Shown: piece after piece, positions 1-64,000 of the stretch | Numbering within the stretch: position 1 is the stretch's first letter | How the letters are laid out: the number at the start of each line of letters is the position of its first letter | Assembly: GCF_010672525.1 (NCBI RefSeq) | Contig: NZ_JAAHGH010000004.1 | Location: forward strand, 351,964-415,963 | DNA: 64,000 nucleotides | Source of the DNA: Okeania sp. SIO2B3 | Lineage (GTDB): Bacteria > Cyanobacteriota > Cyanobacteriia > Cyanobacteriales > Microcoleaceae | Reading direction: 5' to 3' | Position numbers and translations under genes: made by a program | The notes under the pieces: generated by a model | The model's input: only the letters and a program-made list of their open reading frames with translations | What the model was told of the DNA's origin: nothing | The model's database searches: none

Positions 1-1
1 A

Positions 2-1513
<1,512 letters not shown>

Positions 1514-1516
1514 GTA

Positions 1517-1544
1517 GTCAGGAGTCAGGAGTCAGGAGTCAGGA
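1517..1544. repeat. Heptanucleotide tandem repeat (GTCAGGA)n
   Basis: agtcaggagtcaggagtcaggagtcagga, period 7. Confidence 0.9.
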
Positions 1545-1797
1545 GGGAAGAAAGAAGGGTGTTGCTGAATTCAAGTATGAATGCGCGATTGTTTGGTTCT
1601 AGTCCACGCCCCCGCGCATCCACCAAAATTGGGGGACTTTTAGAGTTTTATTCCCCCCAGAATTGGGTGGTTAGGGGGGCTTGCATCATACCCAGAATCA
1701 GCAACGCCGAAAGAAGAAGTAATCAGGAGTATGCTCCCCCTCTGAATCCGGACATGATATCGTACCTCAAATCAGCAACGCCGTAGTCTTTAAGCAT

Positions 1798-1853
1798 AAA
1801 GTGTAAGTTCAGTAGGGTGTGGGTGATGTGACACCCTACTGAACTTACACTTT
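1798..1853. terminator. Perfect 22-bp inverted repeat with 12-nt loop; probable terminator or other structured element between dnaK and the DUF4112 gene
   Basis: AAAGTGTAAGTTCAGTAGGGTG (1798-1819) / CACCCTACTGAACTTACACTTT (1832-1853), then T-rich. Confidence 0.75.
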
Positions 1854-1879
1854 TATTGAATTTTACTCACATACTTCTA

Positions 1880-2389
1880 ATGGCAAAACCATCTCCCACT
1901 GCTCCTGGCGATCGCTCTCAAGCAGCTAAAGTCAGACAATTGCGTAAAATTAGCGATTTACTAGATAATGCTATTCGTGTTCCTGGTACTTCTTATGGCG
2001 TTGGTATCGACCCACTTCTGGGATTAATTCCTGGAGGTGGTGATTTTTTAGGAGGACTTATTTCTGTTTATATTGTATTTTCAGCAGCAATGATGGGTTT
2101 GCCCAGGGAAACTCTGATGCGAATGTCTTCTAATATTGTATTTGATTCTTTGGCAGGAATTGTGCCTGTTTTTGGAGATTTGTTTGATGTCGCGTGGAAG
2201 GCAAATTCTAAAAATATGGATATTTTGGAGGCTCATTTAGAGTCTCCTAAAGTTAGTAAAAGTGCCGATCGCTGGTTTATTTTTTTGCTGTTGGGCGGTT
2301 TAACTTTATTTGTTATTGTTATTGCTACTTTGGGGTTTTTAGTTATTAGTTTATTGGTGCAGATTTTACAGTTTATTGTATCAGGTTAG
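1880..2389 (+). CDS. DUF4112 domain-containing membrane protein
   Basis: ORF with RVPGTSYGVGIDPLLGLIPGGGDFLGGLISVYIV and GIVPVFGDLFDVAWKANSKN, typical of DUF4112; likely ATG at 1880. Confidence 0.85.
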   Translation: MAKPSPTAPGDRSQAAKVRQLRKISDLLDNAIRVPGTSYGVGIDPLLGLIPGGGDFLGGLISVYIVFSAAMMGLPRETLMRMSSNIVFDSLAGIVPVFGDLFDVAWKANSKNMDILEAHLESPKVSKSADRWFIFLLLGGLTLFVIVIATLGFLVISLLVQILQFIVSG

Positions 2390-2399
2390 ATTGAGAAAA

Positions 2400-3464
2400 A
2401 TGGTTCAGAAAATTGCACTTTTTAATCATAAAGGTGGGGTTAGCAAAACAACAACAACATTTAATTTGGGTTGGATGTTAGCATCGAAGGGAAAAAAAGT
2501 AATTCTGGTAGATACAGACCCACAATGCAATTTAACAGGTATGGTATTGGGGTTTTCTCGTAAACAAGAATTAGAAGAAATTTACAGTAAAAAACAAGAT
2601 ATCAAATCTGCTTTAGCACCTGCTTTCGAGTCTCAGCCAAGATTAGTAGAAGCGGTTAATTGTATTCCTATTGAACAACAAGATGGTTTATTTCTGTTAC
2701 CTGGTCATGTGGGATTAGCTGAATATGAGGTAACTCTAGGAATAGCTCAAGAATTAAGTGGTTCTATTCAAACTCTTCAAAACCTTCCCGGTTCAATTTC
2801 TTATTTATTTGAAAAGACAGCAGAAAAATTTTATGCCGACTATATTTTAATTGATATGAGTCCTAGTTTAAGTTCAATAAATCAGAACTTACTTATGACT
2901 AGCAATTTTTTTATTGTGCCTACTGTTCCTGACTTTTTTTCTATAATGGCAATTGATTCACTAGCTAGAATAATGCCAAAATGGCATATTTGGGCAGAAA
3001 AAGCGAGTGACTTAAAAGTTTTGAAAGAAGCTACTTATCCTTTTCCGAAAGTAACACCTCTTTTTCTAGGAACGATTATCCAAAACTATCGAATCAGAAA
3101 TAAACAACCTTCTGCTAGTTTTCAGGAATGGATAGATAAAATTCAAAAAGCTGTTTTAGATGAATTAGTTCCATCATTAAAAGAACAAAAGATGTTATTT
3201 CCAAATGAAGTTTACTCTTCTCAAAATATGAATGACTATTGTTTAACTCAAATGTCTGATTTTAATAGTCTTATTGCCATATCTCAGAACTGTCAAACAC
3301 CTGTTTTTGCATTGACAAAAGAGCAAATTTCTAATCACGGCTCTAAACCTAAACAAGGAAAAGTTTTAAAAGATACCTTGCAAGCATCTTCTAAATTTAG
3401 AGATGCTTTTTCAACTCTAGCTGATCGAATCATTAATCTAAGCTCAAATGCAGTCTGCACTTGA
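2400..3464 (+). CDS. ParA/MinD-like (SIMIBI) ATPase
   Basis: Deviant Walker A KGGVSKTT, VILVDTDPQCNLTG, YILIDMSPSLSSINQNLL; likely ATG at 2400, 10 bp after the upstream stop. Confidence 0.9.
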   Translation: MVQKIALFNHKGGVSKTTTTFNLGWMLASKGKKVILVDTDPQCNLTGMVLGFSRKQELEEIYSKKQDIKSALAPAFESQPRLVEAVNCIPIEQQDGLFLLPGHVGLAEYEVTLGIAQELSGSIQTLQNLPGSISYLFEKTAEKFYADYILIDMSPSLSSINQNLLMTSNFFIVPTVPDFFSIMAIDSLARIMPKWHIWAEKASDLKVLKEATYPFPKVTPLFLGTIIQNYRIRNKQPSASFQEWIDKIQKAVLDELVPSLKEQKMLFPNEVYSSQNMNDYCLTQMSDFNSLIAISQNCQTPVFALTKEQISNHGSKPKQGKVLKDTLQASSKFRDAFSTLADRIINLSSNAVCT

Positions 3465-4053
3465 CCAATTTCATGTCAGTATTAATCGTGTTAGAGATTT
3501 GATAGCTGTTCATAACTCTGTTAAAGCTCAGTCTACCTCTGTTCTGGATCTTTCAGATATATTAAGAGCTGCCTTAGTTCTAGCTGTAAGTGCTTTAGAC
3601 TATTATATACATGAAGTTGTGATACTAGGAATGCTAGAAATTCATCAAGGTTTGCGTCCTGAACCCCCTGCATTTTCTCGTTTTCAAATTTCTTTAGGTA
3701 CTGCAAGAGAGGGGTTAAAAAATCCTCCAGATTTTGCATCTTATTTAGAAGATGAAATTCGACAGCGACATAGTTATAAAAGTTTTCAACAACCAGATAG
3801 TATAGCAGATGCAATTAGGCTAATTTCAGATAAAAAATTGTGGCAAGAAGTTGGAAATATTATGGGTAGGCCAGACAAAGATATTAAGCAAGAATTAAAA
3901 ATTATTATTGACCGTCGAAATAAGATTGCTCACGAAGCAGACATAGACCCTACTTTAAGTTTAGGAAATAGATGGGGAATTGACGAAATTCTGGTGGGCG
4001 ATGCAGTTGACTTTATTGAAGAGGTTGTTGATAGTATTCATTCAATTCTTTGA
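3448..4053 (+). CDS. HEPN-domain protein (RiboL-PSP-HEPN-like), putative RNase
   Basis: All-helical protein with C-terminal RRNKIAHEAD (R-x4-H HEPN motif) and N-terminal ALVLAVSALDYYIHEVV helix; overlaps the ParA-like CDS by 17 nt. Confidence 0.8.
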   Translation: MQSALDQFHVSINRVRDLIAVHNSVKAQSTSVLDLSDILRAALVLAVSALDYYIHEVVILGMLEIHQGLRPEPPAFSRFQISLGTAREGLKNPPDFASYLEDEIRQRHSYKSFQQPDSIADAIRLISDKKLWQEVGNIMGRPDKDIKQELKIIIDRRNKIAHEADIDPTLSLGNRWGIDEILVGDAVDFIEEVVDSIHSIL

Positions 4054-4074
4054 TAATTTTTTTATACTGAAATG

Positions 4075-4280
4075 TTACCGAATAATTAATAATTAATAAT
4101 TAAACAATTTGCGTCTTGAAGCCTCCCCTTTTAAGGGGAAAAAAAGCGGTTGAGGGATGGCGAGGTCCCCTCGCCATATCCAATCAACCAAGAGAAGAAA
4201 TAATGTTTCCTTATATTCAATCAAGAACTGTTTTAACCAGAGGTAATTATCAATTATCCATTATCAATTATCCATTAATG
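4075..4280 (+). mobile_element. MITE-like element, family A
   Basis: TTACCGAATAATTAATAATTAAT...GCCTCCCCTTTTAAGGGG...GGTAATTATCAATTATCCATTATCAATTATCCATTAATGAA; more than 10 related copies in the window. Confidence 0.8.
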
Positions 4281-4357
4281 AAGTTCCGATTCCAAATTGA
4301 ACAAATAACCTTACGTCAATTTCCTCTTCAGGTAAATCGAAAAAAAACTCGGTTTTG

Positions 4358-4420
4358 AGTGTTTTAGTTATTAGTTTATTGGTACAAATCATACAATTTA
4401 TTACATCTGGTTATGATTAA
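4358..4420 (+). pseudogene. Second, divergent copy of the DUF4112 gene 3' end
   Basis: SVLVISLLVQIIQFITSGYD* matches GFLVISLLVQILQFIVSG*; 44/52 nt identical between 2337-2388 and 4362-4413. Confidence 0.85.
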
Positions 4421-4466
4421 TATCAAGTAAATTCGCAATTATTTCTTAGGAGTAGAACAACTAAAG

Positions 4467-4492
4467 TAACCACCCCAATATTGAGGTGGTTA
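4467..4492. terminator. Imperfect palindrome, candidate original terminator of the DUF4112 gene
   Basis: TAACCACCCCAATATTGAGGTGGTTA. Confidence 0.5.
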
Positions 4493-4794
4493 TTAACTGC
4501 TGTAAAAACGAGATTAGCAAGTGTTATTGGTATTAGCGTTTAACTTAACCTTGCGCTAACTAGACTTTAATTATTACAGACTTATAGATTATAAATCAAG
4601 AGGACTATTGGTATAACCCAAAATTTTTCTATTAGACATCTCCAAAAATAAAAAATAAAATCAATTATTATCCATAAATTATCAATTATTCCCCTCCTGG
4701 GTGGGGTTAAGGGTGGGTTTCCTGTTGCCTGTTGCCTCTTTATCTGGAGATGTCTAGTTCAAAAGTTTAAAACTCAGACAACGTAAAACTTTTC

Positions 4795-4865
4795 CTTCTT
4801 CCTTCTTCTTTCTTCCTTCTTCCTTCTTCTTCCTTCTTCCTTCTTCTTTCTTTCTTCTTCCTTCT
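4795..4865. repeat. Polypyrimidine heptamer-type repeat (TTCCTTC variants)
   Basis: cttccttcttctttcttccttcttccttcttcttcc. Confidence 0.85.
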
Positions 4866-4871
4866 GCTATA

Positions 4872-5852
4872 TCACTTAGTCTGAAAAATATTTTGTACCA
4901 TTTTCTTATCCGTACTAGCCGCAGCATTATCCAGTTCCGCAACTTCACCAGAATCTAATTCCCAACCCAATGCACCAATATTTTGTTCTGCCTGTGCTAG
5001 ATTTTTAGCCCCCGGAATAGGAATTGTACCTTTACAAATACACCAGTTAATTGCTACTTGCGACATCGTTTTATTTCTTGACTTTGCCACTGCTTCCAAA
5101 CATGATAATAAGGGGCGAACTCCCGGTAATATTTGCTTAAACAAAAAACCTCGAATACCTTGAGGAAGAGAACCATTTTCTGAATATTTTCCTGTTAATA
5201 TTCCCAATGCTAAAGGACTATATGCAATTAATTTAATTCCCAATTCATCGCAGATTTCTTTAACTCCTAATTCTGTAACGGGATAGGTTGATAATAGAGA
5301 ATATTGAACCTGTAGAGTAGTGATAGGAATATGGCGATCGCGAAATTTTTCATACACTTTCATCAACCGTTTTGGCCCATAGTTCGACAGCCCCACGCCC
5401 TTCACCTTGCCTTGTTCGTACAAGTCAGCCAAACCATCTAAAAGTCCCCATTCCTGCCAGGGTAGATAATTTGCTGTAGACCAGTGCATCTGTACCAGAT
5501 CGACATTTTTTCCAAGGCGTTGGGCCGATGCTTTGCCAGCAGAAATCATTGCTTGGCGACCCCATCGCCAGGGATAAGCAGCAAGTTTTGTCGCAATACA
5601 AATACTATCTTGATTTGCACCTGTGTATGCTTGGGAAAACTGCCCCAATAGCATTTCACTACGTCCGTTTAATTTGCCTGTACCGTAGGAGTCGCCTGTA
5701 TCAAATAAAGTCACACCATTAGCAACACAAAGATTAAAGACATTTTCCAACTCATTATCCATACTTTCATCATATCCCCAGAGGAGGCGGTTGCCCCATG
5801 CCCATGTACCACAGCCCATTTTTGGTAGGATAAGTTTTTGTTTAGTTTGCAT
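4872..5852 (-). CDS. Aldo/keto reductase
   Basis: MGCGTWAWGNRLLWG...TLFDTGDSYGTG..NGRSE, VDLVQMHW, GVGLSNYG, IPIPGAKN. Confidence 0.93.
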   Translation of the reverse strand: MQTKQKLILPKMGCGTWAWGNRLLWGYDESMDNELENVFNLCVANGVTLFDTGDSYGTGKLNGRSEMLLGQFSQAYTGANQDSICIATKLAAYPWRWGRQAMISAGKASAQRLGKNVDLVQMHWSTANYLPWQEWGLLDGLADLYEQGKVKGVGLSNYGPKRLMKVYEKFRDRHIPITTLQVQYSLLSTYPVTELGVKEICDELGIKLIAYSPLALGILTGKYSENGSLPQGIRGFLFKQILPGVRPLLSCLEAVAKSRNKTMSQVAINWCICKGTIPIPGAKNLAQAEQNIGALGWELDSGEVAELDNAAASTDKKMVQNIFQTK

Positions 5853-5973
5853 CCTGACTATTTCTCTATTTTATTTATCTATTATTATTTTCTCACTAAT
5901 TGAAGGTGGAGCCACTCGTTTTCAAGCTAAAAATACTTTCATAAATGTCTGATATCATGTCCGCTTGAATGCT

Positions 5974-6243
5974 TATAGAACCCCTGATCGTATCTTCATA
6001 AATACGCACGTTTTTTTAGCGAGGAGACAGGAGACAACCCACCCCTAACCCCTCCCAGGAGGGGAAGACAGGAGACAGGAGACAACACATCCCTAGCCCT
6101 TCCCCCTCCCAGGAGGGAAAGGTAAGAGGGAAGATGTGGGGAGAAATAATACAAAAAACACTCCTTCAGATGATTTTCGGTCAAAATTGATGCGCGAAAA
6201 GACTTGACTACCATAATTATATAGATATCATCAGGGTTCTATA
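5974..6243. mobile_element. MITE-like element, family B (TIR TATAGAACCC...GGGTTCTATA)
   Basis: Terminal inverted repeats; interior (gaaaatcatctgaaggagtgtt / tggtagtcaagtc) shared with 19489-19896 and 36004-36135. Confidence 0.8.
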
Positions 6244-6875
6244 CTTTGCTGGAAGAAAGGCAGAGGGCAGCTATGCTGTTTGCGTAGCATGACCTAGGAA
6301 AGGGTTTTTTCCAATTGTGACTTAATTCTATACACGCTCCGATGCTACCGGACATGAGATGAGAAATAAAATCAACTTAGGCGAATAAATCTAGTTATAT
6401 CAAGTCAATTCTTTGTGATATAGAGCAAATTTTCTTATTCTTCCCGTACCGTCACACACCCTACTCGATCTTTTGTTGACAAACAACCTCTTAAAACAAG
6501 AAAATAATTAACTACTTTTGTGAATCTATAATACCAAGCGTGAAAAAAGAATGTTACGAATAGTAAGAGCAATAAAAAGACTTCACAGGAGATGTCCCTT
6601 TGAAAAAAAAAGATAATTTATGCCATAAAAAATGGTATTAAAGCCATTCCCATATGACTCCTGATTCCTGACTTCCCCTCCTGGGAGGGGCTAGGGGTGG
6701 GTTGACTCCTAAGAAATATCCTAGTTATTTGTAGCAAAAATTTATCAAATTGGTATAATATCATGTTCGGATAATCAGCGATCAAAAACTTTATCCCTTC
6801 TAACCTTTTCTTCCCTTCTGCCTTCTGCCTTCTCCTCCAAAGTGTAAGTATTCAAGCAAACATGATATAATACGG

Positions 6876-8351
6876 TTAATTTTCAACTAAAATACAGCCT
6901 TTTCTAGGGAGTAAATTTAATTCTAATTCAGTAGATTCTTCTTGCCATAAAAATTCACAACTACCATAAACAATTTTACTAGGTTGAGAATTAAATTGAG
7001 TAACAGAAATATTTACTTTTGCTGCTTCTATACCACTATTAATAGCTACAATAATTTCCTCATCTCCTAAAATACGGGCAAATACATAAATATCTCCCTC
7101 TGCAAATAAAACCTCATAACTACCAGTACGCAAAGCTGAATATTTATTTCTAATAGCAATTAACTTTTTATGATATTCCAGAACTTGAGTATCCCATTTT
7201 TCAGTAGTAGGAAAACCACGACGAGAGTCAGGGTCTAACTTCCCTGGTAAACCTACTTCATCACCATAATAAATACTAGGTGCGCCGGGAAAAGTCATTA
7301 ACAATAGAGTCGCTAACTCAACACTTGCTTTATCTCCTTGAGCAATACTCAAAACTCTAGCTGTATCGTGACTGTCTAATAAATTGAGTTGAGTTAGTTC
7401 AATTTCCCACGGATAAAGTTGCAGCAACTCCTGCATTTTTTGACCATATTCAACAGCAGATATAGCTGGGTAAGCTGAATAGTCACAACCTTTAACTAGG
7501 TCAATATCCACGCGATCGCCTGCTGTAAAAGCAATAGTCGGTCCAGTAAACAAATAATTCATTACCCCATCAAACTGAGTACCATCCAACCATTGCACAC
7601 AGTCACTCCAGACTTCACCCACAATATAAGCTTCTGGGTTAATAGCTTTGACGCGATCGCGAAATTCTTGCCAAAACCCAGGAGTCTTAACTTCAAACGG
7701 CACATCCAACCGCCAACCATCAATGCCAAATTCTAACCAATATTCCCCTACTTGCATAATATATTCTTTCACTTCTGGGTTATCGTGATTGAATACAGGT
7801 AAAGCACGGTTGCCTATCCATCCTACATAATTAGCAGGTAAACTACCATCGTAAGCAGAAAGAGGCCAGTCTTCAACTTTGAACCAATGTAACCAGGGTG
7901 AGTGAGGACCGTTTTCCAAGATATCGTTGAAGAAATAGAGACCCCGACTAGCATGGTTGAAAACTCCATCCAGAACGACTTTAATATTGCGATCGTGGGC
8001 AGCATCTATCAATACTCTTAAAGCTTCATTACCTCCTAAAATTGGATCGACTCGATAATAGTCATGGGTATGATAGCGATGGTTACAAGCTGATTGAAAA
8101 ATAGGGGTGAAATAAATAGCAGTGACACCCAGGTCTTGAATATAGTCAAGTTGTTCGATGACACCCCAGAGGTTTCCTCCTTTGTAACCTTGGGGAGTAG
8201 GAGGTTCATCCCAAGGTTCTAGGGTAGAAGGATAATAACCTTTGTCTATTCCTTTTCTGGTTTTGGTGGGTGGTTGACCTTTGGCAAAACGGTCTGGGAA
8301 TATTTGGTAAAATACGGCGTGTTTTACCCATTCTGGTGTTTGAATTTGCAT
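6876..8351 (-). CDS. Glycoside hydrolase family 13 (alpha-amylase / neopullulanase-like)
   Basis: AVFYQIFPDRF, GVTAIYFTPIFQS, VVLDGVFNHASRG, DGWRLDVPFEV, VGEVWSD, LLDSHDTAR. Confidence 0.93.
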   Translation of the reverse strand: MQIQTPEWVKHAVFYQIFPDRFAKGQPPTKTRKGIDKGYYPSTLEPWDEPPTPQGYKGGNLWGVIEQLDYIQDLGVTAIYFTPIFQSACNHRYHTHDYYRVDPILGGNEALRVLIDAAHDRNIKVVLDGVFNHASRGLYFFNDILENGPHSPWLHWFKVEDWPLSAYDGSLPANYVGWIGNRALPVFNHDNPEVKEYIMQVGEYWLEFGIDGWRLDVPFEVKTPGFWQEFRDRVKAINPEAYIVGEVWSDCVQWLDGTQFDGVMNYLFTGPTIAFTAGDRVDIDLVKGCDYSAYPAISAVEYGQKMQELLQLYPWEIELTQLNLLDSHDTARVLSIAQGDKASVELATLLLMTFPGAPSIYYGDEVGLPGKLDPDSRRGFPTTEKWDTQVLEYHKKLIAIRNKYSALRTGSYEVLFAEGDIYVFARILGDEEIIVAINSGIEAAKVNISVTQFNSQPSKIVYGSCEFLWQEESTELELNLLPRKGCILVEN

Positions 8352-8491
8352 GAATAAATGTTTTAGTTAGGTTGTTCTACTCAAAGTTATCAGATAGTGA
8401 ATTTCTTGTAAAATTCTGTAAATATATCTTCTATTTCTGTATTTAAGTTTAGTATAATGAGAGAATTAATTTAGTCTAAGGTTAGATAATT

Positions 8492-9196
8492 ATGACATGG
8501 CTAAAATTGACAAAAAAGGCTCTACAATTAAAGGGAGCAAAGAGTAATGAATCAATAGAAGAAGTTAAAGTTGAATCTAATCCAAATAACCCTACAGAAG
8601 ATTGGATAGAAGAATTTCCGACAAGATGGTTTGAGGGTTCAGATGCACCAAAAACTATGATTATTTCTAATAATGAGTATGAGCCACTGAACATTGAAAA
8701 TATTAAAAAAGGAGCAATTCAACTTAAGATATTAGAGAAACTCGACCCAAATCTCGACCCAAATAATGATCTCGACGATCAGCAAATATCTGACAAAGTA
8801 AAAAAAATATCTGACAAACTAAAAAATTTAAGCCAGAATTCTGGGGTAGATGAATTAATACTGGCTTTTTATAGTACCCAACTTATCAGCAAAAAGAAAT
8901 TAGAAGAAACATCTACCCAAGAACAACTTCAAAAAATTTGTGATATTTTAGGTTGTGAGATTAATGATTTAAAGGGAAAAGAAGTAGATATACCATTATT
9001 TAAGTTTGACATAGATCTTTATATTAAGAAAAAGTATCAAAATGAAGCTGAGTTTATGAAAAAGACAGGCACTTCAGCAGAATTTATAGAGATTCTTAGA
9101 ACTGAGCATATAGATATATCTTTTAATAATCCTTTCGGTGATTATACATGGACAATTAATATAGAAAAATGGCTACGGAGATTTTTCAATCGGTAG
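8492..9196 (+). CDS. Hypothetical protein, 234 aa
   Basis: Long ORF starting with ATG; acidic, with short internal tandem repeats (LDPNLDPN, ISDKVKKISDKLKN); no family recognised. Confidence 0.7.
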   Translation: MTWLKLTKKALQLKGAKSNESIEEVKVESNPNNPTEDWIEEFPTRWFEGSDAPKTMIISNNEYEPLNIENIKKGAIQLKILEKLDPNLDPNNDLDDQQISDKVKKISDKLKNLSQNSGVDELILAFYSTQLISKKKLEETSTQEQLQKICDILGCEINDLKGKEVDIPLFKFDIDLYIKKKYQNEAEFMKKTGTSAEFIEILRTEHIDISFNNPFGDYTWTINIEKWLRRFFNR

Positions 9197-9385
9197 TCCT
9201 GTACAAGTAGTGATTTTTGTGGTTAGATTCCTGAGTGTGAAAGGGGTTTACTTTATAGATACAGCGCTTTCTATTGCCCGTGAGGTAAACCTATCGCGGG
9301 CAAGATGCCCGCACTAGAAAGCTTTATAATTAATATTTGTACCTCATAACGGGCGGAATCTTCTGTATCACTACATTTACAGGAC

Positions 9386-9508
9386 TATAGCAATCCTAAA
9401 TAGGTTGGGACAAATCAAAAAGTAGATAAAAAAGTTGAAACTCCTACCTGTTGCCTGTTGCCTAAAAAACAGTAAGATTTTTGCTACGAATAAAATAGGA
9501 TTGCTATA
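9386..9508. mobile_element. MITE-like element, family C (TIR TATAGCAATCCTA...TAGGATTGCTATA)
   Basis: Terminal inverted repeats; second copy at 14025-14278. Confidence 0.85.
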
Positions 9509-9545
9509 ACTTTTAATTAATTGAAAATACTTCTGAAAGTATCAC

Positions 9546-11513
9546 ATGAAAAAGTCTAATTCAAATAATATTCGTAGTATTTATTTTACAAATAATCTGG
9601 AAAACAAAGACTTTGTAAATTCACAAGGTGGGCATCAGAGAATCCGTAAAATATTGGTCGTAGGAACTGGAATATTTGGCACTATTTTATCAACTACAAT
9701 ACCTTTACTTTCAGGAATATCGCTGAGTATGATATTTGAAACTCTATCAGATGAATATTACTTTGGTAAAATAGAACTTGGATTAATAATATTAGTACCT
9801 TATATTTTTTTCTTATATTTAGCTGCGAATGGCATCAAAATAAATACTTTTATTGTAATTGCTTTCATATTTTGTATTGCAATTGTATTGATTAATGTTA
9901 TAAAAACATCTAATACAAGAATTGAATTACTAGCATTAATTGGATTGGTTATTGTCATAGCGTACTTAGGAATAATAATGATTGGATCTGCAATAAGTTT
10001 TACATCTGTAGCGGGTGAAACTATAAGTGATTTTTTGATTCTAAGTACTACTATTTTGGCAGCTATAGCTGTTACTGGAAAAACTGATGACCCACAACAG
10101 GAACAAAAAGAAATAATAATATATATTTCAGAAATTGCCACAATTCTGACAGGTTATATTGTTGCTAGAAAAGCTATCAGAGGTTCCCCACAATTTGCAT
10201 GGATAAAAAAAATAGCTGTATTTTTATCTGCCACAGGTGGAACTTCTTTTTACGGTGTTGATTTAACAAATGCTTGTTTTGATAATTCACATTTGCCCCA
10301 TACAGATTTTAGAAAAGCTACATTAACTGGCGCTAGTTTTAAAAATGTTACAGGGTTAGAATTATCTAGACTACAAGATACAATTTTAGAAGACCCCCAT
10401 GTCAGAAAACTATTAACAAATCCAGAGGATGGCGCTGGCAAAGATTATACTGGAGCAAATCTTAGTGGTGCTAACTTAAAAGGAGCTAATTTAGCAGGAG
10501 CTATTCTCATAGGAGCAAAATTAAATGGCGCAGACTTAACAGATGCTAATTTAGAAGGAGCAAATTTATCTAAAGCTCAACTATTAGATGTAGATTTTTC
10601 CAGAGCAAATCTAACAGAAACCTGTATAGAAGATTGGAGTATAAATAGTCGTACTTGCTTTAAAAATGTTGATTGTAAAAGAATTTATATAAAACAAGGC
10701 AAACACGGTTTTTTAGAACCTAAACCAGACAGTGGAGAATTTCAAGATCGTGAATTTGAAAAATGGATAGATGAACTTCAAGAAACTGTAGATGTACTTT
10801 TACACGATTTTGATTTTGGCGGTTGGCAAGCTCTAGGTACTGCTCTAGATAAAACAGCAAATAAATATCAAGGAATCAATAAAAGTCGCTGGAAAATAGA
10901 ACAAAAAGATAAGAATGTGGTCCTCGCACAAATCGGCGTTTCACCAACCGCAGACAAACCAGCAATTCATCAGAGCATTACAAATAATTATTATAATGAA
11001 TTATCCATTCAAGGTAATAAAGCTAATATACTATTAAACCCTTCAGAAAAGGTAGAAATTATGGACAACAAAAATGAAAATCCCACAGTAAGTGGAGATT
11101 TAGTGAGTGGAGATAAAACCACATCTGGAGATGTTCATCTAAGCGATGTTAAGCTCACAAATTCTGGAAGTATGGCATTAGTAAACCTCAACGGTCAAAT
11201 TAACAATACAATCCAACAACTCCAGGATATTAAAACAGAAAAAGGCGAAGATTTAGCAACTATTTTAACTGCCTTGCAAGAATCAATTAATGGCGACTCT
11301 GTACTATCAGAAGCTCAAAAAAAGGAAGCTCTTGAAGCTGTAGAAACCATAGCAGAAGAAGGCAAAAAAACATCAGGGGAGCGCGTGCGAAAACTTTGTT
11401 CCATGGCTTTGAATGCTCTCAAAGGTCTAACAGCAGCAGTGACAGACACTAGCAAACTAGCAACAACTCTCAAAACTTACCTGCCAACTCTCACTGCACT
11501 TCTGGGTTTATAA
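9546..11513 (+). CDS. Membrane-anchored pentapeptide-repeat protein
   Basis: Several N-terminal TM segments, then A(N/D)LxGA pentapeptides (GANLSGANLKGANLAGAILIGAKLNGADLTDANLEGANL), then a low-complexity linker and helical C-terminus. Confidence 0.85.
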   Translation: MKKSNSNNIRSIYFTNNLENKDFVNSQGGHQRIRKILVVGTGIFGTILSTTIPLLSGISLSMIFETLSDEYYFGKIELGLIILVPYIFFLYLAANGIKINTFIVIAFIFCIAIVLINVIKTSNTRIELLALIGLVIVIAYLGIIMIGSAISFTSVAGETISDFLILSTTILAAIAVTGKTDDPQQEQKEIIIYISEIATILTGYIVARKAIRGSPQFAWIKKIAVFLSATGGTSFYGVDLTNACFDNSHLPHTDFRKATLTGASFKNVTGLELSRLQDTILEDPHVRKLLTNPEDGAGKDYTGANLSGANLKGANLAGAILIGAKLNGADLTDANLEGANLSKAQLLDVDFSRANLTETCIEDWSINSRTCFKNVDCKRIYIKQGKHGFLEPKPDSGEFQDREFEKWIDELQETVDVLLHDFDFGGWQALGTALDKTANKYQGINKSRWKIEQKDKNVVLAQIGVSPTADKPAIHQSITNNYYNELSIQGNKANILLNPSEKVEIMDNKNENPTVSGDLVSGDKTTSGDVHLSDVKLTNSGSMALVNLNGQINNTIQQLQDIKTEKGEDLATILTALQESINGDSVLSEAQKKEALEAVETIAEEGKKTSGERVRKLCSMALNALKGLTAAVTDTSKLATTLKTYLPTLTALLGL

Positions 11514-11669
11514 AAAAAATTAGTTTTTAGTGGTGCGAAGGTTAAATTGAAAAAGGACAATAATTAGCGATCGCCTACTCATAACCAAAATTTAACCTAA
11601 CCATATCTACAACATAACACCACGAAAATACCTTAGAACATTTAAAAATGCTCCAACTCAGTCAGGGAT

Positions 11670-11718
11670 AACTTCTAACTTCTAACTTCTAACTTCTAAC
11701 TTCTGACTTCTGACTTCT
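11670..11718. repeat. Heptanucleotide tandem repeat (AACTTCT / GACTTCT)n
   Basis: taacttctaacttctaacttctaacttctgacttctgacttct. Confidence 0.9.
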
Positions 11719-11798
11719 CCTACTATCTACCCCCTTGCCAATGATCCCCTGCCGTTGGACACTGATAATGACAATGTTGTTGGCAATGAGGTTCAACC

Positions 11799-13088
11799 GT
11801 GAAAAACGTACTAAGTATAATTCTAGGCGGTGGCGCAGGTACCCGTCTCTATCCATTAACAAAACTGCGGGCCAAACCAGCAGTACCCCTAGCTGGGAAA
11901 TATCGGTTGATAGATATTCCCATCAGTAACTGCATCAACTCAGACATCGAGAAAATCTATGTTCTGACCCAATTCAACTCAGCTTCTCTAAACCGTCATA
12001 TTACTCGTGCCTATAACTTCCCTGGTTTCAGTGAAGGTTTTGTCGAAGTTCTCGCAGCTCAACAAACTAAAGATAATCCAGAGTGGTTCCAAGGAACAGC
12101 AGATGCTGTCCGTAAATATATATGGTTGTTCAAAGAGTGGGATATTGATTATTTTTTAATTCTCTCTGGAGACCATCTCTACCGCATGGACTATCGGGAG
12201 TTTGTCCAACGTCATATTGAAACAAAGGCAGATGTTACTCTTTCTGTTTTACCCATTGATGAAGCAAGGGCGTCTGATTTTGGTTTAATGAAAATTGATG
12301 ACTCTGGTCGGATTATTGAGTTTAGCGAAAAACCTAAAGGGGACGATCTAAAAATTATGGCAGTCGATACTTCTGTATTAGGAGTTAGTCCAGAAGTCGC
12401 TAAAGAACAACCCTACATTGCATCAATGGGGATTTATGTTTTTAATAAACAAGTTCTAATTGACCTCCTAGATAAATCTCCAGACCATACAGATTTTGGT
12501 AAAGAAATTTTGCCTAGTTCGGCCAAAGATTATAATCTTCAAGCTTATCCATTTGAAGGTTATTGGGAAGATATTGGGACGATTAGGTCATTCTATGAAG
12601 CTAATTTGGCTTTGACCCAACAGCCTCAACCACCCTTTAGCTTTTATGATGAAAAAGCTCCTATTTATACACGTTCCCGGTATTTACCACCAAGTAAACT
12701 TTTAGACTGCCAGATTACAGAGTCAATTGTTGGAGAAGGTTGTATTCTTAAGCAATGCCGAATTGACCATTGTGTTTTAGGATTGCGATCGCGAGTTGAA
12801 GCTGGTTGTACAATTGAAGACTCTCTTCTAATGGGTGCAGATTACTACGAACCTTTTGCAGAACGAAAATCTGGCCTACAAAAGGGTATTGTCCCATTGG
12901 GTATCGGTGCTGAAACTACTGTTCGTGGGGCGATCATCGATAAGAATGCCCGCATTGGTCGCAATGTCCAGATTATTAATAAAGATCGTATAGAGGAAGC
13001 TCAACGTGAGGAAGATGGATTTATCATTCGTAGCGGTATTGTTGTTGTCTTGAAGAATGCCATTATCCCAGATGGCACAGTAATCTAG
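11799..13088 (+). CDS. glgC: Glucose-1-phosphate adenylyltransferase
   Basis: [46 protein letters not shown] start. Confidence 0.97.
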
Positions 13089-13168
13089 TAAGTGTTTGAG
13101 TTTTAGTTGTTAGTTGGTTAGCGGTTATTAGTAAATGCTGCTAACCACAAAATACTAATTGCTAATTT

Positions 13169-13636
13169 ATGACCAGACTAATTATTCTTATTGGACTTCC
13201 AGCTAGTGGCAAATCCACTTTAGCCAGGAAAATAGTTACTAGATATCCTCAGTGTCAATTAATTTCTACTGATGCTATCCGTGCTCAGTTATTTGGTGAT
13301 GAAGCAATTCAAGGACCTTGGCTCCAAGTATGGCAACAAGTACAGCAAAAATTTTACCAAGCTGTACGCCAAACATCTCTGGCCATATATGACGCTACAA
13401 ATGTCCAACGTAGGCAACGACGACAAGTAATTGACTTGGCAAAGGAAAGTGGATTTACCCATCTAACTGGTTTATGGCTTGACAAATCATTAGAATTATG
13501 CTTAATAAGAAATCGGCAACGACAGCGTCAAGTTCCTGAAGAAGTAATCATGAAAATGTATCGGCAGTTAACAGATGCTCCTCCAAGTTGTGAAGAAGGA
13601 TTAGATATAGTGAAACGAATTACTAAATTAAGGTAG
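13169..13636 (+). CDS. AAA P-loop kinase (polynucleotide-kinase-like)
   Basis: LIGLPASGKSTLARKI Walker A; YDATNVQRRQRRQVI. Confidence 0.85.
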   Translation: MTRLIILIGLPASGKSTLARKIVTRYPQCQLISTDAIRAQLFGDEAIQGPWLQVWQQVQQKFYQAVRQTSLAIYDATNVQRRQRRQVIDLAKESGFTHLTGLWLDKSLELCLIRNRQRQRQVPEEVIMKMYRQLTDAPPSCEEGLDIVKRITKLR

Positions 13637-14024
13637 GGGTTGAAAATTATTGTTATCGCAAAGTATAAAACACAAGATAAGAGATTTTTTCGCACCTTAT
13701 TATACAATATTACACAATTAAGGTTTATAGCCTCTACCCATCGAAAAAAGGAAAATTTTTTTTACTAAATCCTCTTCTTTTAAAAAAAGGTAATGATTAA
13801 TCATTCATTGTTAAAATGAGATTTTTTCTACATACAATACCCATTAAATTTATCGCAAAATCACAACTATAAATCAACCTTTATTCTGAGATTTTTTATT
13901 ATGAATTAATTCAGCAAGCCCTAATTAATTTTAAATTGAGATTTCTTGCACCACAAAAAAGTTTGATAAGACTCATTAAACTTCAAGATATTGCAGATAA
14001 TAATTTGAATTAAAGCTGATAAAC

Positions 14025-14278
14025 TATAGCAATCCTAAATTGGTTGCGGGCAATCAAAAAATAGATAAAAAAACTGACACTCTTACCGAAAAATCGTGGT
14101 CTAAAGCCTCCCCTTTTAAGGGGATAAAAAAAGAGGATATTCTATATTTCAAGCCTCCTTATTGCAGAGATACTGATAACTGATAACTGATAACTGATAA
14201 CTGATAACTGATAACTGAAATGACCTGTTCCCTGAAAACAGTAAGATTTTTATACACAAATAAAATAGGATTGCTATA
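14025..14278. mobile_element. MITE-like family C copy containing a family-A-like insertion
   Basis: TATAGCAATCCTAAATTGG...AAATAGGATTGCTATA; interior includes AAGCCTCCCCTTTTAAGGGG and (TAACTGA)n, absent from the 9386-9508 copy. Confidence 0.75.
14172..14218. repeat. Heptanucleotide tandem repeat (ACTGATA)n
   Basis: actgataactgataactgataactgataactgataactgataactga. Confidence 0.95.
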
Positions 14279-14832
14279 TAGCTGAGTGCCTATAGATAAA
14301 CTCTAAAATAAAGTACGGAAATTGCTATTGCTCTTTCAGGAAAAACCGAACTTAAATCAATGTTAAATCTTGATAACTTGAAGTAAGTAAAGTCAAACAT
14401 TAAAATTCAGCCTGATTGATTAGTTATTAATATGTGGCAGTAGTTTTTTTATAAAAAATGTTGCCAACCTGGATATAGGTTGAAACTAACTTCTACTGGA
14501 GAAAGTATAACGATCTTATCTGAATTTATGAATATTGCATCTGAAAAATCAAAAAAACACTTGAAACCAGATATACAGAAGATTCCAAGTATATGAAGTA
14601 CAGATGTTAACCAGGGAATTTATACAATGTGGGCATCTTGCCCGCAATAGGGGTATCTTGCGCGCTATGGTTGTGCCTCACCAAGATGAAATTTGCTGTA
14701 TCTATATGTATATTACTTTTGACTGTTAACGCTTGACATTTGTTATTGATAGTTTTCTTATAATTAATCATTAAGCAATCATATATTACATTCACATTGA
14801 TCTGAAAAATATTAAAATGGGGAGATAGATAA

Positions 14833-15843
14833 ATGGCTACAACTGATTTTAAAGACTATTATTCAATCTTAGGTTTAACTAAAAGCGCTACTGCCGAAGA
14901 AATAAAAAAAGCTTATCGTAAATTAGCGAGGAAGTATCACCCAGATATGAACCCGGGTGACAAGAAAGCAGAAGCTCGTTTTAAAGAAGTTAATGAAGCT
15001 TATGAAGTTTTATCAGATCCAGAAAAACGCAAAAAATATGACCAATTTGGTCAATACTGGAATCAAGTAGGTTCCACAAGTGGCGGATGGCCTGGAGGTA
15101 CTGGTGGTACTACTGTAGATTTTGGAGGTTTCGATTTTAGTCAGTATGCCAGTTTTGAGGATTTTATCAATACCTTATTAGGGCGTGGTGGAACTCCAGG
15201 TAGTAATCCTGGTGGACGACAAACTTATACCTACAAGACTAATACAGGTTGGCCAGGGGGATTTAATAATGGATTTGATGGTTTTTCTAATTTTGAAAAT
15301 CGTCAGTCAGGAGCTTCTCTGAATTTAGAAGCTGATATTACTCTTACTTTTTCCGAAGCTTTCCGAGGAACACAGAAACGTGTGGGTAGTGGAGAAGTTT
15401 CTATTCCTCCAGGGGTTAAACCAGGAAGTAAAATTCGAGTTAAAGGTAGAGGTCAATTAGATCCATACACTAAGAAAAGAGGAGATTTGTATCTGAAGGT
15501 AGAAATTCAGTCTCATTCTTTTTTCCAGTTTGACGGAGATAACTTGCTTTGTGAGGTACTAATAACTCCTGATGAAGCTGTATTGGGTACATCTATTGAG
15601 GTGCCAACTCCTGATGGTATGGTTAATGTTAATATTCCTGCGGGTATTCGTTCCGGTCAGTCTTTACGGTTACGAGGTAAGGGATGGCCAAAGGCTAAGT
15701 CAGGGGGACGTACTGACCAGTTAGTACGGGTTACTATTGCTGTCCCTAAAGATATTAGTGGTATAGAAAAAGAGTGCTACGAAAAAATTAAAGCTAATCG
15801 TACTTTCAACCCTCGTAGTCATTTGCAAAGTATATCGTTGTAG
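14833..15843 (+). CDS. DnaJ C-terminal domain-containing co-chaperone
   Basis: J domain [67 protein letters not shown]; no zinc-finger repeats (CbpA type). Confidence 0.94.
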
Positions 15844-15889
15844 TTTAAGTTCACTTCGGAGATGGGGAGATGGGGAGATGGGGAGTGTT

Positions 15890-16249
15890 CATTAATGGAT
15901 AATTGATAATGGATAATGGATAATTGATAATTACCTCTGGTTAAAACCGCTCTTGATTGAATATAAGTAAATACTATTTCTTCTCTTGGTCTCATGGATA
16001 TGGCTCCGAGACCCGCTCTTATCAGAGCCGCTCCGAATTGCGCCATCCCACCCAACGGGGAAGCTGCGAAGAGAGAACTCCGTTCCGCTGTCGCGTTTCG
16101 CGTCAGCGTTGCGAAGCAAACGACCGCTGTCTTGGTCTCATGGATATGGCGAGGGGACCTCGCCATCCCTCGACCGCTTTTTTTCCCTTTTAAAAGGGGA
16201 GGCTTCAAGGCGCTAATTATTTAATTATTAATTATTAATTATTCGGTAA
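15890..16249 (-). mobile_element. MITE-like family A copy with a nested insertion
   Basis: cttggtctcatggatatgg occurs twice (about 15985 and 16132), bracketing an insert with palindromic GC-rich short repeats; ends in (TTAATTA)n ATTCGGTAA. Confidence 0.75.
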
Positions 16250-16294
16250 AAACTGTGGACGTTGCTGAATCACTGAAATGAAAACTGCTTTCAA

Positions 16295-16422
16295 CAATTA
16301 ATAATGAATAATGAATAATGAATAATTACCTCTGCTTGAAAAGAAGAGGATTGACTAATAATGAAAATTTTTCTTTATTATCCCCTTAAAAGGGGAGGCT
16401 TTAAACCACAATTTTTCGGTAA
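16295..16422 (-). mobile_element. MITE-like family A copy, short form
   Basis: aataattacctctgcttgaaaagaagaggattgacta...ccccttaaaaggggaggctttaaaccacaatttttcggtaa. Confidence 0.7.
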
Positions 16423-16869
16423 GCTAATCTTTGATTTTTTTTCATACTAAACTGAACAATTTGTTTGATAAATTGTGTTCTACTATTCAACTACGCAATA
16501 CCATTATCTAGGTTAATTACTCACTTTTCTATCCCTCAATAATTAGCTTGATTTTCTTAATAATATCTGCTTAAATAACTAACAATAAAATCATATATTT
16601 CGGCAGAAGTCCCAAAATATTTGGATTTTTTTTCACCTTTCATATCTATAAATTTATTCCTTATCAATCGTTATCTTCTACAAAATATCAAGATAATTTT
16701 TTCTACAAATAAACTCAGGACTTACGCAAATTGACTTTTAAACCACCACCTGTAAGGGCGGATACCATTTGCCCTAGCTATATGTAGATTTTCTGCGTAA
16801 ATCCTGAAACTATTAAAAAAGTAAATCCTAGTATTTTTGAGATAGTCAATAAAACTACTTCATTTCTTA

Positions 16870-19281
16870 TTAACGTAGCTGAATATAATCATAATCATAA
16901 TATTTCTGATAATAAGAATCAGCTCGATCGCCATTACCAACTATTCCCAACATCGGTACTCCTGCCATACTCAAATCATCTAGAGCTAAACTTAAAGCTT
17001 CTCGCTCTGTTTTACCTAATCCCACTACTAACATTAATCCATTAGTACAAGCTGATAATAAACTAGCATCTGCTCGACCTAATAATGGTGCTGTGTCACA
17101 AATAACTAAGTCAAAAGTTGTAGCTGCATCTTGAATTAATTGGTGCATCTGCGGTGAGGATAAAATTTTCGTTGGGTCTGGCGGAATAGGGCCAGATGTT
17201 AAAACAAACAGATTTTCATCCACGGGCGATCGCTGAATTGCTGTTTCTATTGGCACACCATCGGCAATTATACTACTCAAACCTTGTTGGTTAGAAAGTC
17301 CCATCATATTATGAATCTGTGGACAACGTAGGTCGGCATCTATTAATAGAACTCGTTGACCCATAGCGGCAGCTGCCCTGGCCAAATGACCTGCTACTGT
17401 GGATTTACCATCCCCTGGTGTTGCGGAACTAATTACAAAAGAATGAATGGGATTTTCTATATTTAGGAGACGAATATTAGCATTTAAAGTACGGAAAGCT
17501 TCTTGAAAAGCTGAGGGATATAATACTAAGGATGAACTGTTATTTTCTTTTAGTTCATCGTTCATCCAATTTCTTTGTTCATGTATAGGAATTATTCCTA
17601 AAAATGGCAAACCAATAGATTTTTTGACTTCTTTTGGTGTTTTAAAAACGTCTTGTTGAAATCCTTCTCCCAATTTAGCTAATAATATTCCTAATACTAA
17701 TCCTGTTACTCCTCCCAGGGCAAGATTTAATATCATATTTGGAGAGATTTTTACTAACTGACCATTTTGAGTTTTCAGCAATTCTGGTGGTGCAATTAAT
17801 TCCCAAGGTTGTACTTTTTCAAATACTACTTCTATCTGTAATTGCTGTTGTTTTTCTAACAAATCTTTGAGTATATTATTTGAATTTTTTAATTCTTGCT
17901 GAATTTCTTGATAACTCCCTACTACTTCTGGCATTTTGGCAATATATTCATTTAATTTTGCCTCTGCTTCATCTAATACTTTACTCCTTACTTCCAGAAC
18001 TTCAATTTGATTAGCTGCCAAAATCATTTTATGAATTAACTCTAAGCGAACTGAGTCCTGAAAAGCCAAAGCCTTTTTACTTACTTCTTCTATATCTCTG
18101 CCAATAACTTTTTCTGCTTCTTGATTTAATAAAGGTAGTAATTTTGTTCGTTGTTGATATAAAGCTTGAATTTGAGGTGCTTTTTCTTTAAAACGAGCTG
18201 ATTCTAGAGCAATTGTTGTTTCTACTTCCTGTAATTGATTTAGTAATGATTGATATCTTGCTGCTTGACTTAAAGCTGAAGCAATCAAAGCTTCTTCAGG
18301 ATTAATTCCCAACTGACTCTGTAGCATGGCATAAAGCGATCGCTGTTGGTCTAGTAATATTTTATTCTCTAGTTTTTGTGATTGAATTTGATTACTTTCT
18401 GCTGCTAATTCTTGACTTTTAAGTTCTGGATTAATAAATATATATTCCTGCTGTAGTTGTTGTAATTTCTGTCGTAGTTCTTTGGTTTTTTGTTGATTTT
18501 TTGAAATTTGTTCTTCAATAAAATCCAATCCTTTATCCGTATTAGTTTTCTGGTCATTTTGACCATATTCAGTGTAAGCTGCTGCTAGTTTATCTAATAC
18601 AAACTGAATTTTTTTTGCATCCGAATCTCGATAGCTAACTTCTATAATTTTTGTATTGTCTAATCTTTCAATTTTTAGTTTCTCTTGACTAAAAAATTTT
18701 CTCTCTGGTTTTTTAAACAAAAAATTATAATTTACTTCCGGATATTCTTTTTGTATCTCCGCAATTATTGGCTGCATAAATTGCGGACTTTTTAATACTT
18801 GAATTTGAGATTGATAATCTAAGCCATACTTATCTAATTCTTGATTTTGTTGAATATTTTGGTTGGGGTATGAAGTAATTCCCTCTTCTCCTGTACCATA
18901 AATTATTTTGGCTGCTTGTTGTTCCCAATTTTCTCGATTGTTTGTAGTTAATTTTTGTGTTTCTGTGCCTAATTGATAGTTTACTGAATTGGTAATTGTA
19001 ACTGGTTCAACTAATATTTTAAATGTTCCCTGATATATAGGAATCTGATTTAAAGTCCAGAAATATGCCGCTGTTGTTGTGGTAGTTGCTACACTGAAAA
19101 TCAAGAAAAAACGATGACATACTAAGTTCCAAATCTTATTTTCTTTTTGAGATAATTTTTCCTCTAATTGATGAAATTCAGCTTCATAGATATATTGATT
19201 CTGATTAAAATTTTTCCTCCGGTCTAAGAGTTTACCGTGATTATTATATAAAGATAATTGAGAGTTTTTTTCTGGTTCCAT
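16870..19281 (-). CDS. Polysaccharide biosynthesis tyrosine autokinase (Wzc/BY-kinase-like)
   Basis: Wzz-type N-terminus plus C-terminal SATPGDGKSTVAGHLARAAAAMGQRVLLIDADLRCPQIHNMMGL; Tyr-rich tail ADSYYQKYYDYDYIQLR. Confidence 0.93.
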   Translation of the reverse strand: MEPEKNSQLSLYNNHGKLLDRRKNFNQNQYIYEAEFHQLEEKLSQKENKIWNLVCHRFFLIFSVATTTTTAAYFWTLNQIPIYQGTFKILVEPVTITNSVNYQLGTETQKLTTNNRENWEQQAAKIIYGTGEEGITSYPNQNIQQNQELDKYGLDYQSQIQVLKSPQFMQPIIAEIQKEYPEVNYNFLFKKPERKFFSQEKLKIERLDNTKIIEVSYRDSDAKKIQFVLDKLAAAYTEYGQNDQKTNTDKGLDFIEEQISKNQQKTKELRQKLQQLQQEYIFINPELKSQELAAESNQIQSQKLENKILLDQQRSLYAMLQSQLGINPEEALIASALSQAARYQSLLNQLQEVETTIALESARFKEKAPQIQALYQQRTKLLPLLNQEAEKVIGRDIEEVSKKALAFQDSVRLELIHKMILAANQIEVLEVRSKVLDEAEAKLNEYIAKMPEVVGSYQEIQQELKNSNNILKDLLEKQQQLQIEVVFEKVQPWELIAPPELLKTQNGQLVKISPNMILNLALGGVTGLVLGILLAKLGEGFQQDVFKTPKEVKKSIGLPFLGIIPIHEQRNWMNDELKENNSSSLVLYPSAFQEAFRTLNANIRLLNIENPIHSFVISSATPGDGKSTVAGHLARAAAAMGQRVLLIDADLRCPQIHNMMGLSNQQGLSSIIADGVPIETAIQRSPVDENLFVLTSGPIPPDPTKILSSPQMHQLIQDAATTFDLVICDTAPLLGRADASLLSACTNGLMLVVGLGKTEREALSLALDDLSMAGVPMLGIVGNGDRADSYYQKYYDYDYIQLR

Positions 19282-19488
19282 ATCTATAAATTTCCAAGTT
19301 AAAAATAAAGTTATTACTGTGACTCAAGCAAGATAATTTTAAAAATATCCATGGCAGACCTGCAACTATTATATATATATAGAGCAGATTCGGTGGTATA
19401 TGAGGTAAAAACATTAACGCTCGAATTTTTGCATTGTCAGATGAAAAGATGAATTATAGCGAAATTGGCTTTTTCCTCGATCAAATTT

Positions 19489-19896
<408 letters not shown>

Positions 19897-20852
19897 ATTT
19901 ATCATTCTCTCAATTATCTTCTTTTTTGACAACGCACGAATTTTTGTATTGCAGGCATATTGTCCGCCACAGATACACATCACTGATATGAAACACCCTG
20001 TATCTTCATTCAATAATTTTAATTCTAAACTAAGACGCATCTTAATTTTATATTCTCTGTTGGGGAATTTTTTTCAAGTTTCATATTTATAAATTTAAAA
20101 GTTAAAAATAAGATCTTGTACAGTGACGAATGATTTTAGATTTTTGATTGAATTTGATTTTGGATTAATCAATTGCTAGAATGATTAATTATTGCTCTGC
20201 TGATTAAATCTAAAAGTCTTTACAGATAAAGGTAAGTGCCTTTTTAAGTATCAAAAAGTGCTAGATTTTAGGTGGTAATGGTTCAAAAATTTAGGATTTT
20301 GGTCAAGAGTTGGGCAGAAAAATCACTCTGATGATTCTTCCTACTATCTCCTCTATAATTCCCCGTTCCTCCTGACTCCTCTCCTCACTCACAATACTTT
20401 TTCAACAAACCCTAATTAATGGTTTTTTTAGTCAAAGTCTAACTAATTTTTGGCAATATCATTCCATAGCGTGCAACCCCAAAAATCAAGTTATTACTGT
20501 GACTCAAGCAAGATAAATTTAATAATATTTCATAGCAGACCTAGAACTGCTACATATCTTTATTCAATAATTTTAATTCTCAGCTAAGACCAAGTTTAGT
20601 TTTATACTATATTTTGCCTGTTGGCTTTCCCAAAATTGAGATATATAACTTAAATGTTTAACAAATTTTTAACAGCTTAATAAACATCTCTAAAATTATA
20701 TAAAGCTTTGAACAAATATTTGTATGAGGAAAAGTTTTTCCCACTATTGCCTGTTTCCTACTATATATGTATGGAGCTACTGATATATCAAACGCAATAT
20801 TTTCCCTTCTTCCTTACTTCCCTCTTCCTTCTTCCTTCTTCCTTCTTCCTTC

Positions 20853-22508
20853 CTAATCAAAAATATCTAAAAATACCCCTAAAATTCTATTAATAGGACT
20901 GAAAGGAGCTAAAACACCCCTAACATTATCAGTCAAAGCCGCCCTACCAGAGCGACCAACTAAAATCACATCATTATTAAGTAAAGTAGGATTAGTTTCC
21001 TCATTAACTTCCGCAGAAAAATCTACTTGTACCTGACGACGAGTAACAGTACCGTTTGGGTTGAGACGAATAAGCTCCACTTCTTCAGTTTCAGCTCTTC
21101 CCTGGTTAAAACCCCCTGCTGCTAATAAAGCTTGATTAAGCGTACTATTCGGAACCATAGAAATTAGTCCAGGGCTAACAACTTCTCCAATCAAATTAAT
21201 TTTTAGATTGCCAGGAGAAAAACTTGATGCGGTAACTTCCGCTAATTCATCCAAATTAACTTCATCTGCTACTGGCACATAAATTGTATCTCCTGACTCT
21301 AAAACTAAGTCCTGGTTTAAATCTCCATTTTGCAGAAGTTGCCAAAGGTCTACTTTAATAATTTGTTCCGTACCAGCACGAGTTAGTCGCCGCACCCTAA
21401 TTTGTCGAATATCCGCAGATGGAGTAATACCCCCTGCCATCTTAATTGCCTTAGTAACAGTATGCAGCTTAGTATTTTGAGCAGATGAAACATTATTATC
21501 TGCTTCCGTAGAATCTAAATTTTCCTCTGTAGCTGAAAGTTGACTCTGGTCAATACCTGTTTCCAGTATATATGGACCAGGTCGTGCCACCTCTCCCACC
21601 ACAGCAATATTGAGAGGTTGAGTATTAGTACCAGCAAAATTAGCATTTACTAATTGAGCAGACTCTACCGGATTAACTTCAGTAATACTAGGGACAAATA
21701 AAGTATCCCCATCCCGCAGAGGAATATCTTGGCGCAAATTACCCTCTTTCAGTAGTTCCCATAAATTAATACTAATGACTTGCTCTGGAGCATTGAGTTG
21801 GGTACGACGAATTTTGATTTGCCTAACATCTGCTGAAGTTGTCACTCCACCTGCAACCTGTAACGCTTTAGTCACTGTAGGTAATTGAGTCCCACCTTGA
21901 ACATCCTCCCCTCCATCAACAATAGGAGAAATAGTATATGAACCTGGATGTTGGACCTCTCCAGCGATCGCTATTTTTAATGGCCGTGCTGCTAAGAGAT
22001 TGAGATTAACTATAGATATTTGTAGATATTCCCCGTATTTTTCTTGAATTAATTCCTTTGCTTCATCTAAAGTCTTTCCCTCAACCAAGACATTACCTAC
22101 CAATGGCAAATTAAGAGTCCCATCAATTTGTACTTGGTGTTGGCCATTTTCCCCACTATATTCTGGCATATTGAAGATATCTATTTGAACGCGATCGCCG
22201 CCGCCGAGTGTATATGCTGTTGAGTATGGTAAAGGAGTTTCTGGTTCAGGAATAGATATTGGTTCTGGTGCTGGAGGCAGCAGTGGTGGTTTTGGTTCCG
22301 TACCTTCAGGCCAAGGTTCTGTTAGTTTTGGTAAAGTTGAATTTGCTGGTGCTTTCTGAAATTTTTGAGAGAGGGGTTGAGCTTGTGCAGAATATGCCAA
22401 TCTCCAGCAACTGCATAATAAAACTATTATTCCACAGCTTAGATTTTTGGATAAAGATGTCATCAGTAAAATGTCACCTTTCCCATCTCTAGATTTATTT
22501 TGCCTCAT
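20853..22508 (-). CDS. Polysaccharide export protein with SLBB domains (Wza-like)
   Basis: YTLGGGDRVQIDIFNMPEYSGENGQHQVQIDGTLNLPLVGNVLVEGKTLDEA; repeated IAVVGEVARPGPY-type SLBB units. Confidence 0.92.
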   Translation of the reverse strand: MRQNKSRDGKGDILLMTSLSKNLSCGIIVLLCSCWRLAYSAQAQPLSQKFQKAPANSTLPKLTEPWPEGTEPKPPLLPPAPEPISIPEPETPLPYSTAYTLGGGDRVQIDIFNMPEYSGENGQHQVQIDGTLNLPLVGNVLVEGKTLDEAKELIQEKYGEYLQISIVNLNLLAARPLKIAIAGEVQHPGSYTISPIVDGGEDVQGGTQLPTVTKALQVAGGVTTSADVRQIKIRRTQLNAPEQVISINLWELLKEGNLRQDIPLRDGDTLFVPSITEVNPVESAQLVNANFAGTNTQPLNIAVVGEVARPGPYILETGIDQSQLSATEENLDSTEADNNVSSAQNTKLHTVTKAIKMAGGITPSADIRQIRVRRLTRAGTEQIIKVDLWQLLQNGDLNQDLVLESGDTIYVPVADEVNLDELAEVTASSFSPGNLKINLIGEVVSPGLISMVPNSTLNQALLAAGGFNQGRAETEEVELIRLNPNGTVTRRQVQVDFSAEVNEETNPTLLNNDVILVGRSGRAALTDNVRGVLAPFSPINRILGVFLDIFD

Positions 22509-22530
22509 TGCCTGATCCCTCCCTATTTTT

Positions 22531-23058
22531 CTACGCCAAATGACCTGATTTTTCTAAACTACTAATTATATGAGCTACGCTTTCTTCTAATGTTTCTTTA
22601 TCTGTGCAACAAATAATTTCTGGATTTTCTGGTGCCTCGTAAGGGTCGTCAATACCAGTAAAATTTTTAATTTCTCCTGCCCTAGCTTTGGCATATAATC
22701 CTTTTACATCCCGTGTTTCACATACTGCTAAAGGTGCATTTATATAAACTTCTATAAAATTTTCATCCATTTCCCTAATTTGATTGCGTATTTCTTTGTA
22801 GGGACTTATTGCTGCAGTAATTGCCACTACTCCGTTACGACTGAGGAGATGAGCTACAAATCCAATTCTCCGGACATTTATATCTCGGTCTTCTTTGCTA
22901 AAAGTCAACCCTTTTGATAGATTTTCTCTAACTATATCTCCATCCAATATCTCTACTTTACGACCTCTTTCCATTAATTTTTCTGCCACAACCTTACTGA
23001 TAGTTGTTTTCCCAGCTCCACTTAAGCCTGTAAACCAAAGAATAAAACCTTTTTCCAT
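22531..23058 (-). CDS. cysC: Adenylyl-sulfate kinase
   Basis: LWFTGLSGAGKTTISKVV, EILDGDIVRENLSKGLTFSKEDRDINVRRIG, FTGIDDPYEAPENPE. Confidence 0.96.
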   Translation of the reverse strand: MEKGFILWFTGLSGAGKTTISKVVAEKLMERGRKVEILDGDIVRENLSKGLTFSKEDRDINVRRIGFVAHLLSRNGVVAITAAISPYKEIRNQIREMDENFIEVYINAPLAVCETRDVKGLYAKARAGEIKNFTGIDDPYEAPENPEIICCTDKETLEESVAHIISSLEKSGHLA

Positions 23059-23515
23059 TTTAACTTGATTTTTGTGAGTTTTGACTAATTTTACATTTTA
23101 CCGGAATTTGTGAATTAGTACTTAAGCAATACTCATGTAACTAAATTTTTTGACAAAAACAAATAAATTTTTAGGCCACCAACCTTTTCATAGTTTTATT
23201 TACTGATCAAGGTGATCTAAACCGGATAATAATGGGTAGGTAGTTGAAGCGTTGTTTTTGTTCTTTCATAATCTGTAGAATTTATTTAGGTCTTAATTTT
23301 AAATCCGCTTCTATTCGTCTACCCACTTTAACATCTTTTACAAACCCCCCTTTTTACAGCTCTAGTATTACTTATTTGCCACAATTATTGGTGAATTTTT
23401 CAGTGCTAAAAATAGGTATAAAATCAAATTAAATTCATAATTTATTGGCTAACTGTCCTGATTTTCTCTTCAAGGTCCGTATCAGAGAATAGACACTCTC
23501 ACACGGATTTTACCT

Positions 23516-23755
23516 ATGCAAAGTTATACAGCGATTATTTTTTCTTTTTTATTATTACTAGGTAATGCTCCTAGTAGCAAAGCTTTAATCATTGAAAATG
23601 AAGTAGCATTTTCTTCTATATTTTATAGAGGATCTGCTCGAACTAAAACTCATAAAGATCATGTCAGAAAGAGAAGCATACGAGCTTTTGTTAACACAAT
23701 TTGTACTTCTGGAACTGATAGTGAAAAATGTCCTCATCGTGGTAGTGGACGCTAA
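23516..23755 (+). CDS. patX: PatX-like RGSGR-containing precursor peptide
   Basis: 79 aa; hydrophobic N-terminal signal (MQSYTAIIFSFLLLLGNAPSSKA), C-terminus CPHRGSGR*; about 550 bp upstream of hetR, same strand. Confidence 0.88.
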   Translation: MQSYTAIIFSFLLLLGNAPSSKALIIENEVAFSSIFYRGSARTKTHKDHVRKRSIRAFVNTICTSGTDSEKCPHRGSGR

Positions 23756-24121
23756 AGCCGATCAAAATGTCTCTTGCTGTATTAAGTTTTAATTCTTAAT
23801 TAGAGCTTTGTTAAAGTTACTTGAGGCTTTGGTTTGATAATATTAACTATCGAAAAATTGTCAACAATTCTCTTGTTAATTAACGAGAGAATTTTATTAT
23901 TCAATATCATAGTAAGCTGTTGGGGATTTAAACTATATAACTTTAGACCCTTAAGTTATAACAGAGAACATAAAATCTAAATGCGTTATTAACTTTAATA
24001 ACCATTGATACTACTGCTATAAGTGGGTTCAATGGTACTTTTTTATGTTATATTGATATAAATATGTCTGTCAGTCAAAAGTACACAGGGTGTAAAAATC
24101 TACTAAGATAACAATCTATTC

Positions 24122-24140
24122 GCACGCTTAATTTGCGTGC
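24122..24140. promoter_or_regulatory. Inverted repeat upstream of hetR
   Basis: GCACGC-TTAATTT-GCGTGC between patX and hetR; role unknown. Confidence 0.35.
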
Positions 24141-24278
24141 CTGCTCTTACGCCAAATACAAAAAGTCTCAAAGACATATACTTGCTTGGTATAAGAGTTA
24201 TATTTGGCTGGCTTTCTATGATTGAAGTATCATCATGGTCAGCATATTTTTAATGGAGGATAATAATATGCCTCTTAA

Positions 24279-25220
<942 letters not shown>

Positions 25221-25384
25221 TCTAATTACTTGTAAACTTCCCTCATTGAGGAGCTAGAATAACTTCTAACTCCTGATTTAATTGAGTTTTCAAGTGCAGG
25301 TGGGTAATTTGTAATTTGTAATTAGCAAACTTAATTAAACAACTTTATACCAATTTTATGTGAGGCTTTACAGAATATAGGTTT

Positions 25385-25425
25385 TAGGTGGTAGGTGGTA
25401 GGTGGTAGGTGGTAGGTGGTAGGTG
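25385..25425. repeat. Heptanucleotide tandem repeat (TAGGTGG)n
   Basis: taggtggtaggtggtaggtggtaggtggtaggtggtaggt. Confidence 0.95.
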
Positions 25426-26498
25426 TTGGGTGTTATACCAATTTTATGTGAAGTGGCACAGAATTAGGTGTTATATAGCTATCAGGATAATTATTTATCG
25501 TATAATTCAGTAGTTATAATACTACGTAAATAGGGCGCTGACATTGATCGATCCTCTTTGCATTTGCGTAGCATCCCGTAGGAAAGCATTTGAACAGGAA
25601 AAACTCAGCCAGGGATTACTTGCGCCTTCTGAGTCCTGACTTCTGAGTTGCGCTTAGAGTTATAGTACTTGGGAGAAAGGAAGAATGAACAATGAGAGTG
25701 GGAAAAAATCTTGGGATATTCCAGCATTTGATCTTTGCATTGAATGGAACTAGATCGGCAAAACAGAAATTATATTACGGTCAAATCATTTTATTAAGCT
25801 TCTAGGCATAGCCAAATTCTTAATTCCAAAATACACTAAATTTTACTTTTGAGCAATCAAGGCTATATTGTTTATCTATCAATATTTTCAGCTTTTTCTA
25901 GAGTGGCAGGAAATATAGGTGCGATCGCATCTTTTTTCGCCCTAAATTACACCCAAAAAAGGGATGTTGAACTAATTTTGCTAATTTGATTTTAAATAAC
26001 TAATATTTAATTTAACTTTTGATAATTTTTAATTATTTAAGTATTTGTAGCTACTTATCCAAGACATGGACAAGTTTAAATAGGGTTTGCTGAAAAAGTC
26101 TTTTTAGCAAGTGGGAGACAGGAGACAGAATACAGGAGACAGAAGGCAGGAGGCAGGAGACAACCCACCCCTAACCCCTCCGGTAGAGGGCAAGGCTGTT
26201 TCATTCTCGATAGACACGGGGACGCGGAGACACGGAGAAACGGGGATTGAGGCTTTTAAGTGGCGTTGAACCAAATATCCTCTCAGAGCTTAAAGATGCT
26301 TAGGAAATCTGATTTCTTCTCTTGGTCGATGGTCGGCCAGCTCCGAGACCTCGCCATCCCTCGACCGCTTTTTTCCCCTTAAAAGAGGAGGCTTTAAACC
26401 AGAATTATTAATTATTAATTATTAATTATTCGGTCATGGTAATTAGCAAACTTCTCAAATAACTTCACTGTAAAATTATTCAGATAAATTTTTATTAT

Positions 26499-26870
26499 TT
26501 AGCACAATTTTCTATAGCCTCCTTCAGCGTATTCTAATAACTCTTCCCAAGTCATCCTGCTAACTTTCCGCAAATCAATACTTTTTCCGCTCCTAAAAAT
26601 TATTGTCGCTCTTGTTCCTATAATCGTTTCTTGAATATCAACTACTAGATAATTCCGCTGATCTTTTCCCCAGTGAACTTCAGCTTCATCCCACGACTTC
26701 ATTCCTTCACTTTTAAACATTTGATTTTCCATCCATTTATCATCCCATTTGTAAGGATGCCAATTTTCTTTAAGTGCTTTAATTAAAAAATTATTTGGTG
26801 CATCAAAATCTTCTCCATTACTTTTTTTCCAATGCCAATAAGAGATAGTAGTCCTTAAAGCATCTTCCAA
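26499..26870 (-). CDS. Hypothetical protein, 123 aa
   Basis: ORF MEDALRTTISYWHWKKSNGEDFDAPNNFLIKALKENWHPYKW...; family not recognised. Confidence 0.55.
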   Translation of the reverse strand: MEDALRTTISYWHWKKSNGEDFDAPNNFLIKALKENWHPYKWDDKWMENQMFKSEGMKSWDEAEVHWGKDQRNYLVVDIQETIIGTRATIIFRSGKSIDLRKVSRMTWEELLEYAEGGYRKLC

Positions 26871-26888
26871 ATCTTGAGAAGAGTATTC

Positions 26889-27177
26889 AACAATTAATAA
26901 TTAATAATTAATAATTAACAATTACCTCTCCTTGAAAAGAAGAGGATTGACTAAAAGGAAAAATTTTTCTTCTCTTGGTCGATTAGATATGACGAGGGGA
27001 CCCGCTCTTATCAGAGCCGATCCGCTGTTAGCGTTTGCGGTAGCATTCCGGAACGGAAAGCTTTGCGGTAGCAAACGCCATCCCACCCTACGGGAAGCTA
27101 CGCTTTACATGTTGCGTAGCAAAACGACCGCTTTTTTCTCCTTAAAAGGAGAGGCTTTAAAACTTAATTATTCGGTA
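26889..27177 (-). mobile_element. MITE-like family A copy with nested short repeats
   Basis: (TTAATAA)n...acctctccttgaaaagaagaggattgac...ccttaaaaggagaggctttaaaacttaattattcggtaa. Confidence 0.75.
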
Positions 27178-27383
27178 AATTGCTTCTTCTACTTCTGAAT
27201 TCAAAAAATCTACACCTATGGTAGTCAATGCAGAAGCATACTTTTTAATTATTTCTTGGTTCCCTTCATCTAATTGTAAATAAAGCAAAATTTTGCCTCC
27301 ATTTTATAAACCAGATAATTAATTAATTTGCATAGCTAAAAGGGTAGATTTTAAAGATTATTTTCCCGTATTAATTGGCATAT

Positions 27384-27626
27384 AATTAGGGTTTGCTGAA
27401 AAAGTATTATTGCTGTTTATAGTAGTAAGTAGTCAGTAGTCAGTAGAAATCGTAGATTGAGAGAATCTAATTGGAACAATTATTTATCAAAACTTCCCGT
27501 TTTATCTTCTCCTCATCCTTGTTTTTTCCAGCTCACGAGAGCAAAAAACTGGCACTTTTTTCACACAGATAATGGCTCAAATCTTTAGTTGATCAGCTTT
27601 TTCTATTTATTCAGCAAGCCCTAATT
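27384..27626. mobile_element. MITE-like element, family D (TIR AATTAGGGTTTGCTGA / TCAGCAAGCCCTAATT)
   Basis: Terminal inverted repeats; related copies at 33942-34337, 59381-59640 and 60900-61163. Confidence 0.8.
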
Positions 27627-27676
27627 ATTTGATATTATTTTGTACTTTTTCTTTTGAGTTTAATATCAAATCCGAT

Positions 27677-27895
27677 ATAAGCATTTCCTGCGGAATGCTG
27701 CGCAAACAGCTATTAGCGGTCAGCTCTCAGTTTTTTAATAAATAAAGCAAGCATTTGCTTAACTTCGTACGACATTTTAAACAAAGAATTGAAGCACAAG
27801 AACAGCAAGCTTAAATTGTCCACTAAAATTAATAAAGCTGATAACGCAGTTCCGACCATAGGAGGCTAGCTGATAGCTGACTGCTGAATGCTTAC
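27677..27895. mobile_element. MITE family E copy with 8-bp TSD
   Basis: TIR (G/A)TAAGCATT...GCTGAATGCTTAC; TSD AATCCGAT at 27669-27676 and 27896-27903. Confidence 0.9.
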
Positions 27896-27933
27896 AATCC
27901 GATAGCATCTGTGCTATTCAGTGTTCAAGATAT

Positions 27934-28106
27934 GTAAGCATTCAGCTATTAGCAGTTAGCTATCAGCTTTTTAATAGATGAAGCAAGTATTAGTTTAACT
28001 TCTACTATATTTTTTATCAGAGAATTGAAGCATAGGAAAAACAAGCTTGAGTTGCCAACTCAAGGTAGTAAAGCTGATAGCTGATAGCTGACGGCTGAAT
28101 GCTTAC
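27934..28106. mobile_element. MITE family E copy with 8-bp TSD
   Basis: GTAAGCATTCAGCTATTAGCAGTTAGCTATCAGCTTT...AAAGCTGATAGCTGATAGCTGACGGCTGAATGCTTAC; TSD CAAGATAT at 27926-27933 and 28107-28114. Confidence 0.93.
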
Positions 28107-28269
28107 CAAGATATTTAGGGGCGAACGGTCGTTCGCTCCTACTCAATAAAATGTAGAAAAATTTTTGATAAATTGTATAATATCCCCGTTTAGACGGTGT
28201 TGACAATTAGTTGAGGTTTGTAGACAGGAAGTGGTTTATAAAAGACTATCCCCATCCACTTTTTCTTCT

Positions 28270-28327
28270 CCCTTCTTCCTTCTTCCTTCTTCCTTCTTCC
28301 TTCTTCCTTCTTCCTTCTTCCTTCTTC
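28270..28327. repeat. Heptanucleotide tandem repeat (TTCCTTC)n
   Basis: ccttcttccttcttccttcttccttcttccttcttccttcttccttcttc. Confidence 0.95.
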
Positions 28328-28336
28328 AAGACTTAA

Positions 28337-30163
28337 TTACTCATTTTCAGGTGAGGGAGAAACTTCTACTTCTTGCTCATTTTTTGGTGAAGAAATAGAC
28401 TCTCCATCCTGTTGACCTTCTTCTGTAGTAACTGGTTGTTCTACTTCTTCTTTTTCAGAACTTGCAGGAGACTCAACTGCTTCTTTTTCTTCTATAGTAT
28501 TAGACAATTTTACATCATTAAATAGAGGTCGATTAAAAGCACCTATCTTAAAACCTTCCACCTCTGAACTACTAACATAACTCCACATCCAACCAGGACT
28601 ATAAAGTGGCATCATCACTGCATTTTCCAACAAATATTTCTGAACTTCTATGACTTTTTCTTCTCGTTCTTCTAACTTATTTGTAGTTCGCATTTCTGTT
28701 AGTAATGTATCCAGTTCATCACTGTGATAACCTCCCATCCAACCAGGAGAATGCCACAATGTATAAAGAAAATCTGGGTCATACCAAGACCACCCCATCA
28801 TATCAATAACACCATCACCTTCTGTTTGACTATTTTCCTGTTGTATTCTGGCATTAAGAGTGCCAATATCCATTGTTTCTAACTTAGTTTTAATTCCTAC
28901 TTCTTCTAGTTGAGTTTGAAAATTTTCTATTACTTTTTGACGGTTTCCTCCTTTCCAAGTTAAAAGAGTTATTTCTAATGGTTGATCCTCACTATAACCA
29001 AGTTCCTCTAATAAAGTTTTTGCTTCTTCTGGGTCTGGTTTAATACTAAACTCGGAGCAAAGTTTTTCATCACTAGGAAACATCACATCTGCGATCGCGC
29101 ATTCGGAAGGTTTGACTAAACCTGCAAATACTTCCTCAGTTGCTTTTTCGGGGTCTATTGCATAAGTTACTGCTTGTCTTGCTTTTTCATCGTCAAAGGG
29201 AGGTCGGGAAGTAACGAACTCTAAAAATACTATTTGACCAGTATTCTCAGCAGTATGAAGCTTGAATTTTGAGTCTTCCTCGAAAGCAGAAATTTCTTCT
29301 AATGGGGGTTCAGTTAAATGAATTTCTCCAGACTCCAGTGCTGCTAAACTCGCTTCCCTTTCTGGCATAGTTTTAATTATCAATTTTTTGATGTAGGGAG
29401 TACCAGAATTTTCTACTGGTCGCCCATAATTTTTGTAGTCTGGGTTAGCCTCTAGTACAAGTTGTTCCCCTTGAGTCCACTCAGTAAATTTGAATGGACC
29501 TGTACCTATTGCTCCTTCTATGCCAAATTTGTTGTTATAGGTTTGAATGGCAGAAGGACATATCATGCTGGAGTAAGGATCGGCGAGAAAGCGAAGAAAG
29601 GGGCTAAAAGCTTCAGACATTTTGACTGTAACTGTGAGGTCGTCCACAACTTCAACAGTTTCTATTGGTCCCCAACTTTCTTTAGTGTAGTTTTCTGTCT
29701 CAGGGTCGATCGCTCTGTCAATGGTAAATTTGACCGCTTTAGCACCAAAAGTTGTGCCGTCATGGCATTTTATATTTTCGTTGAGTTTAAAGGTATATTC
29801 TTGGCCATTATTGCTGACAGACCATTCTTTGGCTAGGTTTGCCTGGATTTTACCTTGGTGATCGAAGGCCAAAAGTGTGTCGTAGATTTGATCGATTATT
29901 TCTCTAGATAATGGTGATGTTGATTTGTGGGGGTCGAGGGTGTCGGAGTCACTGTAGCGTCCCCAAACGAGGGTACCTGGTTCCGGGATGGTTGGTGTTT
30001 CTGAGTTTCTAGTGGTTTGGGTGTTGTTGCAAGCGATCGCTAAGGTGGCAATTATTGATGCTACTGCTATGAAACGCCAAATCTTTTGATGAGTTAGTTT
30101 CTTGAAAAAATTGTCTAGGGAAAACATCATTAAAATATTAATTTTTTTTAACTTCGCGAGCAA
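28337..30163 (-). CDS. ABC transporter substrate-binding protein, peptide/nickel family 5 (lipoprotein)
   Basis: Lipobox-like ATLAIACNN; GTLVWGRYSDSDTLDPHKSTSPLSREIIDQIYDTL, GTGPFKFTEW. Confidence 0.93.
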   Translation of the reverse strand: MLAKLKKINILMMFSLDNFFKKLTHQKIWRFIAVASIIATLAIACNNTQTTRNSETPTIPEPGTLVWGRYSDSDTLDPHKSTSPLSREIIDQIYDTLLAFDHQGKIQANLAKEWSVSNNGQEYTFKLNENIKCHDGTTFGAKAVKFTIDRAIDPETENYTKESWGPIETVEVVDDLTVTVKMSEAFSPFLRFLADPYSSMICPSAIQTYNNKFGIEGAIGTGPFKFTEWTQGEQLVLEANPDYKNYGRPVENSGTPYIKKLIIKTMPEREASLAALESGEIHLTEPPLEEISAFEEDSKFKLHTAENTGQIVFLEFVTSRPPFDDEKARQAVTYAIDPEKATEEVFAGLVKPSECAIADVMFPSDEKLCSEFSIKPDPEEAKTLLEELGYSEDQPLEITLLTWKGGNRQKVIENFQTQLEEVGIKTKLETMDIGTLNARIQQENSQTEGDGVIDMMGWSWYDPDFLYTLWHSPGWMGGYHSDELDTLLTEMRTTNKLEEREEKVIEVQKYLLENAVMMPLYSPGWMWSYVSSSEVEGFKIGAFNRPLFNDVKLSNTIEEKEAVESPASSEKEEVEQPVTTEEGQQDGESISSPKNEQEVEVSPSPENE

Positions 30164-30414
30164 AATTGATAATCACATCACAAAATGTGCTCTATATTTT
30201 TCGATGTAGGGGCGAATGGCATTTGCGTTCCGCAAAGCTCCGCTTTATATGTCGCGGAGCGTTAACGGAGTTATGCGACAGCAAAACGCCCCCTACTGAT
30301 AGCGTATTGTCTAAGAATTTGCGTAAGTCCTGTAAATTTTGAGATTTAACTACAATGGGTTAAGTTTTGTTAAAATATAAAATGTAAACTTCATTAATAA
30401 TATTAGGTAAAACT

Positions 30415-30894
30415 TTGTTAGACGAACAGGCGAAGAAAACAATATTGCGTAAGATTCCTCACGGATTATACATCTGTGGTGTTAAAGATGGTGAGGAAGT
30501 TAATGGTTTTACGGCCAGTTGGGTAATGCAAGCATCTTTTAAGCCTCCCCTAATTGTTAATTGTGTAAACAAAGATTCTAAATCCCATGCCATGATTAAG
30601 GCTAGTGGGGTATTTTCTCTGAGCTTTTTAGCAGCAGAACAAAAAGATTTAGCTCAACAATTTTTCAAACCTCAACGTCGTGTGGGAAATAAATTTGAGG
30701 ATATAGAATTTTATCTGGGAGAAACTGGATGTCCAATTATTTCAGATACTCTTGGTTATGTGGAATGTAAAGTTGTTGGTGCTGTGGAAGAAGGCGACCA
30801 TACTGTATATGTAGGAGAAGTAATTGCTGCAGGTGTACATCGTGAGGGAGACCCTCTATTGTTAGAAAGTACAGGTTGGAATTATGGTGGTTAA
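30415..30894 (+). CDS. Flavin reductase family protein
   Basis: LRKIPHGLYICGVKDGEEVNGFTASWVMQASFKPPLIV; HTVYVGEVIAAGVH; TTG start. Confidence 0.88.
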   Translation: MLDEQAKKTILRKIPHGLYICGVKDGEEVNGFTASWVMQASFKPPLIVNCVNKDSKSHAMIKASGVFSLSFLAAEQKDLAQQFFKPQRRVGNKFEDIEFYLGETGCPIISDTLGYVECKVVGAVEEGDHTVYVGEVIAAGVHREGDPLLLESTGWNYGG

Positions 30895-31368
30895 TTGTTA
30901 TATGTAGCAATTAGCTTTTTTGTGTTTACTTATCTTAAAACTACTGCTGGGGAGCATAAGGCCAGAAACTTAGTTGAATTAGTTCATCAACTTCTGGTGG
31001 CTCTTCTGTTTGAGGACGAGGTAACCTTGGAGACCTCCAATGAATTGATTGAACTTGCAAATTTAATTGAAGAAGAATGTGGTGTTTCTGTCATACAAGA
31101 GAAAGAAGAGTTTCAGCAGGGAGTAAAAAGTAGGCGGACAACTGCTATAGTTATAGCTTTAACTACTCTTCAAACAATTATTGGTGCAGCTCAATATTGG
31201 AAGTCTGAAAACCCAAAATATATTTTTCATATTTATTCAGATACAAATGTACTATTATGCACTCTCGACAATACAAGTCGAGAAGAAGCAGAGAGAGTTA
31301 CTTCCATAATTGGTTCATGTCCACCAGATGTTACTGAAAATATTGAAATTAGAATATTAGAAAAATAA
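30895..31368 (+). CDS. Hypothetical protein, possibly EACC1-like effector-associated domain
   Basis: ORF begins right after the flavin reductase stop in the same frame; no internal Met, so probably a fragment; TTAIVIALTTLQTIIGAAQYWKSENPKYIFHIYSDTN followed by EEAERVTSIIG. Confidence 0.5.
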   Translation: MLYVAISFFVFTYLKTTAGEHKARNLVELVHQLLVALLFEDEVTLETSNELIELANLIEEECGVSVIQEKEEFQQGVKSRRTTAIVIALTTLQTIIGAAQYWKSENPKYIFHIYSDTNVLLCTLDNTSREEAERVTSIIGSCPPDVTENIEIRILEK

Positions 31369-31373
31369 TACTA

Positions 31374-31562
31374 ATGGTTAATGAGTCTGATTATCCGAAA
31401 AGAATAGCTTTTATAGTAGCACCCGTAACAGGTGAAGAACTAGAGGGTGGAAAAAGAGATGTTAGTGAAGTTTTTGGTATTCTAACAGATCCATCTCTAG
31501 GCAGGTGTCATCCTAAACAGTCTATAATAATTCCCAATTGCCTTAGTAAAGAACAGCAATAG
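31374..31562 (+). pseudogene. N-terminal fragment of a caspase-like (peptidase C14 fold) protein
   Basis: KRIAFIVAPVTGEELEGGKRDVSEVFGILTDPSLGRCHPKQSIIIPNCLSKEQQ* resembles the start of a caspase domain; His/Cys catalytic part missing. Confidence 0.5.
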
Positions 31563-31647
31563 AAATTGGTTGCCTAATTACTTCTGATACCCCTGGTTAT
31601 ATCGAATGTAAAATTATTGGTATTCTAAAGGAAGGCGATCGCATTTA
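31562..31647 (+). pseudogene. Remnant of a second flavin reductase gene
   Basis: EIGCLITSDTPGYIECKIIGILKEGDRI* aligns with ETGCPIISDTLGYVECKVVGAVEEGDHT of 30415-30894. Confidence 0.85.
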
Positions 31648-31675
31648 ATACTTATAGTTAACTATTAATCAAATC

Positions 31676-32032
31676 ATGCCATTAATTAAAGTTCAAACTT
31701 CTGTTTCTAAACCAGAAAAAGATAAAATTGACAGCCTCTTAAAAAACCTTTCCTCTGGTATGGCGAAGCATTTTGGTAAACCAGAATCTTATGTAATGAC
31801 TACTTTTGAATCAGATATTCCCATGACTTTTGCTGGTAGTAGTGATGAACCTGTCTGCTATATGGAAATTAAGAGTATTGGTAATATGAACCCTCAGCAA
31901 ACAAAAGGGATAAGTCAAGATTTTTGTCAACAAATTAATCAGGTTTTAGGCGTACCAAAAAATCGAATTTATATAGAATTTTCTGACGCTAAAGGTTCGA
32001 TGTGGGGCTGGAATAGTTCCACATTTGGTTGA
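31676..32032 (+). CDS. MIF/phenylpyruvate tautomerase-related protein
   Basis: MPLIKVQTSVS...MAKHFGKPESYVMTTFESDIPMTFAGSSDEPVCYMEIKSIG; RIYIEFSDAKGSMWGWNSSTFG. Confidence 0.92.
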   Translation: MPLIKVQTSVSKPEKDKIDSLLKNLSSGMAKHFGKPESYVMTTFESDIPMTFAGSSDEPVCYMEIKSIGNMNPQQTKGISQDFCQQINQVLGVPKNRIYIEFSDAKGSMWGWNSSTFG

Positions 32033-32588
32033 ATTTTCCTAAGCATTTCCTACGGACTGCTGCGCAAACAGCTGTCAGCTATCAGCCATCAGCTATTAAC
32101 TTAATTGCTCTTGAAAAAGGAATCAGATTTTGTTACTAGAAAAGTGGGAGCATCTTGCTCCCGTGCCAGGCACTTCTTCCTTCTTCCTTCTGAGATGAAA
32201 CTCCGCCTAGATTAATCAACAAGGCGGAGTAATTAATTAAAGAAATAATACTTATATTGAATAATTCCTATAGCAAAGAATGGGTTGTTTAAGACTTATG
32301 CTGATAATAAACTTTAGAGGTTGTCTGATAAGTTCCATGTGCTACATCCAAGCCCCCGCGCATCCCCCAATTTTGGGTGACTTTTAGAAGCAAATTAACT
32401 CGTGTTCCCCCCAAAGTTGGGTGGCTAGGGGGGCAAAATATTAACTCGTGTTCCCCCCAAAGTTGGCTTGCTCGGGGGGCAAAATTCAGTATCAAAAAAC
32501 TTTTCAGATATCCTCTTAGAGAAGTAAATATTTTTTCCACTTTTCTCTATCCCCTATTCCCTGCTATAAAGGAATTTATAGAAATACT

Positions 32589-33692
32589 TTAACCTACTTT
32601 TAACATAGAAGTATTCAACAAATCACACTCTGAATCTTTTAAATTCCAATCTAAACCATCAAAAGCAATTTTCTCAATTAAACTAGCTAACCGCAATGCC
32701 TTAAGAGCTTGTTCCCCTCCAACTGAAGGTTGATTTCCTCCACCCACACAATGAATAAAATGCTCTAACTCTGCATGAAGAGGTTCAATATTGCTAGTAT
32801 AAACCTTTTCAATTAAACCATCCTGACGATAAAGAACCTGACCATAATCAGTCACATAATCTGCTGTTGTTTGACGGTGAATCAGAATTTCATTGTTTAG
32901 AAAATCTGCCTCTGTCAAAGAATTTTTACAGTGAGCAACAATAGAACGTAATTTTTTATGTGTCACCTTACTAGCAGTTAAAGTCGCCACAATACCATTG
33001 GCAAAACCAAGAGTAGCTGTTACATAATCTAAATTTCCAGAACTAGAAACACTACTTCCACTAGCAGTTAATTTCACAACTGGAGAAGCAACTAAATCTA
33101 GTAACAAGTCAATATCATGGATCATTAAGTCCAAAACTACAGACACATCATTAGCTCGATGAGAATAAGGACTCATCCGATGAGCTTCTAAGGCCAATAA
33201 ATCTTCAGTTTTGAGGACTTTACTAAGTTCTTGAAAAGCAGGATTAAACCTTTCTATGTGACCCACTTGTAAAATTCGATTAGCTTCAGCAGCAGTATTT
33301 ACCAAAAATTCGGCCTCGGCAATACTACCAGCAATAGGTTTTTCCATTAAGACATGGACTCCTGCTTCTAAGCAAGTCATTCCTACAGCGTAATGCTGAA
33401 GAGTTGGAACTGCTACACATACAGCATCAACATGAGGTAAAAGGTCTTTATAATCCTCAAAAAAACGAACTTGATATTTACTAGCAGTGTCGAGTCCTCT
33501 TTCAACATTAATATCTGCTACACCAACTAATTCTGTATCTTTGAGCAAATTTAGGACGCGGGTATGATGCTGTCCCATATTACCAACCCCAATAACTCCT
33601 ACACGAAGAGATTCTGGTTGACCATGTTTAGTAAAAACGGATGAATATACTTTAGACATTCTATTTAGCACTCCTAGATTCTCCTCCACCAC
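32589..33692 (-). CDS. Gfo/Idh/MocA family oxidoreductase
   Basis: RVGVIGVGNMGQHHTRVL, GVHVLMEKPIAGSIAEAEFLV, VGHIERFNPAF; likely start at internal ATG (MSKVY). Confidence 0.92.
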   Translation of the reverse strand: MVEENLGVLNRMSKVYSSVFTKHGQPESLRVGVIGVGNMGQHHTRVLNLLKDTELVGVADINVERGLDTASKYQVRFFEDYKDLLPHVDAVCVAVPTLQHYAVGMTCLEAGVHVLMEKPIAGSIAEAEFLVNTAAEANRILQVGHIERFNPAFQELSKVLKTEDLLALEAHRMSPYSHRANDVSVVLDLMIHDIDLLLDLVASPVVKLTASGSSVSSSGNLDYVTATLGFANGIVATLTASKVTHKKLRSIVAHCKNSLTEADFLNNEILIHRQTTADYVTDYGQVLYRQDGLIEKVYTSNIEPLHAELEHFIHCVGGGNQPSVGGEQALKALRLASLIEKIAFDGLDWNLKDSECDLLNTSMLKVG

Positions 33693-33711
33693 ACCTAATT
33701 AGAGTAAGGTA

Positions 33712-33940
33712 TTGACACTCGCCCGTTAAATCCGAGATTATAACGGGTAATTCTTGTTTTGCTAACGCGAAACTGCGCTAACCGCGATTCTTAACTAGGC
33801 AACAAATCAAAACAAGTTGAGTTGCACCCCCGTTACTACCATCTCCACAAGCTTTCTTGCTCCGTCTGCTGAGGAAACCTCAGTGCAGGCGGTGTGCTTT
33901 TCTTTAACCGTGTGCCCCATGGCCATTAATCCTCTTTTTC
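33712..33940 (-). mobile_element. IS200/IS605-type relic end region (low confidence)
   Basis: TTGACACTCGCCCGTTAAATCCGAGATTATAACGGG hairpin plus ctccgtctgctgaggaaacctcagtgcaggcgg; a similar end lies at 51885-51925. Confidence 0.45.
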
Positions 33941-33941
33941 T

Positions 33942-34337
33942 AATTAGGGCTTGCTGATTAAATCTAAAAGCATTGACATATAAAGACAAGTGCCTTTTTG
34001 GGGCCTTTAAAAAGTGCCTGGTTTTCAGCTCTTCAAGCTCAAAAAGGAGTGTATTTTAGGCTCATAGTTGGGCAGAAAAATCCCAAATTGACAATTGTTA
34101 CCGAATAATTAAGGTAAAAATCCTCTCCTTGGCTGCGCCACGAGCTGTCGCTCTACAAGGAGAAACAAGAAAAATTTTTCATTAATTAGGCAATCAATTC
34201 CGTTTTCAAGGAGAGGTAATTATTAATTATTAATTGTTGAATCCTACCTCCTCGCTCATTCCCCGTTTCTCCTGCTCCTGCCTCCTGTCTCCTGTCTCCT
34301 ACCCCTACTAAAAGACTTTTGAGCGCAAACCCTAATT
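33942..34337. mobile_element. MITE-like family D copy interrupted by a family A element
   Basis: AATTAGGGCTTGCTGATTAAATC...CCCTAATT; compare CAATTGTTA|CCTACC of the 60900 copy with caattgttaCCGAATAATT...here. Confidence 0.8.
34101..34240. mobile_element. Family A element nested in family D
   Basis: CCGAATAATTAAGGTAAAAATCCTCTCCTT[ggctgcgcc...]ACAAGGAG...AGGTAATTATTAATTATTAATTGTTGA. Confidence 0.75.
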
Positions 34338-34795
34338 ACTTTTGCAGCAGCTAAATCACGATTTATATAGGTTTTGTTGTTCAGTCTTTGCAAATTTATC
34401 TTATATGGCAGTGGAAGGAAAGGTCATTTCAGTTATCATTTTTTGAGTTACGAGTCTGGAGTGTAGTAGAGGCAATACAGGAAAAGCTTGAAAAATACTT
34501 CCTCTCAGCTCCTTTGTTCCTGAAAATCTAAAATTTAATATTTCATCAGTATAACTATCACTATACCTATAAATTATACTCAAATCTAAAGAAAATATTA
34601 CGATTTTCCGAATTTACTAAAACTCTATGAAATAATTAACATCAATAAAAATTAAATTGAGGCCAGCAAATATAAAGGCCTTAAATATAAAATTCTGAAA
34701 ACGCCAATCTCTTGTTTATTAAGGGTTTGGTGTTTTCTAATTTTGAGGTAATTTCTAAGAGTCGAAGCAATCAAAAATTAATTCAATATTTTTCG

Positions 34796-35905
34796 ATGAC
34801 AACAATAGTAATTAAAATAGGCACTTCCAGTCTGACTCGTTCTGAATCTGGAAATTTGGCCTTATCCACAATTGCTAGCTTGATCGAGACTATTACCAAT
34901 CTACGTTCTCAGGGACATCGAGTAGTTTTGGTTTCTTCTGGAGCAGTTGGTGTAGGTTGCGATCGCCTAGGACTAACTGAAAAACCTCGTAATATTGCCA
35001 TGAAGCAAGCAGTAGCAGCAGTGGGTCAAGGAAGACTAATGCGAGTTTACGAAGACTTGTTTACATCTTTACGACAAACAATGGCCCAAATATTACTTAC
35101 TAGGAGCGAGCTTTCACGACGTAGTAGCTATGTCAATGCTTACAATACATTTCAACAATTGTTACGAATGGATGTAGTCCCAATTGTGAATGAAAATGAC
35201 ACTACTGCTGTGGAAGAACTGAAATTTGGGGACAACGATACTCTATCAGCTTTAGTTGCTGGTCTAGTAGAAGCTGATTGGTTATTTATATTAACCGACG
35301 TTGACAAGTTATATTCTGCCGACCCTAGAAATAATCCAGATGCTTTACCTATTACCTTAGTAGAACGAATGGAACAACTCGAAGAATTTCAAGTTGAAAC
35401 TGGAGATTCTGTTAGTGGACGGGGAACAGGTGGAATGATTACGAAAATTGAAGCTGCCAAAATTGCCACAGCAGCAGGAGTGCGAACCGTTATTACTGAT
35501 GGCCAAATTCCGGAGAATATACAAAAAATCCTGAATGGAGAATCTATTGGGACTCAGTTTGAACCTCAACCACAACCAGTAAATGCCCGCAAACATTGGA
35601 TTGCCAATATTTTAGTACCTGCGGGCAAGCTGTATCTGGACATGGGTGCAGTTAAAGCAATTTCTGAATCTGGTAAATCTCTACTAGCTGCTGGTATTAC
35701 TCAAGTAGAAGGAGAGTTTTATCCATCGGATGCTGTAAAACTATGCAATGAAGAAGGTGGGGAAATAGCTAGAGGACTTGTGAACTACAGCAATACTGAG
35801 TTGCAACAAATTCTGGGTTGTCGTTCAGAAGATATACCTGATATTTTGGGCTATACAGGATCTGACACAGTAGTACATAGGGATAACCTTGTAGTTAAAT
35901 GTTAA
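34796..35905 (+). CDS. proB: Glutamate 5-kinase
   Basis: [74 protein letters not shown]-like C-terminus. Confidence 0.96.
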
Positions 35906-36003
35906 TAGCCTTTGACTGGAAGTCAGTCCTCAGGAGGACTGAGTCCGTAGAATTTTTTGGCTTTGCTCATCGGAGCTGACTACTAACTGGAAGCCTTATG
36001 GAC

Positions 36004-36135
36004 TATAGAACCCATTTGATAGTTATATAATTATGGTAGTCAAGTCTTTTCGTACATCAATTTTGAGGAAAAATCATCTGAAGGAGTTTTGAATTTTTTG
36101 TATGATTTCTCCCCACATCTTCCCTCTTCCCTCTT
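36004..36135. mobile_element. Truncated MITE-like family B copy
   Basis: TATAGAACCCATTTGATAGTTATATAATTATGGTAGTCAAGTC...ATTTCTCCCCACATCTTCCC; right TIR absent. Confidence 0.7.
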
Positions 36136-36263
36136 ACCGAATAATTAAGGTAAAAATCCTCTCCTTTAAAGGAGAAAAAAGAAAAAATTTTCCTTTGAGT
36201 CAATCCTATGGGTTTTCAATAATAATTAATAATTAATAATTAATTATTAATTATTAATTATTA
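36136..36263 (+). mobile_element. MITE-like family A copy, short form
   Basis: TTACCGAATAATTAAGGTAAAAATCCTCTCCTTTAAAGGAG...(TTAATAA)n. Confidence 0.75.
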
Positions 36264-36273
36264 AACTCCTTCT

Positions 36274-37401
36274 TCAAATCATTGTTTCTGGTGGAGCAAG
36301 GTCGGAACCAACAACTACACTACCTTTAGTAGATTTTAATCCTGGTGTTTGAATAGTTTCTAAATGTTTATCTGAGTGAGCAACTGAATCAGGAGTTTCT
36401 AATTTATCTGGAGCAAGATTTGCTCCTGGACTTGGTTGTTGAGACATCCAATTTAGTCCACCTACTGCACCGGCCATTAAAGCTGTATAACCTATATATA
36501 GATGAATGGGACCTATACCTAATCCAATGTCCTTATTGGAGTTAGACCAAGATGGCATTAAGCCTTGAAGTGGATCGGACATAGGTAAAGCTTCTGCTAA
36601 AGCTACTCCATCAAATCCTAAAGCGTTACCAATACGAAAGATGAATCCTCGAAGATATATATCTTCTGGTAGTTCGTCTGTTTGGCCTTTTTCTATGGCT
36701 TCTAGATAATGAAGGGGTACGAAGGTTTGTTTATGAATTTGTTTCATAGATAAACAACGCATTTTTCGTGCTTTTTGTAGTTTTTCCCCTAGTTGCTGTA
36801 GGTATGTATTTTTTTCTTGAACTAATAAGGCTGCTTTTTCTGCTTTTGTGAGTTTTTTTCGCCGTTTTCGTCGATTATTTTGTGGTTGTAACTCTTCTAA
36901 GGAGTTTTGGTTATTTTCTGGGATATGAGTTTCCATATTGTTGGAATCTATGGATACTAAGGCTGATTCAGTAGTAATTTCTGATTCTACGGTAGTATTT
37001 AGGTTAGTACTCATGTGTGTTTGAGGTTGATTTTGATGGTTTTGGATTAACTTTTCCTGATTCATTTGTTGGTAATTCATACTTTCTTTATGCTCATTCA
37101 TATTGTGAGAATTAGAGTTAATTGGAGCTGCTGAAGATGCTTTTTTTTCTGGTATTAATGTTCTAGTCAAGTTTTTTAGGCTGAGTTTTATTGTTTCTAG
37201 TCCTAACACTTTGATTTGAGCTTCGGTTTGAGCTACTGCTTCTTCTAGAGAAGTTTTTATGTCAGTCAACATTACACTATAAACTTGGCGAGTATAAGTT
37301 TCAGCTTCAATATTACTCAGTAGCGATCGCCAATTATCTTGACCAATTTCTATAGGAATATGCCCAGAAAAACTATAGCCAGATGTAGGTTTTAATTCCA
37401 T
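36274..37401 (-). CDS. RodZ-like helix-turn-helix domain protein
   Basis: LGEKLQKARKMRCLSMKQIHKQTFVPLHYLEAIEKGQTDELPEDIYLRGFIFRIGNALGFD; Gln/Asn-rich linker. Confidence 0.82.
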   Translation of the reverse strand: MELKPTSGYSFSGHIPIEIGQDNWRSLLSNIEAETYTRQVYSVMLTDIKTSLEEAVAQTEAQIKVLGLETIKLSLKNLTRTLIPEKKASSAAPINSNSHNMNEHKESMNYQQMNQEKLIQNHQNQPQTHMSTNLNTTVESEITTESALVSIDSNNMETHIPENNQNSLEELQPQNNRRKRRKKLTKAEKAALLVQEKNTYLQQLGEKLQKARKMRCLSMKQIHKQTFVPLHYLEAIEKGQTDELPEDIYLRGFIFRIGNALGFDGVALAEALPMSDPLQGLMPSWSNSNKDIGLGIGPIHLYIGYTALMAGAVGGLNWMSQQPSPGANLAPDKLETPDSVAHSDKHLETIQTPGLKSTKGSVVVGSDLAPPETMI

Positions 37402-37734
37402 AGTTAGGGTTTTAGTTTTATTTATACTTAATAGGAGTAATCTAAGTAATTTATTCTGGAATTTAGTGTTGATTCCGGATATAAGAAGTGCGAAGATTTA
37501 AGAGGCTGTTTGTAAACAAAAGATTAAGTATGGTTTGTGAGAGCACACTTACCATTACTCCAGAAATGGTAAGTTTGACTGTTACACGCCGCCTGCTGTG
37601 GGATAGTGCATTGCGTACTAACGCACCCTACTGGACTGTTTCATCTAAAATGTTGCAATAGAAAATGGGGGATGGGGTGATGGGGGGATGGGGTGACGAA
37701 AAAAGCTAATGCACTATTTTAGGTGAAACAATCC

Positions 37735-37959
37735 ACTACGGGAAGCTCCGAAGATAGAACTCCGTTCCGCTGTCGCGTTTCGCGTCAGCGTTGCGTTACG
37801 CCAGTTTTGCGAAGCAAAAGCAAACGACCGCTGTCTTGGTCTCATGGATATGGCGAGGTCCCCTCGCCATCCCTCAACCGCTTTTTTTCCCCTTAAAAGG
37901 GGAGGCTTCAAGGCGCGAATTATTTAATTATTAATAATTAATTATTAATAATTCGGTAA
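37735..37959 (-). mobile_element. MITE-like family A copy with nested short repeats
   Basis: ggtctcatggatatggcgaggtcccctcgcc...ccccttaaaaggggaggcttcaaggcgcgaattatttaattatt...attcggtaa. Confidence 0.7.
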
Positions 37960-38486
37960 GAGAATGTAATGACGGGGTGATGGGGTGATTATCAAAAAGG
38001 CTAATGCACTATTTTAAGTGAAACAGTCCACTATACGATCTAAATATTTATTTGACAAAAACTCTCTAATTTTTGTTTTTTGTACAAGTTTCCGAATATT
38101 TAAGTTTCTTCTTTTTCTGGCAAATTTTTCTAACGAGTAACCTTTGTCTTATCTATTGCGAAATAGTTTTTTGAATATTTAATCTAGTCATTAATGTTAT
38201 AGATATATTATATCAAATCCGGTAGCATCGGTATAAAATCTTTTGAAGTAGGAGTCAGTTCTCAGTCCTCAGTCCTCAGGAGGGAAAAAAATTATCAAGA
38301 TTTGCTAATGGTGAAGATAGAGAATGTTTTTATACCAAATTAAACGGATTTGATATTAATTGACTACAAATTAATAATTCAATTAAAGTACAATCGAAAG
38401 TGCAATTCTATCAAACCATAACTGAATAGATAAAATTTTTTTCTCAGATAATTCTTGAAGATAGTTTGAAAATACAATTTTAATGA

Positions 38487-39038
38487 CTACTTGTAAACCC
38501 GATCAAGTAAAAATAGTCCTACGACAATTCCGATAAAATGAGCCACAATTATATGAGTATTACCCAATACTATAAAAATATCTACTGTAAATTCTCCTAG
38601 TTCTGTAGGGTTAAACATAAAAGAGCCACTAACGAATGATTTTCCTAATAAAATACCTCCAATTGCTTCTGCTCCTAATAAACTTAGGGTCATCCCAACC
38701 AAGCTAGTAATTAAAGTCCTTTTTACTTGTTGAATTGTATCTGCCCTGCTTGGCCTTAAAGAAGGTGTAGGCGATTGTAATTTTTTTGCCAAACGAGTGT
38801 AACGGAATGCAAGGTAAATACTAAATCCCAACACCAAAAGCCCACAAACCGCAAAAAATAGGCCGCCTCCTGTACCTCCTTGATTTTTTTGACCAGGTAA
38901 GGTGACAACAGCAAATAAAAAAATGAAGCCTGAAATTACCCCCAATACAAGTTGTACCCAAAAGCAAGTCCATCCGCCGAACCGGAGTGCATTAGCTACT
39001 TGTTTAACTGCAGTTGGTAGGTCTGATAAGTTTGACAT
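38487..39038 (-). CDS. DUF3611 family membrane protein
   Basis: LPTAVKQVANALRFGGWTCFWVQLVLGVISGFIFLFAVV; several TM segments. Confidence 0.85.
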   Translation of the reverse strand: MSNLSDLPTAVKQVANALRFGGWTCFWVQLVLGVISGFIFLFAVVTLPGQKNQGGTGGGLFFAVCGLLVLGFSIYLAFRYTRLAKKLQSPTPSLRPSRADTIQQVKRTLITSLVGMTLSLLGAEAIGGILLGKSFVSGSFMFNPTELGEFTVDIFIVLGNTHIIVAHFIGIVVGLFLLDRVYK

Positions 39039-39474
39039 ATTTGTGATTATGTATTGTCAATACTTTGATATACTCACGACGTTGCGTTTGAGAGAAAACG
39101 CTATGGGTGGTTTTTGTTTCTCGCCCAGGACATGACCAGATTAATCTTGTCTGATCTAAAGGCGCGCTCCTAAAGACAAGCCAACAGGTTATTGGAGTGC
39201 CCCCAATGAGAGACTGGCGCTGACAATATATAGACCAGTGGCCTAAGTATATTTAAGACTGTAGCATTTATGCCGACATTTGAGCAATATGAAAAATGTG
39301 GACTGATATTCCCATAAGATTCTGAATTAAGGATTACAGGGGGACTTTCTGGGGATATTGGATCGAATTTTGACAATGTGCTTGACTCTAGGTCAACTCC
39401 TTTTAAAATATATTTAAGAATTGTAAATAAACAACTCTATTTGTAAACGTTATTAAATTTGAGACCTATTGATT

Positions 39475-39645
39475 ATGACACAACCACAACCGACTACGAA
39501 ACCTAATCTGAATGAACCAAAATTCGGTTTTAACCAATATTCAGAACGTCTGAATGGTAGAGCAGCTATGATTGGCTTTGTATTAACTCTGGCAATTGAA
39601 TACTTGACTGGAGAAGGTTTACTATCTTGGTTAGGTCTCAATTAA
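39475..39645 (+). CDS. High light-inducible protein / chlorophyll a-b binding-like (56 aa; below the ORF-track cutoff)
   Basis: MTQPQPTTKPNLNEPKFGFNQYSERLNGRAAMIGFVLTLAIEYLTGEGLLSWLGLN*; ERLNGRAAMIGF motif. Confidence 0.95.
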   Translation: MTQPQPTTKPNLNEPKFGFNQYSERLNGRAAMIGFVLTLAIEYLTGEGLLSWLGLN

Positions 39646-39758
39646 AGTTTTAGTTATACCGAGATTATATAGAGGGCTACTGCCAACTATATATAATGGA
39701 CAGAGATTAAACCCATACAAAAGTCTATCTATATATAATAAGAATATAGTAGAAGTAT

Positions 39759-39799
39759 ATTGTTGGTAAGCCTAATCTTGTCAAGAACTTACCAACAAT
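39759..39799. terminator. Hairpin downstream of the hli gene
   Basis: ATTGTTGGTAAG (39759-39770) / CTTACCAACAAT (39788-39799), 12-bp perfect stem. Confidence 0.65.
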
Positions 39800-40152
39800 T
39801 TCTATCTAGCTTGCAAGTATACTATATTAATCTCAACTATTCCTAGACTGGGAATTAGTTTTCTGTAGCAATTAATCCACTTTCGACCTTGACAATATCA
39901 ATACAATATCAATATATGAAGTTTACTTTGGGGAAAATACTAAATTATTATAATTTTGTATTAATTAATTGCTAAATATTGAAGATGTAAGAAAAATCAA
40001 AACTAATTTACTGATTTAAAGTTTAATATGGCAGTATAGTTAGTTATTAATATCTATATATATGAATATTAAGGGAATTAATTGGACGATCCACTAAATC
40101 CCTTAAATCTAAGAAACTTACGAGTAGATTTAAACTTTATCAAAATCAAATT

Positions 40153-40452
40153 ATGCTTATGATCAACGCTTTATGGCCAAAGTTATTGAAGTCTGCTTAT
40201 CGAAAAGAGCCTTTAGCCAGTTTTGTTGTGACCGTAGGATCGGTTGATGCTGTCATTGGTGGTTTAGGGGCAAGTTGGTCTCTGTTTTTCCTGGGGATGG
40301 GTACAGTAGGAGTAGCTATCATATTACGTTTCTGGTTGTTACAGCGTTCTCATCTCGATCGCTCTACTCCTGTTCCAGAATATTATCTACCGCCTAATTC
40401 TTCTCGTCCACAACTGCCAATTCTAAATAAAAAGAAAAGGCATCTTCCTTAA
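40153..40452 (+). CDS. Small conserved-type membrane protein, 99 aa
   Basis: ATG ORF with two TM segments (FVVTVGSVDAVIGGLGASWSLFFLGMGTVGVAIIL). Confidence 0.7.
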   Translation: MLMINALWPKLLKSAYRKEPLASFVVTVGSVDAVIGGLGASWSLFFLGMGTVGVAIILRFWLLQRSHLDRSTPVPEYYLPPNSSRPQLPILNKKKRHLP

Positions 40453-40766
40453 ATTACATGATCGGCAGTAATTCCTCATCTCCGACAATTACTCAAGCTT
40501 TTAATCTTAGTGGCTTTTTTGATTAAAATTAAGCATATACTTTCTTTATTTGAATAGTCGTTACTTAGTAAGTTTCCTTTTATGAAGCACGCTAAGTTGA
40601 TAGAGTTGATCTTATAGGAAATTACTTTTCAAATAGAGACATTACAAATTTGAGCTATAGGAAATTGTTCAGCATTTGGAGGATTAATTATTCAGAAGAT
40701 TCGGTAAGTGATTTGTCCTACAGGGTTGTTCCAACTGATAAACCACATCTTCACAAGCAAAAGATT

Positions 40767-40794
40767 GTAGTGAGGTTTCATGGAACCTCACTAC
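40767..40794. terminator. Strong hairpin, candidate terminator
   Basis: GTAGTGAGGTT-TCATGG-AACCTCACTAC followed by TTTA. Confidence 0.6.
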
Positions 40795-41010
40795 TTTAGT
40801 CTAACCAAATGAAAAACTCCGTAGGGCTAGAGCAATACTATGAACTTTAATTATAACTATTCAACCGGACATGATAGTATTAGTTATAATAATCTTAAGC
40901 TTCCATAATTTTACCTATACATCCTATTTGGCATTGGCCGTTTAAGTAATTTATTGAATAAATTATGGATATTTTAAAGTTTCAGATTTGATTTATACAT
41001 AAGAATAAAG

Positions 41011-41386
41011 ATGTTATTTCAAAATTTAGTTTTTTTTGGTTTTATTAGTTAGTATTTATGCTACCTTGCAGTTTCATATTGATAATAAGCTGATTTTTTT
41101 ACAACAATTATCCAATAAATATATTAAGTGGATTATTGTTATTTCTATTTGTTTGACAATAGGTATAATATTTACTCTAGTGTCATCTTATTATATGAAT
41201 TTCCAGGATTACTTAGTAATATTTACAAGTAAAGACTTGAAAATTATTTTAGATAAACTTCTGAGCGGTAATATTGTTGGAGCAATTGGTTTGGGTATTT
41301 CATTGGGAGTTTTAGGTAGCTTTTTGATACCATTTAATACTGAAGAGCCAAAAATAAAACGCAAACCAGAAAACAAAATTGAATAG
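41011..41386 (+). pseudogene. Small membrane protein with a frameshift in a T8 run
   Basis: ATG at 41011; dropping one T from T8 (41030-41037) gives MLFQNLVFLVLLVSIYATLQF... continuous with the 41036 ORF. Confidence 0.6.
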
Positions 41387-41421
41387 AAAAATATCTTTAA
41401 TGAACTAGCGGTGATTAAATT

Positions 41422-41970
41422 ATGGTTGATATTTATATTTTGAATGGAAAAAAATATTTTCAGTGAGCTAATTTTCTATATGAATTAGAAAAAAAAATTG
41501 AAAGTCACTCTAAATTCTCAATAAATATTCCTACAACTGGAGATTCTATTGATGAGAAAATAGCTGAACTTTTTGATAAATATAACGTGAAGACCTATTC
41601 AAAAGGAGGTCAAGAAGCAAAGGAGATAAAACAAGCTTTTAGCAATTCAAAATTGGCTGGATATACTATAGGCGCTGGAATTGGAGGTCTTTCAGGCGAG
41701 CAAGTAGGAAATTTGCTTGGAGAAACCATAGCTGATAATGTTTCACAAGGTTTACAAGAAATATTTTTAGTTGCTGTTGAACAAGGAGCAACCGCAATAC
41801 ATCCTGTAATAGGTTTTGGAATAAAGTTTGCAATGGGAGGTTTATTTGGATTTGTGGGTAGTAAGATAAGTGAATCATTAACTCGTAAATATATTTTAAG
41901 AACTACTTATACAAATAATTACCCTAGAGATTGTTTTCCGTATAATCTTGTCTTCGACCCTGTTAAGTAA
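41422..41970 (+). pseudogene. Glycine-zipper-like protein interrupted by one in-frame TGA (41464-41466)
   Basis: MVDIYILNGKKYFQ*ANFLYELEKKIESHSKFSINIPTTGDSIDEKIAELFDKYNVKTYSKGGQEAKEIKQAF...YTIGAGIGGLSGEQVGNLLG in one frame. Confidence 0.65.
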
Positions 41971-42252
41971 GAAGAACTAATTGATTGATAGTTTATTCGC
42001 TAAAAAGAATCAAACATAGCGAATATAAGAGCTAAAAAGCAGATATCTACATCATTTCATTTTCCCTACTTCCTTTTCACTTAAATTTATGGTCAAACGA
42101 CAAAGAAAGTACTGCTATATGTATGAAGAGTCTAAAGCAATAGCAGCATACAAGACATTTTGTATTTCAGGAAGAATTAAGGAGGGTTAGAAGTTGAGAA
42201 AAAGTTTTAGTACCTAGAATGATTATCTGTCAAATTCGATCAAATTTTTGTT

Positions 42253-42426
42253 CTACAAAAGAAATAAAAAATGGGAACCATGGTTCCCATTTTCCTGATT
42301 TTTGATATTTTTTCTTAGTAGCTGTCGCTGCTTTTTGGCTTGCCTTAATCTAGCAGTTCCTCCTCTTCCCTTAATATTTCTTCCCTGGTAACGAGGAGAC
42401 TCCCATCTTTTTAACTTTTGTGCCAT
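42253..42426 (-). CDS. Small basic protein, about 57 aa
   Basis: MAQKLKRWESPRYQGRNIKGRGGTARLRQAKKQRQLLRKNIKNQENGNHGSHFLFLL*; starts 32 nt after tRNA-Leu. Confidence 0.5.
   Translation of the reverse strand: MAQKLKRWESPRYQGRNIKGRGGTARLRQAKKQRQLLRKNIKNQENGNHGSHFLFLL
42268..42294. terminator. Palindromic hairpin overlapping the 3' end of the small basic ORF
   Basis: aaaatgggaaccatggttcccatttt. Confidence 0.7.
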
Positions 42427-42457
42427 CTCTACAAATATCACCTCATCTTAGTATAAG

Positions 42458-42539
42458 TGGGCAGAGAGAGACTCGAACTCTCACGACCGAAGTCGCCACA
42501 TTTTGAGTGTGGTGCGTCTACCAATTTCGCCACCCGCCC
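42458..42539 (-). tRNA. tRNA-Leu (CAA)
   Basis: GGGCGGGTGGCGAAATTGGTAGACGCACCACACTCAAAATGTGGCGACTTCGGTCGTGAGAGTTCGAGTCTCTCTCTGCCCA; loop CTCAAAA; long variable arm. Confidence 0.95.
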
Positions 42540-43390
42540 TTACTTTGATTATTATAATCACTTTTTGTCAAATTTTGCAAGAGATCCTGATATTTTTGAC
42601 TACTTGACCATTTATCAATTTCTCTAGCACGCAATACAGGTAATGGATGAGTTAGTTGAGCTGTTTGAAGTTGCCTTAAAACTTCACCCAGTTCAGTATG
42701 ACTAAATTCTTTGTAAGCTCTTGCCTGGGCTAAAAAAGCATCAACATTAAGTTGAGCAGATATACTCGGAGAACCACCTGCCAACTTCATCAGAACTGAT
42801 GCCACTACTTTTGGGTTTTGTGTCGCTAATAAAGCTGCGCGGTCGCAAGTAAATTCTGCACACCTTACCCATTCTAATATTTGATTTTGTATACTTTGAG
42901 CTATAATAGCACCCCATGTGGAAATTTGTCCAGCAGCTAGTACGATTAAATTACCTAAAGTGAGGTATACTCCATGTTCACATTTAAGATGTCCTAGTTC
43001 GTGACCTAATACTGCTTGAATTTCTTCTAGGTTCAGTAATTCTATCAAAGATGTATGAACAACAATGAAAGGTTGCTTACCTCGCATAGCAAATGTATAA
43101 GCATTGGGAACAGGATGTTGACGAACATATAATTGTGGTGGTTCTAAATCAAGTGTGTGACAAGCATCTAATAGTATTTTGTATAAATGTGGTAATTGAT
43201 CTTTGCCTACTAATACACTAGATGCAATATTTTCCATGTAGAAAAATTGCTCTCCTAATGGTCCTAATAATTGCCTAACTAATAAATCTATGCCTGGTAG
43301 TTGTTTAATTGTATTAGTTGCTTCTAAATCTAATGGATGCCGAAAATTATCTGCTTTTAAACCAATTAAGGGTATTGTTGCCAAAGTCAT
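42518..43390 (-). CDS. M48 family metalloprotease
   Basis: VLGHELGHLKCEHG (HExxH); 3' end overlaps the tRNA-Leu gene by 22 nt. Confidence 0.92.
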   Translation of the reverse strand: MTLATIPLIGLKADNFRHPLDLEATNTIKQLPGIDLLVRQLLGPLGEQFFYMENIASSVLVGKDQLPHLYKILLDACHTLDLEPPQLYVRQHPVPNAYTFAMRGKQPFIVVHTSLIELLNLEEIQAVLGHELGHLKCEHGVYLTLGNLIVLAAGQISTWGAIIAQSIQNQILEWVRCAEFTCDRAALLATQNPKVVASVLMKLAGGSPSISAQLNVDAFLAQARAYKEFSHTELGEVLRQLQTAQLTHPLPVLRAREIDKWSSSQKYQDLLQNLTKSDYNNQSKGGWRNW

Positions 43391-44185
43391 ATATTGTTAA
43401 TACTAACTATAGTGACTGTTATTTTAGCACGATTTGAGAAAAATAATTTCTGTTTCAATGTTAAGGAAAGTTTGATTTTTTAGTTAGTTATTGTTATGTC
43501 GCCCAAAAAATCAACTAAATTTAGTTGAAGTTTAATATTAAGTAGAGCAAGCTAAAAAAAAGAGGTTACATTTTTAATCAAAAAAATACTCAAGGCAATG
43601 AATATCAACTTTTGAGCTAATTTATAATTTGATACATAGCACCCAAAATTTACCATGTTCTACTGAGAATGGTTTGGTGTAGTTCATTTATTCAAAAAGG
43701 ATATTAAAAACTTTAAAAGCTTAAATATATACAGGATATTTCATAATCAATGAGGTACATATGTGGCGGAAAATATGCCCGTACTTTATCGTTGATCTTT
43801 GTACATCATATACCACCGAATATTCTGTATGCATATTAGTTATTTCCGGAAAAGAGGGAGTAGGGAGTAGGGAGTAGGGGAAAATAATTGATAATTTATA
43901 TGCGATAATTGATTTTATTTTTGATGATCACCAGATGTCTATTAAAATTAACTACTTTCACTATCAAGTAGATAAATTTAATGTTCATAGAAGTTAATAA
44001 CTTGATGATTAAAATCTAGAGAAAAAAATGTCTACATTATTAAATATATGTATTCATCGCTACGGCAAATCATTTAAAAACGCTTGTTTTTTTAGTAAGT
44101 AAATTTCATCAACAGAAAGGTAAAGCAAATCACTAGATATTCTAGAGTTATACCAACTTGATAAATGTTTGCGACAAATAGCTAG

Positions 44186-44310
44186 GGCGTGTCATCAATT
44201 AGCTCTAGGTGCCATGCTATGACTGAATTTCATGCCGTGGGTGACTCGGCAGTCACAACCGCTCAAAACCTATCCGTGACAGGGGTCTGGGATTTAAATG
44301 ATGACACGTC
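44186..44310. mobile_element. MITE with CTAG flanks
   Basis: CTAG|GGCGTGTCATCAATT...AAATGATGACACGTC|CTAG; TIRs plus 4-bp direct repeat at 44182-44185 and 44311-44314. Confidence 0.85.
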
Positions 44311-44989
44311 CTAGGGTATTTTTTAGGAGTCATAATGAATAGCTTTGATGCCATTTCTGAGGTCATAACTTATCTTATTAGTCAAAGGAAAATCTCCTAT
44401 AAAATGAATGACTACTCGTCCTTACTACCCTTATTATTTTTAACATGATTTTTTCAAATTAGTACGAGGCACTATTAAAAAGGGGTGGCAAATTATGGAA
44501 TCATATTGCCAAAAATCAGTTGAGACTTTGACTAAAACAAACTAAGATTAATCATTACAGCAATTTTAAAATTAAAAATCTTGTTCATCAAAAATCTCAA
44601 ATAATTCCTCACTGTGCAACACCATTAGATATATCCATAAAAGAGGTAGTAGGGAGTAGGAAGTAGGTAGAAATAATTGATAATTTCTGTGCGATAATTA
44701 ATTTTTTTTTGATTATTGGAGATGTCTATATAAAAAAGTAATTATAACGTACTTTATCAAAATATAAACTCAAGCAGATGATTCTATCTAAGATAAGTTA
44801 AGTTATCAGAAGTATTGATATTGAGTGCTGAAGTTTGCCAGCACTTGGTAACTATTGAAAAAATCATACAGATTTCTACATTTCTAACAAAAATTGGTAG
44901 TCCTAATACCAGTTTTATATGAGGTTGCATAGAATAGACCTCTTGCAAAAGTTTTTATTACATCAATTCAAGATATGAAATCAACTATT

Positions 44990-45257
44990 TTACCGAATAA
45001 TTAATAATTAAATAATTCGCGCCTTGAAGCCGACCCTTTTAAAGGGAAAAAAGCGGTCGTTTGCTTCGCAACGCTGACGCGAAACGCGACAGCGGAACGG
45101 AGTTCTCTCTTCGCAGCTTCCCCGTTGGGTGGGATGGCTCCGAAACCTGCGCCATATCCATGAGACCAAGAAAAGAAAATATTCCTTATATTCAATTCCG
45201 TAACGGTTTTAAGCAGAGGTCATTATCAATTATCCATTATCCATTATCAATTAATGA
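44990..45257 (+). mobile_element. MITE-like family A copy with nested short repeats
   Basis: TTACCGAATAATTAATAATTAAATAATTCGCGCCTTGAAGCC...CATTATCAATTAATGAA. Confidence 0.75.
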
Positions 45258-45539
45258 ACTCCCTATTGCCTATTCCCTATTCCCTGACTTCTGCAAGAAG
45301 TCTAATGATGAAATTCATTAAATCGATCTACCTTTATTTAGGCTTACCTGCGGTCAATTATGCTTGAAATATTATTCTATGCAGCTTCATTTCTATTTGG
45401 TATAAAGTAGTTAAAATTGGTTATTTATTGAAGCAATGATACTGCATTTAATCTCGCGCAGTGAGACCGAGACTTAATAGAGTTATTTATTGTATGTAGC
45501 TTGATACAAAAATATATCGATAGATATGTGAAAAATACT

Positions 45540-45716
45540 GTAAGCATTCAGCCGTCAGCCATCAGCTATTGCTTTTAATTTAGGATAAAAGTTTTATTAA
45601 TTGTCTTACTACAAAAGTTGGCTCCCTTGTCCTTAAAGTTAGTTGTTAATTTAAACACTGTCCTATATGATAAAGTCTTGTTGCTGATAGCTGACAGCTA
45701 ATAGCTGAATGCTTAC
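45540..45716. mobile_element. MITE family E copy with 8-bp TSD
   Basis: GTAAGCATTCAGCCGTCAGCC...GCTGATAGCTGACAGCTAATAGCTGAATGCTTAC; TSD AAAATACT on both sides. Confidence 0.93.
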
Positions 45717-45979
45717 AAAATACTTAATTATACTCTAAAAAATTGGAGAATCATATTAGAGCTATCTAGTACTGCATTTACAACTACAACACATCCTTAT
45801 TTTTTGAGGATGACCAAAATAAATAAACTACCTAATAGTCCATTTTGTTAGTTTCAATAAGATTATAAATTGTCACAATCAATTATTTTTCATAATTTGA
45901 TCATGTACTTAACCCATCAAAATTAATTAAACAGACCATTGGTTTAAAGCTATTCCTTCTTATGAAAAATTAAATAAAC

Positions 45980-47422
45980 TTAGACAGAAGTCTGCAATAT
46001 TTCATGTTCTGTAGCTATATCTATTCTTTGCAACTGTGCTCCCAACTTTTGAAGTTTAACTTCTAGTTTTTCGTAACCTCGGTCTAAGTGTTGTAGACCT
46101 TGAAAAGTAGTTTCTCCTTCTGCGGCCAATGCTGCTATTACCAAGGCAGCAGAAGCTCTAAGATCTGTACCAATTACTGGAGCTGCTGAAAGTTTGGACA
46201 CACCTTCTACAATGGCATGATTTCCTTTCACCCTAATATTAGCACCCATCCTATTTAGCTCTGAAACATGACGCATACGATTTTCAAACACTGTCTCTGT
46301 AACAGAACTACTACCAGAACACACACTTAGCAAGGCCATAAAAGGAGCCTGCATATCTGTAGGAAAACCAGGATATGGCTGAGTCTCAATATCAGTAGCT
46401 ATAAGATTTTTACTAGGTAGAACGCGTAAGCTACCAGGTACTTCTTGTATGATTTTTACCCCTACTGACTGGAGTTTAGAAATAACTGCACTCAAATGTT
46501 GAGGAACAACTGGTGAAATAGTTATGTCTGAATTAGTAATTGCACCAGCGATTAAAAATGTCCCAGCTTCTATTCTGTCAGGTATAATGGTGTAATCTAC
46601 AGAATGTAGTTTGGGGACTCCAGATATAACTATGTTCTTTGTGCCAGCACCAATAATATTAGCTCCCATAGCTATACATAAATTAGCTAGGTCTACTACT
46701 TCTGGTTCTTGAGCTGCATTTTCAATGATGGTTTCTCCCTCAGCCAAGGTTGCTGCCATCATTAATGTTTCAGTAGCTCCAACACTAGGATAGTCAAGAT
46801 ATATTTTTGCCCCTTGTAACTTTTTTTTACTACCAGTAATATAGGCGTTGACTATACCATGCTCAATATGAACTTCTGCTCCTAAAGCTTGTAAACCTCG
46901 AACATGAAGATCGACAGGTCTAGCACCAATAGCACATCCACCTGGTAATGGTACGCGGGCTACTCCTAGTCTGGCCAGAATAGGACCTATAACAAAAAAG
47001 CTAGCGCGTAACTGTCTAACTAATTCATAAGGAGCTTCAGCAGTATCTAGATTACTCGCATCAACATCTAAAGTATTACCATTCTGTTCTAACTTTGCTC
47101 CCAATGCAGATAAAACTTGTCCCATTCTATTAATATCTGCCAGAGAGGGAACTTGGTGTAACCGACAAGTGCCTGAACAAAGTAATGCTCCTGCCATTGC
47201 AGCTAAAGCGGAATTTTTTGCACCACTAATATTTATGTTTCCTTGAAGGTTAGATGGACCACAAATTTTCAGTATTGATTGGTTGATCGGGGATGATTTT
47301 GGGTTCTCTTTTGAGTTTGATGGTTGATTGATGGCTCTGTCCTCCTTCAATAACTTAATTATTAAATTCAATTTTTGCTTCTGATTGTACTGGAAAGTTA
47401 GCAGATGTCTAGGGGTTGACAA
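45980..47422 (-). CDS. murA: UDP-N-acetylglucosamine 1-carboxyvinyltransferase
   Basis: [59 protein letters not shown]. Confidence 0.95.
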
Positions 47423-48211
47423 ATTCTATTTCTTAATATACGTTGCAAAAAAAAATTAGATGCTTCCGGAATAATTGGGGTTTGCTGAAAAAATCGGAAT
47501 AGTATTGCAAAATTATTCAAGTAAAGCGGGTGTTAACGAAGTCAGAAGTCAGAAGTCAGAAGTTATTTTTTTAATGGAGATTTGAGCAAAACTCCAAAAA
47601 TTTTTCGCCTTAACAAGGCGGGGTTGCGCGAGCCAATTATTTTGATAATTTTTTGATGTTCGTTAGTGAATTAAGTATCAATTTTACTGATTAAAAATAA
47701 CAGGAAAAACAGAAAAAAGGTTTCGGGGTAAAAAAGTAAAATATAAGAGAGAAAAAGCCTCTTTTAAAAGGTTGGACAGATTCATTCCCAAAAAAGTAAT
47801 TGCCATCACAATTTCTGAAGTATTATTAAGTTTATACCAAGTAAAAATGAAGCTGCATAGAATAATATTTCAAGTATAATTGACCGCAAATAACTGTAGA
47901 TTAAAGATAGAGGGATTTAATGAATTCGATCATTCTATGCAGACTCATATCAAACTGGTATTAATCATAATTCTATCGAGGCTAAATCTTCTTTTCTTAA
48001 TTCCAAATTTTCCCGCAATTTAGTTGTAATTTTTTTCATATAAGTTATATAGAATCAGGCTATACAGTATATGTTTATAATTCTATCCACACCTTAATAT
48101 TAAATCGGACTATCTCCTCATATCCCCATATCTCCCAACAACTCTAATAGACATTTCCAATAATAAACAATAAAATCAATTATCGCACTCTTATTTATCA
48201 ATTATTTCCCC

Positions 48212-48249
48212 CTATTCCCTATTCCCTACTCCCTACTCCCTACTCCCTC
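48212..48249. repeat. Heptanucleotide tandem repeat (ATTCCCT / ACTCCCT)n
   Basis: tattccctattccctactccctactccctactccct. Confidence 0.9.
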
Positions 48250-48938
48250 TTTTATGGAGATTTCTAATAAGTATTCAACCGGATTTGATATTAGGTGGAT
48301 ATAGTGTGTTTATCTGGGATGTGGAGACCAAGTGCTATGAAAAATGTATAGAGGTTCTAGGGAATAGTCAAGGAGGGAAAATGGCATGAAATAATAGCAA
48401 AAATAAGGATATCAGGCACTTGAACTATGCGCTTTTTTTCTTAAAAAAAACTCAATCTAGATTTACATCTGAAATAAAAATACTATATGAATAAATGTTA
48501 AAACTAGGAAACTAGAAATGAAGCAATAAGCCAGCGTTCAAAAAAAAAATCAGTAGCTTGAATCTCCATCACTATTTTACGAATAATTAAACTAACTTAC
48601 TTAAAAGTTTTTTTTATTGTTAATATTTGCTGGTGGTATTCCTTATGGGGGAAAACTTATACTAATTCCTCTCTCTTGAAAGAATTTTCGGTTTTCTCTT
48701 GTTCGGTAAATTTGAGCAATATGAACTGAATTATGAATAATCACCTGTGCAGTTTTTCAATGTTTCGCTTCGACTGGCACTTTTAAATCTCTTGATTAAT
48801 TAAAGTTATCCCAACTTATCTGGTCTAAAAAAACATATTATTCAGCAAGTTCTAGTTAATACTATGTATAAATAATAAAACATACCCTATTTATAAATAG
48901 TTGCTTAATCAATTTTGAGTTAGATTTAAAGTAGTCAG

Positions 48939-49170
48939 GTCAGAATTTCCTGCGGAATGCTGCGCAAACAGCTATTAGCTGTCAGCTCGAGCGCAACAAG
49001 ACTCTCTCATATTAGGACAGTGTTTAAATTAACAACTGACTTTAAAGGCAAGGGAGCCAACTTTTGTAGTAAGACAATTAATAAAGATTTTATCGTAAAC
49101 TAAAAGCAATAGCTGTTAACGCAGTTCCTCCGATAGGAGGCTAGCTGATGGCTGACAGCTGAATGCTTAT
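48939..49170. mobile_element. MITE family E copy with 8-bp TSD
   Basis: GTAGTCAG at 48931-48938 and 49171-49178; ends ...GGCTGACAGCTGAATGCTTAT. Confidence 0.85.
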
Positions 49171-49219
49171 GTAGTCAGAATAAGATTATATTTTTGACTA
49201 TAGAATATAGAGGTGGTGA

Positions 49220-50317
49220 ATGGAGATAGGTATTCCCAAGGAAATTAAGGATCAAGAGTTTCGTGTAGGACTAACTCCTGCAAGTGTTAGGGTATGTACT
49301 GAAGCTGGTCACCAGGTTTTCGTAGAAACAGGAGCAGGGTTGGGTGCAGGTTTTAGTGATGAGGATTATATCCAAGCAAAGGCCAAAATTTTACAAAATG
49401 CTGGAGAGGTTTGGAATTGCGAAATGATCGTAAAAGTTAAAGAACCTCTATCATCAGAATACCAATTTCTCAAATCAGGACAAATCCTGTTTACTTATCT
49501 ACATTTGGCTGCTGACCGAAAGCTAACTGAAAGGTTGATTGAAAGTGGGGCGGTGGCGATCGCCTACGAAACAGTTGAGCTGCCTGACCATAAGTTACCT
49601 TTGTTAACTCCCATGAGTATAATAGCTGGACGTCTTTCTGTGCAGTTTGGGGCGAGATTTTTGGAAAGGCAACAGGGTGGTAGAGGTTTACTATTAGGGG
49701 GAGTTCCTGGTGTTATGGCTGGTAAGGTTATGATTTTGGGAGGTGGGGTTGTTGGTACAGAAGCAGCGAAAATTGCTGTTGGTTTGGGGGCAAGGGTTCA
49801 AATTTTTGATATAAATGTGGAAAGGTTAGCTTATCTGGAGACTCTATTTGGTTCTAGAGTGGATTTGTTATACAGTAGTTCTTCTGCCATAGAAGCAGCT
49901 ATTGTAGATTCCGATTTACTTATAGGGGCAGTTCTAGTTCCTGGTCGTCGCTCTCCAGTTTTAGTAACTAAAAATTTGGTAGCGCAGATGCGTTCTGGCT
50001 CTGTGATTATTGATGTAGCTGTGGATCAAGGTGGTTGTGTGGAAACTCTACGTCCAACTTCTCATACAAATCCTACCTATGTAGAATCAGGAGTTCTACA
50101 TTATGGAGTACCTAATATGCCAGGAGCAGTTCCTTGGACAGCTACTCAAGCTCTGAATAATAGTACTTTGCCCTATGTATTACAGTTAGCTAATTATGGG
50201 AGTGAAGCTTTAGAAAAAAATCCGGCTTTGGCTAAGGGTTTGAATGTTAAAGGCCATTTTTTGGTTCATCCTGCTGTCCGAGAAGTATTCCCTGATTTGA
50301 GTAAAAATTCAGTTTGA
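49220..50317 (+). CDS. ald: Alanine dehydrogenase
   Basis: MEIGIPKEIKDQEFRVGLTPASV, VKVKEPLSSEY, LGGGVVGTEAAKIAVGLGA, HYGVPNMPGAVPWTATQALNN. Confidence 0.97.
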   Translation: MEIGIPKEIKDQEFRVGLTPASVRVCTEAGHQVFVETGAGLGAGFSDEDYIQAKAKILQNAGEVWNCEMIVKVKEPLSSEYQFLKSGQILFTYLHLAADRKLTERLIESGAVAIAYETVELPDHKLPLLTPMSIIAGRLSVQFGARFLERQQGGRGLLLGGVPGVMAGKVMILGGGVVGTEAAKIAVGLGARVQIFDINVERLAYLETLFGSRVDLLYSSSSAIEAAIVDSDLLIGAVLVPGRRSPVLVTKNLVAQMRSGSVIIDVAVDQGGCVETLRPTSHTNPTYVESGVLHYGVPNMPGAVPWTATQALNNSTLPYVLQLANYGSEALEKNPALAKGLNVKGHFLVHPAVREVFPDLSKNSV

Positions 50318-50729
50318 AAATCACACTCCTTGAACATCATTAAGAATAAAATCATTAGATTTATATCAATATCTAAGATAAGATAAGTTTTTCAACAATT
50401 TGAATAGATAGTTTTTTTTGAAATTATCTTCATTCTATCTCTTTGATTTCTACTACTCTTTATTTGACATCCTCTTTGGTAAATCGGTTCGATAAGTAAT
50501 TAGGGTTTGCTGAATCAGTTTGCATGGTAAGGGGAGGAGTCAGGAGGAACGGGGAATTATAGAGGAGATACTGGGAAGAATCGTCCCTTGATTTTTTTGC
50601 CCAACTATTGATCAAAATCCTAAATTTTTGAACCATTACCACCTAAAACTTTGCACTTTTTGATACTTAAAAAGGCTAAAACCTTATTTAGATTTTTAGT
50701 TGATTAAAACTAGCAGAGTGATTATTTAT

Positions 50730-51205
50730 GAGGACGCTCAATTTATCTTTGGTCATATTCCTAAAACTGGAGTAACTAGCATAACGCTATCTCTAGAAGA
50801 ACGTTTTGAGGTCTAAAGACATTTTTCTAGGAGAAACTAAATATGGTGATAAGTTACAACAGATTTATGAAAAAAAATTTTTGGATGTGTAAACAGTTGT
50901 TATACCAATTTGATAAATGTTTGTTACAAATGGTAGGGACGTTGCATAAGGGAGTCCGTACGAAAGAAGGAAGAAGGGATAAATTTTGAAAAAAAGGAAA
51001 AAACAATATAAATAACTATCTAAAATGAACTGAACTAGCTATTTTTAAGCATATTTGAGCAATACCTACCTTTTTGTAGTATTCTTTTTTCAAATTGGTA
51101 TTAGAGATAGAAGTCTAAGATTTAGTTGAACAGGAAAAGTGGGATAAGTTTTTCACATTTAGTGTTGTCATAAATCCTTATCCCAAAGTTATTTCTATCT
51201 ACTAA
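50730..51205 (+). pseudogene. Decayed sulfotransferase-family gene
   Basis: QFIFGHIPKTGVTSITLSLEERFEV* and, downstream, VEQEKWDKFFTFSVVINPYPKVISIY*, matching the FxHIPKTxGTSI and FxFVRNPYxRxxSxY motifs. Confidence 0.7.
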
Positions 51206-51660
51206 GCAAACCTATAACTAAAAAAAACTAGATTATTTTTTTGAACAGGAATTTTCCACCATTCAGGCTAATAAAAATTAGCTTATATTTCCAGGGTTAT
51301 CAAGTCTCAAATTAAATATTTGAGTGCTAAAGTTAATAGTTAATATTTTCAAAATACTCTTTGGGTAATCAAATAGTCTACTATTAAAGATTATTTAGAT
51401 ACTACTAACTTTTCTGAGTTTATTCGCCATCCTATTCTTTTCTGGTAAAAGATAATTCTTTTTATACTCTATAGGCATGGCTATCAAATCGCGATCGCTA
51501 TTTCCTTATAGTTGATAGGGTCATTAAGTTAGAAAAAATTGGCTCTGCATGGTCAAAATCATGCTAAGGATGAGGAATCAGTTGTAAACTAAGCTCTGAA
51601 AATAAATCGGCTTTTAGAACTGTTAAGTTGATTCCTGAAGACCGTAGCTATATATATTCT

Positions 51661-51873
51661 TCATTAATTGATAATGGATAATGGATAATTGATAATTACC
51701 TCTGGTTAAAACCGTTACGGAATTGAATATAAGGAATATTTTCTTTTCTTGGTCGATTGGATATGGCGCAGGTTTCCTCGCCATCCCTCGACCGCTTTTT
51801 TTCCCCTTAAAAGGGGAGGCTTCAAGGCGCGAATTATTTAATTATTAATTATTAATTATTAATTCTTCGGTAA
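51661..51873 (-). mobile_element. MITE-like family A copy
   Basis: tcattaattgataatggataatggataattgataattacctctggttaaaacc...ccttaaaaggggaggcttcaaggcgcg...ttcggtaa. Confidence 0.8.
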
Positions 51874-52366
51874 TTCAAATTGACACTCTGAGCGTTAAAT
51901 CTCGCGATTATAACGGGAGTCCTCTTTCAAAATTTATGATAGAATTTGATTTTGCTTATCATCAAAAATTTCTTTAGTCAAATACAGCAGGAAAAAGTGT
52001 TAAGCTTCATAAACTAAAAAAGCTATTTACTGCTGGTGAAATAACCATCTATACAGTTAAAGTTCACGGTGGAATGAGACTTATAAACCCCTAATTTGTG
52101 TGAAGTTAAAATGCTCTGCAAGATTATAGATTAATGTTTATATTATACCAAATCAACCAAACAACGTAAATAGGTAAAAATAAATGAGAATATTCTCAAT
52201 AATCAGCATTTAATTAATTTTTGTAACAATTAAAAAGATTAAAAATTACAAAGATAATTTTGAATAATTATTAGTTTTAGTTATCAAAAATATGGTTGTA
52301 AAAAAACTTAATTTAAAGTGATTGACAAATTGGAGTAGATCGGCAAAAATAAAAAATTGTGATTTA

Positions 52367-52450
52367 GCGGAACTGGCGGAATTGGTAGACGCGCTAGATT
52401 CAGGTTCTAGTGTTCGCAAGGACTTCCGGGTTCAAGTCCCGGGTTCCGCA
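52367..52450 (+). tRNA. tRNA-Leu (CAG)
   Basis: GCGGAACTGGCGGAATTGGTAGACGCGCTAGATTCAGGTTCTAGTGTTCGCAAGGACTTCCGGGTTCAAGTCCCGGGTTCCGCA; loop TTCAGGT. Confidence 0.96.
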
Positions 52451-52658
52451 TTATTTAGTGTCGCTACGCGGAAGTTAAAAGTCAGAATTCATAATTCAAA
52501 AGTCAAAAGTATTCATTGGTAAGCCTTTTAGAATTTTGTAACTGGTTAGTTATTTCTGTCATCCTGCACTAGGTATATGTAGCATTTGTTGATTAGTTAT
52601 CAAAATTTCATGGGTAGGAAAATCACAATATTCTGCTCGTGTTTCACCGTAAGCATTC

Positions 52659-52882
52659 AGCAGTCAGCTAGCCTCCTATGGTCGGAACTGCGTTATCAGC
52701 TTTATTACCTTTAGTGAACAATTTAAGCTCGTTGTTCTTGTGCTTCAATTATTTGTTTAAAATTGTAGTAAAAGTTAAGCAAATACTTGGTTAACTCATT
52801 AAAAAATTGTTTGCGCAGCATGACAAACGAAAGAGCTGACCGCTAATAGCTGTTTGCGCAGCATTCCGCAGGAAATGCTTAC
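52659..52882. mobile_element. MITE family E copy with 8-bp TSD
   Basis: GTTTCACC at 52651-52658 and 52883-52890; GTAAGCATTCAGC...GCTTAC. Confidence 0.93.
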
Positions 52883-52936
52883 GTTTCACCCCTCAAATAA
52901 AATAAGTAATACTAGATAAAAAATAAATTATAAGTA

Positions 52937-53722
52937 GTGCTGACCAGTGTACAAAATCCTTTAGTAAAGGAAATTCGTAAACTTCATCAATCTAAAGGAA
53001 GAAAGGAACAACAGTTATTTTTATTAGAGGGAACTCATATCCTAGAAGAAGCTTGCCATAAAAGTTATCCTCTTTTAACTGTATGTTGTACGCCTGAATG
53101 GCAAGAAAGAAATCAATCTTTGTGGGAATTATTATCTCAAAAAGCTCAAAGGATAGAATTAGTAAGTGAAAGAGTTTTGAAATCTCTTACTACTACAGTT
53201 AATCCTGATGGAATAATAGCTATAGCACCACAAAAGTCAACAAATTCTGTCAAAATTGCTAGTTTGGGAATTGCTTTGGACAAACTGCAAGATCCTGGTA
53301 ACTTTGGTACTATCATCAGGACAGCTACAGCAACAGATGTAGATGGTTTGTGGTTAAGTGCAGATAGTGTGGACTTATATCATCCTAAAGTAGTTAGAGC
53401 TTCAGCAGGGGTATGGTTTAAGTTGCCTATGGCTATTTCTGAAAATTTAAAGGCTGAGGTATTAAAGTTACAAAATCAAGGTTTGCAAGTTGTAGCAACA
53501 GTACCAAACTCAACTATAAATTATTGGCAAATTGACTTACGAAAACCTACACTAATAATCTTAGGAAATGAGGGGTCTGGTATTTCACAAGATTTACTTG
53601 AGTTGGCTGATTATTCTGTTAAGATTCCTTTGGGTCATGAAGTAGAATCTTTGAACGTTGCTGTCTGTACAGCGGTAATTTTGTATGAAGTTCAACGTCA
53701 ACGTCAATCTCAATCAAATTAA
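52937..53722 (+). CDS. TrmH/SpoU family RNA 2'-O-methyltransferase
   Basis: SVQNPLVKEIRKLHQSKGRKEQQLFLLEGTHILEEA, LDKLQDPGNFGTIIRTATA, ILGNEGSGIS, VESLNVAVCTAVILYE. Confidence 0.93.
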   Translation: MLTSVQNPLVKEIRKLHQSKGRKEQQLFLLEGTHILEEACHKSYPLLTVCCTPEWQERNQSLWELLSQKAQRIELVSERVLKSLTTTVNPDGIIAIAPQKSTNSVKIASLGIALDKLQDPGNFGTIIRTATATDVDGLWLSADSVDLYHPKVVRASAGVWFKLPMAISENLKAEVLKLQNQGLQVVATVPNSTINYWQIDLRKPTLIILGNEGSGISQDLLELADYSVKIPLGHEVESLNVAVCTAVILYEVQRQRQSQSN

Positions 53723-53863
53723 TTAAATTATGCACCTATCCCAATAATAAGATTTTTGCTAAAAAACCTAAATATTTTGATAGTTAAAAACGAAAAATTA
53801 AGCTTTTAAAACACATTTAACTTGAAAAAATAAGCAAGTGAAAAATAGTGGGATGTTATTGTA

Positions 53864-54103
53864 TTATTCTGAATCAGGTTCCGATAATGGTTGGCTTTGA
53901 TCATTTGTCTCCATATATTTGTCTATATCGGCGATCGCTTCCTCTAACTCTGATAAACTCAATTTTTGATTGGACTCTTCAGTATCTGGAAGATCAGAAT
54001 TAGACTCTTCATGGTTGGGTTCCTGAAGAGAGCTATCCAATTGTTTCTCAAAGCTCTCAATAAATGTTTTTGCAGCCTGACTACGAATATCTTTTTTATC
54101 CAT
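53864..54103 (-). CDS. Small acidic hypothetical protein, 79 aa
   Basis: ATG ORF MDKKDIRSQAAKTFIESFEKQL...LSELEEAIADIDKYMET. Confidence 0.6.
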   Translation of the reverse strand: MDKKDIRSQAAKTFIESFEKQLDSSLQEPNHEESNSDLPDTEESNQKLSLSELEEAIADIDKYMETNDQSQPLSEPDSE

Positions 54104-55507
54104 ATTAATTTTTGTCCTTGTTATATTCTAGTTAATCGTTCAACTTATTTTTTATAAATTATCGGGACACAGACAATAGGAGTCTAGATACTTTATTTCT
54201 AGTATATTCCCAGAGCAAAAGTTAAATCTGCTCTATGTTATTAATTCATAGCTAATATTTTGATAATTTGGAGCTTTTGACAAATTAATTTTTTTTATAT
54301 CGATCTAGAACCATTAGATTATTAACTTTGACGATATTTGTTGAGCTTTTCAATTTAATATCATTTGCTCTAAAATTAATGAAAATTTCAAGTTATTTTT
54401 AGCGATATAGCGATATATTATCAAGATGTATTTAAGTTGAGTTTCTATAAATCCTTTTTAATCAAAGAAAATCATAAGTACTAATATAATAAATTGACAC
54501 TCTCAGTTCTGAATATGCTGAGATGATCTAGGCTAAACCTAGAAGGAATAGTCAAATATTCCTCAAGAAACTCAAGACAACTATCGTCACTGATGCTGCA
54601 ATTGTGCTTACTTTTATGTTTGCTTAAAGCTTTCAAAATCGATCACTAAACAAAAAAAAGGCCTTGCTGAATCAAGGTATGAAAATAAAAATTGAACAAT
54701 CTCAAATATTTGTTATTCAATAGTTTAGCAACTACTTAAAAATACAAATCATACCCACGCATCAGCAACGCCCAAAAAAACAGTACGCTCCATATTCTGC
54801 ATTACTTGCTCTTTACTGTCATAATGCCGTCAGAATAACTGACCGTTGTTCTGACAGAACCGCTATTTCTCCGTATTAAGTAGAACATTGTAAATTTTGG
54901 GCGCTATGTATCAAATTGTAAATTAGCTCAAAAGTTTATATTCAATGGTTTTAGGGTTTTTTTGATTAAATATGCAACGTCTTTTTTTTAGCCTGCTCTA
55001 CTTAGGATGCTTCAAAACGTAGATAGTTATTCCTACTAACTCATCTATTTTAACATCAATCAATGTGCTTAAAACCACTTGAGTCGATTTCCTCTCAAAC
55101 TTAAAAAGACTGAGCTACCCGCATTCCGCACGTTTGTTGTGAATATTGATAGATTCTAAGTATTTTGTCTGAATTATGAGATTAGTTTTTTTCAATTCTT
55201 TGTATCATAAACATAAAAATTTGATTTGTTTGCAACAGAACAGATAAGTGAAGTAATGTATGTATGCAAGGCTAGCTTATGCACACCGGAGTTAAGAGTT
55301 TTCCAATATGGATTATGTACTTAATTTTCTTGCTCCTTCTCCTTTAAACTTAAATTATGACAGTTTATTTTGGTCAAGAATTAGGTTAATATTCTAATCT
55401 AGAACAAATAATTTCAAACAAAGCCCAAATAAAATATTTAGCTACGTCTCTAAAATCTCAAATATTATAGTTTTTGCAAACATACAAACAGGTTTTAAAA
55501 ACAACAG

Positions 55508-56938
55508 ATGACTCAAAAATTTGATTACGACTTAATAATTATCGGTGCAGGTGTTGGTGGACATGGTGCAGCATTACATGCCACAAGTTGTGGCCTAAAA
55601 ACAGCTATTGTAGAAGCAGCGGAAATGGGTGGGACTTGTGTTAACCGAGGTTGTATACCATCGAAGGCGCTTCTGGCAGCATCTGGTAAAGTTCGAGAGT
55701 TACGGGATACTCACCACTTAAAAACTCTGGGTATTCAATTAGATAATGTAGCTTACGACCGACAAGCGATCGCTTCTCATGCTAGTAAAATTGTTGACAA
55801 AATTAGAGGTGACATGACCAACAGTCTGAAACGTCTAGGCATAGATTTGATTAAAGGCTGGGGGCAAATGGCAGGTCAACAAAAAGTTATGGTCAAGACA
55901 GATAAGGGAGAAGAATACTTTACTGGTAAAGATATTATACTTGCCCCTGGCTCTATTCCATTTGTTCCTCCTGGAATAGAGTTAGATGGTAAAACAGTTT
56001 TTACCAGTGATGATGCTTTGAAATTAGACTGGTTGCCACCCTGGGTAGCAATTGTTGGTAGTGGTTATATTGGACTGGAGTTTTCTGATATCTATACCGC
56101 TCTTGGATCTGAAATTACTATGATTGAGGCATTAGACCAATTAATGCCCACTTTCGATTCAGATATAGCAAAAATTGCAAAAAGAGTTCTAATTGAATCA
56201 AGAGATATTGAAACTAAAGTGGGTAAGTTGGCGATGAAGGTAACTCCTGGATCTCCAGTAATTATCGAACTAGCTGATGCTAAAACTAAGGAAGTAGAAG
56301 AGGTTCTGGAAGTAGATGCTTGTTTAGTTGCTACAGGTCGCATTCCCTATACAAAAAATTTGGGACTAGATTATGTCGGTGTAGAGACTGACCGCCGGGG
56401 TTTTATTCCGGTGAACGATAAAATGGCTGTTTTGTCAAGTGGTGAACCAGTACCTAATTTATGGGCGATCGGTGATGCGACTGGAAAAATGATGTTAGCC
56501 CATACAGCTTCAGCTCAAGGTATAACAGTGGTAGAAAATATTTGTGGTCGTAATAGGGATGTAGATTATCTTAGTATTCCGGCTGCTGCTTTTACTCATC
56601 CAGAAATTAGCTATGTTGGTATGACTGAAACAGCAGCTAAAGATTTAGGAGCAGAGCAAGGATTTGAAGTGGCCAGTGTAAAAACTTATTTTAAGGGTAA
56701 TTCAAAAGCAATTGCTGAAGGAGAAACAGATGGCATTGCTAAGGTAATTTATCGTCAAGATACAGGAGAATTATTAGGAGTACATATTATTGGCCTGCAT
56801 GCGTCGGACTTAATTCAAGAAGCAGCAAATGCTATGGCTCAAAAGCAATCTGTTAATCAGTTATCTTTTAATGTACATACTCATCCTACTTTGTCAGAAG
56901 TTTTGGATGAGGCATTTAAACGAGCAACTGTTAGTTAG
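55508..56938 (+). CDS. lpdA: Dihydrolipoyl dehydrogenase
   Basis: [67 protein letters not shown]. Confidence 0.96.
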
Positions 56939-56995
56939 GTTTGCTGATTCCCAAATTGATGTGACAATAAAAGCAAACACTAAATTAAACCAGAT

Positions 56996-57595
56996 ATGCG
57001 AACCGCTTACCAGTACAAGCTATTGCCCAACAAAGAACAAGCCACAGTAATAGAGTTGTGGCTGGAATTTTTACGTCGGCAGTACAATTATAGGCTGTAT
57101 GAGCGGTTTTCATGGTGGGAAGAAAACCGCTGTCCGGTTGATGCTTGCCCAATGGTTATGCCAATTACTCAACTAAGAGATAATCCAGATTATTACTCTC
57201 AGAAAAAAGATTTAGTCAATACCAAAGATATAGTTCTTCTGAATAAGACTGGAACACTTTTTCAGCTGAAACTCCTTCAAGGTAAGAAACCCTTGTCTCA
57301 ATCTTAACTGGAATGACTATAAGTTTCCTGAGTACAAGCTGATTCATTCTCAGGTATTACAAGACTACACAAAACGGGTAAAACTTGCTTTTGATAGATG
57401 GTTTATAGTAATAGACAGCGACTTGAATGCTGCGATAAATATCAAAAATAGGGCGGTAGGGCATTCCGTTATTAGAGCTTCGTGGAGCCCGACGGGATAC
57501 CGGGGCTACGAAACGAGAAGCCCACACTATAGCGTCAGCGAACGTATGGGAGATGTCACTATTCAGTCATCATTTTTTTTGTTTCTCAGAATTTA
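56996..57595 (+). pseudogene. IS605-type TnpB relic with internal deletion of the catalytic core
   Basis: MRTAYQYKLLPNKEQATVIELWLEFLRRQYNYRLYERFSWW...; then WNDYKFPEYKLIHSQVLQDYTKRVKLAFDRW joined in frame to FIVIDSDLNAAINIKNRAVGHSV. Confidence 0.85.
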
Positions 57596-57832
57596 ATTTT
57601 GCTTTGAAAGTTAGTAACTGTAACTTCAGCAAATTAAGAAATGCTATACTAACAAATCTTGAAAATTTGAAGACTACAAAAAGAGTCATTAAAAGATAGG
57701 GTAGTCCTAAAGATGTAAGGATATTGATTAGTATATTCCTTGAATTTTCAGGAATTAAGCTTCAAAAATTATCTTTTATTTTGCGGGTTTAATACTCCAC
57801 TGTCAACGAAGGGTTAATTTATTGTCACGCTT

Positions 57833-58022
57833 GTAAGCATTCAGCCGTCAGCTATCAGCTATCAGCTATGAGTTATTAACTCATTATCTTGGAAGAAGGA
57901 ATTAGTTGTCAAGGAGAATTAAAAGTTCTGTTAGCTCCGCATTCCGCAGGAAATGAAATATTTATGTCCGCTAACCTTAGTATTTGCTTGATTCTTGAAA
58001 AAGCTGATAGCTGAATGCTTAC
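57833..58022. mobile_element. MITE family E copy with 8-bp TSD
   Basis: TCACGCTT at 57825-57832 and 58023-58030; GTAAGCATTCAGCCGTCAGC...GCTGATAGCTGAATGCTTAC. Confidence 0.93.
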
Positions 58023-58386
58023 TCACGCTTAGAAAAATTGTATCCTTTGAGATATCGTAAATTTTGCTAGAATTAGTTAAGGACTGGTGTAAAAATAACC
58101 TGAACAGTTTTTTTGATGGAAGCTATATTTCACGATTTATCCTAGATAAAATTTGTACAACTTATTTTTACATGGCTCCTAACCAAAAATATAGAGTTGT
58201 AAGTATTCTCTGATGACAAAGAATTAGCCCTACACCGTCAACGAGGGTGCTTAAAATTGTTTGAGCTGATAAGACAGGAAGTGGCAAGTCGTTGACTATC
58301 CATAAGCAATTAGACCTTCTGCCTTCTGCCTTCTTCAATACTTATTTAACACTACCAAAACTAGGAAATTATCAAGACAAAATATA

Positions 58387-59283
58387 ATGCAAATTCGTCG
58401 CCGACCGCCAACTTCAGCAGTAGAAATGGGTAGTTTACGTTATGAAGTTGCTTTGCCAAATTCAAAACCTCAAAATATTCTGGAAGAAATTGTTTGGTAT
58501 AAAGAAAAAGAGGTAGATTATCTGCGGGATAAACAACCATTAGTTGAGTTAAAAAAGAAAATTAACTCAATGTCTGCTCCTCTGGATTTTTTAGCTACCT
58601 TATCAACAGGAAAAACTCAACCTGCTGTAATTGCTGAAGTTAAAAAAGCTTCTCCTAGTAAAGGGATAATTAGAGAAGATTTTGAACCAGTTGCCATAGC
58701 TAAAGCATATCAACAAAATGGTGCAACTTGTATTTCAGTCTTGACAGATAAAAAATTCTTTCAAGGTAGCTTTGAATATTTATCAAATATTAGGAAAAAT
58801 GTTGACTTACCACTACTGTGTAAAGATTTCCTGATTTATCCATATCAAATATATCTTGCTCGTTTATATGGAGCTGATGCTGTACTACTAATTGCAGCAA
58901 TTTTATCAGACCAAGATTTAAAGTATTTTATCAAGATAGTTAATGCTTTAGGAATGACTGCTTTAGTTGAGGTTCATAGTTTAACAGAGTTAGACCGGGT
59001 ATTGACAATAGAAGGAGTTAAGTTGGTAGGTATAAATAATCGCAATTTAGCAGATTTTTCAGTAGATTTACAAACAACTTGTAAATTAATGGAAGCTAGG
59101 AATAAAGAGTTACAAAAACTTGGAATTTTAGTAGTAAGTGAATCAGGGATACATGGATATCAAGATGTAAACGTTGTTAAAAATTCTGGTGTGGGTGCTG
59201 TTTTAATAGGTGAGTCTCTGATGAAAAAAGCAGACCCAGGTGCAGCACTGCTACAGTTATTTACAGATAAACAAGTTAACTAA
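58387..59283 (+). CDS. trpC: Indole-3-glycerol phosphate synthase
   Basis: [79 protein letters not shown]. Confidence 0.96.
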
Positions 59284-59380
59284 AACTGGTAAAGATATAG
59301 GGTTTTAGATTTAGATTATATCTTGACAATTTTTCAGATAAAAACTGTAGATGATAGAGTTATCAAAAAAATTACTGAAT

Positions 59381-59640
59381 AATTAGGGTTTGTTGAAAAA
59401 GTCTTTTAGTAGGGGTAGGAGACAACCCACCCCTCGCCCCTCCCCCTCCCAGGAGGGGAGGAATGGGAATGAGCAAGGAGGTAGTAACAATTGTAAGAAT
59501 GATTTTTCTACCCAACTATGCGCCTAAAATACGCTCCTTTTTGAGCGTTTTAGAAGTGATACCAGGCACTTTTTTAGATTCCAAAAAGGCACTTGTCTTT
59601 ATATATCAATGCTTTTAGATTTAATCAGCAAGTCCTAATT
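59381..59640. mobile_element. MITE-like family D copy
   Basis: AATTAGGGTTTGTTGAAAAAGTC...GATTTAATCAGCAAGTCCTAATT. Confidence 0.8.
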
Positions 59641-60496
59641 AAATTTTCAACCCTCTCCTGGAAACTTGAAAGGAGGAAAAAATCTTTTTAGCCAGTCCTC
59701 TTGTTTTAAAAAGGGTTTCCTGACGGAATGCTCCGCAAACAGCAATTCAGTATTCAGCAAGTGATTTATACTTAAACCGAGAGAAATGCAATTTCAAAAA
59801 GGATTTATATTCGCTTTATCTAGCGAAGTTGGTATTAAGATGAAAATCAAATCTTATTTGCTTAAACCACATAAACTATATATAGCTGTCCTAAATAAGT
59901 TTTGAACAAATGTTAGTTATCTAAATACTGATGGTTACTTCTCTTGATATCTAACTAATGTTCATATTCCATCTAGAATGGCTATAGTGATTTATGTTCA
60001 TATTAATTATCTTTTCTCTTATAGCCCACATTCGGAACTTCAATTTGTCTCATTAAAAGTAGTATATAAATCCGTAGTTTGGTAGGTATTTATACTATGC
60101 AAATCATCTCAATTACTTTTTTCGTCGATCAAATTCCGAGTCAAAAATTTACGCATAAATACTTGCTCTGATGATTACTCAATCACGGCAGCTATGATTT
60201 TCTTCTAAAATTCTGTCTCTTGTCTTCCCCTCCTGGGAGGGGGAGGGGCGAGGGGTGGGTTGTCTCCTGACTCCTAATTCTATACTACATTTTGTGGTGC
60301 GGAATGTGGGTTATAGGTTTAATACCCTAGCTTTACCCTCAATGTCCACAATTATTTGGGGTTTTAATCTCCATAAATTGTTCCTTGTTCCTTGTTCAAG
60401 AATAATTAGTAGTACAACAGCTCTCTGATTTCTATTTGTTGTTGAAATTATTGCATAGCATAATTAACCAATCTGTAAACCGTTATAAATAAAACT

Positions 60497-60727
60497 ATGG
60501 AAGCAATACCAGTTCCCTCCCGTATTCATTATGAACTGCTACTTCAGTTATTAGAAAAAAAGACGATTTTAGCAGTAGACTATAATACAAAACAGCACGA
60601 AAAAGCACGGGAACTTATTGTAACTGTGAGAAAAGCTTTAGCACTACAAAAACAATTTGAAGAAAGTTGCAAGCAAGCAAATTTACCAATTGAATATCAA
60701 TGGTCTCTCAATGAAACAGAAAAATAA
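60497..60727 (+). CDS. Small cyanobacterial protein (DUF5340-like)
   Basis: MEAIPVPSRIHYELLLQLLEKKTILAV...; recalled resemblance to the DUF5340 family. Confidence 0.6.
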   Translation: MEAIPVPSRIHYELLLQLLEKKTILAVDYNTKQHEKARELIVTVRKALALQKQFEESCKQANLPIEYQWSLNETEK

Positions 60728-60899
60728 ATATTAAGTGCATTAGAACAAGCAAAAAAAAGGTATTTCTGAATTTGATAATACTCAAAAATTAATATCTAAG
60801 ACTTTTGAAAATCCAAAGGTAGAATTGGCAATTAATAACTTCACTAAATAAGACCTAGAATAAAACTAACAATAGATAATTAATTAACAATCATTCATT

Positions 60900-61163
60900 A
60901 ATTAGGGCTTGCTGATTAAATCTCAAAGCACTTCTAAATAAAGGTTTTAGCCTTTTTGGGGCCTTTAAAAAGTGCCTGGTATCACTTCTAAAACGCTCAA
61001 AAAGGAGCGTATTTTAGGCGCATAGTTGGGTAGAAAAATCATTCTTACAATTGTTACTCCTACCTCCTCACTCATTCCCATTCCTCCCCTCCTGGGAGGG
61101 GGAGGGGTGGGTTGTCTCCTGTCTCCTACCCTTACTAAAAGACTTTTTCAGCAAACCCTAATT
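60900..61163. mobile_element. MITE-like family D copy
   Basis: AATTAGGGCTTGCTGATTAAATC...TTTTTCAGCAAACCCTAATT. Confidence 0.8.
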
Positions 61164-61189
61164 AGAAGAAGTATTTATCAATTATTAAT

Positions 61190-61935
61190 TTAGTCTACCT
61201 AAACAATACCATTCTTAGGGATGTCACAATTTATGGATTTGCTCAATGTAAAGTTTTTGGGAATGACACAGTTTCTTCTTTGGTATCAATCCTCTATCTC
61301 AAAGGAAGAAGTAATTATCAATTATTAATTTATACCAGTTTAAAAAAAGAATGCTATAAAAAGGTGCATCTAGATCGGAGATCCTTAAAAAGAGCTTATC
61401 TAATTCATTTTAGATAGTTATATCTATATATTTTTACCGAAGAATTAATAATTAATAATTAATAATTAATAATTAAATAATTCTGGTTTAAAGCCTCCCC
61501 TTTTAAGGGGAAAAAAGCGGTCGAGGGATGGCGAGGAAACCTGCGCCATATCCAATCGACCAAGAAAAGAAAATATTCCTTATATTCAATTCCGTAACGG
61601 TTTTAACCAGAGGTAATTATCAATTATCCATTATCAATTAATGAACTTTTTTCCTTCAATATTTATTCCCTATTCCTTACTTCTACCATTTGTAAAAAAC
61701 ACTTATCAAATTAGTATTAGTCTACCTAACTAATACCATTCTTAGGTATTTCACAATTTATGGATTTGCTCAATGTAAAGTTTTGGGGAATGATACAGTT
61801 TCTTCTTTGGTATCAATCCTCTATCTCAAAGGAAGAAGTAATGATAAATTATTAATTTAGTCTACCTAACTAATACCATTCTTAGGGATGTCACGATTTA
61901 TAGATTTGCTCAATGTAAAGTTTTTGGGAATGATT
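61190..61935 (+). repeat. About 140-bp unit present 2.5 times upstream of the aminotransferase gene
   Basis: tagtctacctaa(ac)taataccattcttaggg...cacaatttatggatttgctcaatgtaaagtttttgggaatga...ggtatcaatcctctatctcaaaggaagaagtaat at about 61190, 61717 and (partial) 61858. Confidence 0.85.
61434..61643 (+). mobile_element. MITE-like family A copy between units of the 140-bp repeat
   Basis: TTACCGAAGAATTAATAATTAATAATTAAT...AACCAGAGGTAATTATCAATTATCCATTATCAATTAATGAA. Confidence 0.8.
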
Positions 61936-62282
61936 ACTAGAAGTTAATGCAGTTAGTATTTCGGCGCTCATTTGTGAAACTATTCAAAATCATTACTTTA
62001 ACAACAAAAACTTTGTGATTAGTTTTAATTCCTAACTGTTACCAGATAAATAGTTGCTTCAACCATTGAATAATCCCTTAATATCTTAAATGTAAATTCT
62101 ATAGAAATAAAAATCAAAAAAATCCTCAAACAAAAATACTTAAAATTAAATAACTCCTAAAATAACTAAAACTTTCTTAGGTGGGAATCTTAAAGAAAAA
62201 ATAAGTTTTTTCAATAAAATGCTTCTCAATCAATAAACATATAAACTAACTCAAGTAAAACAAAACATAAGGAATAGAAATC

Positions 62283-63440
62283 ATGAATGACAAACTAATG
62301 TTAATGATTCCCGGACCTACTCCAGTACCAGAAACAGCCTTACTAGCTATGGCCAAACATCCAATCGGCCATAGAAGTAGTGACTTTTCCAAAATTATGG
62401 CAGAGGTGACAGAAAACCTCAAATGGCTACATCAAACAAAAAATGATGTCCTAATTTTAGCATCTAGTGGAACTGGGGCCATGGAAGCAGGTATCATTAA
62501 CTTTCTCAGTCCAGGCGATCGCGTATTATGTGGATGTAATGGTAAATTTGGCGATCGCTGGGCAGAAGTAGCTACTGCTTATGGCCTCCAAGTCGAAAAA
62601 ATCACAGCAGAATGGGGCCAACCTCTGGACTCAGAAAAATTTCGTGAACAACTAGAAGCAGATAAAGAGAAAAAAATCAAGGCGGTAATTATTACCCATA
62701 GTGAAACTTCTACAGGTGTTCTCAATGACCTAAAAACTATTAATAGTTATGTTAAAGCTCATGGCGAAGCATTAATTATAGTAGATGCCGTCACCAGTAT
62801 TGGGGCAGTCAATATACCAATAGATGAGTTGGGTCTTGATGTTGTTGCTTCAGGTTCTCAGAAAGGTTATATGATACCCCCTGGTTTAGCTTTTGTGGCA
62901 GTAGGTGCTAAAGCTTGGACTGCATATGAAACGGCCAAATTACCACGTTACTATCTTGACTTGGGTAAGTATCGTAAAGATGGAGCTAAAAATACTACAC
63001 CTTTTACCCCACCAGTAAATTTATTCTTTGCCTTGCAAGCTACACTTAGAATGATGCAGGATGAAGGATTAGAAAATATATTTGCTCGGCATCAACGTTT
63101 AATGACTACGACTCGTGCAGCAGTCAAAGCTTTAGGGTTGCCCCTATTTGGGCCAGATGCAGTAGCTAGTCCTGCTATTACTGCAGTTGCTCCTCCACCA
63201 GAAGTAGACGCAGAAAAAATACGGACTATTGTCAGTAAGCGTTTTGATATTGCTTTAGCTGGTGGACAAAACCACTTAAAAGGGAAAATTTTCCGTATTG
63301 GACATTTAGGTTTTGTCAGCGAACGGGATATTCTCACCGCTATCTCTGCATTAGAAGTTGCTTTGCGAGAGTTGGGATATGAAGCTTTTACTCCAGGAGC
63401 AGGTGTAGCTACTGCTTCTAGAGTTTTAGCTGAGTCATAA
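62283..63440 (+). CDS. Alanine--glyoxylate aminotransferase family protein (class V)
   Basis: MIPGPTPVPETALLAMAKHPIGHRSSDF, ILASSGTGAMEAGIINFL, DAVTSIGAVNIPIDELGLDVVASGSQKGYMIPPGLAFV. Confidence 0.94.
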   Translation: MNDKLMLMIPGPTPVPETALLAMAKHPIGHRSSDFSKIMAEVTENLKWLHQTKNDVLILASSGTGAMEAGIINFLSPGDRVLCGCNGKFGDRWAEVATAYGLQVEKITAEWGQPLDSEKFREQLEADKEKKIKAVIITHSETSTGVLNDLKTINSYVKAHGEALIIVDAVTSIGAVNIPIDELGLDVVASGSQKGYMIPPGLAFVAVGAKAWTAYETAKLPRYYLDLGKYRKDGAKNTTPFTPPVNLFFALQATLRMMQDEGLENIFARHQRLMTTTRAAVKALGLPLFGPDAVASPAITAVAPPPEVDAEKIRTIVSKRFDIALAGGQNHLKGKIFRIGHLGFVSERDILTAISALEVALRELGYEAFTPGAGVATASRVLAES

Positions 63441-63503
63441 TTTAGCTGACCCACCAATTGCGGTGAAAAAGTCCCCAAAGAATTAAACATACGAACTCAT
63501 TCT

Positions 63504-63705
63504 TGTCCCCATTGCTGTGTTGTGATTGACCGCGACTTGTTTGCGTAGCATGACAAACGGAAATGCAGCAATAAATATAAAAAATAGGGCGGCAGGGCAT
63601 TCCGCCCTTAAAGCACGCGCTTGTCCGACGGGGTACCGGGACTGCGAAACGAGAAGTCCACACTATAGCTTCAGCTTAGTGTGGGAGCATGTCACCATCT
63701 AAAAT
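63504..63705 (+). pseudogene. TnpB C-terminal relic plus IS605-type right end, disrupted by a 22-bp insert
   Basis: CPHCCVVIDRDL-[tttgcgtagcatgacaaacgga]-NAAINIKNRA; right-end hairpin CCCACACTA...TAGTGTGGG. Confidence 0.8.
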
Positions 63706-63788
63706 GTTGCAATAGTAGGGGGGGGTTCCACGTTAAATTAATTAGTCTTAACCAATTAGATGAAACCGCCCCCACCCCATTAACGAAA

Positions 63789-63823
63789 TCAGAAGTCAGA
63801 AGTCAGAAGTCAGAAGTCAGAAG
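63789..63823. repeat. Heptanucleotide tandem repeat (AGTCAGA)n
   Basis: cagaagtcagaagtcagaagtcagaagtcagaag. Confidence 0.95.
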
Positions 63824-64000
63824 CGAGTTTGTAATTCTGAGGAGACCTCAGAATGTAAGACACACTTCATTTCAGTCAGAAGTTGACCTACCCCTAACCC
63901 CTCCCAACCCACCCCTAACCCCTCCCAGGAGGGGAGGGGAAATAGGGGATTTTAGCAACTCTCCAAAAATTTTTCGCCTTAAAAGGTGGGGTTGCGCAAC

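Follow-up and report, generated by a model that had tools for sequence, protein, structure and literature searches.

Precise insertion and in-place tail replacement in a small dispersed repeat of Okeania

Results

A 22-nt insert in a tnpB remnant

The window (the whole 64-kb stretch of Okeania sp. SIO2B3 DNA analysed here) holds a tnpB remnant that carries a short insert, a paralogous remnant that lacks it, and nine full copies, this insert included, of an element resembling the small dispersed repeats (SDRs) of other cyanobacteria:

~63450..63700, + strand: tnpB (IS200/IS605 family) 3′ remnant, C-terminal zinc/RuvC-III part (CPHC..DRDL^NAAINI), holding the insert
63540..63561, + strand: SDR-like insert TTTGCGTAGCATGACAAACGGA, composed of the 12-nt core TTTGCGTAGCAT and the tail GACAAACGGA
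~57405..57560, + strand: paralogous tnpB 3′ remnant with the empty site GACTTG^AATGC
6279..6299, + strand: SDR copy, tail GACCTAGGA, in GCTATGCTG^AAGGG
25563..25583, + strand: SDR copy, tail CCCGTAGGA
27686..27706, − strand: SDR copy, tail TCCGCAGGA, GCTG heptad context
32048..32068, − strand: SDR copy, tail TCCGTAGGA
48948..48968, − strand: SDR copy, tail TCCGCAGGA
52810..52831, + strand: SDR copy, tail GACAAACGAA
52853..52873, + strand: SDR copy, tail TCCGCAGGA, GCTG^AATGCTTAC right end
59718..59739, − strand: SDR copy, tail TCCGTCAGGA

A preliminary description of this DNA had put forward a 22-nt insertion into a TnpB relic, and the two remnants bear this out: TTTGCGTAGCATGACAAACGGA occupies 63540-63561 between the flanks GACTTG and AATGC, which run uninterrupted as GACTTG|AATGC in the paralogue at ~57420-57430. 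The junction is unique, with zero bases shiftable, and target duplication is absent; Y1 elements likewise insert without duplicating their target. The host gene belongs to the IS200/IS605 family (PF01385, PF07282; the full-length homologue at locus L129 is a clear OrfB/TnpB by these Pfam models), whereas the 22-mer has been inserted into tnpB and is not a transposon end.

Translation across the insert gives ..IDRDLFA-stop, confirming the frame shift and added stop described for the window copy. As a general rule, however, disruption does not hold: in other tnpB copies, 21-nt inserts whose variable core base, N, is C stay in frame and add seven residues (DRDL-FAQHDLG-NAAINI). Long open tnpB frames with an in-frame SDR lie at L129 (319-1656) and at L140, L240, L276, L281 and L284; in these predicted proteins the SDR would add about seven residues (FAQHDLG) right after the RuvC-III motif DRD(L).

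The insert belongs to an abundant repeat family

Allowing at most two mismatches, TTTGCGTAGCATGAC matches four places in the window versus 0.08 expected, and 259 places in the whole 10-Mb genome, where the reversed control has 8. The family to which the insert belongs is a small dispersed mobile repeat of 21-23 nt, built from a 12-nt core, TTTGCGNAGCAT, followed by 9-11 nt of tail; the further copies named in the preliminary description, at 6279-6299 (+) and 59718-59739 (−), are real. With at most one substitution, the core occurs at 247 sites in ~1.1 Mb of the same genome, stretches that also underlie the flank statistics and heptamer counts below and were mostly picked for containing the repeat. 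The tails that follow it form a small set: GACCTAGGA, GACAAACGGA, GACCTTAGGA, TCCGCAGGA, TCCGTAGGA, TCCGTCAGGA, TCCGGAACGGA and others.

Most copies have C or G as the core base N. In these repeat-enriched stretches, three heptamers, GCGCAGC, GCGGAGC and GCGTAGC, outnumber their reversed controls 5- to 13-fold, with GCGAAGC hardly commoner than its own. A given host context often shows a single N alongside varying tails; the idea that the adjoining target base sets N was rejected, as no clear rule emerged. Copies with TCC tails can be drawn as a tandem pair of GNA-loop mini-hairpins (TGC-GNA-GCA and TCC-GNA-GGA), the loop base being free in both; GAC tails lack the second hairpin. The two-hairpin structure is a drawing, since the folding energies of the element showed no clear excess over shuffles, and an unusual single-strand stability was accordingly rejected.

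The element also nests within its own copies, at TTTGCG^AAGCAT. Composites of two SDRs, with the inner tail CCCGTAGGG inside TTTGCG^AAGCAT, stand at the tnpB junction in several species (L136, L138, L244, L283, L288, L292 and L304).

Among the matches listed in a scan of the genome collection, the GACAAACGGA form occurred only in Okeania species, Hydrocoleum sp. CS-953 and one Microcoleaceae assembly. When we surveyed two forms of the repeat across 59 related genomes, both were abundant in all five Okeania genomes (genus g1) and in three large genomes of genus g7, and one g8 genome has predominantly TCC tails. The remaining g7 genomes and one g5 genome have few copies, and the other sampled members of the family and order have none. 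The outgroup genome G011 has 156 TCC-type and 6 GAC-type copies, counted with search patterns that are not fully equivalent. Among its otherwise exact matches to the TCC pattern, each of the two loop positions varies freely over A, C, G and T.

Copies insert precisely at (T/C)G^AA

The preliminary description had also suggested a preferred TG^AA target. To tabulate flanks, we clustered copies by their flanking sequence into 49 distinct contexts, the clusters serving as a proxy for independent insertions. G occupies position −1 in 44 of the 49 and A position +1 in 46; position +2 is A in 41, and position −2 is T in 31 and C in 15. Of these junctions, 23 read TG^AA and 10 CG^AA, whereas TGAA has a frequency of 0.6% in the genome; a few contexts depart from the rule (TT^AA, GG^TA, CG^TG). 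The proposed preference thus stands, with G^A strongly enriched, although the motif is better written (T/C)G^AA.

Joining the two flanks of each copy into a single query returned a gap-free match for 230 of 353 queries, and clean pre-insertion sites were found for 21 of 54 contexts. Examples include GCTG^AAT GCT in heptad arrays, TTG^AATGC in tnpB, GATTCGCG^AATCGCC and CAGTACCTCTGCCTG^AAGTCAGAGG. Because gap-free pre-insertion versions exist, the flanking motif is part of the target, not of the element. Species further differ in the presence or absence of an SDR at orthologous loci; one such locus is filled in three species and cleanly empty, as GACAGGG^AAGCAATCTC, in G004 (Okeania sp. SIO1I7), with flanks at 92-95% identity. 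Together, these comparisons show that SDR copies insert precisely at (T/C)G^AA, without target duplication or loss, and that pre-insertion sites persist.

The sequences that host SDRs are often palindromic. Targeting of hairpin loops was considered and found unsupported, as stems at the junctions are no longer than at random (T/C)GA(A/G) sites.

One tnpB junction is repeatedly filled and empty

We then scored the tnpB junction in five genomes, finding 31 filled and 61 empty copies. TG precedes the junction in 30 of the 31 filled copies versus 15 of the 61 empty ones, the other 46 lacking it (Fisher p = 6e-12, with ancestry ignored), so homologous tnpB copies also uphold the target preference. 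The inserts at this single position vary in tail (GACAAACGGA, GACCTAGGA or TCCGTAGGA) and in N (C, T or G), and include nested pairs. On a tree built from 83 tnpB flanks after taking out the insert, filled copies are interspersed with empty ones, with 19 changes of the empty label, at least 10 of them forced by supported branches. A single insertion inherited unchanged by all filled copies is incompatible with this tree, on which gains and losses are inseparable.

This pattern is what a site-specific recombinase or Y1-type transposase might leave behind, were it to remove an SDR precisely and put another variant at the same (T/C)G^AA. Such excision and re-insertion would fit the several variants at one tnpB junction, the mixed tree with its forced empty-state changes, the precise joining without duplication and the existence of filled and empty orthologous sites. 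However, both repeat-bearing and repeat-free genomes contain genes for Y1 transposases and reverse transcriptases, leaving no discriminating partner; neither gene was retained as a marker of SDR-bearing genomes.

Tails are replaced as blocks at orthologous loci

The window locus has an orthologue, L291, in G004, with 95.5% identity over 1519 nt. The two are identical for 86 bases before the insert, through the 12-nt core, and for 37 bases after the insert, but the window tail is GACAAACGGA and the L291 tail is TCCGTAGGA. To find further cases, we searched four sister genomes with probes for 36 loci of the SIO2B3 genome and read the candidates base by base. At nine orthologous loci, the window's included, the flanks and the 5′ half of the element are conserved and the 3′ half (9-10 nt) differs: one species has GACAAACGGA or GACCTAGGA where another usually has TCCGTAGGA. 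The switched pairs include L043/L350, L088/L320, L036/L335 and L010/L418; L106/L367, where the SIO2B3 genome, G004 and G001 keep GACC or CACC; L003 with both L322 and L329, where G001 keeps GACC; and the nested composites L136/L304 and L138/L292, in which the inner insertion is the same and the outer tail differs.

Across the nine pairs, edits fall at 35 of 84 tail positions and 4 of 96 core positions, figures that come from pairs picked for differing tails and do not give an unbiased rate. An unselected table of 74 ortholog comparisons, some of them reciprocal, contains 19 identical copies, 19 empty sites, 15 copies with one or two tail edits, 10 with at least three, 7 with core edits only and 4 others; about half of the compared filled copies show no change or point changes only. 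Where orthologues differ in this way, one tail of the family has been swapped for another as a block, with the core and flanks nearly unchanged. Nearly every new tail is already common in the genus, which makes copying likelier than stepwise mutation.

A second SDR site of L291, orthologous to L049, has the core followed by TTATTACGG, which matches no known tail.

The same window and L291 tnpB tails differ in a second block, at window positions 63599-63605 (GGGCATTCCGCCCTT versus GGGCCCAGACGTCCTT). Each form turns up again in other tnpB copies, so exchange of short blocks may extend beyond the SDR.

Most of the genomes are draft assemblies, compared at the assembly level, and the hosts (tnpB, heptads and others) are themselves repeats, so paralogues taken for orthologues, or misassembly of a short repeat, could mimic tail switches. 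We consider such an artefact highly improbable: in the best cases the flanks extend into unique sequence at 90-97% identity over 1-2 kb, the same switch appears at unrelated loci and in several independent assemblies, and a 22-nt repeat is far below the length of a sequencing read.

The orthologous pairs also bear on excision and re-insertion. Because N is mostly conserved and the inner element of nested pairs is kept, they argue against it: the core base is unchanged in most tail-switched orthologues, and retention of the inner element while the outer tail changes is hardly to be expected if whole elements come and go. We regard excision and re-insertion as an unlikely explanation. In two of the nine cases, N changed along with the tail, and given this co-change some events could be re-insertions at the same site.

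Local template switching was a further candidate source of the new tails. At the loci with CAGTACC and CGGGATG contexts, no local inverted template for the new tail was found by eye, and with several loci lacking one this source was rejected. Because these loci have no local inverted template, the tail source must lie elsewhere.

Discussion

The reading we consider probable is that an SDR-like element inserts precisely and that short-patch copying from other copies later overwrites its tail. Tail replacement would be a short-patch ectopic event, by gene conversion or by template switching during replication, in which the donor would be one of the hundreds of other SDR copies; copying would enter through the shared core and exit through the shared GGA(A) end. 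For new insertions, the precise G^A joining would fit either a sequence-specific nuclease or transposase, or copying guided by micro-homology. Counting against short-patch copying, a donor copy can be named for none of the events, and tracts of ~10 nt are short for RecA-dependent conversion.

Tails might even be competing alleles that sweep a genome by overwriting those of resident copies, uncoupled from insertion. This would amount to a biased conversion drive on 10-nt modules, backed by dedicated, possibly RNA-templated copying, with GAC-type tails gaining on ancestral TCC ones. The direction of that gain is suggested by a single outgroup, G011 (156 TCC-type and 6 GAC-type copies), and we find this proposal distinctly unlikely. 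RNA-templated movement, in which SDR RNA is copied into target DNA, was reportedly proposed for Nostoc SDRs by Elhai et al. One process would then cover both new insertion and in-place overwriting, and reverse transcriptases are common in SDR-bearing genomes; they are, however, common in repeat-free genomes too, and no transcript, primer or dedicated reverse transcriptase was identified, which makes this route very unlikely in our estimation.

SDR elements of Nostoc punctiforme and relatives reportedly occur within heptad repeats and nested in one another. Their description by Elhai et al. (2008, Genome Res 18:1484) is cited in PMC4390886 and PMC3116915. These SDRs are the closest known kind, which the Okeania repeat resembles by description in its similar size, dispersal, high copy number and precise insertion. 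In one report, SDR5 splits HIP1 exactly, a precise insertion (PMC4390886). The Okeania element is likewise a dispersed repeat within the 21-27-nt range across many unrelated contexts, its empty sites show precise insertion with no target duplication, and it lies inside tandem heptads (GCTGATA contexts) and within its own copies (TTTGCG^AAGCAT). Unlike the Nostoc elements, it is found in Okeania and relatives (Microcoleaceae) and targets (T/C)G^AA; it is compared with SDR1-SDR8 by description.

REP and REPIN elements with RAYT transposases are also short, dispersed and hairpin-prone (PMC3116915, PMC3733652), and REPs are tagged by GTAG or CGTC (PMC3733652). The Okeania repeat, by contrast, has no fixed GTAG or CGTC tag at a hairpin foot, GTAG occurring only inside the core when N is T or in the TCCGTAGGA tail, and no inverted doublets stood out in the copy lists. 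Higgins put forward gene conversion of REPs in 1988, to judge from the title cited in PMC3116915 and PMC3733652. Template-switch mutation at hairpins similarly replaces blocks of a few bases at inverted repeats (PMC8794818, PMC8604942), but several SDR loci lack a local inverted template and their source appears to be a distant copy.

What is new here is the in-place replacement of the 3′ half after insertion; this tail exchange, which the preliminary description missed, is the more novel part of the finding. We know of no report of such replacement in SDRs.

How elements of ~22 nt, with no room for transposon ends, manage to move and evolve has long been a puzzle. Okeania genomes offer many empty and filled pairs together with a second process, the block replacement of half an element, that can be traced locus by locus. 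They yield a target rule that can be tested and a way to tell transposition, RNA-templated insertion and gene conversion apart.
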